DNA from: Oscillospiraceae bacterium
GTDB taxonomy: Bacteria; Bacillota; Clostridia; Oscillospirales; Oscillospiraceae
Assembly: GCA_015067465.1 (NCBI GenBank)
Contig: SVMK01000001.1
Location: 1 to 64,000 of the forward strand
Direction of reading: 5' to 3'
Length of the DNA: 64,000 bases
In this document: positions 1 through 64,000 of the stretch, piece after piece
Position numbering within the stretch: position 1 is the stretch's first letter
Layout of the letters: each line of letters opens with the position of its first letter
The notes under the pieces: model-generated
The model's input: only the letters and a program-made list of their open reading frames with translations
Database searches by the model: none
Told to the model about the DNA's origin: nothing
Made by a program: the position numbers and the translations under genes

Positions 1-1
1 G

Positions 2-1183
2 GCGGGACTGCAGCAGGCAAAGAGCATGAATCCTGTGATGGTGCTCGACGAGATCGATAAACTCGGCAGCGATTATCGCGGCGATCCGTCCGCGGCCCTG
101 CTCGAAGCGCTCGACAGCGAGCAAAACGGCAGCTTCCGTGACCACTTCCTTGAAATTCCGATCGACCTTGGCGATGTGTTCTTTATCACCACGGCCAACA
201 CAACCGATACCATTCCGAGAGCGCTGCTTGACCGCATGGAAGTGATTGAGCTTGGCAGCTACACCGATGAGGAAAAACTGCAGATTGCCAAGCGCCATCT
301 TCTGCCGAAGCAGCGGAAAAAGCACGGTCTGACCGCGGCGAAGCTCAAAGTCAGCGACGATGCCGTCCGTGAGATCGTGGCGGACTACACCCGCGAATCC
401 GGCGTTCGCGTGCTCGAGCGCGAAATTGCGGCGCTTTGCCGCAAAACCGCGCGCGCCGTTGCGGCGGGCGAGAAGAAATCCGTTTCCGTCCGCGCGGGAC
501 AGCTTGAGCAGTATCTGGGCGTTGCAAAATACCGCGAAACACGTCTTTATCCCAAAGATGAGGTCGGTCTGGTGCGCGGTTTGGCCTGGACCAGCGTGGG
601 CGGTGAAGTGCTCGACGTTGAAGCCACGGTGATGGACGGCACGGGCAAGCTGGAGCTTACGGGCAATCTGGGCGATGTGATGAAAGAATCTGCCCATGCC
701 GCCGTCAGCTACATCCGCACGCGCTGTGCCGCGCTCGGCATTGACGCGGAGTTTTATAAAACCAAGGACATTCATGTCCACTTCCCCGAGGGGGCCGTAC
801 CCAAGGACGGACCCAGCGCAGGTATCACCATCTGCATCGCGGTGATCTCCGCGCTGACGTCGCTGCCGGTGCGCCGCGACCTTGCCATGACCGGCGAGAT
901 CAGCCTGCGCGGCCGTATTATGCCGATCGGCGGACTGAAGGAGAAAACCATGGCGGCCTACCGCGCGGGAATCCGCACGGTGATTATCCCGAAGGAAAAC
1001 GAGAAGGATCTTGCAGACATTGATCCCACCGTGCGCGCAGCGCTGAACTTTGTGTCTGCCGACCATGTGGACAGAATACTGGATATTGCGCTGGTGCGCG
1101 CAGGCGCAGCCGAAGAGCTTGCTGCCGGCATCATCCCGGCGGCTGAAGCGCGAGAGCACGCGCAGCACGGGATTCGCCAGTGA
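2..1183 (+). CDS. lon: ATP-dependent protease Lon, C-terminal part (5' truncated by window)
   Basis: Reading frame open from base 2; [29 protein letters not shown] motif and [11 protein letters not shown] catalytic Ser motif. Confidence 0.97.
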
Positions 1184-1199
1184 GCCGGAGAGAATCGCC

Positions 1200-1781
1200 A
1201 TGAATACTCAAAACGTTGAATTTATCAAGTCCGCGGTGTCAACTGCGGCGTTTATCCGTGACGGCAGACCCACCATTGTGTTTTCCGGCAAGAGCAATGT
1301 CGGAAAAAGCTCCGTGATCAACCGTCTGCTCAACCGCAAAAACTTTGCCCGCGTTGGCGAACAGCCCGGCAAAACCGTTCACATCAATTATTTCCTCATT
1401 GACAAAACGGCGTATTTTGTTGATCTACCCGGTTACGGCTACGCCAAAGTTGCCAAGAGCGAACGTGCGCGCTGGGGCGCGCTGATGGAGGAGTTTTTTG
1501 CGGAGGAAGGCCTGATCACGCTTGGCGTGATGATTGTTGACGCGCGCCACAAGCCCACGGCGGACGACGTGACGATGGCGGAATGGTTCAAAGCCAGCGG
1601 CTGCCCTACGGTGATCGTGGCAAACAAGCTCGACAAACTGAAAAAAAGCGAGATTGAGCCGAATATGGCGCTGATCCGCGAAACGCTCGGCATGGATGAG
1701 CGCTATCCGCTGATTCCGTTTTCTGCCGAAAAGGGAACGGGACGCGAGCTTTTGCTCGGCGAAATATTGAAATATTGCTGA
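1200..1781 (+). CDS. engB: Ribosome biogenesis GTP-binding protein EngB/YsxC
   Basis: MNTQNVEFIKSAVS...FSGKSNVGKSSVINRLLNRK, DLPGYGYAKV, NKLDK; directly after lon. Confidence 0.95.
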   Translation: MNTQNVEFIKSAVSTAAFIRDGRPTIVFSGKSNVGKSSVINRLLNRKNFARVGEQPGKTVHINYFLIDKTAYFVDLPGYGYAKVAKSERARWGALMEEFFAEEGLITLGVMIVDARHKPTADDVTMAEWFKASGCPTVIVANKLDKLKKSEIEPNMALIRETLGMDERYPLIPFSAEKGTGRELLLGEILKYC

Positions 1782-1788
1782 ACCGAAG

Positions 1789-1825
1789 AAAAACCGGCTT
1801 GTGCCATGTGCATGAGCCGGTTTTT
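1789..1825 (+). terminator. Rho-independent terminator after engB
   Basis: AAAAACCGGCT / AGCCGGTTTTT stem with T-run. Confidence 0.8.
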
Positions 1826-1885
1826 GCCGTGCGTTTGGGTTTGCGCGGCGGTGTGCGGTTTCGGGTGATTACGGCGGTGCTGTTC

Positions 1886-1914
1886 TTGCAATTTGCAGGA
1901 AACGCTGTTATAAT
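1886..1914 (+). promoter_or_regulatory. Sigma-A type promoter for scpA operon
   Basis: TTGCAA - 17 nt - TATAAT. Confidence 0.75.
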
Positions 1915-1956
1915 CTGAAAAAGATATTTTGATGATGAGTCAGGGCTTGTTTGCTT

Positions 1957-2763
1957 ATGGAACTGGAACCCACATACCATCTTGAGGGCATCATCCATTC
2001 CAAAGAGGAAATGGAGGACTTTGAAGGTCCGCTGAATGTAATTTTGATGCTCCTGAGCAAAAACAAAATAGAAATCCGCGACATACAGATCTCTGTGATT
2101 CTTGAGCAGTATCTCGCCTATCTCGACGAGATGAAGGCCATGGACCTGGAGATTGCCAGCGAATTTGTGCAGATGGCGTCGCATTTGCTGTATATCAAAA
2201 CGCGAACCCTGCTTGCAAGCGACGAGGAAGCCGTGGACGAACTGCAGCTGCTGATCAGTTCGCTTGAGCAGATCAAAGCGCGCGATGCTTATACCGCGGT
2301 GAAGGAAGTTTGCCCGGCGCTGCTGCGTGCTTCCGAGCAGGGCATGCTGTTTCACGCCAAGCAGCCGGAGCAGCTGCCAATGATGCGGGAATACCGCTAT
2401 CAGCATGAGCCGTGGGAACTGCTGCAGTCGATGGCGGATGTGCTGCGCCGCAGCCGCACCGCGCTCGATGAGCAAAGCGAGCAGCAAAGCGTGCGGCGCC
2501 GCATCGTGCCGAAGCGAATCGTTTACAACGTGCGCGAGAAATCCCGCGAAATTCTGCGCCGCCTGTGCGCCTGCGGACAGCTGACGCTGCGCGATTTTTA
2601 CGCGGCGAGCCGCAGCCGCAGCGAAGTGGTGGCAACTTTTGTGTCCGTGCTGGAACTTTGCAGCCTTGGACATATCCGCCTTACAAAAGCGGGCGATGAG
2701 CTGCAGGTGCGCTATGTAGGCGAAGAGAATATAGAAAAAATCATCGAGAGCATCGGTGAATAA
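1957..2763 (+). CDS. scpA: Segregation and condensation protein A
   Basis: Y-LEGIIHSKEEMEDFEGPLNVILMLLSKNKIEIRDIQI, followed by scpB. Confidence 0.95.
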   Translation: MELEPTYHLEGIIHSKEEMEDFEGPLNVILMLLSKNKIEIRDIQISVILEQYLAYLDEMKAMDLEIASEFVQMASHLLYIKTRTLLASDEEAVDELQLLISSLEQIKARDAYTAVKEVCPALLRASEQGMLFHAKQPEQLPMMREYRYQHEPWELLQSMADVLRRSRTALDEQSEQQSVRRRIVPKRIVYNVREKSREILRRLCACGQLTLRDFYAASRSRSEVVATFVSVLELCSLGHIRLTKAGDELQVRYVGEENIEKIIESIGE

Positions 2764-2778
2764 ATAAGGATAGTACTT

Positions 2779-3390
2779 ATGGGAAATAATGAGATTGCCG
2801 CAGCTGTGGAAGCAATACTGTTTGCCTCCGGCGAGCCCGTTCCGGCCGATCGCATTGCCATTGTCCTCGGTGTGGAGCTGAGCGATGTGCTGGCGGCGGC
2901 GGAAAACCTGAAAGAAGATTACATTGCACGCGAGAGCGGCATCCGGTTGCTGCGCATGGAAGATAAGCTGCAGCTTTGCTCCGCGCCGCTCTATTCCCAG
3001 ACGATCACGATGGCGCTGGAGCAGCGCAAGCCGCCGCGCCTTTCTCCCGCTGCGCTGGAGGTGCTTGCCATTGTGGCCTATTTCCAGCCGGTTACAAGGG
3101 CGTACATCGATCAGGTTCGCGGGGTGGACAGCTCCTACACTGTCGGCGTTTTGACCGAGCGCGGTTTGATTGAGCCGTGCGGCAGACTGGATGTGCCCGG
3201 ACGTCCCACGCTTTACGGCACAAGCGAAGTGTTTCTGCGAACGATGAATATTTCGTCGCTGGACCAACTGCCTGCCCTGCCTGACGTCGCCACGGATGAG
3301 GGCGTGATTGCGCTGCAGAATAAGATCGAGCAGCTGCAGTCCGGCGTTTTGGAAGGTCAGATCAGCCTTTCCGATACGGAGCAGGGCTGA
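2779..3390 (+). CDS. scpB: Segregation and condensation protein B
   Basis: EAILFASGEPVPADRIA...LEVLAIVAYFQPVTRAYIDQVRGVDSS, GRPTLYGTS. Confidence 0.96.
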   Translation: MGNNEIAAAVEAILFASGEPVPADRIAIVLGVELSDVLAAAENLKEDYIARESGIRLLRMEDKLQLCSAPLYSQTITMALEQRKPPRLSPAALEVLAIVAYFQPVTRAYIDQVRGVDSSYTVGVLTERGLIEPCGRLDVPGRPTLYGTSEVFLRTMNISSLDQLPALPDVATDEGVIALQNKIEQLQSGVLEGQISLSDTEQG

Positions 3391-3429
3391 GAATATACGA
3401 AGCGCATCTGAAGAAAGGGGAGTGGGTGC

Positions 3430-4053
3430 TTGCTTGGCTGGATCATTGCAATTGTGATTGTGCTGCTGGTGCTGATTCTCCCGGTTGGCGTGAGCGCAGC
3501 GTATGATGACAACGGATTTTTGCTTCACCTGAAGCTCGGTGTGCTGAAAATCCGATTGCTTCCACGGCGGGAAAAAAGCAGGCCGAAACGCAAACGCCGC
3601 GCCAAAGAACCTGCGCAGCCGAAGGAAAAACAAAAGAAGGAAAAACAGCGGCTGCGGCTTCGCGATATCCGCGAGCTGCTGCGGATCGTACTGCGTGCGC
3701 TTCACCGTTTGCGCGTGCATCTGAGCGTGGATGTTCTGCGCCTTTATATCACGGTTGCCGGAGACGATCCTTACGACACGGTTCGGCTCTATGGCGCGGT
3801 GAACGCAGGACTTGGCATTATGCTTGCGGAACTGCACAAGGTGCTGAAAATCCGCGACGAAGATGTTGCTGCGGACCTTGATCTGGAAGCGCAGCAGCTT
3901 CAAATTACAGCGAAAATTACTGCAACGCTGCAGATTTGGGAAATACTATTGATTGGCGTCTGCACCGCAGCGGCGCTGCTTGCGTGGCACATCCGCCGCA
4001 AAAAGCAGGATAAAGCCGCGCGCGAGTGCACGAGCGGAAAGGAACAAGAATGA
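3430..4053 (+). CDS. DUF2953-type membrane protein
   Basis: N-terminal TM, basic linker, GAVNAGLGIMLAELHKVLKI; between scpB and gerW as in other Clostridia. Confidence 0.75.
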   Translation: MLGWIIAIVIVLLVLILPVGVSAAYDDNGFLLHLKLGVLKIRLLPRREKSRPKRKRRAKEPAQPKEKQKKEKQRLRLRDIRELLRIVLRALHRLRVHLSVDVLRLYITVAGDDPYDTVRLYGAVNAGLGIMLAELHKVLKIRDEDVAADLDLEAQQLQITAKITATLQIWEILLIGVCTAAALLAWHIRRKKQDKAARECTSGKEQE

Positions 4054-4430
4054 TGGAGAACAACAATATCGGAAATCTGATGGATATTACAATGAGCAAA
4101 ATGCGTGAGATGGTGGATGTGGACACGGTTGTCGGCTCTCCCATCACCACGCCGGACGGCATCACGGTGATCCCCGTCAGCCGCGTCAGCTACGCTTTTG
4201 CTTCCGGCGGCAGCGATTTCCACGCAAAGGAAAAGCCCGGCTTCGGCGGCGGAAACGGCGCCGGCGTGAAGATCGAGCCGATCGGTTTTCTTGTGGTGAA
4301 AGACGGCAATGTTCGCATGATGAGCATCACGCCGCCCGCTGTGAACACTGTGGACCGCATCATTGAGAAAGCACCTGAACTGATTGATACCTTTGAGGAA
4401 TTCCTCAGCAAGCAGAAAAAGGATAAGTAA
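4050..4430 (+). CDS. gerW: GerW/YtfJ family sporulation protein
   Basis: MDITMSKMREMVDVDTVVGSPITTPDGITVIPVSRVSYAFASGGSDF. Confidence 0.93.
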   Translation: MMENNNIGNLMDITMSKMREMVDVDTVVGSPITTPDGITVIPVSRVSYAFASGGSDFHAKEKPGFGGGNGAGVKIEPIGFLVVKDGNVRMMSITPPAVNTVDRIIEKAPELIDTFEEFLSKQKKDK

Positions 4431-4498
4431 GGCATAATTGCAGCCGCATCGGCCAATAATAAGCACTACCCAAACGATCATCAGGGTGGTGCTTTATT

Positions 4499-5626
4499 TT
4501 GAAACGAACGACTACAATTTTGCTGACGCTGCTGGTGCTTATGCTCGGCGTGGTTCCGGCCTCGGCTTACGAATACAGCGCGGAAGCGATGATTTTGTAT
4601 GAGCCGCGCAGCGGCACTGTGCTGTATGAAAAGAATGCGGACGCACGCTTGCCGATTGCGAGCACGACAAAAATCATGACGGCGCTGGTTGTGCTGGAAA
4701 ACTGTGCGCCGGATGAACCGGTGAACGTAACGGCGGCGCACGCCGCGGTGGAAGGATCTTCCATGTATCTGCGTCCCGGCGGGGAATACAGCGTGGACGA
4801 TTTGCTGTATGGGCTGATGCTTGCATCAGGCAACGATGCGGCGCTGGCACTGGCTGAGCACACTGCAGGCAGCGTGGAAGCGTTTGCGGCGCTGATGAAT
4901 GAAAAATGTGCATCTCTCGGTCTGGAAAACACGCATTTCGACAATCCCCACGGGCTTGACAGCGAAACGCACTATTCTTCCGCCCGCGATATGGCGTGCA
5001 TCACTGCCTGCGCGATGGAGCGCGAGGACTTCTGCCGCTATTTCGCAACGGAGCGAAAATGTGTTCGCGGAATAACTTATGTAAACCACAATAAGCTGCT
5101 GCGCAGCTGCGATGGCTGTCTGGGCGGAAAAACCGGCTACACGCGCAGCGCGGGGCGCAGCTTGGTGTCGTGCGTGGAGCAGGACGGGATGCGCCTGATT
5201 TGCGTAACGCTGCGCGACCCGTGCGACTGGGACGACCATCAGCACTGCTACGATGCGGCTTTTGCCGATTACTATTATGTACCGATGCCGGAAGAGCGCT
5301 GGCGCAGCATTGCGGTGCTGTCCGGCGCGGACGAACAGGTTGCGCTGCGCTGCAGCGCCGGCGGCCTTGTTGTGCCGAAAGATGCGGTTGTTACGCTGGA
5401 TGTGCGGCTGCCGCGGTTTGTGTTTGCGCCGGTGTCGGCCGGAGCGGAGCTCGGCAGCGTAACGGTGGCGGTTGACGGCGAAACGGTGTATACAGCGCCG
5501 GTTTACAGCGAGCGCACTGTGGTGCTTAACGAAGGAGAATTGCTTTCGCCGTGGGAGCGGTTCGGCCGACGATGGAAAGCAATGTGCGCTGCGGGATTTG
5601 TGCAGAAAACGGTGTGGAGCGCATGA
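4499..5626 (+). CDS. dacF: D-alanyl-D-alanine carboxypeptidase (DacF-like), TTG start
   Basis: Signal peptide; SxxK (STTK), SxN (SGN), KTG (GGKTGYT) motifs. Confidence 0.92.
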   Translation: MKRTTTILLTLLVLMLGVVPASAYEYSAEAMILYEPRSGTVLYEKNADARLPIASTTKIMTALVVLENCAPDEPVNVTAAHAAVEGSSMYLRPGGEYSVDDLLYGLMLASGNDAALALAEHTAGSVEAFAALMNEKCASLGLENTHFDNPHGLDSETHYSSARDMACITACAMEREDFCRYFATERKCVRGITYVNHNKLLRSCDGCLGGKTGYTRSAGRSLVSCVEQDGMRLICVTLRDPCDWDDHQHCYDAAFADYYYVPMPEERWRSIAVLSGADEQVALRCSAGGLVVPKDAVVTLDVRLPRFVFAPVSAGAELGSVTVAVDGETVYTAPVYSERTVVLNEGELLSPWERFGRRWKAMCAAGFVQKTVWSA

Positions 5627-5664
5627 CGCTTCGCGCCGCCCAATCTTGAAAGGGAGATACCGCG

Positions 5665-6360
5665 ATGAAAGGACGCCTGCAAAAGATTATATCCGCAGCC
5701 GGTGCTGCATCGCGCCGCGCGGCGGAAGAGATGATTGCTGCGGGGCGTGTGCGCGTCAACGGTGCGGTGGCGGTTCCGGGGCAAAGCGCCGATACGGACA
5801 CGGATGTGATCAGCATCGACGGCGTGCCGCTGCGCCTCAGCGGCGTACATACCTACGTTATGCTGCATAAGCCGCGCGGCTTTGTGACAACGCTGCACGA
5901 CGAAAAGGGTCGGCGTACGGTTGCTGAGCTTGTGAGGATTGAGGGGCGGCGCTTGTATCCTGTCGGAAGGCTGGATATGTATTCGGAGGGGCTGCTTTTG
6001 ATGACCGATGACGGCGACTTTGCCAATGCCGTGATGCATCCGCGCGGGGAGGTTGAAAAGGTTTACCGCACGCATGTGCGCGGCGATGTGGCAGCGGCGC
6101 TTCCGATTTTGACGGCGGCGATGGAGATTGACGGCTACCGCATCCGCCCCGCGAAGGTGAACGTGCTGGGTGAAGAGCTTCTTGAAATCACCATCCATGA
6201 AGGCCGCAACCGGCAGGTGAGAAAAATGTGCGAGGCGGCAGGACTGAAAGTGGAGCGCCTTGTCCGCGTTGCGGAAGGCCCGCTGCGGCTTGGAAATCTG
6301 CCGCTGGGTAAATGGCGGCATCTGACGGAAAATGAAATCGAAATGCTGAAGCATTCGTAA
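5665..6360 (+). CDS. Pseudouridine synthase (RluB/RsuA family)
   Basis: S4 domain MKGRLQKIISAAGAASRRAAEEMI; GRLDMYSEGLLLMTDDG; EGRNRQVRKM. Confidence 0.94.
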   Translation: MKGRLQKIISAAGAASRRAAEEMIAAGRVRVNGAVAVPGQSADTDTDVISIDGVPLRLSGVHTYVMLHKPRGFVTTLHDEKGRRTVAELVRIEGRRLYPVGRLDMYSEGLLLMTDDGDFANAVMHPRGEVEKVYRTHVRGDVAAALPILTAAMEIDGYRIRPAKVNVLGEELLEITIHEGRNRQVRKMCEAAGLKVERLVRVAEGPLRLGNLPLGKWRHLTENEIEMLKHS

Positions 6361-6368
6361 TATTGCCG

Positions 6369-6397
6369 AAAACAGCGCGGATTTCCGCGCTGTTTTT
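6369..6397 (+). terminator. Terminator after pseudouridine synthase gene
   Basis: AAAACAGCGCGG ATTT CCGCGCTGTTTT plus T-run. Confidence 0.85.
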
Positions 6398-6426
6398 CTT
6401 AAAATGAAATTTTTGTAAGAATGAAC

Positions 6427-6455
6427 TTGCATTTTTGGCGCAGTGCAGATACAAT
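6427..6455 (+). promoter_or_regulatory. Sigma-A type promoter for rpiR-family gene
   Basis: TTGCAT - 17 nt - TACAAT. Confidence 0.7.
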
Positions 6456-6520
6456 GATGTTTGCGCTGCGTGCCACGTGACATGCGGGCGATACCGATTC
6501 AGCGAGAGGTTTGTTTGATT

Positions 6521-7381
6521 ATGGAACGGGATATTCTTGCGCTGCTGTCCAGAGGTGAGGGATTCTCCAAGGGGCAAAGGCGAATTGCGGCTTTTATACT
6601 TGAAAACTATGAGAAAGCGGCCTTTATGACCGCCGGCAAGCTCGGCCAGACAGTTGGCGTGAGCGAATCCACCGTTGTGCGTTTTGCGAGCGAACTCGGC
6701 TATGACGGGTATCCCGGTATGCGCAAGGCTTTGCAGGAGATGATCCGCTCGCGCCTCACAAGCGTGCAGCGCATTGAGGTTGCGCGCGAAACGATGGACG
6801 AGAACAATGTGCTGGAGTCCGTTTTGATGACGGATATGGAAAAGCTGCAGATTACGCTCAATGAGTGTGACCGCGAAAGCTTCAACACGGCTGTGGATTT
6901 GATCCTCAATGCCGGACATATCTACATTGTCGGCATGCGATCCTCCACATGTCTGGCGAACTTTCTCGGCTTTTATCTCAACCTTCTGCTGGAAAATGTG
7001 CACATCATTCAGGACACCGCTGTGAGCGAGGTTTATGAGCAGATTATCCGCATTCGAGAGGGCGACGTTTTTATCGGCATCAGCTATCCGCGCTATTCCA
7101 GCCGCACGGTGCGCGCCATGAAATTTGCAAAGAGCAGCGGCGCGAAGGTGATTGGCATCACGGACGGGAATTCTTCGCCCTTTGCCGAAATTGCCGATAC
7201 GCTGCTTTATGCGAAAAGCGATATGGTTTCCTTTCTGGATTCGCTTGTTGCGCCGCTGAGCCTGATCAACGCACTGATCGTTTCCGTCGGCATCCGCAGC
7301 AAGGAGAATATTTCCGATACGTTCAAGCGCCTGGAAACTATCTGGGCCGATTATGATGTCTATGAGCACGCGGAGGGTTGA
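6521..7381 (+). CDS. MurR/RpiR family transcriptional regulator
   Basis: HTH_6 N-term (FSKGQRRIAAFILENYEKAAFMTAGKLGQTVGVSESTVVRFASELGYDGYPGM) plus SIS domain. Confidence 0.92.
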   Translation: MERDILALLSRGEGFSKGQRRIAAFILENYEKAAFMTAGKLGQTVGVSESTVVRFASELGYDGYPGMRKALQEMIRSRLTSVQRIEVARETMDENNVLESVLMTDMEKLQITLNECDRESFNTAVDLILNAGHIYIVGMRSSTCLANFLGFYLNLLLENVHIIQDTAVSEVYEQIIRIREGDVFIGISYPRYSSRTVRAMKFAKSSGAKVIGITDGNSSPFAEIADTLLYAKSDMVSFLDSLVAPLSLINALIVSVGIRSKENISDTFKRLETIWADYDVYEHAEG

Positions 7382-8594
7382 TGCGGTCGTTGTCGGCGGC
7401 GGCGCGGCGGGGCTGATGGCGGCGATTACGGCGGCGGAGCGCGGCAGAAGCGTTCTGCTGGTGGAGCATGAAAAATTTGTCGGGAAAAAGCTGAGAATCA
7501 CGGGCAAGGGACGCTGCAATGTTTTCAATATGTGCGATGTGAAAACCTTTCTGCGCAATGTGCCCGGCAATCCGAAATTTCTCTACGGTGCGCTCAACCG
7601 ATTCACGCCCGAGGACACCGCGGCTTTTTTTGAAGAGAGCGGAGTGCCACTCAAAACCGAGCGGGGCAATCGTGTGTTTCCGGTTTCGGACAATGCCCAC
7701 GATGTTGCAAATGCGCTGGAAAAGCGGCTTCGCCGCGCAGGCGCGAAGATTGCAATCGAAAACGCGGAGGAGATCCTTGTGCGGGACGGTGCGGTTGCCG
7801 GCGTGCGTACGGATGCGGGCGTGATCGAATGCGAAAGCATTCTGATTGCAACGGGCGGCATTTCTTATCCGCTGACCGGTTCCACGGGCGACGGAATCCG
7901 ATTTGCCCGCGATTTGGGCCACACAATCACGCCGCTGCGCCCTTCGCTTGTGCCGCTGGAGTCCGACGCGGACTACTGTGCGCAGATGCAGGGGTTTTCG
8001 CTGAAAAACGTGACGCTCACCGCATACGACGGCAGCGGAAAAGAAATTTTCAGCGAACTGGGTGAGATGATGTTTACCCATTTCGGCGTTACCGGGCCGC
8101 TGGTGCTTTCGGCCAGCGCGCATATGCGCGATTTTGAAACGCAGCAGTACCGCCTGGAAATTGACCTGAAGCCGGGGCTCGACGAAAAGAAACTGGATGC
8201 GCGCCTGCTGCGCGACTTTGAGAAATATAAAAACCGCGATTTTGCAAATGCGCTGTGCGACCTTGCGGGACGAACGATGATCCCGGTGCTCGTAAAGCTC
8301 TCCGGCATACCGGAGGATACCAAAGTGAATTCCGTCACGCGCGAGCAGCGCATGGAATTGCTGCACCTGTTGAAGGCGTTTCCGGTGCCGGTTCGCGGTC
8401 CGCGTCCCGTTGCGGAAGCGATTGTGACCTCCGGCGGTGTGGATGTGCGCGAGGTGGACCCGCGCAGTATGATGAGCAAGCTGGTTTCCGGTCTGTTTTT
8501 TGCAGGAGAAGTTCTGGATGTGGACGCTTACACGGGCGGCTTCAATCTGCAGATCGCGTGGTCTACGGGGCGGCTGGCAGGAAGCAATCTCTGA
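7353..8594 (+). CDS. HI0933/YhiN family NAD(P)/FAD-dependent oxidoreductase
   Basis: VVGGGAAGLMAAITAAERG; GKKLRITGKGRCNVFN; C-term LFFAGEVLDVDAYTGGFNLQIAWSTG. Confidence 0.93.
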   Translation: MMSMSTRRVDAVVVGGGAAGLMAAITAAERGRSVLLVEHEKFVGKKLRITGKGRCNVFNMCDVKTFLRNVPGNPKFLYGALNRFTPEDTAAFFEESGVPLKTERGNRVFPVSDNAHDVANALEKRLRRAGAKIAIENAEEILVRDGAVAGVRTDAGVIECESILIATGGISYPLTGSTGDGIRFARDLGHTITPLRPSLVPLESDADYCAQMQGFSLKNVTLTAYDGSGKEIFSELGEMMFTHFGVTGPLVLSASAHMRDFETQQYRLEIDLKPGLDEKKLDARLLRDFEKYKNRDFANALCDLAGRTMIPVLVKLSGIPEDTKVNSVTREQRMELLHLLKAFPVPVRGPRPVAEAIVTSGGVDVREVDPRSMMSKLVSGLFFAGEVLDVDAYTGGFNLQIAWSTGRLAGSNL

Positions 8595-8619
8595 TAAAAC
8601 TGGAGTTGAACGATTGAAT

Positions 8620-9300
8620 ATGAGTAACTATATTTCTGTGGCAATCGACGGGCCGTCCGGCGCCGGAAAGAGCACCATCGCGCGTGCGATTGCCGAAAAA
8701 CTCGGATATATTTATGTGGACACCGGTGCGATTTACCGCACGGTGGGACTCGCAGCGCAGCATGCCGGTATCGGCTCAAAGGATGCTGCCGCGGTGGTGG
8801 CGCTGCTGCCGGAGCTTTGCATTGACATTGCTTACGACAGCGAGGGCGTGCAGCGTATGCTGCTCAACGGCCGGGATGTTTCCGCGGAAATCCGCACGCC
8901 GACCAGCTCGATTTATGCCTCCGATGTTTCCGCAATTCCGGAGGTGCGCGCGTTTTTGATGGATATGCAGCGCAATCTTGCGATCAGTCATGATGTGATT
9001 ATGGACGGGCGCGATATCGGAACGGTTGTGCTGCCGAACGCGGATGTGAAGATTTTTATGACGGCAACGGCCGAGGTGCGTGCGCAGCGCCGCTTTCTGG
9101 AGCTGAGACAAAAGGGGATGGAAACCCCTTATGAGGAGATTTTGCGCGACATTCAATACCGCGACAGCCAGGATTCCACCCGCGCCGCGGCACCGCTGAA
9201 GCCTGCGGAGGACGCCGTGCATCTGGACACCAGCGAGCTGGGCTTTGACGCGTGCGTGGACGCGGTTGCAAAGCTCATCGCGGAGCGCACCGGAAGATGA
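8620..9300 (+). CDS. cmk: Cytidylate kinase
   Basis: VAIDGPSGAGKSTIARAIAEKLGYIYVDTGAIYRTVG; MDGRDIGTVVLPNADVKIFMTA. Confidence 0.97.
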   Translation: MSNYISVAIDGPSGAGKSTIARAIAEKLGYIYVDTGAIYRTVGLAAQHAGIGSKDAAAVVALLPELCIDIAYDSEGVQRMLLNGRDVSAEIRTPTSSIYASDVSAIPEVRAFLMDMQRNLAISHDVIMDGRDIGTVVLPNADVKIFMTATAEVRAQRRFLELRQKGMETPYEEILRDIQYRDSQDSTRAAAPLKPAEDAVHLDTSELGFDACVDAVAKLIAERTGR

Positions 9301-11354
9301 GAACTGTCATTGAGGCGAAAAGCGCCGGGTTTTGCGCCGGCGTGGCGCGCTCTGTGCGCATGGCGGAACAGGCGCTTGCGGAATACGGCGAAGTCTGGTG
9401 CCTTGGCGAACTGATCCACAACCGCGACGAAACGGCTCGGCTTTCCCGCATGGGACTGCGCACGGCGGAGCGGACGCAGGATGTGCCGGAGGGCGCTGTT
9501 GTGCTGCTGCGCTCCCACGGCGTTGGGCGCGATGTGTATGCGGCGCTGCAAGCGCGCGGGTGCACCGTGATCGATGCAACCTGCGGCCGGGTTTCGCATA
9601 TCCACGATCTTGCGGCGGCGGCGGAGCGCGGCGGGCGCGGTTTTGTTGTGTTCGGCGACGCGCAGCATCCCGAGGTGCAGGGCATCTGCGGCTGGTGCAG
9701 CGACAGTACAGTGGTGCAGGATGCCGAAAAACTCGAAGAGACGCTGCTGCGGCAGGGCGCTTTGCACAAAAACGCGGTCGATTTGGTGTTCCAGAGTACG
9801 GAAACAAGAAAAAATTTTGAAGAAAGCAAAAAAATTGCAAAAAGGATATGTACAAATTGCGAAGTATTTGATACAATATGTTCTGCTACGCAGATTAGAC
9901 AGTCAGAGGCATTGGATTTAGGACAAAAATGTGATGCTGTGGTGGTGATTGGCGGAAAGCACAGTGCCAACAGCCGCCACCTTGTTGAAATTTGCGCGGA
10001 GGTTTGTGATAAGGTCCTCTTCGTGGAAAACGCGGAGGAGCTGAGCATATCTCCGCTTGTGGCATTTGATACCATAGGTATCACCGCCGGGGCATCTGTT
10101 CCGAAGCGGATCATAAAGGAGGTAGTACGTAAGATGTGCGACGAAATCAAGGACACTGCAATGGAAACCGAAAAGAGCTTTGAAGAACTGCTGGAGGATT
10201 CCATCAAAACTATATATAATGGAGATGTCGTTAAGGGCATTGTGGCAGCAATCACCCCGACCGAGGTAACGCTGGATCTTGGCACCAAGCATTCCGGCTA
10301 CATTCCCGTCGAAGAGTTCGAAGACGAGAACGGCACCAAGATCGAAGACCTGATCCACATTGGCGATGAGGTTGAAGCCTCTGTTGTCCGCGTCAACGAT
10401 GTGGAAGGCACTGTGATGCTCTCCAAGAAGCGTCTGGATGCTGTTAAGAATTGGGACGACATCGAAGCAGCCTGCGAGAACGAAACTGTTGTCGAAGGCG
10501 TTGTTACCGAAGAAAACAAGGGCGGCGTTGTGGTTTCCGTCAAGGGTATCCGCGTGTTTGTTCCCGCTTCCCAGTCCGGTCTGCCCCGTGATGCAGAGAT
10601 GGCACAGCTGCTGAAGCAGAAGGTTCAGCTCCGCATTACCGAGGTCAACAAGGCCCGCAAGAGAGTTGTCGGCTCCATCCGTCTGGTCACCGCAAAGGCA
10701 CGCCGCGAGGCAGTTGCCAAGATCTGGGACGAGATCGAGATCGGCAAGCGTTACGACGGTACCGTTAAGAGCCTGACCAGCTACGGCGCATTTGTCGATA
10801 TCGGTGGCGTGGACGGCATGGTTCACATCTCCGAGCTGAGCTGGAAGCGCATTGCCAAGCCCGCAGACGTTGTTGCTGTCGGCGACGCAATCAATGTTTA
10901 TGTTATCAACTTCGACAAGGAGACCCACAAGATCTCCCTCGGTTACAAGGATCCCAACGGCAATCCCTGGGAGCAGTTCAAGGCAAAGTACAACGTCGGC
11001 GACGTTGCTTCCGTTGCTGTTGTCAAGCTGATGACCTTCGGCGCATTCGCAGAGGTCGTTCCCGGTGTTGACGGTCTGATCCACATCTCCCAGATCGCAA
11101 ATCGCCGCATCGGCAAGCCCGATGAGGTTCTGAACGTTGGCGATGTTGTCGATGTTAAGATCACTGCGATCGATGACGAGAAGCACAAGGTTTCTCTGAG
11201 CATCCGTGCGCTCAGCGAGCCGGAACCCGCACCCGCAAAGGAAGAGGCGGAAGCCGAAGAAGCATTTGCTCCCGAAGCAGACGCTCTGGTGTTTGAGGTT
11301 TCCGAAACCGGCGAAGCCACCGGTATTGCGCCCGAAGCTGAGGATGCCGAATAA
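9297..11354 (+). CDS. ispH-rpsA: Fused 4-hydroxy-3-methylbut-2-enyl diphosphate reductase (IspH) / ribosomal protein S1 with four S1 domains
   Basis: IspH half: KSAGFCAGVARSVRMAE, LLRSHGVGRDVY, VFDTICSATQIRQ, ITAGASVPKRII; S1 half from about 10134 with four S1 OB repeats and acidic tail. Confidence 0.95.
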   Translation: MRTVIEAKSAGFCAGVARSVRMAEQALAEYGEVWCLGELIHNRDETARLSRMGLRTAERTQDVPEGAVVLLRSHGVGRDVYAALQARGCTVIDATCGRVSHIHDLAAAAERGGRGFVVFGDAQHPEVQGICGWCSDSTVVQDAEKLEETLLRQGALHKNAVDLVFQSTETRKNFEESKKIAKRICTNCEVFDTICSATQIRQSEALDLGQKCDAVVVIGGKHSANSRHLVEICAEVCDKVLFVENAEELSISPLVAFDTIGITAGASVPKRIIKEVVRKMCDEIKDTAMETEKSFEELLEDSIKTIYNGDVVKGIVAAITPTEVTLDLGTKHSGYIPVEEFEDENGTKIEDLIHIGDEVEASVVRVNDVEGTVMLSKKRLDAVKNWDDIEAACENETVVEGVVTEENKGGVVVSVKGIRVFVPASQSGLPRDAEMAQLLKQKVQLRITEVNKARKRVVGSIRLVTAKARREAVAKIWDEIEIGKRYDGTVKSLTSYGAFVDIGGVDGMVHISELSWKRIAKPADVVAVGDAINVYVINFDKETHKISLGYKDPNGNPWEQFKAKYNVGDVASVAVVKLMTFGAFAEVVPGVDGLIHISQIANRRIGKPDEVLNVGDVVDVKITAIDDEKHKVSLSIRALSEPEPAPAKEEAEAEEAFAPEADALVFEVSETGEATGIAPEAEDAE
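10115..10136 (+). promoter_or_regulatory. Internal Shine-Dalgarno plus in-frame ATG at the IspH/S1 domain boundary
   Basis: AAAGGAGG (10115-10122), 11 nt, ATG (10134) in the same frame as the fusion CDS. Confidence 0.6.
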
Positions 11355-11374
11355 TCCGAACTGAGCATTCATAC

Positions 11375-11408
11375 AACCGCCCCGCTGCATCGCAGCGGGG
11401 CGGTTTTG
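11375..11408 (+). terminator. Terminator after ispH-rpsA
   Basis: AACCGCCCCGCTGC ATC GCAGCGGGGCGGTT plus TT. Confidence 0.9.
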
Positions 11409-11450
11409 TCTGTTTTTTGCGTGCGTATGCAATTATTTTCCCTTTTTCGC

Positions 11451-11479
11451 TTGCGAACGACACGGATGAAGAGTATACT
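11451..11479 (+). promoter_or_regulatory. Sigma-A type promoter for carD-like gene
   Basis: TTGCGA - 17 nt - TATACT. Confidence 0.7.
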
Positions 11480-11532
11480 TGAACACAAGAGGCAACGCAG
11501 TTCAAAAGAATTTTTGAGAGGGGCGCCGCAAG

Positions 11533-12015
11533 GTGTATATGATCGGTGACAGAGTTGCGCATCCGCTGCATGGCGCCGGAATAATCAGCGAGATTGAGCG
11601 CAAGCGAATCAACGGCTGCAGCAAGGATTACTATGTGATGTGCGTGCCGAAAGGGAATATGCGCGTGATGATCCCGGTGGATTCCTGCGACATGGTGGGA
11701 CTGCGCCCGATCATTGACAAGTGCGGTGCAGAGGCGATCCTGCAGCAGATTCCCCTGTTGGCGGTTTCGGAGGATGCGAACTGGAACAAGCGCTATCGCG
11801 AGAATATGCTGCGCATCCGCAGCGGCGATCTGATGGAGGTTGCGGCTGTGATCAAGTCGCTTGTGCAGCGCGAACACAACCGTGGCCTTTCCGCGGGCGA
11901 GCGTAAAATGCTTCATTCCGCCAAGCAGATTCTGATTTCCGAAATCGTTTTGTGTCTGGGCAGCAGCTACGGCGAAGTGGAAGAGCGTTTGAACAGCGCG
12001 TTTGCACAAAGCTGA
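11533..12015 (+). CDS. CarD/CdnL-type transcription factor
   Basis: MIGDRVAHPLHGAGIISEIERKRINGCSKDYYVMCVPKGNMRVMIPV, helical C-term KRYRENMLRIRSGDLMEVAAVIKSL. Confidence 0.92.
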   Translation: MYMIGDRVAHPLHGAGIISEIERKRINGCSKDYYVMCVPKGNMRVMIPVDSCDMVGLRPIIDKCGAEAILQQIPLLAVSEDANWNKRYRENMLRIRSGDLMEVAAVIKSLVQREHNRGLSAGERKMLHSAKQILISEIVLCLGSSYGEVEERLNSAFAQS

Positions 12016-12099
12016 GATAATAATATACATTCATTCCGTGGCGCACAGCAGCTGACAGCGCTGTGCGCCCGGCTTATATTCAGAGGAGCGATCCAAACC

Positions 12100-12834
12100 A
12101 TGTCCACAATGTCGAAAATTTCCGATACAATCCGAAAAGCCCACCACAGTTTTTGCACGGTTGTGGTTGTTGCTGCGGGCAATTCCACGCGTATGGGCGA
12201 AGACAAGCTGTTTATGCCGCTGGGCGACAAATGCGTGCTTGCGCAAACGCTGCTTGCGCTCAACGCCAGCGCAACGGTTGATGAGATCATTGTTGCAACC
12301 CGCGAGGACAGACTGCAGGCGGTTGCCGAGCTGCGTGTGCGCTACGGTATCGATAAGCTGGCGAGAGTGGTGCTCGGCGGACAGACGCGCACGGAATCCG
12401 CCCTTGCCGGTGCGAGCGAGGCGAGCCGCCATGCAAAGATTATCTGCATCCACGACGGCGCGCGGCCTTTTGTAACGGACGGCGTGATTGCCGATGCGGT
12501 GCATAATGCCGTGCTCAGCCTTGCCGCAGCGCCGGCACTGCCGATGAAGGACACGCTGAAAACCGCGGTGGACGGTGTGGTAACCGGCACGCCTGACCGC
12601 AGCACGTTTTTCGCTGTGCAAACGCCGCAGGCGTTTCAGGCGGATATTATCAAAGCCGCACTCAGCAGAGCGGTTGCCTGCGGCATCAGCTATTCCGACG
12701 ATTGCGCGGCGGTGGAGGCGATGGGCGTGCCCGTGCATCTGAGCCGGGGCAGCGAAGAGAATATCAAGCTGACCACGCGCGACGATTTGCTGCTGGCGGA
12801 GATCATCCTGAAAAAGAGGGAGGCGGGGCTGTGA
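12100..12834 (+). CDS. ispD: 2-C-methyl-D-erythritol 4-phosphate cytidylyltransferase
   Basis: [37 protein letters not shown]. Confidence 0.95.
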
Positions 12835-13316
12835 GTTCGGAATTTTTCGTCGGACACGGCTACGATGTTCATCAACTGGTTGAAGGCCGAAAGCTCATTA
12901 TCGGCGGCGTGGATATTCCGTATGAAAAAGGCCTGCTCGGCCATTCCGACGCGGATGTGCTGGTTCACGCGGTGATGGATGCGCTGCTGGGCGCTGCGGC
13001 TTTGGGCGACATCGGACAGCATTTTCCCGATCACGATCCGCGCTACAGCGGGGCGGACAGCCTGAAACTGCTCGAGCACGTTTGCGCGCTGCTGCACGAG
13101 CGCGGTTTGCGCATTGGAAATATTGACTGCACCGTGGTGGCGCAGCGGCCGAAGCTTGCGCCGTATCTGGACGAAATGCGCAGCCGTATTGCAGCGGTTT
13201 GCGCGCTGCGCCCCGAGCGTGTTAACGTGAAGGCGACAACGGAAGAACATCTTGGCTTTACCGGCCGGGGTGAAGGCATCGCCGCCCATGCCGTTGCGCT
13301 GATACGCGAAGACTGA
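12831..13316 (+). CDS. ispF: 2-C-methyl-D-erythritol 2,4-cyclodiphosphate synthase (GTG start overlapping ispD stop)
   Basis: [55 protein letters not shown]. Confidence 0.96.
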
Positions 13317-13331
13317 ACCGCAAACAAAACC

Positions 13332-13455
13332 GCCCTTTCCGCATATGATGGGGGTAGCGGAGCGATCCGCAAAAAAACTCAAAGTGTTGTTACCAAAGCA
13401 TGTTATTCCGCGAGCCCGGCTTTGCGGACTATCATGCTTTGTTTGCGGAAGGGGT
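13332..13455 (+). ncRNA. Candidate cis-regulatory structured RNA upstream of DUF3343 gene
   Basis: Hand-drawn fold: 12-bp outer helix 13332-13343/13444-13455 containing the RBS, GNRA hairpin 13357-13370, 9-bp helix 13394-13402/13433-13441 with inner 5-bp stem. Confidence 0.45.
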
Positions 13456-13462
13456 TTGAACT

Positions 13463-13714
13463 ATGCATTATATACTGATGAGCCGCTCGCTCACCAATGC
13501 GCAGAAAGCGGCTCGACGGCTGCAGAATGCGGGGATTTTTGCGGTTGTTGCCAAAGCGCCGCAGAGCGCCAATCCCGGCGGCTGCACTTACGGCGTGAAG
13601 ATCGGGCTGCACAATCTTTCCGGCGCGCTTTCGCGGCTGCAGGCGGACGGTATTTCGGTTGCGAAGGTGCTGCGCGTGACGGATAACGGCGAAGTGGCCG
13701 AGGTGACGGTATGA
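13463..13714 (+). CDS. DUF3343 domain protein (putative Se/S carrier-like)
   Basis: MHYILMSRSLTNAQKAARRLQNAGIFAVVAKAP...GCTYGVKI; adjacent to cysteine desulfurase. Confidence 0.8.
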   Translation: MHYILMSRSLTNAQKAARRLQNAGIFAVVAKAPQSANPGGCTYGVKIGLHNLSGALSRLQADGISVAKVLRVTDNGEVAEVTV

Positions 13715-14832
13715 TCTACCTCGACAGTGCGGCAACGAGTTTGTATAAGCCGGAAACGGTGCAGTGCGCCGTGATGGAGGCGATCAACACCATGGCGAGT
13801 CCGGGCCGCGGCGTTCATGCGCCGGCAATGCGTGCAGCGGACTGCTGCTATGCCTGCCGTGAAAATCTCGCGGAGCTTTTTCATCTGATGAATCCGGAAA
13901 ACGTTGTGTTCACATTCAATGCCACGCATGCGCTGAATATTGCCATCCGGTCGCTTGTTCGCCGCGGCACGCGCGTTTTGATTTCCGGCTTTGAGCATAA
14001 TTCCGTGACGCGCCCGCTTCATGCGCTGGGCGCAAAAGTTCGCGTGGTGTCCGCGCCGCTGTTTTCTCCGGAAGTGTTTTTGCGTAAAGCGCGGCAGATG
14101 CTGCCGTGGGCAGAGGTTGTTGTCTGCACGCATGTTTCCAATGCGTTTGGCTATATTCTGCCGGTGGAGCGTCTGGCGCGGCTTTGTGCCGGACAGAGAA
14201 AGCCGCTGATCGTGGATGCATCCCAATCCGCCGGCGTGCTGGATATCAATTTTCCGGCGCTGGGTGCGGATTTTGTCGCCATGCCGGGGCACAAGGGGCT
14301 GCTCGGCCCCCAGGGCACGGGTGTATTATTATGTAAAAATGATGCTTTGCCGTTGCTATATGGTGGAAGCGGTTCCGCGAGCCGGGAGCAGAAAATGCCG
14401 GATTTTTTGCCGGATCGTCTGGAAGCGGGCACGCATAATGTCGCGGGCATTGCGGGATTGAACGCGGGCGTGGAGTATATTCTTGCCAAAGGCTGCGCCG
14501 AAATCCGCGAGCGGGAGTGCGAGCTTATGCGGCGCTTTGCCGATCGCGTTTCGGATGTGCGGGGCCTGCGTGTTTTCCGGGCGGGAGACGATGCGGTGCA
14601 AAGCGGCGTCTTGTCGGTGCTGCCGGAGAATATCAGCTGCGAAGCCTTTGCCGAAGCGCTCGGCGCACAGGATGTTGCCGTTCGCGCGGGATTGCATTGC
14701 GCACCCTTGGCGCACCGAAGCGCGGGAACGCTGGAGAGCGGAACGGTGCGATTCAGCTTTTCTCCGTTCAATACTGCTTCCCAGATTGACCGCGCTGCGG
14801 AAATTTGCAAAAATATTCTGGAAAAACCCTGA
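13711..14832 (+). CDS. Cysteine desulfurase-family PLP enzyme (aminotransferase class V)
   Basis: MIYLDSAATSLYKPETV; VDASQSAGVLDINFPALGADFVAMPGHKGLLGPQGTGVL; RAGLHCAP. Confidence 0.93.
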   Translation: MIYLDSAATSLYKPETVQCAVMEAINTMASPGRGVHAPAMRAADCCYACRENLAELFHLMNPENVVFTFNATHALNIAIRSLVRRGTRVLISGFEHNSVTRPLHALGAKVRVVSAPLFSPEVFLRKARQMLPWAEVVVCTHVSNAFGYILPVERLARLCAGQRKPLIVDASQSAGVLDINFPALGADFVAMPGHKGLLGPQGTGVLLCKNDALPLLYGGSGSASREQKMPDFLPDRLEAGTHNVAGIAGLNAGVEYILAKGCAEIRERECELMRRFADRVSDVRGLRVFRAGDDAVQSGVLSVLPENISCEAFAEALGAQDVAVRAGLHCAPLAHRSAGTLESGTVRFSFSPFNTASQIDRAAEICKNILEKP

Positions 14833-14849
14833 TTTTCGGCAATCTTTAT

Positions 14850-14878
14850 TTGCCATAACAGGTAAAAAGATGTATAAT
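14850..14878 (+). promoter_or_regulatory. Sigma-A type promoter for cdaA
   Basis: TTGCCA - 17 nt - TATAAT. Confidence 0.75.
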
Positions 14879-14946
14879 ATACTGTCCGGCCTGCGTGGTC
14901 GGAAAATGCCCGCAACTACGAAACAAAATCGCCGAAGAGGAACGCT

Positions 14947-15804
14947 ATGAATACCTTTACAGATACCCTGCTTAACTCTTTCAAATACATCAAAACCATT
15001 GGCATCGCTGATGCGCTGGACATTCTGCTTGTTGCTTTTATCATCTATCAGGTTGTCCTTCTGATTCAGCGCAGCAACACCGGCCGACTTGCCGGCGGCA
15101 TCATTGTGATACTGTTTGCGCTGTGGCTGTCCGGAATTCTGCGCTTTACGATGATCAACTTCCTGCTGCGCAAGGCGGTTGAACTGGGACTGATTGCCAT
15201 CGTGATCATATTCCAGCCGGAACTTCGCCGGTTTTTGGAAAAGGTCGGCAGCGGACGGCTCACTGCGATTTTCGGCACCGGCGTGCACGCACGCCATACC
15301 GACGGCGCCATCACCCAAACCGTTTTGGCCTGCGCGGATCTTTCCCGCAGCCGTACCGGTGCGCTGATTATCTTCGAACGTGACAATCAGCTGTCCGAAC
15401 CCATCAGCACGGGAACGCTGATCGACGCCCAGATTACGGCGGAACTGCTGAAGAATATTTTCTTCGTAAAAGCTCCGCTGCACGACGGCGCGGTGATCGT
15501 CAAAAACGGACGGCTTGCGGCGGCAGGCTGCATGCTCCCGCTGTCCACCAACATGAATCTGAGCAAAGAACTCGGTATGCGCCATCGCGCCGGTATCGGC
15601 ATGAGCGAGCGCTCCGACGCCGTGGTTGTGATCGTTTCGGAAGAAACCGGCTCCATTTCCGTTGCGGTGGACGGCATGCTCAAGCGCCATCTCTCGCCGG
15701 AAACCGTGGAAAGATTGCTGCGCAAGGAGCTTACATCGGAAACGGAGGAACTTTCGCACCGAAAGAACCCGCTTGACCTGATCAGGGGTAAGAAACATGA
15801 ATGA
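14947..15804 (+). CDS. cdaA: Diadenylate cyclase
   Basis: N-terminal TMs; DAC motifs APLHDGAVIV and MRHRAGIGMSE. Confidence 0.96.
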   Translation: MNTFTDTLLNSFKYIKTIGIADALDILLVAFIIYQVVLLIQRSNTGRLAGGIIVILFALWLSGILRFTMINFLLRKAVELGLIAIVIIFQPELRRFLEKVGSGRLTAIFGTGVHARHTDGAITQTVLACADLSRSRTGALIIFERDNQLSEPISTGTLIDAQITAELLKNIFFVKAPLHDGAVIVKNGRLAAAGCMLPLSTNMNLSKELGMRHRAGIGMSERSDAVVVIVSEETGSISVAVDGMLKRHLSPETVERLLRKELTSETEELSHRKNPLDLIRGKKHE

Positions 15805-17068
15805 AAAAAAGACAAAAGTGAATGATTCCATTGCCACCAAGCTTCCGTGGATCATATTTTCCCTTGTGTGCGCGCTGCTGCTTTGGGTGTATGTCACGGA
15901 CACGGAGGGCGATGAGGTTACGCTCGATTATCCCGGCGTAAAAGTTGTGTTTGAAGGCGAGAGCGCGCTGCGCGACAATAAGGGACTCGTGATTTCCGAC
16001 ACGGAGACAAACTCCGTGAAAGTGAGCCTTACCGGAAGCCGCCGCACGCTTTCCGCGATCGATTCCGCCGATCTGAGCGTTGTGATCGACCTCAACGGCA
16101 TCACCAAAACCGGCACATATTCTCTTGCGCCGAAGGTGATTTACCCGTCGCGCGTGGATAACAACACGATTACCCATGCAGCAACCAACCCGGGCAACAT
16201 CGGTTTCTACGTTGATAAGATCAGCAAGAAGAGCGTCGATGTTGAGGGCGTTCTCAACGGCAGCCCGGCCGAGGGCTTCAGCGCAGATCCGATGGAGTTT
16301 AACCCCTCTACGGTGATTGTTTCCGGCCCGGAAAAGATGCTCTCCCAGATCGACCACGCCTATGTGGAGATTGACCGCGAGGATGTTGACAAAACACTGA
16401 GCTTTGACAGCACGTTCACCCTCATTGATGTGGACGGCAATCCGTTTGTGAACGAAAATGTCACCTGCGACACCGACACGGTTGGCGTAACGCTGCCGAT
16501 CAATGCGGTGAAGGAAGTGAATCTCACCCTTTCGTTCACAGAAGGCGGCGGCGCCACGGAGAAGAATGTGGCATGGACGCTTGAGCCGAGCAGCATCATC
16601 CTCTCGGGTGACTCCGAAACCCTTGCGGGCGTGAACAACATCACGGTTGCAAAGATTGATCTTTCCAAGGTTGACGAGGTTTTGACCGAGCGCTGCAAGA
16701 TCGTGATTCCGAATGACACGGTGAACATGAGCGGCGAGCGTGAAGCGGTTTTGACGCTGAGCATCGAAGGGCTTTACAAGCGGAACTTCACCATTCCCAA
16801 GAACAACATTTCCTGCATCAATGTCAGCGAGGGCTTTGAAGCCGAGATTATGAACAGCTTCCTGGAAGGTGTTGTGATCCGCGGCCATGAGCAGGTTGTG
16901 AAGTCCATCTCCGATGTGAATATCCGCGCAGTGGCCGACCTTACGGATTACGGCACGGCGACGGGCATCATCTCCGTTCCCGTTCGCATCAGCATCGATG
17001 GAACCACGGGCGCGGGCGCCGTTGGCGAATATAAGGTTTATATCAACATTACAAAAGCAGAAAGCTGA
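15797..17068 (+). CDS. cdaR: YbbR-domain protein, CdaA regulator CdaR
   Basis: N-terminal TM then repeated YbbR-like domains; overlaps cdaA. Confidence 0.92.
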   Translation: MNEKKTKVNDSIATKLPWIIFSLVCALLLWVYVTDTEGDEVTLDYPGVKVVFEGESALRDNKGLVISDTETNSVKVSLTGSRRTLSAIDSADLSVVIDLNGITKTGTYSLAPKVIYPSRVDNNTITHAATNPGNIGFYVDKISKKSVDVEGVLNGSPAEGFSADPMEFNPSTVIVSGPEKMLSQIDHAYVEIDREDVDKTLSFDSTFTLIDVDGNPFVNENVTCDTDTVGVTLPINAVKEVNLTLSFTEGGGATEKNVAWTLEPSSIILSGDSETLAGVNNITVAKIDLSKVDEVLTERCKIVIPNDTVNMSGEREAVLTLSIEGLYKRNFTIPKNNISCINVSEGFEAEIMNSFLEGVVIRGHEQVVKSISDVNIRAVADLTDYGTATGIISVPVRISIDGTTGAGAVGEYKVYINITKAES

Positions 17069-17088
17069 CAGGAAGCAGGATACAAGAT

Positions 17089-17967
17089 ATGATTAAGAGC
17101 ATGACCGGCTACGGCGGCGCGAAAGGCGTCTGCGACGGATTGGAGATCAGCGTTGAACTCAAGAGCGTAAACAACCGCTATCTGGATTGCTCCGTGCGCA
17201 TGCCGCGCAATCTGCTGTTTGCGGAAGAGGCAATCAAATCATGTGTGCAGGAGCATATCTCCCGCGGAAAAGTGGATGTGTTTGTTTCGGTGGACAGCAG
17301 TGCGGCGGATGCGGTGGTTGTTTCCGTCAATGAGAGTCTGGCCGCCGGCTATATTGCCGCAATCGGCGAAATTTCGGAGAAATTCGGTCTGGACGGCGAT
17401 TTGAGCGCGCTGAGTGTGAGCCGGATGCCCGACGTTCTCTCCGTGAAGAAAAAGGACGCCGACGCCGATGCGCTGTCCGCCGCCATTGCAGCTATCACCG
17501 GGCAGGCGCTCAGCGAATTTGATCAGATGCGAGAGCGCGAGGGCCAAAAGCTTGCGGACGATATTTCTGCCCGACTTGCCACCATTGAGGACTATGTTTC
17601 CGTGGTGGAGCGCCGCTCTCCCGAAACCGTCGGGGAATACCGCGAGCGTCTTTACAAAAAAATGTGCGATGTGCTGCAGAGCACCACGGTGGACGAGCAG
17701 CGCATCCTGCTGGAGGCCGGCATTTTTGCGGACAAGGTTGCCGTGGACGAGGAAACCGTTCGCCTGCGCAGCCATATCGGTCAAATGCGCGCCATGCTGC
17801 AAACCGGATCGCCGATCGGCAGAAAGATGGACTTCCTTGTGCAGGAATTCAACCGCGAGAGCAACACCATCGGCTCGAAATGCAACGACAGCGAGATTAC
17901 CAAGATCGTGATTGAACTGAAAAGCGAGATTGAAAAGATCCGCGAGCAGATTCAGAACATCGAATAA
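17089..17967 (+). CDS. YicC/YloC family endoribonuclease
   Basis: MIKSMTGYGGA...VELKSVNNRYLDCSVRMPRNL; DFLVQEFNRESNTIGSKCND. Confidence 0.95.
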   Translation: MIKSMTGYGGAKGVCDGLEISVELKSVNNRYLDCSVRMPRNLLFAEEAIKSCVQEHISRGKVDVFVSVDSSAADAVVVSVNESLAAGYIAAIGEISEKFGLDGDLSALSVSRMPDVLSVKKKDADADALSAAIAAITGQALSEFDQMREREGQKLADDISARLATIEDYVSVVERRSPETVGEYRERLYKKMCDVLQSTTVDEQRILLEAGIFADKVAVDEETVRLRSHIGQMRAMLQTGSPIGRKMDFLVQEFNRESNTIGSKCNDSEITKIVIELKSEIEKIREQIQNIE

Positions 17968-17979
17968 GGGGGCGGCGGA

Positions 17980-18249
17980 GTGAAGCTGATCAACATCGGA
18001 TTTGGCAACATGGTTTCCGCGTCCCGCGTGCTGGCAATCGTCAGCCCGGAAAGCGCGCCCATCAAGCGCATCATCAGCGATGTTCGTGAACGCGGCCAGC
18101 TGGTTGACGCAACCTACGGGCGCCGCACCAGAGCCGTTATCATTATGGACAGTGGACATGTGATTTTATCTGCGCTCCAGCCGGAAACGGTTGCGGGACG
18201 CGCGGGCAAGGCCGAGAGTTTGAGCGGAGGTGACGAGGACAATGAATGA
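17980..18249 (+). CDS. remA: RemA/DUF370 family DNA-binding protein
   Basis: [69 protein letters not shown]. Confidence 0.94.
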
Positions 18250-18820
18250 GCGTGGCGTGCTGATTATTGTTTCCGCCCCGTCCGGTTGCGGTAAAAGCAC
18301 CATTCTTCACCGGCTGATGCAGCGGCGCGACAAACTGTGCTTTTCCGTTTCCGCAACAACCAGGAAACCGCGCGCCGGCGAGGTTGACGGTGTGGACTAT
18401 TTCTTTATCGACCGTGAGAAATTCGACCGCATGGTTGAAAACAATGAGTTTCTTGAGCATGCCGAATATGTGGGCAATTGCTACGGAACGCCGAAAGCGG
18501 CGGTGGATGCCCGGCTCGACGCGGGGTATGACGTTTATCTGGACATCGAAGTGCAGGGCGCGATGCAGATTAAGCGCCAGCGTCCGGAAACGCTGATGAT
18601 CTTCGTCATGCCGCCCAGCCTGGAAGAACTGGAGCGCCGCCTGATCGCCCGCGGAACGGACAGCGCAGAAGTGATTCGCGGCCGCATGGAGCAGGCAAAA
18701 TGCGAATTTGAGCAGAGCAAGTATTTCGACTATGTTGTGACCAACGATGTGGTTGAACGTGCGGCGGACGAGATTTCCGAAATCATCGACCGCTACAAAC
18801 ATGAGCAGAACAAAAATTAA
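18242..18820 (+). CDS. gmk: Guanylate kinase
   Basis: [41 protein letters not shown]. Confidence 0.97.
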
Positions 18821-18852
18821 AATAAAAAATATATTTCCGAGGTGTAATCATT

Positions 18853-19098
18853 ATGATGCTTTATCCCCCCGTAGCCGAACTTGTCGATAAAGTCGGCAGC
18901 AGATACCAGCTTGTCAATGTTGTTGCTCAGCGCGCGAGAGCCATCTCCGCTGAATGGGACGAAAGCGGCGAGTCTCTCGACGACAAGCCCGTTTCCATCG
19001 CAATCAACGAGGTTTATGCCGGCAAGCTTACCGTGAATCCTGCGGCACCTGCAGCCGCCGAGGAAGAGGCAGCCGTTGAAGAAGCGGAAGAAATCTGA
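18853..19098 (+). CDS. rpoZ: DNA-directed RNA polymerase subunit omega
   Basis: MLYPPVAELVDKVGSRYQLVNVVAQRARAISA; follows gmk. Confidence 0.93.
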   Translation: MMLYPPVAELVDKVGSRYQLVNVVAQRARAISAEWDESGESLDDKPVSIAINEVYAGKLTVNPAAPAAAEEEAAVEEAEEI

Positions 19099-19143
19099 AC
19101 AGCTGCACAACAAATAAAAAACTGACATAGGGGAGGGACACCG

Positions 19144-21396
19144 TTGGCTGTGAAATATGCAAAAGTTGCTGTTTCGGAAGTTACCTTCTGGGTGGATCGC
19201 CCCTATAGCTATGCCGTCCCGGAGTCTATGGCCGATGCCGTACGCCCGGGCGTGCGTGTTACGGTGCCGTTTTCCCGCAGCAACCGAAAGGCGGAGGGCG
19301 TCGTGCTGGATGTTGCCGATGAGGGCGATTATGACGCGCCGAAGGCGATTATCTCCGTTTTGGACGAGGAACCCGTTTTAACAGACGAGCAGCTTCGGCT
19401 TGCTTTCTGGATGCGTGAGCGCTTTTTCTGCACGGTGTTTGAAGCGGTGAAGGCGATGCTGCCTGCGGGACTGTGGTTTCGCGGCGACGGCTCGCGCAAG
19501 GTTTCGGACAAACTGTGCGAGTGGGCGCGTTTGGAAATCAGCGGCGAGGAGGCTGCGGCGTTTGCCGCGCAGAAAGCCGCGCGAGCGAAGGCGCAAGCTG
19601 CGGTGCTGCGGCTGCTGTCCGCTGTCGGCGAAGCTTCGGTGAGCGATATCCGTGCGATGACGGGAGCGAGCCGCGCGAGCATTGCCGCACTGGAAGAGCA
19701 GGGCTATATCGGCTTTTTCCGCAAAGAAACCTTTCGAAGGCCGGCTTACCGCTGCGGCAGCGCGCTGGAAACGCTTCCGGAACTGACGCAGGAACAGAAA
19801 ATTGCGTTTGACGGTCTGCGCGAACTGGTGCAGCGTCGGGAGGCGGGCGGTGCCCTGCTTTACGGCGTGACAGGCAGCGGAAAAACGGCTGTGTATATCC
19901 ACCTGATCACCAATGTGCTTGCAGGTGGAAGAACGGCGCTGCTGCTTGTGCCGGAAATTGCCCTGACACCGCAGATGCTGGAGACGTTTTCTTCCTATTT
20001 CGGCGATAATATTGCTGTGCTCCATTCCTCGCTTTCCGCTGCGGAACGCTACGACGAATGGAAGCGCGTTCGCGCAGGCAAGGCAAAGCTTGTGATCGGA
20101 ACGCGCAGCGCGGTGTTTGCGCCGGCGGAGAATATCGGTCTGATTATCATCGACGAGGAACAGGAAACAACTTACAAGTCCGAAAATTCGCCGCGATATC
20201 ACGCGAAGGATGTTGCAAAATTCCGCTGCGCCGCTTCGGGGGCGCTGCTTGTTCTCGGTTCCGCCACGCCGGAAGTGTCCACACGCTATCTTGCCGAAAC
20301 AGGGCGCTATGCCATGTTTTCGCTGCCGACGCGCTACAACCGCATGGCGCTGCCGGAGGTTCGGATTGTGGACATGAAGCGGGAACTGCGCGCCGGAAAC
20401 GGCGGCAGCATCAGCGCATTTTTGCGCGATGAGCTGCAGAAGAATATCGACAGCGGCGAGCAGAGCATACTGTTTCTCAACCGACGCGGCACGGCGAAAC
20501 TGATCACCTGCGTTGACTGCGGCTACACGTTCAAATGCCCCAATTGTAGCGTGAATCTGACATATCATGCAGGAAACGGACGGCTTATGTGCCATGCCTG
20601 CGGCTATTCCAGCCGCCCTGCGAGCAGTTGTCCGGATTGCAGCGGAGAACTGAAATACACCGGCGACGGAACGGAAAAAATCGAATCGCAGCTCAGCGAA
20701 CTGTTTCCCGATGTTCCGGTTCTGCGCGTGGACACTGACACAGTGTCCGCTGCGGGCGGACACGATGCGCTTTTTTCCCGCTTCCGCTCGGAGCATATTC
20801 CCATCATGATCGGAACGCAAATGGTCACGAAGGGACTCAATTTTGAAAATGTGACGCTCGTTGGCGTGCTGCTTGCAGACCAGAGTCTGTACGCGGGCGA
20901 TTACCGTGCTGCGGAAAACTGTTTCTCGCTCATCACGCAGGTGATTGGGCGCAGCGGCAGACAAAAGCGGGCGGGACGCGCCGTGATCCAGACCTTCACA
21001 CCCGAAAATCAGGTGATACGCTTTGCTGCGCAGCAGGACTATGATGCGTTTTATCGGCGCGAGATCGAACTGCGCAGACTGCAGCACTGCCCGCCCTTTG
21101 TGCAGCTCATCACGCTGACGGTTGTAGGAACGGACGAATATCAGGTTTTGAAAAGCTGCGGACGCATCAAGCAGCTGCTTGAGCATGGCGTGCGCGATTT
21201 GCCGGGCACGGATGTGCTGGGACCTGCGCCTTATCCCACGGTGAAAATCGCGGGCCGCTACCGCTATAAGCTGACGCTGCGCAGCGCATCCGACGGCGCA
21301 GCGCGCGAACTGGTGGCGAAAACATTGATTTATTGCAACAAAGAACGGGAATTTCGCGGCGTATCCGTTTATGCCGACAGAAATCCGCTGGAATAA
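19144..21396 (+). CDS. priA: Primosomal protein N' (helicase)
   Basis: ALLYGVTGSGKTAVYIHLI, IIIDEEQETTYKSE, Cys zinc-binding motifs, QVIGRSGRQ. Confidence 0.97.
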   Translation: MAVKYAKVAVSEVTFWVDRPYSYAVPESMADAVRPGVRVTVPFSRSNRKAEGVVLDVADEGDYDAPKAIISVLDEEPVLTDEQLRLAFWMRERFFCTVFEAVKAMLPAGLWFRGDGSRKVSDKLCEWARLEISGEEAAAFAAQKAARAKAQAAVLRLLSAVGEASVSDIRAMTGASRASIAALEEQGYIGFFRKETFRRPAYRCGSALETLPELTQEQKIAFDGLRELVQRREAGGALLYGVTGSGKTAVYIHLITNVLAGGRTALLLVPEIALTPQMLETFSSYFGDNIAVLHSSLSAAERYDEWKRVRAGKAKLVIGTRSAVFAPAENIGLIIIDEEQETTYKSENSPRYHAKDVAKFRCAASGALLVLGSATPEVSTRYLAETGRYAMFSLPTRYNRMALPEVRIVDMKRELRAGNGGSISAFLRDELQKNIDSGEQSILFLNRRGTAKLITCVDCGYTFKCPNCSVNLTYHAGNGRLMCHACGYSSRPASSCPDCSGELKYTGDGTEKIESQLSELFPDVPVLRVDTDTVSAAGGHDALFSRFRSEHIPIMIGTQMVTKGLNFENVTLVGVLLADQSLYAGDYRAAENCFSLITQVIGRSGRQKRAGRAVIQTFTPENQVIRFAAQQDYDAFYRREIELRRLQHCPPFVQLITLTVVGTDEYQVLKSCGRIKQLLEHGVRDLPGTDVLGPAPYPTVKIAGRYRYKLTLRSASDGAARELVAKTLIYCNKEREFRGVSVYADRNPLE

Positions 21397-21415
21397 CGAA
21401 TGAGAGGTTAAGACT

Positions 21416-21934
21416 ATGGCACTCAGGAACATTATGGAAAAGGGCGAAGCCTGCCTTGCAAAGCACTGCCGTCCTGTTACGGAATTTAACGACAAACTGC
21501 ACACGCTGCTCAACGATATGGCCGAAACGCTGGACAAGGCAAACGGCGTGGGCCTTGCTGCGCCGCAGGTAGGCATTCTGCGCCGCGCGGTGCTTGTGCT
21601 GGAAACCAATGTTCCCGAGGGCGAAGAGGAATATATCATTGAGCTGATCAACCCTGAGATTATTTCCGCCGACGGCGAGCAGGAAGGCCCGGAAGGCTGC
21701 CTGAGCGTGCCCGGTGTGTTTGGCTGGGTAAAGCGTCCGGAGCGTGTGAAAGTGCGCGCACAAAACCGCTACGGTGAAACCTTTGAGGTTGAAGGCGAGG
21801 GCCTGACCGCCCGTGCATTCTGCCATGAGATCGACCATCTTGAGGGTGTTTTGTTTACGGAACAGGCCGATCATATTATGAGTGAGGAAGAACTGAACGA
21901 GTATTACGGATTTGATGGCGGTGACGAGGAATAA
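21416..21934 (+). CDS. def: Peptide deformylase
   Basis: GVGLAAPQVG, EGCLSVPG, FCHEIDHLEGVLF. Confidence 0.97.
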   Translation: MALRNIMEKGEACLAKHCRPVTEFNDKLHTLLNDMAETLDKANGVGLAAPQVGILRRAVLVLETNVPEGEEEYIIELINPEIISADGEQEGPEGCLSVPGVFGWVKRPERVKVRAQNRYGETFEVEGEGLTARAFCHEIDHLEGVLFTEQADHIMSEEELNEYYGFDGGDEE

Positions 21935-22854
21935 TGCGCATTGTTTTTATGGGCACGCCCGATTTTGCGGCGGCCTCGCTTCAAAAGCTGATTGATGAAA
22001 ACTACAACATCGTCGGCGTTTTCACTCAGCCGGACAAGCCGCGCGGACGCGGGATGGACATGGCGTTTTCCGAAGTGAAAACTCTGGCGCTGGAAAACGG
22101 ACTGACCGTTTATCAGCCGACCACGCTGCGCGACGGTGCGGCGCTTGCGCAGCTCAAAGCGCTGCAGCCGGATTTGATTGTTGTAGTGGCTTACGGAAAA
22201 ATTCTGCCTGCGGAGATTCTCAACCTGCCTCCGCTCGGCTGCATCAACGTTCACGGTTCGCTTTTGCCGAAATATCGCGGCAGTGCGCCGATCCAGTGGG
22301 CGGTTTTGAACGGCGACCGCACAACCGGCGTTTCCACCATGTATCTGGCCGAACGAATGGATGCGGGCGACGTGATTTTCAGTGCGGAAACCGAAATCGG
22401 CGAAAGGGAAACGAGCGGCGAGCTTTTTGACCGACTGATGGATATGGGCGCGCAGCTCCTACACAAAACGCTTTGTGCCATTGCCGAAGGCAGCGCACCG
22501 CGCACGCCGCAAAACGAGGCTGAGGCAACCTACACCACCATGCTCGATAAGAGTATGTGCCCCATTGATTGGACAAAATCCCCCCGTGAGATCGGAAAAT
22601 GGGTTTGCGGATTGCAGCCCTGGCCGGTGGCAACGGCGGAGATCGCCGGCGACACGTTCCGCATTTTCGAAGTGGAAGCAACCGAAAATCGCACCGGGCG
22701 CGCGCCGGGCAGCGTTGTTTCTGCCGGAAAAGCGGGCATTGAGATCGCCTGCGGCACCGGAGAAACCGTTTTGATCACGCAGCTGCAGGCTGCGGGAAAA
22801 AAGCGTATGCGCGCGGCGGATTATCTGCTCGGTCATCCGATCAGGGTGGACTGA
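21934..22854 (+). CDS. fmt: Methionyl-tRNA formyltransferase
   Basis: MRIVFMGTPDFAAASLQKL; NVHGSLLPKYRGSAPIQWAVLNGDRTTGVSTM. Confidence 0.97.
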   Translation: MRIVFMGTPDFAAASLQKLIDENYNIVGVFTQPDKPRGRGMDMAFSEVKTLALENGLTVYQPTTLRDGAALAQLKALQPDLIVVVAYGKILPAEILNLPPLGCINVHGSLLPKYRGSAPIQWAVLNGDRTTGVSTMYLAERMDAGDVIFSAETEIGERETSGELFDRLMDMGAQLLHKTLCAIAEGSAPRTPQNEAEATYTTMLDKSMCPIDWTKSPREIGKWVCGLQPWPVATAEIAGDTFRIFEVEATENRTGRAPGSVVSAGKAGIEIACGTGETVLITQLQAAGKKRMRAADYLLGHPIRVD

Positions 22855-22855
22855 G

Positions 22856-24175
22856 ATGGGAAGTGCAAGACTTGCTGCGCTGACGGCGCTGGAGAAATGT
22901 CGGCGTGCCGCAGCGTGGTCGGATGCGGTGCTCGGCAGCGTGATGGACGAGGCCGAACTTTCCGCGCGCGACCGTGGTTTGGCGGCGGCGCTGTGCTACG
23001 GTGTGCTGCAAAACCGGTTGCTTCTGGACCATGTTATCGGGCGTTTTTCCACCATGAAGCCGGCAAAGGTTGAGCCGAAGGTGCTCGATATTTTGCGCAT
23101 CTCCGCGTATCAGCTGGTATTTATGAATAAAATTCCGGCGTCCGCTGCGGTGAACGAGGCGGTTGCCCTTTGCAAAAAGCTGGGCTATGCGCGTGCGGCC
23201 GGCTTCGTTAACGCTGTGCTGCGCAAGATTGCATCCTGCGGTGATGCCCTTGAGATTGCGGCGCAGGATGCTGTGCAGCGCCTTTCGCTGCGCTGGAGCC
23301 ATCCGCAGGCGCTGGTTGAATATTTCATCGACCGTCTCGGCGAGGCGGAAACCGGGCAGCTTTTGCGCTGCCACAACGAAAGCGTGCCAATCACCGTGCA
23401 GGTGAACACCCTGAAAACCGACGCCGCGGCGCTGCGCGCCCGGCTTGCGGAAGAAGGGGTGGAAACGGGGGTGCACCCTTGCGTTCCGAATTGCCTGACG
23501 CTGCACGCCGCCGGCAACATTGCCGCGCTGAAAAGTTTTCGGGAAGGCCTGTTTTATGTGCAGGATGCCGCGGCGAAAATGTCGGTCCTGGCGGCGAAAC
23601 CGCAGGTGGGCGCGCGTGTGCTTGATTGCTGCGCTGCCCCCGGCGGCAAAAGCTTTGCCGCAGCGATCCTGACGCAAAACGGCGAAATTTTATCCTGCGA
23701 TCTGCATGAAAACAAGCTCAAGCGCATTCGGGAGAGCGCTGCCCGTCTGGGACTTGACGGAATCACCACCCGCGCGATGGATGCGCGCAGCTTTGACCCC
23801 GCGCTGGAGGCGCGCTTCGACTGCGTGATTGCCGATGTGCCCTGCAGCGGACTTGGCGTGATTCGCAAAAAGCCTGACATCCGCTATAAAAATATGGACG
23901 AATTTTCGGCGCTGCCGGAAATTCAGAGCGCCATTATTGAAAATGTCAGCCGCTATGTTGCACCCGGCGGTACGCTGCTGTATTCCACCTGCACGGTGCG
24001 CAGGGAGGAAAACGAGGACGTTGTAAGCCGCTTTCTTGCCGTGCACGGCGAATTTGCCGCAGAAGATTTTGCACCGGCAGCGGGGATTGCAAGCGAGGGC
24101 GGCATGCTGCAGCTTTGGCCGCACCGCCACGGCACGGACGGATTTTTTATCGCAAAGATGAGGAAAACCAAGTGA
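22856..24175 (+). CDS. rsmB: 16S rRNA (cytosine967-C5)-methyltransferase
   Basis: NusB-like N-term; VQDAAAKMSVLAAKPQVGARVLDCCAAPGGKSFAAA; DVPCSGLGVIRKKPDIRYK; YSTCTV. Confidence 0.96.
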   Translation: MGSARLAALTALEKCRRAAAWSDAVLGSVMDEAELSARDRGLAAALCYGVLQNRLLLDHVIGRFSTMKPAKVEPKVLDILRISAYQLVFMNKIPASAAVNEAVALCKKLGYARAAGFVNAVLRKIASCGDALEIAAQDAVQRLSLRWSHPQALVEYFIDRLGEAETGQLLRCHNESVPITVQVNTLKTDAAALRARLAEEGVETGVHPCVPNCLTLHAAGNIAALKSFREGLFYVQDAAAKMSVLAAKPQVGARVLDCCAAPGGKSFAAAILTQNGEILSCDLHENKLKRIRESAARLGLDGITTRAMDARSFDPALEARFDCVIADVPCSGLGVIRKKPDIRYKNMDEFSALPEIQSAIIENVSRYVAPGGTLLYSTCTVRREENEDVVSRFLAVHGEFAAEDFAPAAGIASEGGMLQLWPHRHGTDGFFIAKMRKTK

Positions 24176-25206
24176 TTGAACTCAAATCCATGTTCCCCGA
24201 AGAACTGGAAGCTTTTCTTGTTTCTCTCGGTGAACCGAAATTTCGGGCAAAACAGATATTCTCGTGGATGACCAAAGGCGCTGTGGGCTTTGGGGAGATG
24301 CGCAATATTCCCCAGGCGCTGCGCGATAAGCTTGCGCAGACGGCAACGGTGAATTCGCTCAAGCTGCTCAAAAAGCAGACAAGCGCAAGCGACGGAACGA
24401 CCAAGTATCTTTGGGAACTGCGCGACGGCAACGCGGTGGAAACGGTTGTGATGCGCTACGATCACGGAATGACCGTTTGCATTTCGTCGCAGGTAGGCTG
24501 CCGGCAGGGCTGCGCATTTTGTGCGTCCACCATCGGCGGCCTTGTAAGAAACCTGACTGCGGCGGAAATGCTCGACGAGGTGCTGTTTTCCCAGCTGGAT
24601 CAGGGCGGAAAGATCTCCAATATCGTCATTATGGGCATTGGTGAGCCGCTGGATAATTACGACGAGGTTCTGCGGTTTTTGCGCCTTGTCAACCTGCCGG
24701 AGGGGCTGAACATCGGCATGCGCCATATTGCGCTGTCCACCTGCGGCCTGACAGAGGGGATCGAGAAACTGGCGCGCGAAAATCTGCAGATTACGCTGGC
24801 GCTTTCGCTGCACGCCCCCGATGACGAAACACGCACGCGTCTCATGCCGGCCAACCGCGGCCGCGGCATTGCAGAGGTAATCCGTGCCTGCGAGAGCTAT
24901 TTTGCGGCAACCGGACGGCGCATTACCTTTGAATACGCCATGATTAACGGCGTAAACGATTCCCCCGCGCAGGCGGAGAAACTGGCGGAGCTTGCACGGC
25001 GGGTGAAAGCACACATCAATCTGATTCCGCTGAATCATGTTGAAGAACGGGAATTCGCCCCGTCTGCGCCGGAGCGCATGCGGGCATTTTGTAAGATCTT
25101 AACGGACCGGGGCGCCAACTTTACCATTCGCCGCTCGCTTGGCGGTGATGTGGACGCCTCCTGCGGCCAGCTTCGCAGAAAGCGTGAGCTGGAGAAGAGT
25201 GAGTGA
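24172..25206 (+). CDS. rlmN: 23S rRNA (adenine2503-C2)-methyltransferase (GTG start)
   Basis: CISSQVGCRQGCAFCAST radical SAM motif; GIGEPLDNYDEV; ALSLHAPDDETR. Confidence 0.97.
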   Translation: MIELKSMFPEELEAFLVSLGEPKFRAKQIFSWMTKGAVGFGEMRNIPQALRDKLAQTATVNSLKLLKKQTSASDGTTKYLWELRDGNAVETVVMRYDHGMTVCISSQVGCRQGCAFCASTIGGLVRNLTAAEMLDEVLFSQLDQGGKISNIVIMGIGEPLDNYDEVLRFLRLVNLPEGLNIGMRHIALSTCGLTEGIEKLARENLQITLALSLHAPDDETRTRLMPANRGRGIAEVIRACESYFAATGRRITFEYAMINGVNDSPAQAEKLAELARRVKAHINLIPLNHVEEREFAPSAPERMRAFCKILTDRGANFTIRRSLGGDVDASCGQLRRKRELEKSE

Positions 25207-25213
25207 GAATCGT

Positions 25214-25948
25214 ATGAAGTGTTTTGGAATTACCCACCGCGGTGCGGTCAGACAGGAAAATCAGGATATGTTCCGCGTTTTTGCGCCGGAAGGGCGCGAA
25301 ATCCTTGCCGCTGTGCTGTGCGACGGCATGGGTGGCGAGAAAGCGGGCAGCACGGCCAGCACCATCGCTGCGGACACGTTTATGTCCCATGCGGCAAACT
25401 CGCTCGACGAGCGTTCCAAGCCGGCTGATATGCACATGATTCTGACAGAAGCGGCGAACTATGCCAACATCAAAGTGTATGACCGTGCTTTTTCGGATTT
25501 TTCCTGCATGGGCATGGGTTCCACGCTTGTCGGTTTGCTGGTCAACGGCAAAAAGGCCTGCGTAGTTAACGTTGGCGACAGCCGCGCTTATTTGCTTACC
25601 AAGCGCAGCGTGGAGCAGATCACGCGCGACCATTCTCTTGTGGAGGATATGGTCAGCCGCGGAAAGATTACCCGCGCGGAAGCGCAGAACCACCCAAAGA
25701 AGAATATTATCACAAGAGCTGTGGGCGTGGAGGCCTCTGTGACATCCGATCTGTTTGATGTGCGATTCACACCGGGCAGCCGCATTATTCTCTGCTCGGA
25801 CGGACTGAGCAATCTGGTGTCCGGAGAAGAGATGCTCATTGTGTCCAATAATCATGCGGACGTACAGGAAGTCTGCGAGGCGCTGCTGGAGCTTGCGCTC
25901 AAGCGCGGCGCGCCCGACAATGTGACAGCCTTCATTGCGGAGCGCTGA
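25214..25948 (+). CDS. prpC: PP2C-family protein phosphatase (PrpC/Stp)
   Basis: THRGAVRQENQDMF; VLCDGMGGEKAG; VNVGDSRAYL; CSDGLSNLV; precedes prkC. Confidence 0.95.
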   Translation: MKCFGITHRGAVRQENQDMFRVFAPEGREILAAVLCDGMGGEKAGSTASTIAADTFMSHAANSLDERSKPADMHMILTEAANYANIKVYDRAFSDFSCMGMGSTLVGLLVNGKKACVVNVGDSRAYLLTKRSVEQITRDHSLVEDMVSRGKITRAEAQNHPKKNIITRAVGVEASVTSDLFDVRFTPGSRIILCSDGLSNLVSGEEMLIVSNNHADVQEVCEALLELALKRGAPDNVTAFIAER

Positions 25949-25961
25949 AAGGAGGCGGACT

Positions 25962-27791
25962 ATGGAACAACACAGTATGGACAGATATCTCGGTCAGATG
26001 CTCGACGGACGCTATGAGATCCTTGAAACCATCGGCGTTGGCGGCATGGCAGTTGTTTACAAAGCGCGCTGCCACCTTCTGAACCGTTATGTGGCAATCA
26101 AAATCCTGCGCGATGATATGGCTGCGGATGAAGAATTCCGTGCCCATTTTCAGAAAGAGGCGCAGGCTGTTGCCATGCTTTCCCACACAAATATCGTTTC
26201 TGTTTACGATGTAAGCCGCAGCCCGGAACTGAACTATATCGTTATGGAGCTGATTGAGGGCGTTACCCTCAAGCTGTATATGAAATCGCGCGGCAGACTC
26301 AAGATCAAAGAGGGCGTTCATTTCGCCGTTCAGATTGCGAGAGCGCTGTCGCATGCGCACAGCAAGGGCATCGTCCACCGCGACATCAAGCCCCAGAACA
26401 TGATGCTTTGCATGGACGGCTCAATCAAGGTTGCGGACTTTGGAATTGCGTATCTGGAATCAACGCAGGCCGTCGAACGCAGCACTGCCGTTGGCAGCGT
26501 GCATTATATTTCGCCCGAACAGGCGCGCGGTCAGGTTGTGGATGCCAGAACGGACATCTACTCTCTCGGCGTTGTGATGTATGAGATGTTCACGGGACGC
26601 TTGCCCTATGTGGGCGACAGCGCCGAAGCCGTTGCACTGCAGCATGTCAGCGCCGCGCCCGTGTCGCCCGATGTGGTGAATCCGGAACTGCCCGCGGAAC
26701 TGGCGCGTATCACGCTCAAGGCGATGAATGCGGACATTGACCAGCGCTATCAGAGCGTGGATGAGCTGCTGAAGGACCTGGAGGAATACCGCCTTTCGGC
26801 AACGGAGTCCATTGCAGCCGTGAAGCCTGCGCGTGCGCCTGAAAAGCCCGAACGCACCGCGCCGGCGGAGGGAGATGTGATGCCCATCAGCCGTTCGGGC
26901 GAACTGAGCAAGGAAAAATATATTCGTCGCCACCGCCGTGCAAACAAAGTGAGCCTGCTGACCGGCTTTGTGCTGGTGTTTGTGTTTGCAATCTGCGTTT
27001 TTATCACGCTTTGGAACTATTTCCTCAAGGATATTTTCGCCGACACCGTTCGCATCAATGTGCCGAATTTTGTTGGCAGCAATCGTGAGGACATCATCAA
27101 CAACAGGGAATTCCAGTCGATCTACAACTTCACCGTTGTTTACACGGTGGACCCCGAAACACCTGCGGACGTGATCATTTCGCAAACGCCGGCAAGCGGA
27201 CGCAGCGTGATGAAAGATGCTGCGGGAATTGATGTGGAGCTGAAAGTCAGCACCGGTATCCAGATGCTGCAGATTCCCAACGTGGTCAACAAGGAATTCC
27301 GCGATGCGCAGATGATGCTGCAGAAAGCCGGCTTCCTGGTGGAACTGGATTACAAGACTTCCGAAACGGTTACGCGTGACTATGTTATCGCAACAAATCC
27401 CGAAGCGGGCGACAGCATCCCGGCCGGAGCTACCGTGTATATGACGGTTTCCGGCGGCCCGAACATCGCCACGGTGGAAATGCCGAGCCTTGTGGGTCTG
27501 ACCCGCGCCGTTGCGGTGTCCCGCATTGAAAGCGCAAATCTTTCGCTGGGCACCATCACGTATGTGGACAGTGATGTTCCGGAAGGAACTGTTATCTGGC
27601 AGAGCACAAAGGCGTACACCGTTGTTGATGAGCATACCAAGATCTATCTTCAGGTTTCCTCCGGTCCGAAGGAAACCGAGCCGCCCGAGGAAAGCGCGGT
27701 GCCGGAAGAGGGCGACGCTGAGCCTGTTGCGCCTGACGTGCCGAGCGCAAATTCGCAGGTTGGCGAAGCCGATGCACCTGCGCAGGAATGA
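25962..27791 (+). CDS. prkC: Serine/threonine protein kinase with C-terminal PASTA repeats
   Basis: Kinase motifs IVHRDIKPQNMM, KVADFGIA; one TM; three PASTA-like repeats. Confidence 0.96.
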   Translation: MEQHSMDRYLGQMLDGRYEILETIGVGGMAVVYKARCHLLNRYVAIKILRDDMAADEEFRAHFQKEAQAVAMLSHTNIVSVYDVSRSPELNYIVMELIEGVTLKLYMKSRGRLKIKEGVHFAVQIARALSHAHSKGIVHRDIKPQNMMLCMDGSIKVADFGIAYLESTQAVERSTAVGSVHYISPEQARGQVVDARTDIYSLGVVMYEMFTGRLPYVGDSAEAVALQHVSAAPVSPDVVNPELPAELARITLKAMNADIDQRYQSVDELLKDLEEYRLSATESIAAVKPARAPEKPERTAPAEGDVMPISRSGELSKEKYIRRHRRANKVSLLTGFVLVFVFAICVFITLWNYFLKDIFADTVRINVPNFVGSNREDIINNREFQSIYNFTVVYTVDPETPADVIISQTPASGRSVMKDAAGIDVELKVSTGIQMLQIPNVVNKEFRDAQMMLQKAGFLVELDYKTSETVTRDYVIATNPEAGDSIPAGATVYMTVSGGPNIATVEMPSLVGLTRAVAVSRIESANLSLGTITYVDSDVPEGTVIWQSTKAYTVVDEHTKIYLQVSSGPKETEPPEESAVPEEGDAEPVAPDVPSANSQVGEADAPAQE

Positions 27792-27810
27792 AACGAAACG
27801 GAGAATTTGA

Positions 27811-28704
27811 ATGCCATCCGGAAAGATTATGAAGGCGCTGAGCGGATTTTACTATGTGGAATCCGCTCAGGGCACGATTGCCTGCCGCGCAAGAGGCAAA
27901 TTTCGCCGAGACGGTGTTTGCCCGATGGTGGGCGATGAGGTGAATTATGAGCCGGCGGGCAAGGACCAGGGCTATATTCTCGACATTCTCCCGCGGAAAA
28001 ACTATTTTATCCGCCCGATGGTTGCGAATGTGGATTACCTTGTGATCCTGACCGCAAACGTGAATCCGGTGACAGAGCCGTTTCTTGCCGACCGCGTTGC
28101 CGTGATTGCCGAGCATATGCACTGCGGTGTGATCATCTGCATCAACAAATGCGATCTGGACCGCGGCGATGCGCTGTATGCGGCTTTTTCCCGCGAAACG
28201 GGCTACCCCGTGCTCCGAACAAGCGCGGTGACGGGCGAGGGCATTGCGGAGCTGGTTTCGCTCATACGCGGAAAAACGGTTGCGTTTACCGGAAATTCCG
28301 GCGTGGGAAAATCCAGCCTGCTCAATGCCATTCGGCCCGAACTCGGCCTTGCCGTCGGCGAGGTGAGCGAGCGGCTCGGCCGTGGCAGACACACGACAAG
28401 ACATATTGAATTATTTGATATCGGCGGAACGCTGATTGCGGACACGCCGGGTTTTTCCTCATTTGATCTTACGCAGATGCAGCCGATCAAAAAGGAAGAA
28501 CTGCAGCACGATTTTCCGGAGTTTCGGCCTTACATCGGGCGCTGCCGCTTTGACGACTGCACCCACCAGAAAGAACCGGGCTGCGCGGTTACGCAGGCGC
28601 TGGGGGAAGGGCGCATTGCCCCTACCCGATATGAAAGCTACAAAAAGCTTTTTGAAATTTCCGCCCAGTATAAGCAATGGGAACATAAAGATACAGAATG
28701 GTAA
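27811..28704 (+). CDS. rsgA: Ribosome small subunit-dependent GTPase A
   Basis: TANVNPVTEPFLADRVAVIAE; FTGNSGVGKSSLLNAI; DTPGFSSFDL; DCTHQKEPGCAV. Confidence 0.97.
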   Translation: MPSGKIMKALSGFYYVESAQGTIACRARGKFRRDGVCPMVGDEVNYEPAGKDQGYILDILPRKNYFIRPMVANVDYLVILTANVNPVTEPFLADRVAVIAEHMHCGVIICINKCDLDRGDALYAAFSRETGYPVLRTSAVTGEGIAELVSLIRGKTVAFTGNSGVGKSSLLNAIRPELGLAVGEVSERLGRGRHTTRHIELFDIGGTLIADTPGFSSFDLTQMQPIKKEELQHDFPEFRPYIGRCRFDDCTHQKEPGCAVTQALGEGRIAPTRYESYKKLFEISAQYKQWEHKDTEW

Positions 28705-28710
28705 AAGGGT

Positions 28711-29658
28711 GTGGACAAGATGGCAAACACGGTTGTAATCGGTGTTGCGTTTGTGGATGTGAAAGGTTTTCCGAAAGGGGAATATATCCCGGAGGGGCGC
28801 AACCTCGGCTCGGTGAAGATCGTGCATGGCGGCGTGAGCAGAAATGTTGTTGAAAATTTTGCGAACGTGGGAATGCCGGTGTCGTTTGTCAGCCCGATGG
28901 AGGATTCTGCGATCGGCAGAGATGTGGAGCGAAGGCTGCTCAATGCCGGAGCCGACCTCAGCCACGCGGTTCCTGTGGATGACGACGGGCTGGGTATGTG
29001 GCTTGTGATTCTGGATGAAAACGGCGATCTTGCCGGCTCCATCTCCCGCATGCCGGATATCTCCGTTCTGGAAAACTATATTGCCATCCACGGCGAGGAC
29101 ATTGTTGCCGAGGCGGAAAACATCGTTTTGGAAATTGACCTCAACGAGCGCATCGCAGAGCGGATGCTGGACCTTGCCGAGCACTACGGCAAAAAGGTTT
29201 ATTCTCTGGTAGGCAACATGAGCGTGATATTGCAGCGCAAGGACCTGCTCAGCCGCACCGCTTGCTTCATCTGCAACGAGGTTGAGGCCGAAAAGCTTTT
29301 TGAAGAACCGCTGAGCAACCTGACGCCCGAGCAGATGTGCGATCGTCTGCCCACGCTGGCTGACGGCGCGGGACTCTCCGCCGTTGTTGTTACAATGGGA
29401 GCGGACGGCTCTGCGTATTACGACAGCGAAACCGGTTCGCGCGGCGTTTGTCCGGTGTATCCCACCGAAGTTGTGGATACCAGCGGTGCGGGAGATGCGT
29501 TTTTTTCCGGCACCATTATGGGGCTGACGCGTCGGTTGCCGCTGAGCGAAGCGGTGCGCTACGGCGCCCGACTTGCGGCGATGACCATCGCGAGCGACGA
29601 AAGCGCCTGCCCGGTTTGTCCTGATTTCTTCAACGAGCAGCTGTCGCTCTTTTCCTGA
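28711..29658 (+). CDS. PfkB-family carbohydrate (sugar/nucleoside) kinase
   Basis: GGVSRNVVENFANVGMPVSFVSPM; VDTSGAGDAFFSGTIMGL. Confidence 0.9.
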   Translation: MDKMANTVVIGVAFVDVKGFPKGEYIPEGRNLGSVKIVHGGVSRNVVENFANVGMPVSFVSPMEDSAIGRDVERRLLNAGADLSHAVPVDDDGLGMWLVILDENGDLAGSISRMPDISVLENYIAIHGEDIVAEAENIVLEIDLNERIAERMLDLAEHYGKKVYSLVGNMSVILQRKDLLSRTACFICNEVEAEKLFEEPLSNLTPEQMCDRLPTLADGAGLSAVVVTMGADGSAYYDSETGSRGVCPVYPTEVVDTSGAGDAFFSGTIMGLTRRLPLSEAVRYGARLAAMTIASDESACPVCPDFFNEQLSLFS

Positions 29659-29704
29659 CGAAAACAATGCGAATATGTCAAACTGCCGTTCTCCGGAGCA
29701 TAGT

Positions 29705-29899
29705 ATGGAATACTATGACGCTGGGGACGGTGGTTTTTTTATGCGCAGGCGAGGACCGCTTTGCGGCTTGATTGGCTGCTTAATGATTGTTTTGGGTGTG
29801 CTCATTGTGTTTGCGATGGTGCTGCCGCCGGGGTTCTGGTGGTTTATTATCGGGGTGGCGCTGATCGCGGTTGGGTTTTGCTGCGCAAACCGGCGATGA
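29705..29899 (+). CDS. Small hydrophobic membrane protein
   Basis: Two hydrophobic segments (LIGCLMIVLGVLIVFAMVL; GFWWFIIGVALIAVGFC); start uncertain (29675 or 29705). Confidence 0.5.
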   Translation: MEYYDAGDGGFFMRRRGPLCGLIGCLMIVLGVLIVFAMVLPPGFWWFIIGVALIAVGFCCANRR

Positions 29900-29969
29900 A
29901 TGTGCTTGCATATGAACAGAGTTGTCCGCATAGGCTGTATTACATTATTCTGCAAGGAGAGATGCACCT

Positions 29970-31484
29970 ATGGAAGCAAATCTGAAAACAAACGGCGTTT
30001 CCTGCTGCTTTTGCGTTTACAGCCAGACGCTCCACAGAGAGGAATCGCAGGATTGCGTTGTGCCGGAAGCGCTGCCGGATATTCGTGAGATTATAAACAC
30101 CTGTGGCATGCCGCTGATTCGCAGCAAAGACGTTGGCACAGGGCGGGTCCGGGTGGAGGCGAACGTGCCGGTTAAGGTGGCTTTTACCCCCGAGGAGGGA
30201 ACGGGGGTTGCGTGTTTGGAACTGAATATTCCGTTTTTTGTCAGTGTGGAGGACGAGGCCATCACGGATGAGTGCACCTGCGCGGTGCAGCTGCACATGA
30301 CGGCGCTGGAAACGCGCGTGCTCAATCCGCGCAAGATTTCCGTGCGCGCAGAACTGGCGGTTGGGCTGGAGTGCAGAAAGCGCGGGGAACTGAGCCTTTG
30401 CACAGCCCCTGAGGAGTGCGGCGCGGGAATTCACGCGCTGGAGCGAAGCGTTGAGGTTTCGCCCGTTTGCTGTGTTACGGAAAAAACCTTTGTTTTGACC
30501 GATGAGCTGCTCCTGCCGCAGGGCAAAGCGCCTGCTGATGAAGTGATCGGACGCAGCGTTTCGCTGCTGACAGACGATGTGAAAGCGGTGGGGACAAAGC
30601 TGATCGTGAAAGGCTGCGCGGTGAGCGCGCTGCTTTACAAAACGGTGGATGGCGGCGTGGATATGGCGGAGTTTTCAACGCCGTTTTCCCAGATCATCGA
30701 CACCGACTGCGAAACAGAGGAGGGGCATGCGTGCGTAACGCTGCTGCTCAGCGGCGTTTATTACGATGTTCCGCCGGTCGGCGACGGGAAAACGATCAAT
30801 GCCGAGATGCACCTTGTGGCGCAGGTAAGTGTTCGTAAAAACGCGCAGCTGACGTATTTGTGCGATGCCTACAGCAACGCCTACGCGCTGGAATTGCGCC
30901 GCGAGGAGCGAAAAATGTATGCCCTGCGCAGAGAAGTGATGCTGCGCGAAACGCTGCGAGTTCAGGCGGACACAGCGCAAACGGCGGTGGAGGTGCTGGG
31001 GTGCACGGTGAGCGTTTTGGATGTGAGTTCGTGCGACGACGGTGCTGCTGTGCGGCTTTGGGCGAAAGTGTTTTGCCGCAGCGGCGACGGAGGGATGTTT
31101 ACAGTGGAAAAGCTTTGCAGCGCGCAGCTGCGCGCGGAATTGCGCGACGCGGAAACGCTTGTAGGCAACACGGCCTGCGTGCGTGAGGCGTATGCCGCGC
31201 CGGCAGCCGGCGGAGTTGAACTTCGTCTGCCGGTTGAAGTGCGCGGGTTCGCGGCGCAGTTTGAGGAGAGAATGTGCGTGAGCGGCATCAGCTATGACGA
31301 AAATGCCTGCCGCGACCTCAGCGCCCTGCCGACGCTGACGCTGATGCGATTTGGCAGCGATGCCGATCTTTGGACAATCGCGAGGGAGAATTGTTCCACC
31401 GTGGAAGCCATCCGCGAGGCAAATGCGCTCGATTCCGCCGGGGAAAGCTGGGAAAAGCTGCTGCTGATTCCCAAAACGGTGTAG
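29970..31484 (+). CDS. SPOCS (DUF3794) and LysM domain protein, SipL-like
   Basis: ALPDIREIINTCG SPOCS-like motifs repeated; C-term LWTIARENCSTVEAIREANAL LysM. Confidence 0.85.
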   Translation: MEANLKTNGVSCCFCVYSQTLHREESQDCVVPEALPDIREIINTCGMPLIRSKDVGTGRVRVEANVPVKVAFTPEEGTGVACLELNIPFFVSVEDEAITDECTCAVQLHMTALETRVLNPRKISVRAELAVGLECRKRGELSLCTAPEECGAGIHALERSVEVSPVCCVTEKTFVLTDELLLPQGKAPADEVIGRSVSLLTDDVKAVGTKLIVKGCAVSALLYKTVDGGVDMAEFSTPFSQIIDTDCETEEGHACVTLLLSGVYYDVPPVGDGKTINAEMHLVAQVSVRKNAQLTYLCDAYSNAYALELRREERKMYALRREVMLRETLRVQADTAQTAVEVLGCTVSVLDVSSCDDGAAVRLWAKVFCRSGDGGMFTVEKLCSAQLRAELRDAETLVGNTACVREAYAAPAAGGVELRLPVEVRGFAAQFEERMCVSGISYDENACRDLSALPTLTLMRFGSDADLWTIARENCSTVEAIREANALDSAGESWEKLLLIPKTV

Positions 31485-31524
31485 AAATTCAGGTGCCCTT
31501 GCGTGCTTTTTTCAGCGCCCTCTA

Positions 31525-31553
31525 TTGCCAAGATACTGCGTTTGTGCTACAAT
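31525..31553 (+). promoter_or_regulatory. Sigma-A type promoter for yebC
   Basis: TTGCCA - 17 nt - TACAAT. Confidence 0.75.
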
Positions 31554-31587
31554 ACTTGAGAAAATACACACAAGGGGCTGAAACTCT

Positions 31588-32328
31588 ATGTCTGGACATT
31601 CCAAATGGCACAACATACAGAAAACCAAAGGTGCCGCCGATGCCAAGCGCGCACAGGCATTCACTAAAATTGCGCGTGAAATGATCGTTGCCGTGAAAGA
31701 AGGCGGCAGCGGCGATCCCAACAACAACTCCCGCCTTGCCACCGTTATCGCTAAGGCCAAGGCTGCCAATATGCCGAACGACAACATCAAGCGCACCATC
31801 GACAAGGCGCTTGGTTCCGGCAACAACGAAAACTATGAGCGTGTCACCTACGAAGGCTACGGTCCTTCCGGCGTTGCCGTGATCGTGGAAGCAATGACCG
31901 ACAACCGCAACCGCACCGCCTCCGAGGTTCGCCACTTCTTCGACAAGTATGGCGGAAACCTTGGCGCATCCGGCTGCGTTTCCTGGAGCTTTGACCGCAA
32001 GGGCGTTATTGTCATTGACAACGAGGACGAAGAGCTGGATGAAGACAACACCATGATGGATGCGCTTGATTGTGGCGCAAGCGATTTTGAGGCAGAGGGC
32101 GAAACCTTCACCGTTTACACGCCGACGGAGTCTGTTGCAACCGTTGCGGAAGCGCTGAGCGCAAAGGGCTATAAGCTGCTTTCCGCACAGGAAGAAATGC
32201 TGCCCCAGCAGGGCTACATCAAGCTCACCGACGAGGGCGACATTAAAAACATGCAGAAGATGCTCGACAACTTCGAAGACAACGATGACGTTCAGAACGT
32301 CTGGCACAACTGGGAAGACGCCGAATAA
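31588..32328 (+). CDS. yebC: YebC/PmpR family DNA-binding protein
   Basis: MSGHSKWHNIQKTKGAADAKRAQAFTKIAREM. Confidence 0.97.
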   Translation: MSGHSKWHNIQKTKGAADAKRAQAFTKIAREMIVAVKEGGSGDPNNNSRLATVIAKAKAANMPNDNIKRTIDKALGSGNNENYERVTYEGYGPSGVAVIVEAMTDNRNRTASEVRHFFDKYGGNLGASGCVSWSFDRKGVIVIDNEDEELDEDNTMMDALDCGASDFEAEGETFTVYTPTESVATVAEALSAKGYKLLSAQEEMLPQQGYIKLTDEGDIKNMQKMLDNFEDNDDVQNVWHNWEDAE

Positions 32329-32340
32329 CAATACTGCGTC

Positions 32341-32373
32341 AACAAGGACCGGAGAACATCTCCGGTCCTTGTT
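32341..32373 (+). terminator. Terminator after yebC
   Basis: AACAAGGACCGGAG AACAT CTCCGGTCCTTGTT. Confidence 0.85.
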
Positions 32374-32397
32374 TCGTTCGGCGATAGGAATATTATA

Positions 32398-32433
32398 AAA
32401 AAGAGAGCGCATCATAGATACGCTCTCTTTTCG
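32398..32433 (-). terminator. Terminator after SASP gene (near-symmetric)
   Basis: AAAAGAGAGCG / CGCTCTCTTTT stem. Confidence 0.8.
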
Positions 32434-32454
32434 TATATCCTTGCGGACTGGCTT

Positions 32455-32652
32455 TTACTTCAGACCGTTTTCGTAGGCCTCGATCATCTTGCGGACCATC
32501 TGGCCGCCGATGGAACCTGCCTGCTTGCTGGTCAGATCGCCGTTGTAGCCCTGCTTCAGATTGACGCCGACCTGAGAGGCAGCCTCCATCTTGAAACGGT
32601 CCATTGCTTCACGTGCGTTGGGGTTCACGAGATTGTTGGAACTCTTTGCCAT
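32455..32652 (-). CDS. Alpha/beta-type small acid-soluble spore protein
   Basis: MAKSSNNLVNPNAREAMDRFKMEAASQVGVNLKQGYNGDLTSKQAGSIGGQMVRKMIE. Confidence 0.97.
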   Translation of the reverse strand: MAKSSNNLVNPNAREAMDRFKMEAASQVGVNLKQGYNGDLTSKQAGSIGGQMVRKMIEAYENGLK

Positions 32653-32773
32653 TTTGGATTACATCTCCTTCTTGTAAAAGTGTTGGGTTTTTCATTTCCC
32701 GACAGTATTTTTTACAATGCGGCGCGATATATTCCGAATTTGATATGGAAACTTCAGGTATTGCAGCAAAAAA

Positions 32774-32810
32774 AATAAACCCGAAGCAAAAATACTTCGG
32801 GCTTATTTTT
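32774..32810 (-). terminator. Terminator after etfA (bidirectional shape)
   Basis: AATAAACCCGAAG / CTTCGGGCTTATT stem flanked by A- and T-runs. Confidence 0.8.
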
Positions 32811-32827
32811 ATAAATGTGAGCAGGAA

Positions 32828-33931
32828 TTACTTCTTAGCTTCCTTCGCTGCGTCGATCATCATGGGCAGCAGAGTGAACAGGTCGCCGACGATGCCGTAA
32901 GTTGCAACTTCGAAGATGGGAGCTTCGGCGTTCTTGTTGATAGCGATGATGTTTTCGCTGTCCTGCATACCGGCCTTGTGCTGGATTGCACCGGAGATGC
33001 CGAGCGCAATGTACAGCTTGGGGTGAACGGTCTTGCCGGTCTGACCGACCTGATGGTCAGCGGTGACCCAACCGGAGTCAACAACAGCGCGGGATGCGCC
33101 CAGAACGCCGCCGAGAGTGTCAGCCAGTTCCTGAGCCAGGCGGACGCCTTCTTCGGGATTGGAGCTGATGCCCTGGCCGACAGCAACGATAACGTCAGCG
33201 CCGATCAGGTCAACCATCTTCTTGGCTTCCTTGACAACTTCCAGAACCTTGGTCTTGAGCTCGGCATCGTCAAGAACGACGTTGAACTTTTCAACCTTAA
33301 CAGCAGCAGCCTTTGCCTCGTCGAACTCGGCCTTCTTCATAACGCCGGGGCGAACGGTGGACATCTGGGGACGGAAACGGGGGCAGATGATGGTAGCCAT
33401 CAGGTGGCCGCCGAATGCGGGACGGGTCATCTTCAGGCCCTTGTCTTCGAAGTCCCACTTGCCCTTGGTGAGATCCATGGTGGAGTTCTCACGCAGGAAG
33501 TCCATGTACTTGCCCATGTCAACGTTCAGGCTGGTGCAGTCTGCGGTCAGACCGGTGTGCAGGCGAGCTGCGCAGCGGGGAGCCAGATCGCGGCCGATGT
33601 TGGTAGCGCCGATGAGGATGATCTCGGGCTTGTACTCATAAACGACGTTGCAGATAACCTGAGTGTAAGCGTCGGTGGTGTAGTCCTTCAGGCGAGCGTC
33701 TTCGCAGACGATAACCTTGTCGGCACCGTAGCCGGCCAGCTCGTGGGGCATGCCGGTGCAGTCGTCACCGAGAACAAGTGCGATAACCTCGGTGTTGTTG
33801 CCAAGGTCGTTGGCGAGCTTGCGTGCCTCGGAAACCAGTTCGAAGTCGGTGGGCATCAGCTTGCCCTGACGCTGCTCGCAGAAAACCATAACGCCATGGA
33901 AAGCGGCGGTATCTCTAAAATCGTAAGACAT
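32828..33931 (-). CDS. etfA: Electron transfer flavoprotein subunit alpha
   Basis: [57 protein letters not shown]. Confidence 0.97.
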
Positions 33932-33950
33932 TATTTTAGCTCTCCTTTCA

Positions 33951-34754
33951 TCAGATGATGTGCTTGTGAGTCATAATACCGAAGAGCTCGTCAACGGTTT
34001 CCTTGCCGGAGCCGTCCAGCATCTTGCAGGCACCCTTCTGAGGAGGCGTAAAGGACTTGAACACGTTGGTGGGGGAGCCCTTCAGACCAATGGTGTCGGC
34101 CTCGATCAGGGGATCGTCCTTCAGGTCGTTGTAGCCAAGCACGGTGTAGGGCTTGGTGTCAAACTCCATGATGCCCTTGACGGACATGTAACGCGGGGTG
34201 TTCAGTTCCTTGATGCAGGTGAGCAGGCAGGGAGTCTGAACCTGAACGGTCATGTAGCCATCCTCAAGCATGCGCTTGCAGGTGACGGTGTTGCCTTCGA
34301 GCTTGATGTCGGCAACATAGGAAATCTGGGGCAGATGCAGCTTCTCGCCGATCTGGGGGCCGACCTGTGCGGTGTCGCCGTCGATAGCCTGACGGCCGCA
34401 GAACACCAGATCGCCTTCCTCGACGCCGATGTGGTTGATGCCGGCAGCGATGATCTGAGAGGTTGCAAAGGTGTCGGAACCACCGAACTCACGGCCGGAG
34501 ATCAGAACTGCCTCGTCAGCGCCCATTGCAAGGCACTCGTGCAGCATGCCGGCTGCGGTGAAGGGGCCCATGGAAACGACGATGACCTTGATCTCGGGGT
34601 TCTGGTCCTTGAGAGCCAGAGCTGCTTCGAGCGCGTTCATATCGTCGGGGTTGGTGATGGTTGCCATGGAGGCACGATCCAGAGTGCCGTCATCTTTCAC
34701 AGCGACCTTTCCCGAAGTGTCGGGAACCTGCTTAACGCAAACAATGATCTTCAT
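33951..34754 (-). CDS. etfB: Electron transfer flavoprotein subunit beta
   Basis: MKIIVCVKQVPDT...NPDDMNALEAAL; CGRQAIDGDTAQVGPQIGEKL. Confidence 0.97.
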   Translation of the reverse strand: MKIIVCVKQVPDTSGKVAVKDDGTLDRASMATITNPDDMNALEAALALKDQNPEIKVIVVSMGPFTAAGMLHECLAMGADEAVLISGREFGGSDTFATSQIIAAGINHIGVEEGDLVFCGRQAIDGDTAQVGPQIGEKLHLPQISYVADIKLEGNTVTCKRMLEDGYMTVQVQTPCLLTCIKELNTPRYMSVKGIMEFDTKPYTVLGYNDLKDDPLIEADTIGLKGSPTNVFKSFTPPQKGACKMLDGSGKETVDELFGIMTHKHII

Positions 34755-34769
34755 TAGATTCGTTCCTCC

Positions 34770-35915
34770 TTACTTACCCAGCAGTGCGCCGGAGATGACC
34801 ATCTGCTGAACCTGAGAGGTGCCTTCGTAGATGGTGGTAATACGGGCGTCACGATAGTAGCGCTCGACAGCGTACTCCTTGATGTAGCCGTAGCCGCCGT
34901 GGATCTGAACGGCCTTGTAGGCGCAGCGGTTTGCCATTTCGCCGGCGTAGAGCTTTGCCATTGCGCAGAGCTTGGAACTCTCGGGGGAGTTGGCATCCTT
35001 GGCAGCTGCAGCGTGGTAGATCAGCTGACGTGCGCACTCGATTTCGGTTGCCATGTCGGCGATCATGAAGCTGATGCCCTGGTTCTTGCAGATGGGCTTG
35101 CCAAACTGCTTACGCTCCTTGGAGTAGGAGATGGACTCCTCAAGGCAGCGCTGGCCAATGCCGAGTGCCTGAGCAGCCATGCCGAGACGGCCGCCGTCGA
35201 GAGTGACCATGGCTGCTGCGAAGCCCTTGTGCAGAGGTCCGAGCAGGTCGCTCTTGTGAACGCGAACGTTCTCCATGATAACGTCGCTGGTGGGGTAGCC
35301 GCAGATACCCATCTTGCTCTCGTGCTTGCCGCAGGAGACGCCGGGGAGCTTCATGTCCATGATGAACATGGAGATGCCTCTGGAACCCTTCATAGTGGGA
35401 TCGGTCTTGGCGTAAACGATGCAGTAGTCTGCAAAGGGTGCGCCGGAGATGAAGGTCTTACGGCCGTTGAGGACCCAGTAGTCGCCGTCCTGAACAGCGG
35501 TGGTGGTCGTGCCGCCTGCGTCGGAGCCGGCGCCGGGCTCGGTCAGACCGAAAGCAACAATCTTCTCGCCCTTGGCGCAGGGAGTCAGGTACTTCTGCTT
35601 CTGCTCTTCGGTGCCGAAGTACAGCAGAGGGCCGCCGCCGAGGGAGTTGGAAGTGTTGGCGTAGATGGAGAGAACGACGCTTCTGCGTGCGAGCTCCTCA
35701 ACCATCAGTGCATAGGCGAGGTAGTCGCCGCCCTGTCCGCCGTAAGCGACAGGAATTTTTACGCCGGTCAGTCCAGCCTTGGCCATCTTGTCAAAGATTT
35801 CCTTGTTGAACTCACCAGTTTCGTCCAGTTCGTCCAGCAGCTCAGAGTTGAATTCTGTCTCTGCAAACTGACGGAAGAACTTTCGCATCATCTCATGCTT
35901 TTCGTCAAGAATCAT
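34770..35915 (-). CDS. bcd: Acyl-CoA dehydrogenase (butyryl-CoA dehydrogenase type)
   Basis: AFGLTEPGAGSDAGGTTTTA; QIHGGYGYIKEYAVERYYRDARITTIYEGTSQVQ; operon with etfBA. Confidence 0.93.
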   Translation of the reverse strand: MILDEKHEMMRKFFRQFAETEFNSELLDELDETGEFNKEIFDKMAKAGLTGVKIPVAYGGQGGDYLAYALMVEELARRSVVLSIYANTSNSLGGGPLLYFGTEEQKQKYLTPCAKGEKIVAFGLTEPGAGSDAGGTTTTAVQDGDYWVLNGRKTFISGAPFADYCIVYAKTDPTMKGSRGISMFIMDMKLPGVSCGKHESKMGICGYPTSDVIMENVRVHKSDLLGPLHKGFAAAMVTLDGGRLGMAAQALGIGQRCLEESISYSKERKQFGKPICKNQGISFMIADMATEIECARQLIYHAAAAKDANSPESSKLCAMAKLYAGEMANRCAYKAVQIHGGYGYIKEYAVERYYRDARITTIYEGTSQVQQMVISGALLGK

Positions 35916-36064
35916 TGCTTTTCCTCCATGTGATATTTTTTCGTACGTTTGTACTTGCCAAACCGTCCATGTGTGCTCACAAAGATTGTCTGGCGTGAGT
36001 ACATGAATTCCGGCAAGGAAGCCAGTCCTGGCCGCAAATTCATTACGAACCAGTTCAATTTACA

Positions 36065-36093
36065 ATATTAAACGATTTTCTAACCGAAGTCAA
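36065..36093 (-). promoter_or_regulatory. Sigma-A type promoter for bcd-etfBA
   Basis: Minus strand TTGACT - 17 nt - TAATAT; implies leader of about 140 nt. Confidence 0.75.
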
Positions 36094-36136
36094 TAAGAAT
36101 TCAAGGTGTTATGCGGCATTCTTTTGCTGTTTGACG

Positions 36137-36170
36137 AAAAAAGGCGCCGCAGTTTTTTTGCTGCGGCGCC
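36137..36170 (-). terminator. Terminator after phosphoketolase gene
   Basis: Perfect 10-bp stem GGCGCCGCAG/CTGCGGCGCC, T-run on minus strand. Confidence 0.9.
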
Positions 36171-36198
36171 CGGACATATGCGGGACGGGACAGGAACC

Positions 36199-38544
36199 TC
36201 AGAGATCCCATTTCCAGTTTTCAACTTCGGGGAGGTCAACGCCGTAAGCGTTGATGTGCTGCTTGTGCTCAACGAGCTTGTCGTTCATGCGCTGCACCAG
36301 ACCGGCGCCGCGGTTGCCGAGCGATTCGATCAGCTTGATTGCGTCGGCGACGAGGTGGAAGCGGTCAAGCTTGTTCTGAACGCGCATATCGAAAGGCGTT
36401 GTGATCGTGCCTTCCTCATTGTAGCCGCGAACATGCAGGTTCTTGTTGTGACGGCGATAGGTCAGTTCATGGATGAGGGACGGATAGCCGTGATAGGCAA
36501 ACAGAATGGGCTTATCTTTGGTGAAAAGCATGTCGTAATCATCCTGCTTCATGCCGTGAGGGTGCTGGGTGCTGTCCTGCAGACGCATCAGATCCACCAC
36601 ATTGATTACGCGTATTTTCAGCTCGGGCAGATTTTTTCGCAGGATGGACACGGCAGCCAGCGTTTCCAGCGTGGGGGCGTCGCCGCAGCAGGCCATGACG
36701 ATGTCCGGCTCCGTGCCGGTGTCGTTCGAGGCCCATTCCCAGATGCCGATACCCTGCGTGCAGTGCTTCACGGCCTGCTCCATTGTGAGCCACTGGGGGC
36801 GCGGATGCTTGCTTGCAACCATGACGTTGATATAGTTGCGGCTGCGGATGCAGTGGTCAAAGCAGCTCAGCAGGCAGTTGGCGTCGGGCGGGAGATACAC
36901 GCGGGTGATGTCCGCTTTCTTGTTGACAAGATGGTCGATGAAGCCGGGGTCCTGATGCGTATAGCCGTTGTGGTCCTGCTGCCAAACGTTGGAGGCCAGA
37001 ATATAGTTCAGCGAAGCGATTTTGGCGCGCCAGGGCAGCTGACTGGTCACTTTCAGCCATTTTGCGTGCTGCGATGCCATGGAGTCCACAATGCGGATAA
37101 ACGCCTCGTAGCAGTTGAAAAAGCCGTGACGTCCGGTGAGGAGATACCCTTCCAGCCAGCCCTCGCAGCAGTGCTCGGAGAGCATGGAGTCCATAACGCG
37201 GCCGTCCGGTGTGAGGTATTCGTCGTTTTCCACGGGCTCGCCGCTCCAGACGCGGCCGGTGGCTTCAAACACTTTGTTCAGCCGGTTGGACATGGTTTCG
37301 TCCGGTCCGAAGATGCGGAACGTTTCCGGATTCATCTTCACAATGTCGCGCACAAAGCCGCCAAGTTCCAGCATATCCTGCGCCTTCACGGCACCGGGCT
37401 GCGGAACGTCCACAGCGTAATTTCTGAAGTCGGGCAGCTTCAGGTCGCGCAGGAGCAAACCGCCGTTTGCGTGGGGGTTCATGCCCATGCGGCGGTTTCC
37501 GACGGGGGCGAGTTCCTTCAGGTCGTCCGTCAGCGTGCCGTCGGGGTGAAACAGCTCCTCTGGACGGTAGCTGCGCAGCCATGCTTCCAGCATTTCGATG
37601 TGGTTGTCCCCGGACATGTCAATGGGGACCTGATGGGCACGGAAGGTTCCCTCAATCACCTTGCCGTCCACCTCTTTCGGACCGGTCCAGCCCTTGGGTG
37701 TGCGAAGAATGATCATGGGCCACTTTTTGCCGGAGGGTTTGCCCTCGCGCGCAGCGTGCTGAATGGCGCGGATTTCGCCGTAGCATTCGTCCAGCGCGGC
37801 GGCCATTGCCGTGTGCATCGGCATCGGCTCGCTGCCTTCCACAAAGCGCGGCGCCCAGCCCATTCCTTCGAAAAACTTCTGCAGATCTTCGTTGCAGGTG
37901 CGGGCGAGCACGGTCGGGTTTGCGATCTTGTAGCCGTTGAGGTGCAAAATGGGCAAAACCGCGCCGTCGATGGCGGGGTTGATGAACTTGATGCTCTGCC
38001 AGGATGTTGCGAGGGGACCGGTTTCGGCTTCGCCGTCGCCGACAACACAGGCGGCGATCAGCTCGGGGTTGTCGAGTATGGCGCCGAAAGCGTGAACCAG
38101 AGAGTAGCCGAGCTCACCGCCTTCGTGGATGCTGCCGGGGGTTTCGGGAGCAACATGGCTGGACACGCCGCCGGGGAAGGAAAACTGCTTGAACAGGCGC
38201 TGCATGCCCGTGATGTCCTGCGCGATGTTGGGATAAATCTCGCTGTAGCTTCCGTCGAGCCAGTCCTGCGCCACCATGGCGTTGCCGCCGTGACCGGGAC
38301 CGGAAAGATAGATCATGTCAACGTCGAATTTTCGGATCAGGCGGTTGAGATGCGTGTAGATGAAATTCTGCCCGGGAACCGTGCCCCAGTGGCCGACGAT
38401 TTTGTGCTTGATCTGCTCGCGTTTGAGCGGTTGCTGCAGCAGGGGATTGTCGAGAAGATAGAGCTGGCAGGCGGAGAGATAGTTTGCCGCGCGCCACCAT
38501 TTGTCAAGCTTTGCGGCTTCTGCGGTGCTGATAATTTCAGCCAT
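36199..38544 (-). CDS. xfp: Xylulose-5-phosphate/fructose-6-phosphate phosphoketolase
   Basis: [64 protein letters not shown]. Confidence 0.97.
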
Positions 38545-38607
38545 GAATTGACACCTCCGTAATGATTTGGTTTGTTGTATAACCATATTTTACCTTGCTC
38601 ATAAAAC

Positions 38608-38636
38608 ATTATACTTCGCGCAGGCCGGAAAAACAA
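38608..38636 (-). promoter_or_regulatory. Sigma-A type promoter for xfp
   Basis: Minus strand TTGTTT - 17 nt - TATAAT. Confidence 0.65.
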
Positions 38637-38701
38637 TTCGCACATTGACGAAAAAGTAACAATTGCGCGAAACGCGCTGTTTTGTAGCAGATTCGGGCGT
38701 T

Positions 38702-38730
38702 TTGCAATTTTCGGGCAGCCAAATCATAGT
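38702..38730 (+). promoter_or_regulatory. Promoter for polysaccharide deacetylase gene
   Basis: TTGCAA - 17 nt - CATAGT. Confidence 0.55.
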
Positions 38731-38756
38731 ATGTAGTAAAAAACGGAGGTGCCGCT

Positions 38757-39524
38757 ATGATGGCAAAGCTTGCTAAACACAAAAATATTCTCTGCGGATT
38801 CAGCTTTTTGCTGGTGGTTGTTCTGATCTTCCTTGTGTCGGGGTCGCCCGCCATTGTCAGCACATCGCTGGCTGCGAAGAAGCTGCCCGTATACTGCGTT
38901 CAGCGCGATGACAAGTATGCATCGCTGACCTTTGACGCAGCCTGGGGAAATGAGGATACGCAGATGCTCATCGACATCCTCGGCTCCTACGGCGTGAAAG
39001 CGACGTTTTTCGTTGTCGGCAGCTGGGTGGACAAATATCCCGAGTCGGTAAAAGCGTTGTCCGACGCCGGGCATGAGGTGATGACGCATTCCGACGACCA
39101 TGCGCATTTTTCGAAACTCAGTGCGCAGGAAATCCGGGAAAATATCACTGCAAGCTGCGATAAAATCGAGGCGGTCACCGGCGTGCGGCCGACGCTGTTT
39201 CGCTGCCCTTACGGCGAATATGACGACCACGTGATCGAAACGCTGACGGAAATGAACATGAAAACGATCCAGTGGGACGTTGACAGCCTGGACTGGAAAG
39301 ATCTTACCGCCGCCGAAATCACAAAACGCGTGACAAACGGCGTGAAAAGCGGCAGCATCGTGCTGTTTCACAACGCAGCGAAGCACACGCCGGAGGCGCT
39401 GCCGCAGATCATTGAGCAGCTGCAGAGCAACGGCTGCACGCTGGTGCCTGTTTCGGAACTTTTGCTGGACGGAGATTATGAGATGGACCATACGGGACGT
39501 ATGTGCCGTCCGGGAACGGCATGA
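38757..39524 (+). CDS. Polysaccharide deacetylase family protein
   Basis: TM anchor; SLTFDAAWGNEDTQMLIDIL; HEVMTHSDDHAH; FRCPYGEYDDHVIETL. Confidence 0.94.
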   Translation: MMAKLAKHKNILCGFSFLLVVVLIFLVSGSPAIVSTSLAAKKLPVYCVQRDDKYASLTFDAAWGNEDTQMLIDILGSYGVKATFFVVGSWVDKYPESVKALSDAGHEVMTHSDDHAHFSKLSAQEIRENITASCDKIEAVTGVRPTLFRCPYGEYDDHVIETLTEMNMKTIQWDVDSLDWKDLTAAEITKRVTNGVKSGSIVLFHNAAKHTPEALPQIIEQLQSNGCTLVPVSELLLDGDYEMDHTGRMCRPGTA

Positions 39525-39554
39525 AAAGCAGCCGATGCGAGGGCTTGAATACGC

Positions 39555-39598
39555 AAAAAGTGCAGACGCTCCGGGGAGGAGACGTCTGCGCTTTTTTT
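39555..39598. terminator. Bidirectional terminator between convergent genes
   Basis: GCAGACG/CGTCTGC stem flanked by A-run and T-run. Confidence 0.75.
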
Positions 39599-39606
39599 AG
39601 ACGCAG

Positions 39607-40896
39607 TTATTTTGTTTTTGCCGCGAGGGTGTTGTGGCGGCGATATTTCACATCGTCGCTCATGGGCTTGATATCGCCCGCGCGGGTGAGGGCAATTTTG
39701 GTGAGCGTGGGGCCGACGAGTTCGTAAATCAAAACGCTGAACAGCGTGATGCTGCGGATTACGCTGCCGTCTGCGCCGAACTGCGATGCTGCGGTGAGGG
39801 ACATGCCGAGGGCCACGCCGGCCTGGGGCAGAAGCGTTATGCCGAGATATTTCACAACCGTGGGGTCGCATTTTGCTGCCTGCGCGCTCCAGCGCGAGCC
39901 GAAGTATTTTCCGAGGGAGCGGAAGAGAATATACACAATGCCGACGACAACCATGACGGGGTCGGAGAAAACATCCAGCTTCAGTGCAGCGCCGCTGAGG
40001 ACGAAAAACAGGCAGTAAAGCGGAGCGGTCCAGCGGTCCTCGCGTGCCATCAGATCTTCCGCCATCGGGCAGAGATTGCAGAAAACGGTGCCGAGCATCA
40101 TGCAAACAAGCAGGGGAGAGAAACTCAGCGCGGCGGGGCCGAGCGGGAGTTCAAGCGACGAGAGCGCAACGGTGAGCGTGACCATGCTGATGATCAGCGT
40201 CAGACGGTTGCGGTTGGAATGATAAAGCTTTTCCACCTGCGTCAGAATCCAGCCGAGCAGAGAGCCGAGCGCGAGCGAGCCGACAATTTCCAGCAGGGGA
40301 TTGACAACAAGGCCGAAGATATCCACCGCGCCGCCCTGCAGCGCCTTTGCGATGCCGGTTGCAACTGCGAAGCAGACAAGGCCCACCGCGTCGTCGAGCG
40401 CGACAACGGGGAGCAGAATGTCCGAAACGGCGCCTTTGGCCTTATACTGACGGATGACCATGAGCGTTGCTGCGGGCGCGGTTGCGCTGGCAATGGCGCC
40501 GAGCGCGATTGCCACAGGCAGACTGAGCTTATCGGGGAATACAAAGTGGCACACGATGAGCGCACCGGTAACGAACACCACCGCCATAAGCGCCTGCACG
40601 ATGGCGATAATCACGGCCTGGCGGCCGGTGCTTCTGAGTTTGGGCAGGGTGAACTCCGCGCCGATGGCAAAGGCGATGAAGCCCAGCGCGAGGTTGGAGA
40701 GAATGTCAAGGCTGCCCAGCTCTTCGTAGCTGAGAAAGCCGAGGCCGGGGATGCCGAGCCGGCCCAGAACAAACGGGCCGATGAGGATGCCGGCGACGAG
40801 ATATGCCGTTACGTCCGGCATTTTGAAAAGGTTGAATGCGCGCGTCATGAGCAGTCCTGCCGCCATGGCAACGGCGATGGAAATAAGTACAGTCAT
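39607..40896 (-). CDS. CPA2-family cation:proton antiporter
   Basis: Multi-TM; GLLMTRAFNLFKMPDVTAYLVAGILIGP; LGAIASATAPAATL; start chosen from AGGAGG spacing. Confidence 0.9.
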   Translation of the reverse strand: MTVLISIAVAMAAGLLMTRAFNLFKMPDVTAYLVAGILIGPFVLGRLGIPGLGFLSYEELGSLDILSNLALGFIAFAIGAEFTLPKLRSTGRQAVIIAIVQALMAVVFVTGALIVCHFVFPDKLSLPVAIALGAIASATAPAATLMVIRQYKAKGAVSDILLPVVALDDAVGLVCFAVATGIAKALQGGAVDIFGLVVNPLLEIVGSLALGSLLGWILTQVEKLYHSNRNRLTLIISMVTLTVALSSLELPLGPAALSFSPLLVCMMLGTVFCNLCPMAEDLMAREDRWTAPLYCLFFVLSGAALKLDVFSDPVMVVVGIVYILFRSLGKYFGSRWSAQAAKCDPTVVKYLGITLLPQAGVALGMSLTAASQFGADGSVIRSITLFSVLIYELVGPTLTKIALTRAGDIKPMSDDVKYRRHNTLAAKTK

Positions 40897-40980
40897 ATGC
40901 TTCATCCTCCTATCAAACAAGTGCCAATAATACAGCGCTCTATCCAAATATTCAAGATGAAAATTATACAAAAAGACCGA

Positions 40981-41019
40981 AAAAAATTGCGGGCAGTGGG
41001 TGAAAATTGCCCGCTGCCC
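40981..41019 (-). terminator. Terminator after ABC-F gene
   Basis: GGGCAGTGGG/CCCGCTGCCC stem, T-run on minus strand. Confidence 0.75.
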
Positions 41020-41036
41020 GTGTGGATTTGTGTGAA

Positions 41037-42638
41037 TCAGCTTTCGCTGTCCGCGCTGTAGAGCTGCATGTAGTCGTCGTAGCTCATCATGCGGTCAACA
41101 AAGCCGTCCGGCGTGATGTCGATGATGCGGTTTGCAACCGTCTGCGTCAGCTGGTGGTCATGGCTGGTGAAGATGATGTTGAAGGGGAATGCGTCCATGC
41201 CGTTGTTAAGCGCCTGAACGGATTCCAGATCGAGATGGTTCGTCGGCTGGTCAAACAGCAGAACGCTGCGGCCTTCCAGCATCATTTTGCTGAGCATGCA
41301 GCGAACCTTTTCACCGCCGGAGAGCACCTTGACGCTCTTGTATACCTCGTCGCCGGAGAAGAGCATGCGGCCGAGGAAGGTTCGCAGGTAGCTCTCGCGC
41401 TTATCCGTGGAAAACTGACGCATCCAGTCAATCAGATTCTCGTCGTGGCCGGCAAAGAAATGCTCGTGGTTTTTGGGGAAGTAGGACTGGGTGGTGGAAA
41501 CGCCCCACTTGACGGTGCCCTCGTCCGGCTCAAGCTCGCCGGCAAGGATCTGAAACAGGGTGGTGACGGCAATTTCGTTCGCGCCGACAACGGCGATCTT
41601 GTCATCCTTGCCCATGATGAAGCTGATGTTGTTGAGCACCTTTACGCCGTCCACGGTTTTGCTTACGCCCTCAACAAACAGACGGTCCTTGCCCGGTTCG
41701 CGCTCGGCCTTGAAGCCGACCCAGGGATAGCGGCGGGAGGAAGCGGGAAGTTCTTCAACCGTGAGCTTGTCGATCAGCTTGCGGCGGGAAGTTGCCTGAC
41801 GGGATTTGGACTTGTTGGCGGAAAAGCGCTGGATGAAGTTTTGCAGTTCTTCAATCTTCTGCTGCGCTTTTTTGTTCTGGTCCTTGATGAGCTTCTGCAC
41901 CAGCTGGCTGGATTCATACCAGAAGTCGTAGTTGCCGACATACATCTTGATCTTGCCGTAGTCGATATCGACAATGTGGGTGCACACGTTGTTGAGGAAG
42001 TAGCGGTCATGGCTGACGACGAGCACGGTGCCGTCATAGTCCATGAGGAAATCCTCCAGCCACACAACGGAGGCAAGGTCGAGGTTGTTGGTGGGCTCGT
42101 CGAGCAGAATGATGTCGGGATTGCCAAACAGTGCCTGCGCCAGCAGAACCTTGACCTTCTGGCGGGGATCCATCGCGCTCATGAGCGTTTCGTGATACTC
42201 CACGGGGATGCCGAGGCCCTGCAGGAGCCTGGATGCGTCGGACTCCGCCTCCCAGCCGCCGAGTTCGGCAAACTGCTCTTCCAGCTCTGCTGCGCGCAGG
42301 CCGTCCTCATCGGAGAAGTCTTCCTTTTCGTAGATGGCGTCTTTTTCCTTGCCGCAGTTATACAGCGCCATGTTGCCCATGATCACGGTTTCCAGAACGG
42401 GATATTCGTCATACATCGTCTGGTTCTGCTTCAGAACAGACATTCTGGCTTTGGGATCGATGAAGATATGACCGGAAGTGGGCTCTTCGTCGCCTGCGAT
42501 CAAACGCAGCAGCGTGGATTTTCCGGCGCCGTTTGCGCCGATGATGCCGTAGCAGTTGCCGCGGGTGAACTGCAGGTCGGCGTGGGAATACAGCACCTGA
42601 CCGCCGTATTGCAGGGAAAGATTTTCAACTGTGATCAT
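41037..42638 (-). CDS. ABC-F family ATPase
   Basis: Two ABC domains without TMs; GANGAGKSTLLRLIAG; LLDEPTNNLDL; LLFDQPTNHLDLESVQAL. Confidence 0.95.
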   Translation of the reverse strand: MITVENLSLQYGGQVLYSHADLQFTRGNCYGIIGANGAGKSTLLRLIAGDEEPTSGHIFIDPKARMSVLKQNQTMYDEYPVLETVIMGNMALYNCGKEKDAIYEKEDFSDEDGLRAAELEEQFAELGGWEAESDASRLLQGLGIPVEYHETLMSAMDPRQKVKVLLAQALFGNPDIILLDEPTNNLDLASVVWLEDFLMDYDGTVLVVSHDRYFLNNVCTHIVDIDYGKIKMYVGNYDFWYESSQLVQKLIKDQNKKAQQKIEELQNFIQRFSANKSKSRQATSRRKLIDKLTVEELPASSRRYPWVGFKAEREPGKDRLFVEGVSKTVDGVKVLNNISFIMGKDDKIAVVGANEIAVTTLFQILAGELEPDEGTVKWGVSTTQSYFPKNHEHFFAGHDENLIDWMRQFSTDKRESYLRTFLGRMLFSGDEVYKSVKVLSGGEKVRCMLSKMMLEGRSVLLFDQPTNHLDLESVQALNNGMDAFPFNIIFTSHDHQLTQTVANRIIDITPDGFVDRMMSYDDYMQLYSADSES

Positions 42639-42734
42639 ATGCATATTTCTCCATTATATATTTTTCCCGAATATTCTATCATATATTTTGTCCTTGTGGT
42701 ATAATGTTTTTCACCAAATTGAAAGGAACGGAAC

Positions 42735-43742
42735 ATGGTCTTACTGGTCAATTCCATTGCACATTTCCTTGTGGATGCCATTTGCGTGACCACGCTGTTT
42801 GCTGCCGGCGCTGACGGCGGGCTGCTCCCGGCTGCCGTTGCGCTTTACAATACGTTGGCGTTTTCGACGCAGTGTCTGGTCGGCCTGGCGGTGGACAGGC
42901 TGCCCGGCGGGTACTATATGACGGAAGATGTTGCCGCAATGGCGCTTGTTGTCCTCGGCTGTATTTTGCCGCTGCCGTATCTTGTGCGGGTTTGCCTTGT
43001 GGGGGTGGGCAACAGTCTTTTCCACGTTGCCGCAGGTGCCATGACGCTGACAAAAAGCCGCGGCAGGGCATGGCAGCTGGGCGTTTTTGTGGCGCCGGGG
43101 GCGTTTGGCGTTACGCTCGGCACCTGCTTTCCGCGCTTCGGGTATTTGCTGTGCGTGCTGCTGGCGCTGTGCGCCGCAGCGGTGCTGTATTACTGGCCGC
43201 GTACGCCGCAGACGCTGGAACTGCATCATCTGCATACAGCGGACGCAAAGCTGCCATGGGGCACGGCGGTGCTTTTAACGGCGGCGGTTGCTGTGCGGGC
43301 CTTTGGAGGAGCGGCGGTCAGCTTCCCGTGGAAAACCGGCGCGGGCGCCGCATTTGCGATGACGGGCTTTGTTTTTGCGGGCAAGGCACTCGGCGGCTTC
43401 GCGTGTGACAGGTTCGGCGCGAAGCGGACGGCATGGATTTCACTGCTGCCGGCAGCGGTGTGCATTGCGTTTATGTCTGCGTTTGCCGGGCCGTCGCTGG
43501 TCGGTCAGTTTTTGCTCAATCTGACTATGCCGGTGACGCTCTGGCTGCTTTACCGTGCCATGCCCGCAGAGCCGGGATTTGCCTTCGGCCTTGCCGCCGC
43601 GGCGCTCTGGCCGGGAACGGTTGCCGGTATGCTGTGTGCACGGGAAGTGCCGCTGATGCGTCTTTGCGTGGCGGCCTGCTTTGCGTTTGGTATTGCTGCG
43701 ATTTTGTATGCGGCGAACAGATTGGAAGAGGAAAGGACTTGA
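42735..43742 (+). CDS. MFS-like polytopic membrane protein
   Basis: About 10 hydrophobic segments; FVFAGKALGGFACDRFGAKRTAWISLLPA MFS-like loop. Confidence 0.7.
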   Translation: MVLLVNSIAHFLVDAICVTTLFAAGADGGLLPAAVALYNTLAFSTQCLVGLAVDRLPGGYYMTEDVAAMALVVLGCILPLPYLVRVCLVGVGNSLFHVAAGAMTLTKSRGRAWQLGVFVAPGAFGVTLGTCFPRFGYLLCVLLALCAAAVLYYWPRTPQTLELHHLHTADAKLPWGTAVLLTAAVAVRAFGGAAVSFPWKTGAGAAFAMTGFVFAGKALGGFACDRFGAKRTAWISLLPAAVCIAFMSAFAGPSLVGQFLLNLTMPVTLWLLYRAMPAEPGFAFGLAAAALWPGTVAGMLCAREVPLMRLCVAACFAFGIAAILYAANRLEEERT

Positions 43743-43945
43743 TTGTTTTGAAGCTTTTGAAAACAGGCTTTGTCGCGCTGTGCGCGCTGGCGCTTTTGCC
43801 CACGTTTGCGTCTGCGGATGTTGCGGGCGGCGGCGTGATTGTTGCGGTTGCGCTTTTGCCCGTGGTGCTGGTGATCGCCGTGGTGGCGATTGCCGCTGCG
43901 CTTCTGGTTCGGGTAATCGGTCGTCGGGGGAAAGACGGGGAATGA
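43739..43945 (+). CDS. Small membrane protein with signal-like N-terminus
   Basis: TTG start overlapping upstream stop; LKLLKTGFVALCALALLPTFASADVAGGGVIVAVALLPVVLVIAVVAIAAALLVRVIG. Confidence 0.6.
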   Translation: MIVLKLLKTGFVALCALALLPTFASADVAGGGVIVAVALLPVVLVIAVVAIAAALLVRVIGRRGKDGE

Positions 43946-44250
43946 TCGCGCTTGCCTGTGTGCTCACCGTGGCGATTGAGGTGCCGTTTCTCGCGCTGCT
44001 GGGTTACCGCGACCGCGACGCGCTGACGGTGACGGTTTGTGCGAACGTGATCACAAATCTGCTGCTCAATCTGACGCTGGCACTGGCGTTTCCGCACGGC
44101 GCCGGCGGCTGGATCTATGCGCTGGAAGCGATTGTGGTTGCGGCGGAATACGGCATCTATGCCGCGGCTTTCGGAAAATCATGGCGCGTTTTTGCGCTCA
44201 CGCTTGCAGCAAACTGCCTTTCCTACGGCTTTGGGCTGCTGATTTTCTGA
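43942..44250 (+). CDS. Small polytopic membrane protein
   Basis: ATG overlaps upstream TGA; three hydrophobic segments. Confidence 0.65.
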   Translation: MIALACVLTVAIEVPFLALLGYRDRDALTVTVCANVITNLLLNLTLALAFPHGAGGWIYALEAIVVAAEYGIYAAAFGKSWRVFALTLAANCLSYGFGLLIF

Positions 44251-44287
44251 ACACGGCTTTCACAGCGCGAACATCGGATACAAATAT

Positions 44288-44326
44288 AATTCATCCCCGG
44301 CACGGAAAAGCCGGGGATGAATTTTT
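44288..44326. terminator. Bidirectional terminator between convergent genes
   Basis: AATTCATCCCCGG/CCGGGGATGAATT stem. Confidence 0.9.
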
Positions 44327-44331
44327 GTCTG

Positions 44332-45450
44332 TCAGTATGCCGCGAGGAAGATATTGCCGTCCTCGGCGAAGTTTTTCACATTGTAGCAAACCAGCACGCT
44401 GTCGATGCCGTTGGCGTCGATATAGGCTTTGATGCTGGTTTTGTAGTAGCGCAGGTCGATGATATGGATCTCGGAGTAGTGCGGGAAGAGGAAGGGGCTG
44501 AGAGAATCCATGTAGGAGTCGCGCAGGATGAGCAGAGCGGGCGCATCCTCGTTGCCGGTGCGGATGGTAAGCAGCGGGGTGTTGCCGCCGTAGAAGTAGG
44601 AGTATTTATCCTTCTTCGCGAGATAACTCTCGTCATACAGCGCGCCGGGTTTGGGAGCGCCTTCGGGATAATTCGTGATTTCGGCGCTGCCCTGCTCCAC
44701 ATAGGTGGTGATGGAGTCCGGCGCAACCCAGGAAAAACCGGAGCTGGAATAGGTCGTGCCGTAGAAGCTCTCGCTCACAACGGTGGGGGTATAGTTCGAA
44801 AGCGGCAGCGGCTCAAAGCCAAGCGCGGGGGCCAGCGCGGTGTAGCCGTAATAAGCGCCGAGCGTGGTCCAGTGGTGGTCGGTGCGGTAGTAGATGGGCT
44901 CGTCCCGGTGGGCGTTGAGCACGGAATAAATATCCGCAGTGGCGGCACCGGTGGCGGCGTAGGCGTAGTCAATTGTGGCTTTCTGGCTGTCGTTGGGCGC
45001 GCCGGCGGGGAGTTTGTCGCCCCAGATTCCGCCGGGAGAGGGGACCAGCGCGAAGCATACGGGAACGCCGGCGTTTTCCGAGAGGGTGTTGATTGCGTTC
45101 AGACTGAAATCAAGCGAAGAATTCTCGGGTGCGGTGTAGGGCTCGATGAGCGTTTCGTTTTCGCAGAGGAAAACGCCGTTGTTCTCATCCTTGCCGCAAA
45201 GCAGTTCGCTGCGGGCTTTCAGCGCCGTCCACTTGTCGCGGAAAGCAAACTGGTCGGTGACGTAGTCTTCGAAAGCGGTGGTGAATTTTCCGGAAAACAG
45301 CGACTGGAAGGAAAACTTCGGCGCGGTTTGGAGATAGCGGTTTTCCTGCTGGGAAAAGTCCTTGTCCGGAATGGCGAGATTCAGGGAAAAAAACAGCGCG
45401 ATGAACACAAGAAACACCAGAATCTGGGCGAGATGTGCTTTTTTATTCAT
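44332..45450 (-). CDS. DHHW-motif protein (AlgJ/AlgX-like acyl-transfer accessory)
   Basis: N-terminal TM; YYRTDHHWTTLGAYYGY. Confidence 0.88.
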   Translation of the reverse strand: MNKKAHLAQILVFLVFIALFFSLNLAIPDKDFSQQENRYLQTAPKFSFQSLFSGKFTTAFEDYVTDQFAFRDKWTALKARSELLCGKDENNGVFLCENETLIEPYTAPENSSLDFSLNAINTLSENAGVPVCFALVPSPGGIWGDKLPAGAPNDSQKATIDYAYAATGAATADIYSVLNAHRDEPIYYRTDHHWTTLGAYYGYTALAPALGFEPLPLSNYTPTVVSESFYGTTYSSSGFSWVAPDSITTYVEQGSAEITNYPEGAPKPGALYDESYLAKKDKYSYFYGGNTPLLTIRTGNEDAPALLILRDSYMDSLSPFLFPHYSEIHIIDLRYYKTSIKAYIDANGIDSVLVCYNVKNFAEDGNIFLAAY

Positions 45451-45467
45451 TTTTCAACACACCTCCC

Positions 45468-46865
45468 TCAGAAACGGAAATACAGGAACGGATTGTAGGT
45501 TGCGTCCACCAGATACGCTGTGGAGAGCACCAGCACGGCGAGGATCATCACCGGCGTGGCAACCGCCTTCACGCGCGCGGGGAGACGGTCGTAAAGCGAC
45601 TTGCCGAGCGGCAGCGCGGCCACGGCCGCGACGATGAACATCAGCGCGAAACTGCGCAGATGGTAAAGGTCGGCGGCGGAGCACAGTCCCGCACCGGAAA
45701 AGCCGAACATGGCTTTATAGTATGCCAGTGCGCCGCCGAGCGTGGGCAGGTCAAACAGTACCCAGCCGCAAACGGCGACGAGCAGCGCATACACTGTTGC
45801 CGGAACGGGCGCTTTTTTCAAATGCCTGAGCAGAAACGCCTTTTCGATCATGAGAAACAGCGCGTAGTAAAGCCCCCAGCAAAGGAACGTCCAGTTTGCC
45901 CCGTGCCAGAAGCCGGTGAGCGCCCAGACGACCAGCAGATTGAAAAACTGCCGCCCGCGTCCGCAGCGGTTGCCGCCGAGGGGAATGTAGACATAGTCGC
46001 GGAACCATGTGCCGAGGCTGATATGCCAGCGCCGCCAGAATTCCGTGACGGATTTGGAGATATACGGGTAGTTGAAGTTTTCGAGAAATTCAAAGCCCAG
46101 CAGGCGTCCGAGGCCAATGGCCATGTCGGAGTAGCCGGAGAAATCGAAATAAATCTGCAGAGTGAAAGCGAGAATGCCGAGCCAGGCACCCAGAACGGTG
46201 AGACTGCCCGGGGCGACGTTTTTGTAAACGTCCCAGAGCAGGCCGATGTTGTTGGCGATCAGAACTTTTTTGCCGAGACCGACGATAAAGCGGCGAACGC
46301 CGGAGGAAAACTGCTCCAAACTGCCGGCGCGGAAGTTGAGCTGGTCGGCAACGTCTTTGTAGCGGACGATGGGACCGGCGATCAACTGAGGGAACAGGGC
46401 GACGAACGTGCCGAAAGAAACCGGATTGCGCTCTGCCTTTGCGTCGCCGCGGTAAACGTCGATGGGATAGCTCATGGTCTGGAAGGTGTAGAAAGAGATG
46501 CCGATGGGCAGCTCCAGACCGAGCGACGGAATCCTGACACCGGGGAGCATGCTGAGCGTTTCCGCAAAGAGATCGAAATATTTGAAAAAGCCGAGCAGCA
46601 GCAGGTTGACAACGATGTCGATGACAAGAATACGCTTTGCGCGCCGCTTGTCGGTTTCGGCGTATTTTTCAACAAAAATGCCGGTGAAGTAGTTGATGCA
46701 GATGGAAAAGAGCATCAGCAGAATGTAAACCGGTTCGCCCCAGCCGTAGAAGACCAGATTGACGATCAGAAGCCAGAGGTTGCGCCAGCGGCGCGGAACG
46801 AAATAGTAAACTGCCAGAACAACGGGCAGATAGATGAACATGAACAGCAGGCTGGAAAATACCAT
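45468..46865 (-). CDS. MBOAT-family O-acyltransferase (AlgI-like)
   Basis: LIAGPIVRYKDVADQL; RRWHISLGTWFRDYVYIPLGGNR; LTGFWHGANWTFLCWGLYYALFL. Confidence 0.95.
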   Translation of the reverse strand: MVFSSLLFMFIYLPVVLAVYYFVPRRWRNLWLLIVNLVFYGWGEPVYILLMLFSICINYFTGIFVEKYAETDKRRAKRILVIDIVVNLLLLGFFKYFDLFAETLSMLPGVRIPSLGLELPIGISFYTFQTMSYPIDVYRGDAKAERNPVSFGTFVALFPQLIAGPIVRYKDVADQLNFRAGSLEQFSSGVRRFIVGLGKKVLIANNIGLLWDVYKNVAPGSLTVLGAWLGILAFTLQIYFDFSGYSDMAIGLGRLLGFEFLENFNYPYISKSVTEFWRRWHISLGTWFRDYVYIPLGGNRCGRGRQFFNLLVVWALTGFWHGANWTFLCWGLYYALFLMIEKAFLLRHLKKAPVPATVYALLVAVCGWVLFDLPTLGGALAYYKAMFGFSGAGLCSAADLYHLRSFALMFIVAAVAALPLGKSLYDRLPARVKAVATPVMILAVLVLSTAYLVDATYNPFLYFRF

Positions 46866-47028
46866 GTGAGCAAAAACTCCTTTGCGGGTTGTTTTCGTAC
46901 GGTTATGAAAAGCGCGTGCGCGCAGAACCATAAAATCGACGGATTGCACCGAATTCCGAAACAATATTTTAACAGAGAAACAAATTTTTGTAAAATATTA
47001 TCTTTTATATGTTTGTGCACATTTTGAC

Positions 47029-47057
47029 TTGCGCTGAATGACGAATTGTGGCATAAT
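47029..47057 (+). promoter_or_regulatory. Sigma-A type promoter for phosphorelay cluster
   Basis: TTGCGC - 17 nt - CATAAT. Confidence 0.65.
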
Positions 47058-47141
47058 TAACTAAATTACGGATTTGTGTCAAAGCGGCGCGAACGGTGCG
47101 CCGCACCGCCGCGCGGCGGCGGACGAATCGCGAGGTACGAT

Positions 47142-47786
47142 ATGACAAACCATACCACGGATCTGAATCCCGGCATGCCTGCGGAAAGCGGCGTGTGCGC
47201 GTGCATTTGCAGTGCGGCGGATGAGCTGACAACGGCGGCGAACGCCGTTGCCTCGTTTGCCGGGATGGCAAAAAAATATATCGACGATAAAGACCGGCTG
47301 CTCAAATGTCTGGATAAGCTGGAATCTTATGCCCTGCCGCTGAAAGAGCGGATCGGCGAGCTTGTGTCCGCCGCGGAATGTGAATGCGGCGCGGTGCAGT
47401 CCCGACCGGGAACAAGACGGATTCTGCTTGTGGAAGACAATGAGCTCAACCGCGAGATAGCAAAGGAGATTCTGGAGGAAAACGGCTTTGCGGTTGACGA
47501 AGCGGAGGATGGCTGTGCCGCGGTGCGCATGGTTTCCGCCGCACCGCCGACGCACTATGTCTGCGTTTTGATGGATATCAGCATGCCCGGAATGGACGGA
47601 CTGAGCGCAGCGCGGGAGATTCGCGCGCTGCAAACAGAAGATTACCGCGCGCTGCCCATCATCGCCATGACCGCGAACGAAGAACAGGAGGACATTCAGA
47701 AAACCTTTGCGGCAGGAATGAATGCGCATCTGAGCAAGCCCGTTCGGGTGGAAGTTCTGATGCGCACGCTGGAACAGTTTCTCTGA
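47142..47786 (+). CDS. Receiver-domain protein with degenerate HisKA/DHp-like N-terminus
   Basis: REC: RILLVEDNELNREIAKEIL...VLMDISMPGMDG...IIAMTAN; N-term aligns to the DHp of the 49.5-kb kinase without the H-box His. Confidence 0.85.
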   Translation: MTNHTTDLNPGMPAESGVCACICSAADELTTAANAVASFAGMAKKYIDDKDRLLKCLDKLESYALPLKERIGELVSAAECECGAVQSRPGTRRILLVEDNELNREIAKEILEENGFAVDEAEDGCAAVRMVSAAPPTHYVCVLMDISMPGMDGLSAAREIRALQTEDYRALPIIAMTANEEQEDIQKTFAAGMNAHLSKPVRVEVLMRTLEQFL

Positions 47787-47831
47787 TGTGTGCAGGGCAC
47801 GGGGGAAACCGGTGTGTAGTAAGAGGTGGGT

Positions 47832-48920
47832 ATGAAAAACATTATTCTGGTAGTTGACGATGTGGAGCTGAACCGCGAAATTCTGGTGGAAATGCTGGAA
47901 GACGAATTTCGCGTTCTGGAAGCTGCAAACGGCGACGAGGCGCTGGCCCTTTTGCAGCAGCACTACAACGAAATCGAGGTAGTTCTGCTTGACCTTGTGA
48001 TGCCGAAGCTGGACGGAATTTCCGTTTTGAAATACATGAACGACCGCGGCTGGAACAAGAAGATCCCCGTTTTGATTATCAGCGGGGAAAACTCACAGAT
48101 TGTGGAAGCGGCCTGCTTTGAAGACGGAATTTACGACTTTATCCATAAGCCGTTTGAGCGAATGTATGTCAAGCGCCGCGTGATGAACGCCGCGGAACTT
48201 TATCGCTATAAAAACAGCCTTGAGGAAAAGGTTGCCGAACAGACGGAAGCGCTGCGCGCGCAAAATCAGCGTTTGGAGGAACTCAACAGCGACATTATCG
48301 AAAGTCTCAGCAACGTTGTGGAAGCGCGCAACCTTGAAAGCGGCCTGCATATCCGCCGCGTGAAGGGATTTACGAAAATTCTGACAGAGCGCGTAATGCG
48401 CGACTGGCCGGAATACGGCATAGACGAGGCGCGAAAAGAACTGATCGTGTCGGCCAGTGCGCTGCACGATATCGGCAAAATCATGATTCGCGACATCGTG
48501 CTGCTCAAGCCCGGCAGGCTGACAAAGGAAGAATTTGACGAAATCAAAACCCATACAACAAAAGGCTGCGAGATTATCCGCAATATGATGAAGGTGTGGG
48601 ATTCGGAGTATTTCAACTGCAGCTACAACATCTGCCGCCATCACCATGAGCGTTACGACGGCAAAGGCTACCCGGACGGACTGGCGGGGGATGCCATTCC
48701 CATTTCCGCGCAGATTGTTTCGCTTGCCGATGTTTACGATGCGCTTACCTCGGAGCGCATTTACAAGAAGGCCTATTCGTGCGACCGGGCCTACAACATG
48801 GTTGTGAACGGGGAATGCGGCGCATTTTCGCCGAAGTTGCTGTCGTGCTTTGCTGCCTGCAAAACGCAGATGGCCGACCTTGCAAAGCGACTGGCGGGAC
48901 AGCGGCCGTATCACGGCTGA
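47832..48920 (+). CDS. Response regulator with HD-GYP phosphohydrolase domain
   Basis: REC NIILVVDDVELNREIL...LLDLVMPKLDG; ALHDIGKI; HHERYDGKGYPDGLAGDAIP; LADVYDALTSERIYK. Confidence 0.95.
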   Translation: MKNIILVVDDVELNREILVEMLEDEFRVLEAANGDEALALLQQHYNEIEVVLLDLVMPKLDGISVLKYMNDRGWNKKIPVLIISGENSQIVEAACFEDGIYDFIHKPFERMYVKRRVMNAAELYRYKNSLEEKVAEQTEALRAQNQRLEELNSDIIESLSNVVEARNLESGLHIRRVKGFTKILTERVMRDWPEYGIDEARKELIVSASALHDIGKIMIRDIVLLKPGRLTKEEFDEIKTHTTKGCEIIRNMMKVWDSEYFNCSYNICRHHHERYDGKGYPDGLAGDAIPISAQIVSLADVYDALTSERIYKKAYSCDRAYNMVVNGECGAFSPKLLSCFAACKTQMADLAKRLAGQRPYHG

Positions 48921-48956
48921 TGCCCGAAACTGATTTTTCTTTACGGAGGACTTGTT

Positions 48957-49316
48957 ATGACTGTTCGTGATTTTTACGCCAATATCGGCGGCGACTATGA
49001 AGGAACGCTTGCCAATCTGCTTTCCGAGGATCGCATGAAGAAGTATATCCTCAAATTCGCTGATGCAAACGACTATACCAATTTGCTCGCCGCGCTCGAT
49101 GAGCAGCGCTATGAAGATGCGTTCAGATTTGCCCATAATATCAAGGGCGTTTGCCTCAATCTCGGCTTTTCCGTTCTGGCTGCGTCCGGCAGCGACCTGT
49201 GCGAAGCCCTGCGCGGCGGTGTGCCGACCGACGAGGTTCCCGCTTTGCTGGATAAGGTGACGGCTCATTACCGTCAACTGACGGCCGAACTGACACGTTT
49301 TCGCGACGAACTCTAA
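48957..49316 (+). CDS. HPt (histidine phosphotransfer) domain protein
   Basis: FRFAHNIKGVCLNLGFSVL phospho-His motif; about 120 aa helical. Confidence 0.88.
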   Translation: MTVRDFYANIGGDYEGTLANLLSEDRMKKYILKFADANDYTNLLAALDEQRYEDAFRFAHNIKGVCLNLGFSVLAASGSDLCEALRGGVPTDEVPALLDKVTAHYRQLTAELTRFRDEL

Positions 49317-49339
49317 ACCCGAAGTCCGGGTTGTGCAGC

Positions 49340-49399
49340 AGCGCCGCGCTCCCGCATGTTATTTCCGCGTGTGGGGGTGCGGCGCCGTTTTTTTTCAAA
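49340..49399 (+). terminator. Terminator after HPt gene
   Basis: GCGCCGCGCTCCCGCATG / CGTGTGGGGGTGCGGCGC plus T8. Confidence 0.8.
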
Positions 49400-49438
49400 A
49401 AGCGAACCAAACGGTTTGCATATGCGCGGGTGCGGTGC

Positions 49439-49468
49439 TTGCGCACGGTGGGAAAGGCATGCTAAAAT
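49439..49468 (+). promoter_or_regulatory. Promoter for hybrid kinase gene
   Basis: TTGCGC - 18 nt - TAAAAT. Confidence 0.55.
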
Positions 49469-49538
49469 TATGGCTTAGGCAAATCATCGCATTAGTGCGA
49501 TGAACAAAACCTGTATTCTCGATTTCGGAGGGGCACGA

Positions 49539-51965
49539 ATGGCATTGCTGCAGAAATCCGATTTTACCGACAAAATCCTTGGACAGGCAAATATCGGCTT
49601 ATGGGCGATCGAACTGGAAGACGGCAGGGCATCGAGAATGTTTGCCGACGACACCATGCTCCGTCTGCTTGGCATTGACGAAGCGATGTCGCCCGAGGAT
49701 ACGTATGCCTTCTGGATCGACAGAATCGACCCGGATTACTGCACCTATGTGCAGGATGTGGTGGCCCGTGAAATCCGCGGAGAAAATGCCGAGGCGCACT
49801 ATTTCTGGAATCACCCGAAACGCGGCGCGATATATGTCCGCTGCGGCGGAATGCGCAACCCGGAGTACACGGAGTTTATCCGTCTGGAGGGCAGCCATCA
49901 GGATATTACGCCGATGCTGGCGCTTCAGGAGCGTCTGAAGCAGCAGGAGGAAAGCCTGCTTCGTTCCAAGCGCTTCTCGGATTACTTTCTGGACAGCTTT
50001 CTTTCTGCATATTATGTCAACCTTGAGGACGGAACGTTTCAGGTCATCCGTAAGAGCGGCGGCAACTTGGAGCGCTACGGTCATGAAAATTTTCAGGAAT
50101 TTATCAAAAACAAGGCGATTGACTGCATATCGGAAGATGAACGCGTGGGCATTCTGCGCCAGGTGACGCCGGAGAACATCCGCAAGCGCCTGCAGAAGGG
50201 CAACGAATTTTCCTTTGTGTTCCGCGATATTTTCTGCGGCGAAACCCGCCATGTGAAAATGCGCATTATCCGCGGCGCGGACGATGACCATGTTGCAGTC
50301 GGCTTTGAGGATGTGGAATCGCTGATGCGCGAGCGTCAGGTGCTGCGCGACAACCGCGCGAAGCTGCGTGAAGCATCGCTGATTGCTTCGCTGGCGGATG
50401 ACTACGAATTTATCGGCGTGGTGAACACCGAAAAAAACGAGATGACCGCTTACCGCATGGTGCCGAAGATTGCGGAACAGGTGAGCGATCTGGGCGAGGA
50501 CGCCACGGATATGGAGCGCTGGATGGCGTTTTGCGACCGCAGCGTTGTTCCGTCGGAGGCCGAGCATTTTTATTCGCATGTTGCCAAAGAGCGCGTTGAG
50601 GCGGAGCTGCAGAGCAAGCCGGTGTATATCTTCCAGACGAAGATGACCGTTGGCGGACGCGAGGGATACTACCGCTTCAAGTTTGCGCAGGATAAGAGCA
50701 ACAAAGCCCGCGTGATTGTGGGATTCCGTAATGTTGACCAGCAGGTGCTCAACGAGCGCAAAATGGTTGAGATGGAGAAAAAGCTGGAATACAGCAAGGA
50801 ACTGGAACGTGCGCTTGCCAAAGCCGAGGAGGCCAACCGGGCGAAGAGCACATTTCTGTTCAACATGAGCCATGATATCCGCACGCCGCTCAATGCGATC
50901 AAGGGTTTTTCCGAGATGGCGAGAAAATATATCGGCGAGCCGGAGCGGGCCGTGTCATGTCTGGACAAGGTGCTGGAGTCGGAGAAGTATCTGCTGTGTC
51001 TGATCGACGATGTGCTTGATTTGGCGCGCATTGAAAGCGGCAATATCCGGATTGAGTCCGCGCCGTTCAGCCTGAAGGCGCAGGGACAGTATTTCGACGT
51101 GCTGTTTGCGCAGGAAGCCGCGGCGAAACATATCGACTATTTCCATGAATATGTTGCGGTGCAAACCGACGCGGTGTGCGGCGATAAGCTCCACATCGAG
51201 CAGGTTTTGATCAATATTCTGAACAATGCGGTGAAATTTACGCCGGGTGGCGGCCAAATTGTGCTGACCACGCAGCAGCTTGATGATCTGCCGGACGGAC
51301 GTCACTGCTTCTGCTTTACCGTGCGCGACACCGGCATCGGCATGAGTCCGAAATTCCGCGAACACATTTTTGAGCAATTTGCCCGTGAACGCTCCTCCAC
51401 GGAAAGCGGCGTGCAGGGCACGGGGCTCGGTATGGCGATCACAAAGCATCTTGTTGAGCTGATGGACGGCAAAATCGAGATTGAAAGCGAAGTCGGCTGC
51501 GGCACAACGGTGCGTGTGTATCTGCCGCTTGCCCGCTGCGATGCCCTTGCCGCGGAGGAACCGGACGATGCACCGGCGGACGATTCGCTCGCCGGCAGGC
51601 GCGTTTTGGTTGTGGAGGACAACGAACTCAACTGCGAGATTGCGGTGGATATTCTGCAGGACGCTGGGCTGGTTGTGGAAACCGCGGAAAACGGCGTAAT
51701 CGCCGTGGAGCGGCTGCGTCTGCGCGGGCCGGGTTGGTATGACTTTGTTTTGATGGACATTCAGATGCCGGTGATGGATGGCTATGAGGCCACCAGAAGA
51801 ATCCGCCGGATGCCCGACGGCGGGGAGACGCTGCCGATTATCGCGCTGTCCGCCAATGCGTTTGAGGAGGACCGACAGCGCTCGGCGGAGGCGGGCATGA
51901 ACGGCCATGTGGCAAAGCCCATTAATGTTTCCGAACTGTTTGCGGTGCTGCGGTCGTTTCTGTAA
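49539..51965 (+). CDS. Cytosolic hybrid sensor histidine kinase (PAS-like repeats, HisKA, HATPase, REC)
   Basis: FNMSHDIRTPLNAIKGFSEMARKYI; INILNNAVKFTPGGG; DTGIGMSPKFREHIFEQFAR; GTGLGMAI; C-term REC VLMDIQMPVMDG; no TM seen. Confidence 0.95.
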   Translation: MALLQKSDFTDKILGQANIGLWAIELEDGRASRMFADDTMLRLLGIDEAMSPEDTYAFWIDRIDPDYCTYVQDVVAREIRGENAEAHYFWNHPKRGAIYVRCGGMRNPEYTEFIRLEGSHQDITPMLALQERLKQQEESLLRSKRFSDYFLDSFLSAYYVNLEDGTFQVIRKSGGNLERYGHENFQEFIKNKAIDCISEDERVGILRQVTPENIRKRLQKGNEFSFVFRDIFCGETRHVKMRIIRGADDDHVAVGFEDVESLMRERQVLRDNRAKLREASLIASLADDYEFIGVVNTEKNEMTAYRMVPKIAEQVSDLGEDATDMERWMAFCDRSVVPSEAEHFYSHVAKERVEAELQSKPVYIFQTKMTVGGREGYYRFKFAQDKSNKARVIVGFRNVDQQVLNERKMVEMEKKLEYSKELERALAKAEEANRAKSTFLFNMSHDIRTPLNAIKGFSEMARKYIGEPERAVSCLDKVLESEKYLLCLIDDVLDLARIESGNIRIESAPFSLKAQGQYFDVLFAQEAAAKHIDYFHEYVAVQTDAVCGDKLHIEQVLINILNNAVKFTPGGGQIVLTTQQLDDLPDGRHCFCFTVRDTGIGMSPKFREHIFEQFARERSSTESGVQGTGLGMAITKHLVELMDGKIEIESEVGCGTTVRVYLPLARCDALAAEEPDDAPADDSLAGRRVLVVEDNELNCEIAVDILQDAGLVVETAENGVIAVERLRLRGPGWYDFVLMDIQMPVMDGYEATRRIRRMPDGGETLPIIALSANAFEEDRQRSAEAGMNGHVAKPINVSELFAVLRSFL

Positions 51966-52005
51966 ATGCCGACGGCGTGGCTGAAAAACGAATCACCGAC
52001 GCACA

Positions 52006-52045
52006 AAAAGACCCGCGCACCGGTTTCCGGTGCGCGGGCTTTTTT
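52006..52045. terminator. Bidirectional terminator
   Basis: CCCGCGCACCGG TTT CCGGTGCGCGGG perfect 12-bp stem with T-run. Confidence 0.9.
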
Positions 52046-52065
52046 ATGTGAGCGAGTGTCGCGTG

Positions 52066-53070
52066 TCAGCTGTTTCCGTCGGGGGAGAAGTCGCCGAGCG
52101 GGTTTGACGATGCGGCGGTGCGAAGTGCGGTGTTGTCCACATGGGTGTAGATCTGTGTGGTGTTGAGATGCTCATGGCCGAGCAGTTCCTGCAGCGTTCG
52201 AACGTCCACGCCGTTTTGCAGCATGAGTGTCGCCGCGGTGTGGCGCAGCTTGTGGGAGGAATATTTGTCGGCATCCAGTCCCGCGCGCAGCAGATTTTTC
52301 TTCACCATGCTGTGCACTGCCTCGCGGCTGACGCGGGTGCGCCGCGCGGAAAGAAACAGGGCGCTTCTGTCCACGGTATCGAGGGTTTTGCGCACGGCGA
52401 GATAGTCGTTGATGGCGGCGGCGGTGGCATCGTTGAGATAAACGATGCGCTCTTTGCTGCCCTTGCCGCGCACGCGCAGACTGTCGGCCCGGATGTCGGA
52501 AAGATTCAGCCCGACAATCTCGGAGATACGCAGTCCGCAGTTGAGAAAAATGCAGATGATGGCATAGTCCCGCGCGCGGTGACGTCCGTCAATGGCGTTG
52601 AGCAGCGCCTTGCTCTCGGCGAGGGTGAGGTAGCGGGGGAGCGATTTGGGGATTTTCGGGGAGTCGAGGTCCTGCACGGGATTGTCCTGCAGCAGCTTCG
52701 CCTTGACGGTGAGGTATTTGTAAAAACTCTTGATTGCGGCGATCTTGCGCGCACGCGAAGCCGCGCTGAGACCGTATTCGGTTTCGCGGCTGCGCTGGTT
52801 GCGCACGCGGTCGCGGCTGAGGAAGGAGAGATATTCGTAAACTTCCGTGAGCGTAACGCGGCGGACAAAATCCAGATCCACATCCGAAACGGAGATGTCC
52901 TCCGGCTCGGCGGTGCGGGGCACAAGGCCGCGGTGGAGCTTGAGAAAGCGGAAGAATGTGCGCAGATCGAGAAAGTATTCGTCCACGGTGTTTTTGGAAT
53001 GGCCCCGGATGGTTTCGTGATAAGCCAGAAAATCGCGCAGAATGGGCGGCGCATCGCTTCTGTAATCCAT
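52066..53070 (-). CDS. Tyrosine recombinase (XerC/XerD-like)
   Basis: CGLRISEIVGLNLSDI; SSHKLRHTAATLMLQNGVDVRTLQELLGHEHLNTTQIYTHV. Confidence 0.94.
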   Translation of the reverse strand: MDYRSDAPPILRDFLAYHETIRGHSKNTVDEYFLDLRTFFRFLKLHRGLVPRTAEPEDISVSDVDLDFVRRVTLTEVYEYLSFLSRDRVRNQRSRETEYGLSAASRARKIAAIKSFYKYLTVKAKLLQDNPVQDLDSPKIPKSLPRYLTLAESKALLNAIDGRHRARDYAIICIFLNCGLRISEIVGLNLSDIRADSLRVRGKGSKERIVYLNDATAAAINDYLAVRKTLDTVDRSALFLSARRTRVSREAVHSMVKKNLLRAGLDADKYSSHKLRHTAATLMLQNGVDVRTLQELLGHEHLNTTQIYTHVDNTALRTAASSNPLGDFSPDGNS

Positions 53071-53249
53071 ATACAGCTACGACCTTTTCAAATAATTTTG
53101 TTTAATTTTAACCGATTTTTTCCGCAGCGTCAACAAAGGGAACGGTGAATTGACGGAATTGCGGGATGAACGCATTTTATAGTGGATTTTTTTTCGGGAT
53201 ATGATATAGTAATTAATGTTATAAAAACTCAGATTTGGGAGGCATATAT

Positions 53250-54467
53250 ATGAGCGAAATCAAAATGGCAGGACGTATGGACCATGTTCATTCCGATATC
53301 CGCGGTCCCATTTTTGTGGAAGCCAACCGCATGGCGGCGCAGGGCATCAATGTCCTCAAGCTCAACACCGGAAACCCCGCTACGTTTGGATTCCCCATGC
53401 CGGACAGCGTGCGTGAGTCTCTGATCAAAAATGCAGACCGCGCGGTTGCCTACTGCGACCTGAAGGGCATGCCGGAGGCCAGAGAGGCCATCTGCGCTTA
53501 TCATAAATCCAAGGGCATTCAGGGCATCACGCCGGACTGCATCTTCATTGGCAACGGCGTCAGCGAAATCGCATCCATGACTGCTACGGCGCTGTTTGAC
53601 TACGACGATGAAATCCTCATTCCCGCGCCCAGCTATTCCCTCTGGACAAACGCAACATATATTGCCGGAGCAAAGCCTGTGCTTTACCTCTGCGATGAGA
53701 AGAGCGACTGGTATCCCGACATTGCGGATATCCGCAGCAAGATCACCGCCAAGACCAAGGCGTTGCTGCTGATCAACCCCAATAACCCCACCGGCGCGGT
53801 TTACCCCGAAGAGATTCTGCTCAAGCTTATCGACATTGCCCGCGAGCACAATCTTGTGCTGCTGTCCGACGAGATCTACGACCGCCTGCTGATGGACGGC
53901 TACACCCATACCTCCACCGCCGCGCTGGCACCCGATGTGCCCGTGATCACCTTCAACGGTTTGTCCAAGAGCCATATCATCTGCGGCTTCCGCTGCGGCT
54001 GGATGTGCATCTCCGGCCCGGACAGCTTCGTGAAAACCATGGTGGAAACGGTGCAGAAGCTTGCAGCCATGCGCCTTTGCGGCAACGCGCTCAGCCAGCT
54101 TGTCATTCCCGCCGCACTGGAAGACTTTGAAAGCACCCGCGCTATGATGGTGCCCGGCGGCCGCCTTTATGAGCAGCGCGAAGCCGTTTGCCGCGAACTC
54201 GATAAGATTCCCGGTATCACCTATGTGAAAAACCACGCTGCGTTCTATCTTTTCCCCAAAATCGACACCGAGCGCTTCAATATTACCAGCGACAAAACCT
54301 TTGCCATGGATGTGCTCCACGGCACAAACGTTCTGTTTATCCCCGGCAGCGGCTTTGACTGGGCAGAGCCTGACCATTTCCGTCTTGTCATGCTGCCCGA
54401 GCCCGACGTGATTGCCGATGCGATTCAGCGTATAGGCAAGTTCCTGGAAACCTACCGTCAGGCCTGA
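53250..54467 (+). CDS. PLP-dependent class I/II aminotransferase
   Basis: LLINPNNPTGAVYPEEILLKLI; FNGLSKSHIICGFRCGWM. Confidence 0.95.
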   Translation: MSEIKMAGRMDHVHSDIRGPIFVEANRMAAQGINVLKLNTGNPATFGFPMPDSVRESLIKNADRAVAYCDLKGMPEAREAICAYHKSKGIQGITPDCIFIGNGVSEIASMTATALFDYDDEILIPAPSYSLWTNATYIAGAKPVLYLCDEKSDWYPDIADIRSKITAKTKALLLINPNNPTGAVYPEEILLKLIDIAREHNLVLLSDEIYDRLLMDGYTHTSTAALAPDVPVITFNGLSKSHIICGFRCGWMCISGPDSFVKTMVETVQKLAAMRLCGNALSQLVIPAALEDFESTRAMMVPGGRLYEQREAVCRELDKIPGITYVKNHAAFYLFPKIDTERFNITSDKTFAMDVLHGTNVLFIPGSGFDWAEPDHFRLVMLPEPDVIADAIQRIGKFLETYRQA

Positions 54468-54479
54468 TGAACCCATCGA

Positions 54480-54513
54480 GCACGCTGCCGCAATTCCGGC
54501 AGCGTGCTTTTTG
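54480..54513 (+). terminator. Terminator after aminotransferase gene
   Basis: GCACGCTGCCG/CGGCAGCGTGC plus T-run. Confidence 0.9.
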
Positions 54514-54579
54514 CGTTGCGATTGTGAAGCTTTCGCGCGGAACGGTGCGATATGATCATACATGAAATGAGGTGCAACA

Positions 54580-55317
54580 TTGGAATTTTATGTAAACCAT
54601 CCGGTCCTGTTTGTGCTTGCCGGTGCGCTGATTGCCGTGGTGTTTGCGCAGTCGGTGTTTTTCCTTGTGAAGGCGTGGCGACGCGGCATTGAGATCGGTC
54701 TTGGCCGGGAGCGGCTGAAGAAAGTTGCGCTGACGGCGGCGGTGTTTACCGTTGCCCCGGCGGTTGCCATTGTGATCAGTGTGATCACGCTGGCGAAGGA
54801 TCTGGGCGTTGCGCTGCCGTGGCTGCGGCTGAGCGTGATCGGTTCGCTGTCTTACGAAACCATTGCCGCAACCAATGCGGAAAGCGCCATGGGGCTCACG
54901 TTCGGACGGGTGGAAAGCCTGACGGCTTCGCAGTATGTTACCATTGCGAGCGTGATGACCGTCAGCATCATGGTGGGCATCTGGCTGGTGCCGGTGATCG
55001 GAAAGAAGCTGCAGTCCGGGCTGATTTCGCTGGAAAACCGCGATAAACGCTGGAGCGACATTCTCTCCGCGTCCATGTTTATCGGGATGATTTCGGCGTT
55101 TGTTGGTTTTGTGTTCTGCGATTTTGCGGCGGTTTTCAGCGGCGATACGCGTGGCTTGATTCCCGTGCTGGTGATGCTGGTTTCCGCGGGCGTGATGTGC
55201 GTTTCCGGCGTGCTGGTGAAGAAGCTGAAGTGGGCCTGGATTGCCGATTATGCGCTGCCGATCAGCCTGATTGCGGGAATGGCGAGCGCCATTCCCATCA
55301 CGGGCTGGCTGGGCTGA
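54580..55317 (+). CDS. DUF5058-type membrane protein
   Basis: Polytopic; VNHPVLFVLAGALIAVVFAQSVFFLVKAWRRG...SLSYETIAATNAESAMGL. Confidence 0.75.
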   Translation: MEFYVNHPVLFVLAGALIAVVFAQSVFFLVKAWRRGIEIGLGRERLKKVALTAAVFTVAPAVAIVISVITLAKDLGVALPWLRLSVIGSLSYETIAATNAESAMGLTFGRVESLTASQYVTIASVMTVSIMVGIWLVPVIGKKLQSGLISLENRDKRWSDILSASMFIGMISAFVGFVFCDFAAVFSGDTRGLIPVLVMLVSAGVMCVSGVLVKKLKWAWIADYALPISLIAGMASAIPITGWLG

Positions 55318-55330
55318 AAGGAGACGCAAA

Positions 55331-55999
55331 ATGAAACAGAACCCGACATATCTTGACAGCGTCCACCGCTGCGGACGAATCTGGAACATCTCTGTGATGA
55401 TCTGCATGTTTATGTTTCCTGTTGCGGTGGGACTCATTTTCCGCGCCGCACCGGATCTGCACGGATTTTTGTTCGGACTGCTTGCCACCGCACCGATGTA
55501 CTGGGCGGTCGGAACGATCGAAACGTTTACGTTTGTTCCGATGCTGGGCGCGGGCGGTTCCTACCTTTCGTTTGTCACCGGCAATATTTCCAATCTGAAG
55601 CTGCCGGTGGCGCTCAATGCGCTTGAGCAGGCGGGGGTGAAAGTAAGCTCCGAGGAGGGCGAGATCATCTCCACGGTTGCGATCGCCGTTTCCAGCATTG
55701 TGACAACGCTGATCATTCTCCTTGGCGTGATCCTCATCACGCCGCTTACCCCGATTCTGGAAGCGCCGGTGCTTGCGCCTGCGTTTGCCCAGATTCTTCC
55801 GGCGCTGTTTGGCGGACTCGGTGTGGTTTTTATCTCCAAAAACTGGAAGATTGCCGTGGCGCCGATTGCGCTGATGCTGATTCTGTTTATCTTTGTTCCC
55901 GCGCTGAATGCGGGAACCGTCGGCATCATGGTGCCCATGGGCGTGGTGTTCACGCTCTGTGTTTCCCGCATTATGTATAAGAAGCATATGCTTGACTGA
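55331..55999 (+). CDS. Polytopic membrane protein, probable partner of DUF5058 protein
   Basis: Five to six hydrophobic segments; RBS GAAAGGAG; follows DUF5058 gene directly. Confidence 0.65.
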   Translation: MKQNPTYLDSVHRCGRIWNISVMICMFMFPVAVGLIFRAAPDLHGFLFGLLATAPMYWAVGTIETFTFVPMLGAGGSYLSFVTGNISNLKLPVALNALEQAGVKVSSEEGEIISTVAIAVSSIVTTLIILLGVILITPLTPILEAPVLAPAFAQILPALFGGLGVVFISKNWKIAVAPIALMLILFIFVPALNAGTVGIMVPMGVVFTLCVSRIMYKKHMLD

Positions 56000-56012
56000 G
56001 GAGGACGGGGGT

Positions 56013-57449
56013 ATGATTTGGCTTGGTATTTGCGCAGCCCTGATTCTTTTGTTCCTTGCTGTGGTGCTGGTGCGAACGCTGCGCTTTCGTCCCGGCGAAC
56101 AAACGGCATCTGCAGCCGAAGCGGTGGAATTCGACCGCGACGGCGCGGTGCGCACGCTGGCGGCGCTGGTGCGCTGCCGGACGGTTTCGTACTGCGAGCG
56201 GGCGCTGGAGGACGATGCGGAATTTGACAAATTGACCGATATGCTGCCGCAGCTGTTTCCCCATGTGGCGCAAAGCTGCGATCTGACAAGGCTGCCCGGC
56301 AGGGCGCTGCTGTTTCGCTGGGCGGGAAAGGCACCCGGTGAGCCGGCGGTTTTCATGGCGCACTACGATGTGGTTCCCGCGGCGGAGGAAGGCTGGAGCC
56401 GTCCGCCGTTTGCCGCGGTGATTGAGGACGGCGCGCTGTGGGGGCGCGGAACGCTGGACACGAAAGTGACGCTCAACGGCATTCTGGCTGCGGCGGACCA
56501 TCTGATTGCGCAGGGGTTTGTTCCGGAGTATGACGTTTATTTTGCCTTTTCCGGCGGCGAAGAAATCAGCGGGCCGGGTGCGGCGAATATCGTGGACTAT
56601 TTCGCCGGGCGGGGCATCACGCCGGCGCTTGTTTTGGATGAGGGCGGCGCGGTTGTGCAGGGGGTATTCCCGGGCGTGAGCGAAGCGTGCGCGATCATCG
56701 GCATTGCGGAAAAGGGCATGATGAACGTGGAATTTTCCGTTCAGTCCAACGGCGGTCACGCATCTGCGCCGCTGCCGCAAACGCCGATTGGCCGTCTGGC
56801 GGCAGCCTGCACCCGCGTGGAAGCGCACCCGTTCCGTGCCCATTTGTCCGAGCCTGCGCGCATGATGTTTGACACGCTGGGCAGACACTCCGGATTTGCA
56901 TATCGCATGATTTTTGCGAATTTGTGGTGCTTCGGCGGCGTTTTAAATGCAATTTGCAGGAAAAAGGGCGGGGAATTGAATGCGCTGATGCGCACCACGG
57001 TGGCGTTTACGCAGATGCAGGGCAGCGAGGCTGCGAATGTTTTGCCCTCTTCCGCGCGCATGGTGGCGAACATCCGCCTCAATCCCATGGACAGCGTGGC
57101 CTCCGCAACGGAGCATCTTCGGCGCGCTGCGGCCGATGACGGCATTGCGCTGCGTGCCACGCTTTCCGAAGAGCCGAGCCGCATATCCCGTACGGACTGC
57201 GCTGCGTGGGAGCATGTTTGCGCTGCCGTGCGCGATACTTGGCCGGGGAGCATTGTTGCGCCGTATCTGATGGTGCAATGCTCCGACAGCCGTCACTACG
57301 GACGCATTTCCGACAGGGTTTACCGCTTCTCCGCGATGGATCTTACGGAGGAAGAGCGCCGCTCCATTCACGGCGTTGATGAGCACATCCGCCTTGAAAC
57401 GATCGGGCGTTCGGTAGAGTTTTTTATCCGCCTGATGAAACGGTGCTGA
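56013..57449 (+). CDS. M20-family metallopeptidase with N-terminal TM anchor
   Basis: MAHYDVVPAAEEGWSRPPF; GRGTLDTKVTLNG; FSGGEEISGPGA; N-term MIWLGICAALILLFLAVVLVRTL. Confidence 0.92.
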   Translation: MIWLGICAALILLFLAVVLVRTLRFRPGEQTASAAEAVEFDRDGAVRTLAALVRCRTVSYCERALEDDAEFDKLTDMLPQLFPHVAQSCDLTRLPGRALLFRWAGKAPGEPAVFMAHYDVVPAAEEGWSRPPFAAVIEDGALWGRGTLDTKVTLNGILAAADHLIAQGFVPEYDVYFAFSGGEEISGPGAANIVDYFAGRGITPALVLDEGGAVVQGVFPGVSEACAIIGIAEKGMMNVEFSVQSNGGHASAPLPQTPIGRLAAACTRVEAHPFRAHLSEPARMMFDTLGRHSGFAYRMIFANLWCFGGVLNAICRKKGGELNALMRTTVAFTQMQGSEAANVLPSSARMVANIRLNPMDSVASATEHLRRAAADDGIALRATLSEEPSRISRTDCAAWEHVCAAVRDTWPGSIVAPYLMVQCSDSRHYGRISDRVYRFSAMDLTEEERRSIHGVDEHIRLETIGRSVEFFIRLMKRC

Positions 57450-57464
57450 GCGCTGCCGACTGCG

Positions 57465-57506
57465 CTGCAAAGCCGCAGCAGGAACATGCTGCGGCTTTGC
57501 AAAAGG
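57465..57506 (+). terminator. Strong hairpin after M20 peptidase gene
   Basis: GCAAAGCCGCAGCA / TGCTGCGGCTTTGC perfect 14-bp stem; weak downstream U tract. Confidence 0.55.
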
Positions 57507-57520
57507 TCGAAAATTCATCG

Positions 57521-57549
57521 TTGACAAGTCGGGGCTGTTATGCTAATAT
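57521..57549 (+). promoter_or_regulatory. Strong sigma-A promoter for tRNA-Ser(GCU)
   Basis: TTGACA - 17 nt - TAATAT. Confidence 0.85.
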
Positions 57550-57586
57550 AATCGGGCAACTGAAAAGCGCATGATGCTTTCGACCT

Positions 57587-57678
57587 GGAGAAGTACCCAA
57601 GAGGCCGAAGGGGCTCCCCTGCTAAGGGAGTAGGGCGTGTTGAGCGCCGCTCGGGTTCAAATCCCGACTTCTCCGCCA
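57587..57678 (+). tRNA. tRNA-Ser, anticodon GCT, CCA encoded
   Basis: Class II tRNA fold: GGAGAAG...CTTCTCC acceptor, CTCCC-CTGCTAA-GGGAG anticodon arm, long variable arm, GGTTCAAATCC T-arm. Confidence 0.95.
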
Positions 57679-57679
57679 C

Positions 57680-57722
57680 AAAACAATGACAGTTTTCGAA
57701 AGAAAGCTGTCATTGTTTTTTT
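57680..57722 (+). terminator. Terminator after tRNA-Ser(GCU)
   Basis: AAAACAATGACAG / CTGTCATTGTTTTTTT. Confidence 0.85.
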
Positions 57723-57779
57723 CTCTGCCAAACGCAGGCAAGCGCGGTGCGGGACGCGGCCGGATTCGCCAAAAAACGC

Positions 57780-57808
57780 TTGCCATTGCGTGGGGATAGT
57801 GGTATAAA
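57780..57808 (+). promoter_or_regulatory. Sigma-A promoter for tRNA-Ser(UGA)
   Basis: TTGCCA - 17 nt - TATAAA. Confidence 0.7.
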
Positions 57809-57874
57809 ATATCTGACGGTTTTCCGTGGGCGGCATGCTGCGGGAAAGCTGCGTTTTTTTCAAATTGAATATAC

Positions 57875-57963
57875 GGAGAGTTACCGAAGTGGTCATAACG
57901 GGGCGGTCTTGAAAACCGTTAGGGCGCAAGTCCACGCGGGTTCGAATCCTGCACTCTCCGCCA
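57875..57963 (+). tRNA. tRNA-Ser, anticodon TGA, CCA encoded
   Basis: GGAGAGT...ACTCTCC acceptor, anticodon loop CTTGAAA, long variable arm, GGTTCGAATCC. Confidence 0.95.
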
Positions 57964-57964
57964 C

Positions 57965-58001
57965 GTCGTCGCAAGCTTTGTATCGCTTGCGACGACTTTT
58001 T
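57965..58001 (+). terminator. Terminator hairpin copy 1 after tRNA-Ser(UGA)
   Basis: GTCGTCGCAAGC TTTGTATC GCTTGCGACGAC TTTTT. Confidence 0.85.
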
Positions 58002-58050
58002 ATGCTTCGCATCAAAAGCCATCTCGTGCTCACGCCGCTGCTCCTCCTTT

Positions 58051-58085
58051 CCAAATCGAACCCGCTGCGCTGGGCTTCGATTTGG
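58051..58085 (+). repeat. Palindrome CCAAATCGAACCC-GCTGCGCT-GGGCTTCGATTTGG
   Basis: Near-perfect inverted repeat between two near-identical terminator hairpins. Confidence 0.6.
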
Positions 58086-58122
58086 CTTTCAGGCGCGGCT
58101 CAATAGTGTTGGGATTACACAT

Positions 58123-58161
58123 GCTGTCGCAAGCTTTGCATCGCTTGCGACGGCTTTTTTT
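58123..58161 (+). terminator. Terminator hairpin copy 2, near duplicate of 57965-58001
   Basis: GCTGTCGCAAGC TTTGCATC GCTTGCGACGGC T7. Confidence 0.8.
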
Positions 58162-58290
58162 ATGTCGTGTACGGCAGGGCGGGCGCTGCCTTCGGGGAGC
58201 AGACGGCGCTATGTGGGAATTATTACCGAAAAACGCAGCTCGTTTTGTATGCCGGTGCATTATTTTGCGTATTATGCACAAAAAAATCCG

Positions 58291-58337
58291 TTGTGTTTCC
58301 GCCCGGAATCAGATAATATTTTAATATATTAAAATAT
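58291..58337 (+). promoter_or_regulatory. GH94 promoter with overlapping 22-bp palindrome
   Basis: TTGTGT - 17 nt - TAATAT (58314-58319); ATATTTTAATATATTAAAATAT at 58316-58337. Confidence 0.6.
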
Positions 58338-58364
58338 AACGTGAGCCGAAAGGAAACAAGTTGC

Positions 58365-60800
58365 ATGAAATTCGGACATTTTGATGACGCAGCGAAAGAA
58401 TATGTGATCGAAACTCCCGTAACCCCGCTGCCCTGGATTAACTATCTCGGCAGCGAGAGCTTCTTTACGCTTGTTTCCAACACCGCAGGCGGATACAGCT
58501 TTTACAAGGATGCGCGCCTGCGCCGACTTACCAGATACCGCTACAATGCCGCTCCGCTCGACAGTGACGGCTTCCGCTTTTACATCAAAGACGGCGACAC
58601 CGTATGGAATCCCGGCTGGCAGCCCGTTCAGACCGAACTGGACAGCTACACCTGCCGCCACGGCCTCGGCTACACGGTGATTGAGGGCGTCAAAAACGGC
58701 GTTTGCGTCCGTCAGACCATGTTTGTCCCCTTTGGCGACAACTGCGTTCTTGTGAAGCTGACCGTTCGAAACGACAGCGCGGAAACGAAAAAAATCAGCA
58801 CGTTCGGCTATATCGAATTTTGCCTCTGGGATGCGATGGACGATCTTTCCAATTTCCAGCGCAACTATTCCATCGGTGAGGTTGAGGTATCTCCCCGCGC
58901 GATTTACCACAAAACCGAATACCGCGAGCGCCGCAACCATTACGCGCATCTGTTTGCCAACCGCGACTTCACCGCGTTTGACACCGCGCGCGACGCTTTC
59001 CTCGGCGTTTACGGAAGTCCTGCGAAGCCACAGGCCGTGTTTGGCGGCGGCTGCACAGGCTCTGTTGCCCACGGCTGGGCGCCGGTCGGTGCGGTGCAGT
59101 TTGACATGACACTCGCCCCCGGCGAGAGCGACAGCGTGATTCTCGGCCTTGGTTATATCGAAAACGAGCAGGACGAGAAATGGGAAGCGCCCGGTGTGGT
59201 GAACAAAACGCGGGCGATCGCCATGCAGCAGCGCTATGAAACGCTCCGCCAGTTTGATGATGCGCTCAGCGCGCTTGCGCAGCACTGGAACAGACTGCTT
59301 TCCGCCTACAGCGTGGAGTGCGGCGACGAAAAGCTCAGCCGCATGGTGAACATCTGGAACCAGTATCAGTGCATGGTTACGTTCAATATGAGCCGTTCCG
59401 CGAGCTACTTCGAAAGCGGCATGGGCCGCGGCATGGGCTTCCGCGATTCCTGCCAGGACCTGCTCGGCTTTGTTCACATGATTCCGGAACGCGCCCGCGA
59501 GAGAATTCTCGACATTGCCGCAACCCAGTTTGAAGACGGCAGCGCCTACCACCAGTATCAGCCCCTTACGAAGAAAGGCAACCTTGCCGTCGGCTCCGGC
59601 TTCAATGACGATCCGCTCTGGCTGATCGCGGGAACCGACGCTTATCTGCGCGAAACGGGCGATTTTTCCATTCTCGACGAAATGGTGGCGTTTGACTGCA
59701 ACATGGATGTGGCCCAGCCGCTGATGGAGCATCTGCGCCGCAGCTTCAACTATACCAGAACCCATCTCGGTCCCCACGGCCTGCCCCTGATCGGCCGTGC
59801 CGACTGGAATGACTGCCTGAACCTCAACTGCTTCTCTGCCAATCCCGGCGAGAGCTTCCAGACCACCGGTCCCAACGACGGCCCCGTGGCGGAGAGCGTT
59901 TTTATCGCGGGCATGTTCGTCAAATACGGCCGCGCCTATGCGGACATTTGCCGCCACATCGGCCTTGCCGACGAAGCGGCGGACGCGGAGGCGAGCGTTG
60001 CACGGATGGAAAAAAACGTGCTCGACTCCGGCTGGGACGGCGCATGGTTCCGCCGCGCATACGATGCTTTCGGCAAGCCTGTCGGCAGCAGCGAATGCGA
60101 CGAAGGGCAAATTTTTATCGAGCCGCAGGGCATGTGTGTCATGGCGGGCATCGGCAAGGAGAGCGGGGAAGCGGCAAAAGCGCTTGAGAGCGTGAAAGAA
60201 CGGCTGGACACCAAGTACGGCATCGTGCTGCAGCAGCCGGCTTATACAAGCTACCGCCTCAATCTCGGCGAAATCAGCTCCTATCCTCCCGGCTATAAGG
60301 AAAATGCGGGTATTTTCTGCCACAACAATCCCTGGATTGTCTGCGCGGAATCCGTGCTGGGCCACGGTAACCGTGCCTTTGAGGTTTACTGCCGCACGGC
60401 GCCGGCCTACATTGAAGACATCAGCGAGATTCACCGCACGGAGCCGTATGTGTATTCCCAGATGATTGCGGGAAAGGATGCGCCGAGCTTCGGCGAGGCG
60501 AAAAACAGCTGGCTCACCGGAACCGCGGCATGGACCTTCCTGTCCGTTTCGCAGGCGATTCTCGGCGTTGTGCCCACGCTGGACGGCCTGAAGATCGATC
60601 CCTGCGTGCCGGATACGATGAAATCGTTCCGCATTACGCGAAAATTCCGCGGTGCGGAGTATGATATCATGGTGGAAAACCCCAACGGTGTGCAGTACGG
60701 CGTTCGCAGCATGACGGTGAACGGCACGGCGATGGAAGGCTGCGTTGTGCCCGCAGCACCGCAGGGTGAACGCGTGAGCGTCAGCATCGTGATGGGCTGA
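58365..60800 (+). CDS. GH94 glycoside phosphorylase (cellobiose phosphorylase-like)
   Basis: [89 protein letters not shown]. Confidence 0.95.
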
Positions 60801-60961
60801 GCCCGCCGCAGGCACCGGAGATGCGCGCGGAATATTCCGCCGCTGCCGGCATATGGATTTATTAAATTGTAACCTCGTCCGGAACGGACAAAAAAATACA
60901 GTTCCCGCAGCTCTCCATAACTTAGCTGCGGGTTACGAAGAAAAAGGAGGAGTTATTCCCC

Positions 60962-61024
60962 ATGACTCGGGGTGCGGCAGTGTGGAGACCTGTCGTAAAA
61001 GGCGCGCGGCAATGCCGGCGCTGA
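60962..61024 (+). CDS. Possible 20-aa leader ORF (MTRGAAVWRPVVKGARQCRR)
   Basis: AAAAAGGAGG 11 nt upstream of ATG; sits 40 nt before the msmK-like start. Confidence 0.3.
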   Translation: MTRGAAVWRPVVKGARQCRR

Positions 61025-61064
61025 GGACGCGTATGCGGAGGCTGCGCGTTCGGAGTCGGAAAAT

Positions 61065-62246
61065 ATGGCAACTGTTCAGCTGAAGAATGTTAAGAAGATC
61101 TATCCTGTCTCTGGAGGAACCAAAAAGCTGCGCAAAAACCGCGGCGATGAGGACGAAGAGCGCAAGGTGAACCTGCAGATCACCGACAAGGGTGTGGTTG
61201 CGGTTCAGGAATTCAATCTCGACATTGAAGACAAGGAATTCATCGTGCTTGTCGGCCCGTCCGGCTGCGGCAAATCCACCACCCTGCGCATGGTTGCGGG
61301 TCTGGAAGAGATCACCGAGGGCGAACTCTACATTGACGGCGAACTGATGAACGATGTTGCGCCGAAAGACCGTGACATCGCGATGGTTTTCCAGAACTAT
61401 GCACTTTATCCCCACATGACCGTGTATGAAAACATGGCGTTTTCCCTGAAGCTGCGCAAGGTCAGCAAGGACGAAATCGACAGAAAGGTGCGCGAAGCTG
61501 CCGAGATTCTGGATATTACCCAGTATCTCAACCGCAAGCCCAAGGCACTTTCCGGCGGTCAGCGTCAGCGCGTGGCCATCGGACGTGCGATTGTTCGCGA
61601 TCCCGCCGTGTTCCTGATGGATGAGCCGCTGAGCAACCTTGATGCGAAGCTGCGCAACCAGATGCGTGCGGAGATTCTGAAGCTGCGCGAGCGCATCAAC
61701 ACCACCTTTATCTATGTTACCCATGACCAGACCGAAGCTATGACGCTCGGCGACCGTATTGTGATCATGCGCGACGGTTATATTCAGCAGATCGGCACGC
61801 CCCAGGATGTGTTCAACCATCCCCACAATCTGTTCGTTGCCGGCTTCATCGGCACACCGCAGATGAACTTCTTTGATGCGCAGCTGCTGTGCGAGGGTGA
61901 CCGCTACTTCGTGGAAGTCGGCGGCATCAAGGTGGAATTGAGCGAGGATAAGCAGGTACGCCTGAAGGCCAACGATGTGCAGAGCCAGGCTGTCACGCTG
62001 GGCGTTCGCCCCGAGCACACCGACCTGACCGACAGCGGCGTTCCCGCCAAGATCGACGTTTACGAAATGATGGGCTCTTCCGTCCATCTGCACGTCAATG
62101 CCGAGGGAAAAGACGTTGTTATCATCGTTCCGACCGGCGATATGGCTGTTGAAAACTACAAAATGGGCCAGGATGTGCATTTCAGCTTCCGCGGCAGCAT
62201 TGCGCACGTTTTCTCCAAGGAAACCGAGCGCAACCTTGAATGGTAA
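61065..62246 (+). CDS. MsmK/UgpC-type carbohydrate ABC transporter ATP-binding protein
   Basis: [59 protein letters not shown]-like C-term. Confidence 0.95.
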   Translation: MATVQLKNVKKIYPVSGGTKKLRKNRGDEDEERKVNLQITDKGVVAVQEFNLDIEDKEFIVLVGPSGCGKSTTLRMVAGLEEITEGELYIDGELMNDVAPKDRDIAMVFQNYALYPHMTVYENMAFSLKLRKVSKDEIDRKVREAAEILDITQYLNRKPKALSGGQRQRVAIGRAIVRDPAVFLMDEPLSNLDAKLRNQMRAEILKLRERINTTFIYVTHDQTEAMTLGDRIVIMRDGYIQQIGTPQDVFNHPHNLFVAGFIGTPQMNFFDAQLLCEGDRYFVEVGGIKVELSEDKQVRLKANDVQSQAVTLGVRPEHTDLTDSGVPAKIDVYEMMGSSVHLHVNAEGKDVVIIVPTGDMAVENYKMGQDVHFSFRGSIAHVFSKETERNLEW

Positions 62247-62269
62247 TCTGATTACGGCATAAAAATGAC

Positions 62270-62305
62270 AAACGGCAGGAACGCAGACGATTCTTGCCGT
62301 TTTGT
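62270..62305 (+). terminator. Terminator after msmK-like gene
   Basis: AACGGCAGGAA / TTCTTGCCGTTTT. Confidence 0.75.
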
Positions 62306-62358
62306 TTCAAACCGGAACGCAATCCGATAAATAATTACGGGTGAAAGGCGAAAATACG

Positions 62359-64000
62359 ATGAAAAAACAGGATCTCGCGCAGAAACAGGCGGAAGCGATT
62401 GTTGCCCGGATGACGCTGGAAGAGGCCGCTTCTCAGCTGAATTTTGAATCTCCCGCCATTGAACGGCTGAATATTCCCGCTTACAACTGGTGGAACGAAG
62501 GGCTTCACGGTGTTGCCCGCGCCGGAACGGCAACCATGTTCCCGCAGGCGATTGCGATGGCCTCCATGTTTGACGAGGCGCTGCTTGAGCGCGTTGCCGG
62601 CGTTATCGCAACGGAAGCGCGTGCAAAGTATAACGAAACCTCCCGTCTCGGCGACCGCGACATTTACAAGGGACTTACCCTCTGGTCGCCCAATATCAAT
62701 ATTTTCCGCGATCCACGCTGGGGCCGCGGCCACGAAACCTACGGCGAGGATCCGTACCTGACGTCCCGCCTCGGCGTGGCGTTTGTCAAGGGGCTGCAGG
62801 GCGACGGCGAGTATATGTGCGCTGCTGCGTGTGCCAAGCATTTTGCTGTGCACAGCGGTCCGGAAAATATCCGCCACAGCTTCGATGCCCGCTGCAACAT
62901 GAAGGACATGTACGAAACCTATCTCCCCGCGTTTGAAGCACTGGTTCGCGAGGCGAAAGTGGAAGGCGTTATGGGCGCTTACAACCGCGTGAACGGCGAG
63001 GGCGCCTGCGCCAGCGAATTTTTGATGGCGCGCCTGAAAGAATGGGGCTTTGACGGCTATTTTGTTTCCGACGCATGGGCGCTGCGTGACTTCTTCAACG
63101 GACACGAACTGGTGGATACGATTGAGCAGGCGGCGGCGCTTGCCCTGTCCCGTGGCTGCGACTGCAACTGCGGAAACACCTATCCCGCGCTCATGGATGC
63201 CTATCGGGCCGGACTTGTTACCGAACAGCAGATTCGAACGGCCTGCGTGCACCTGTTCAGAACGCGCTGCCGTCTCGGTATGTTCGATGAAGACAACGGC
63301 TTCGCTGCGCTCGGACTGGACGACATCGCAACAAAAGAAAACTGGGCGCTTTCGCTCGAATGCGCAAAAAAAGGCATGGTTCTGCTGAAAAACGACGGAA
63401 TTTTGCCGCTGGACAAGAGCAAGATCAAGTCCATCGCCGTGATCGGACCGAATGCAGACAGCATTGACGCGCTGCGCGGCAACTATTACGGAACTTCTCA
63501 GAACAGCGTGACCTTCCTGGAGGGGATCCGCGCCGAAGTGGGCGACGATGTGCGCATCTATTTCTCCGAGGGCGCACACCTGTTCAAAAACCGCGTGGAG
63601 CATCTGGCGCAGGAAGACGATCGCCTCGCCGAGGCGGAAGCCATGATCCGCCGCGCGGATGTCACCGTGCTGTGCGTTGGCATGGACGCCACGATTGAAG
63701 GCGAAGAAGGCGATGAAGGCAATGCCTTCGCCGGCGGCGACAAACTCTCGCTCGAACTGCCCGAAGGCCAGCGCAGACTGGTGAAGATGGCAATGGAATA
63801 CGGCAAGAAAGTGATCGTTGTGCTCTCGGCGGGAAGCTCCGTGAACGTTCACACCGAAAAGGCGGCGGCACTGCTTCAGGCGTGGTATCCCGGCGAGGCC
63901 GGCGGCGCTGCCCTGGCCGATATTCTCTTTGGAAAAACCTCGCCCTCCGGCAAGCTGCCCGTGACATTCTACATCAATGCCGACGCGCTGCCCGAGTTCA
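62359..64000 (+). CDS. Glycoside hydrolase family 3 enzyme (beta-glucosidase/xylosidase-like), 3' truncated by window; absent from supplied ORF track
   Basis: Frame from ATG 62359: MKKQDLAQKQAEAIVARMTLEEAASQLNFESPAIERLNIPAYNWWNEGLHGVARAG...FRDPRWGRGHETYGEDPYL...AKHFAVHSGPE...GFDGYFVSDAWAL. Confidence 0.95.
   Translation, partial: MKKQDLAQKQAEAIVARMTLEEAASQLNFESPAIERLNIPAYNWWNEGLHGVARAGTATMFPQAIAMASMFDEALLERVAGVIATEARAKYNETSRLGDRDIYKGLTLWSPNINIFRDPRWGRGHETYGEDPYLTSRLGVAFVKGLQGDGEYMCAAACAKHFAVHSGPENIRHSFDARCNMKDMYETYLPAFEALVREAKVEGVMGAYNRVNGEGACASEFLMARLKEWGFDGYFVSDAWALRDFFNGHELVDTIEQAAALALSRGCDCNCGNTYPALMDAYRAGLVTEQQIRTACVHLFRTRCRLGMFDEDNGFAALGLDDIATKENWALSLECAKKGMVLLKNDGILPLDKSKIKSIAVIGPNADSIDALRGNYYGTSQNSVTFLEGIRAEVGDDVRIYFSEGAHLFKNRVEHLAQEDDRLAEAEAMIRRADVTVLCVGMDATIEGEEGDEGNAFAGGDKLSLELPEGQRRLVKMAMEYGKKVIVVLSAGSSVNVHTEKAAALLQAWYPGEAGGAALADILFGKTSPSGKLPVTFYINADALPEF

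Follow-up and report, generated by a model that had tools for sequence, protein, structure and literature searches.

The ispF-DUF3343 locus and its folded leader

The stretch analysed here (the window) comprises 64,000 nucleotides of an Oscillospiraceae genome (contig SVMK01000001.1, positions 1 to 64,000, forward strand). In it, the housekeeping gene ispF is followed by a leader and then by the genes for a DUF3343 protein and a class V cysteine desulfurase-like protein. The features of the locus are as follows.

12831-13316, + strand: ispF, housekeeping gene (from the ORF translation; start codon inferred)
13324-13325, + strand: AC, predicted -35 element of sigma-K type, spaced 16 nt from the -10 element
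13332-13343, + strand: 5' arm (anti-RBS) of the long helix, GCCCTTTCCGCA, spanning the promoter spacer and the first two -10 bases
13342-13349, + strand: predicted sigma-K -10 element CATATGAT, CATAnnnT type
13354-13359, + strand: predicted sigma-K transcription start, about 13356, placed from the -10 position
13357-13370, + strand: GCGGA-GCGA-TCCGC hairpin, seen in the folds of long and truncated RNA alike, at the predicted 5' end of the sigma-K transcript
13394-13441, + strand: internal hairpin CAAAGCATG...CATGCTTTG around TCCGC/GCGGA, likewise seen in the folds of long and truncated RNA
13444-13455, + strand: 3' arm of the long helix, TGCGGAAGGGGT, holding the RBS GGAAGGGG (13447-13454)
13463-13714, + strand: DUF3343 / Se_S_carrier protein, 83 aa, with conserved Cys41 (PF11823, E 3e-9)
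13711-14832, + strand: class V cysteine desulfurase-like protein, 373 aa (PF00266, Aminotran_5)

The initial annotation had named the two downstream genes as a DUF3343-desulfurase pair, and the matches to PF11823 (Se_S_carrier, formerly called DUF3343) and Aminotran_5 agree with this. The ATG of the desulfurase-like gene overlaps the DUF3343 stop codon. Cys41 is kept in all 159 aligned DUF3343 homologs, and H194-K195 and C330 are invariant in the desulfurase alignment; the nearest model for the desulfurase-like enzyme is TIGR01977 (336 bits, below its cut-off of 377). An ispF-like C-terminus lies upstream of DUF3343 in 116 of 146 homologous loci. Elsewhere in the window, on the + strand, a tRNA gene (57875-57960, Rfam RF00005, 54 bits) and a malK-I cis-regulatory RNA (60895-61070, RF03069, 133 bits) were found.

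The long-range complementarity that had been claimed is real: 13332-13343 pairs with 13444-13455 over 12 contiguous positions, two of them G-U, ahead of the ATG at 13463. The duplex of the two arms is worth -22.6 kcal/mol, within the best 5% of swapped partners. That the 5' arm runs at its 3' end into the -10-like box CATATGAT had escaped the initial annotation. The 154-nt leader as a whole folds at -57.7 kcal/mol; dinucleotide shuffles reach -42.3 +/- 4.0 (z -3.9), none of the 200 being as stable. Both of the inner hairpins described previously are present in the computed fold. The remark that no U-tract follows holds for the window (GGGGTTTGAAC), where a scan of the leader for intrinsic terminators was empty, with no hairpin followed by a U-run. 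Many relatives, by contrast, do carry a T-run. Hairpins of the form AAAGCAT...ATGCTTT occur downstream of the predicted start and ahead of the RBS in the window (13394-13441) and in three homologous leaders (L045, L059 and L061); they resemble terminators, yet they are inside the predicted sigma-K transcript.

No sigma-70-type promoter was found between ispF and the DUF3343 gene in the window. Rfam gave no match to the leader at gathering or at E <= 10. When the leader was compared as DNA with 60 relatives, only short chance matches were obtained, so that it is neither a mobile repeat nor a sequence-conserved RNA.

A predicted sigma-K-type promoter and its sporulation context

DUF3343 was found in 122 of 151 genomes of the same family, and 90 of those loci were read; 79 named loci from GTDB genomes were added, leaving 159-160 non-redundant Oscillospiraceae loci after pooling. 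In 67 of the 90 homologous leaders, CATAnnAT lies within the final 140 nt, as opposed to 3.0 expected from shuffles, and a -10-like box, CATAnn(A/C)T, is present in 146 of 159. Apart from this box, the leaders have almost no sequence in common. When they are anchored on it, conserved columns appear with A at -19 and C at -18/-17, a G preceding the box and A or G following it. AC stands 16-17 nt before the box in 99 of these 146 leaders, and ATA in none. The Flavonifractor plautii leader carries the same element, CAGACGCTCCTCCGGTG-CATACACT-GCACTGAGAGGAGCG.

Controls from the same genomes separate two promoter classes. At spoIIIAA, which we take to be a sigma-E class gene, ATA was found at 16/17 nt in 8 of 12 leaders and AC in none; AC was found in 9 of 13 leaders at dpaA and in 15 of 25 at cotJA, with ATA in neither set. 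In passages of a study of C. difficile (PMC3789822), dpaA is given as a sigma-K gene, and sigma-E and sigma-K promoters are described as having a common -10 element and distinct -35 elements (ATA versus AC). The DUF3343-desulfurase pair is absent from the available part of the sigma-K gene table of that source. The comparison of leaders establishes a conserved promoter element, and its assignment to the sigma-K rather than the sigma-E type is well supported at the sequence level. The pattern AC-N16/17-CATAnnATR is not enriched across the window's own genome (22 occurrences versus 27 of the reversed pattern); a match to it thus does not prove a promoter by itself, whereas conservation at orthologous sites does.

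Two further occurrences of the pattern in the window's own genome may be mentioned. On contig C48 (about 81434), AC-N16-CATAAAATG lies 51 nt upstream of the start of a murC-like gene, which might possibly indicate sporulation control of a cell-wall gene. In the cotJA leader (contig C19, about 4296-4438), the sigma-K-like -10 CATAAGAT begins a perfect intrinsic terminator, AGATGGTCTGAGATC-CGA-TCTCAGACCATCTTTTTT, with the RBS outside the hairpin. As the -10 opens this terminator, a transcript started inside it would be stripped of most of the 5' arm.

The distribution of DUF3343 points to a link with sporulation. It is present in 114 of 126 SpoIVA-positive genomes versus 8 of 25 SpoIVA-negative ones (p 2e-9, an optimistic value, as the loci are related), and shows no association with SelD (20/24 versus 27/37, p 0.53). 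The window's genome has SpoIVA over the cut-off and CotJA, the latter preceded by the sigma-K-type pattern; its SpoIIIAA homolog is below the cut-off, and its only SelD match is a paralog-like one of 25 bits (cut-off 125). The selenium part of the proposed sulfur/selenium-transfer role is thus weak, since this genome lacks SelD over the cut-off and DUF3343 tracks SpoIVA instead. Matches to the SigK model TIGR02846 fell below the cut-off in all genomes, so SigK cannot be separated here from its paralogs SigE, SigF and SigG, and the YabG model had no matches in the family. A limited literature search turned up no paper linking DUF3343 to sporulation. In nine genomes (G004, G007, G010, G024, G027, G036, G069, G074 and G080), a SelD over the cut-off contains one in-frame TGA; these genes probably encode a selenocysteine-containing SelD.

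Pairing between promoter and RBS across relatives

The earlier proposal that the RBS is sequestered gains from comparison with relatives: the long-range helix recurs upstream of homologous genes, and it covaries. Averaged across 146 loci, pairing of the promoter arm with the RBS region of its own leader is worth -16.5 kcal/mol, compared with -13.5 for permuted partners; none of 5000 permutations did as well, although the loci are related and the p-values therefore optimistic. For a control arm 48-75 nt farther upstream, the excess was only small (27/5000). Scanned along the leader, pairing strength has its maximum at the promoter, and a helix of at least 11 bp is formed in 16% of loci, as opposed to 0.4% of shuffles and 3% for an upstream arm. 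Compensatory pair types occur at fixed registers (for example, G-C, T-A and A-T at one position), and the helix is kept with different letters in G002 (locus L041), of the same genus as the window, and in another near relative (L039).

The architecture varies. The 5' arm and the ATG are separated by anywhere between about 25 and 140 nt, and what lies in this interval differs between genomes. The compact leader L086 reads GCTCCTCTCGTGC-ATACACTG-GCACGAGAGGAGCG-TTTT-act-ATG, a hairpin in which the 8-nt loop ATACACTG is the -10 box, the 3' arm is the RBS and the tail is a T-run. In roughly half of the loci the promoter is accompanied by no more than weak RBS pairing (for example, L040, L042, L043 and L047), so the promoter does not depend on the hairpin.

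A T-run of at least 4 within the last 12 nt before the ATG was found in 32 of 59 strong-pairing loci versus 5 of 87 weak ones (p 3e-11), and pairing strength is higher in loci with ispF as the immediate upstream neighbour (p 0.005). Across much of the family, then, the hairpin resembles a terminator of ispF whose loop holds a sporulation promoter. As the window has no T-run, RBS masking is the likely effect there.

The cost of opening the RBS averages 8.4 kcal/mol in the read-through RNA versus 5.0 in the RNA from the predicted start (p 6e-10, over 146 related loci); it drops by at least 4 kcal/mol in 51 loci and rises by at least 4 in 2. In the window the drop is modest (7.9 versus 6.0 kcal/mol), since the truncated RNA folds into an alternative, weaker helix. 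The mean unpaired probability of the RBS (0.25 versus 0.32) is a poor measure; the opening energy separates the two RNAs better.

For other genes, set-level pairing between promoter and RBS was not significant (cotJA, 1223/5000; dpaA, 719/5000; spoIIIAA, 562/5000), and no claim of generality is therefore made. Promoter bases are paired to the RBS region in single leaders of cotJA (L154 and L156), dpaA (L281) and spoIIIAA (L303 and L323), with AATCCCCCTTTCAT...ATGGAAGGGGGATT as the pairing in L323.

Interpretation, alternatives and known parallels

We consider it likely that the leader is a promoter of sigma-K, the late mother-cell sporulation factor, nested in an RBS-masking hairpin that silences read-through from ispF. 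Polymerase arriving from ispD-ispF would copy both arms; in this RNA, 13332-13343 would pair with the RBS at 13444-13455, leaving DUF3343 and the desulfurase untranslated. In those relatives whose 3' arm is followed by a T-run, this hairpin would also terminate ispF transcription. Once sigma-K is active, RNA would start within the hairpin, at about 13356, and so lack the 5' arm; formation of the long helix would be precluded, and both genes would be translated. As the 5' arm is promoter DNA that is missing from the sigma-K RNA, the helix is expected only in the ispF read-through RNA. The start site, the silencing and a sporulation role for the gene pair are inferred. The model leaves the hairpins at 13357-13370 and 13394-13441 without explanation.

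The initial annotation described the fold as riboswitch-like; a ligand-sensing riboswitch here would respond to a sulfur or selenium metabolite and govern access to the RBS. A stable multi-helix fold that masks the RBS, with sulfur/selenium-transfer genes downstream, is what such a device would look like. However, the 159 homologous leaders have neither a conserved aptamer core between the arms nor a constant arm interval, compact relatives such as L086 are plain hairpins with an 8-nt loop, and Rfam offers no match. The sole strongly conserved sequence is the sigma-K promoter, which places the 5' arm upstream of the predicted start; that start is downstream of 13343, an outcome that the annotation itself had named as refuting its proposal. 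With no sigma-70-type promoter between ispF and the DUF3343 gene either, the folded leader is probably not a riboswitch, and the ligand-sensing version is very improbable. Even less probable is a role of the inverted repeat as a DNA operator bound by SpoIIID, GerE or a similar sporulation regulator; a palindrome does overlap the promoter, but arm letters differ among genomes while pairing is kept, arm spacing varies widely, and strong arms accompany T-runs, as expected for RNA.

The element might instead be an intrinsic terminator of ispD-ispF that overlaps a sporulation promoter, with RBS masking a by-product. The concentration of T-runs in strong-pairing loci speaks for this, whereas the window helix has no T-run, its terminator scan is empty and 27 of the 59 strong-pairing loci have no T-run either; we regard it as rather unlikely. 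Since termination and RBS masking both follow from one hairpin, it differs from the nested-promoter model in emphasis. Alternatively, the sigma-K promoter alone might be functional and the inverted repeat in the window fortuitous, as the many loci with a promoter but without strong RBS pairing, and the small predicted effect at the window locus, would allow. The stability of the leader fold (z -3.9), the long promoter-RBS helices kept with changed letters in L041 and L039, and the set-level permutation result (0/5000) all stand against chance, making this reading unlikely.

If the nested-promoter model is correct, what appeared to be an orphan riboswitch becomes a testable regulatory device, and a sulfur-transfer pair that is common in abundant uncultured gut bacteria is placed, independently of selenium, under a late sporulation sigma factor. 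Nesting would also offer a reason for the pyrimidine-rich promoter spacers in these leaders. We tentatively extend the model, with somewhat more doubt than confidence, to an Oscillospiraceae element combining an ispF-operon terminator, an RBS lock and a sigma-K promoter, which might recurrently insulate sporulation genes from read-through, the DUF3343-desulfurase pair being an unlisted late mother-cell sporulation function. As a caution, an RBS-masking fold beside a sporulation-type -10 should not be taken for a riboswitch until the start site is known.

In its -35 AC, its -10 CATAnnnT and its 16-17 spacing, the promoter resembles the sigma-K promoters described in the relevant passages of Saujet et al. 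2013 (PMC3789822), and the same AC-N16/17-CATAnnnT arrangement is found at cotJA and dpaA in this family. Unlike in known sigma-K promoters, the spacer and -10 here make up a hairpin arm that pairs with the RBS. RBS-sequestering riboswitches and thermosensors likewise hold the RBS in a leader helix; the present leader differs in having no conserved sensing domain and a 5' arm upstream of the predicted start. A limited literature search found no paper on nesting of the T4 kind for sporulation promoters. In bacteriophage T4, the genes e (lysozyme), soc, 49 and I-TevI have a late promoter inside an RBS-sequestering hairpin; the RBS is masked in the long early transcripts, whereas those started at the internal promoter lack the 5' arm and are translated (PMC3014915, PMC2988022). 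The window leader is similar in that a 5' arm of the long transcript pairs with the RBS and the predicted start of the internal promoter is 3' of that arm. It differs in that the promoter is a predicted host sigma-K promoter rather than a phage late promoter, located after ispF in a bacterial chromosome, and in that the hairpins of many relatives carry a T-run and can double as the terminator of the upstream operon. The T4 device of a promoter inside an RBS-masking hairpin would thus now be met in a bacterial chromosome.
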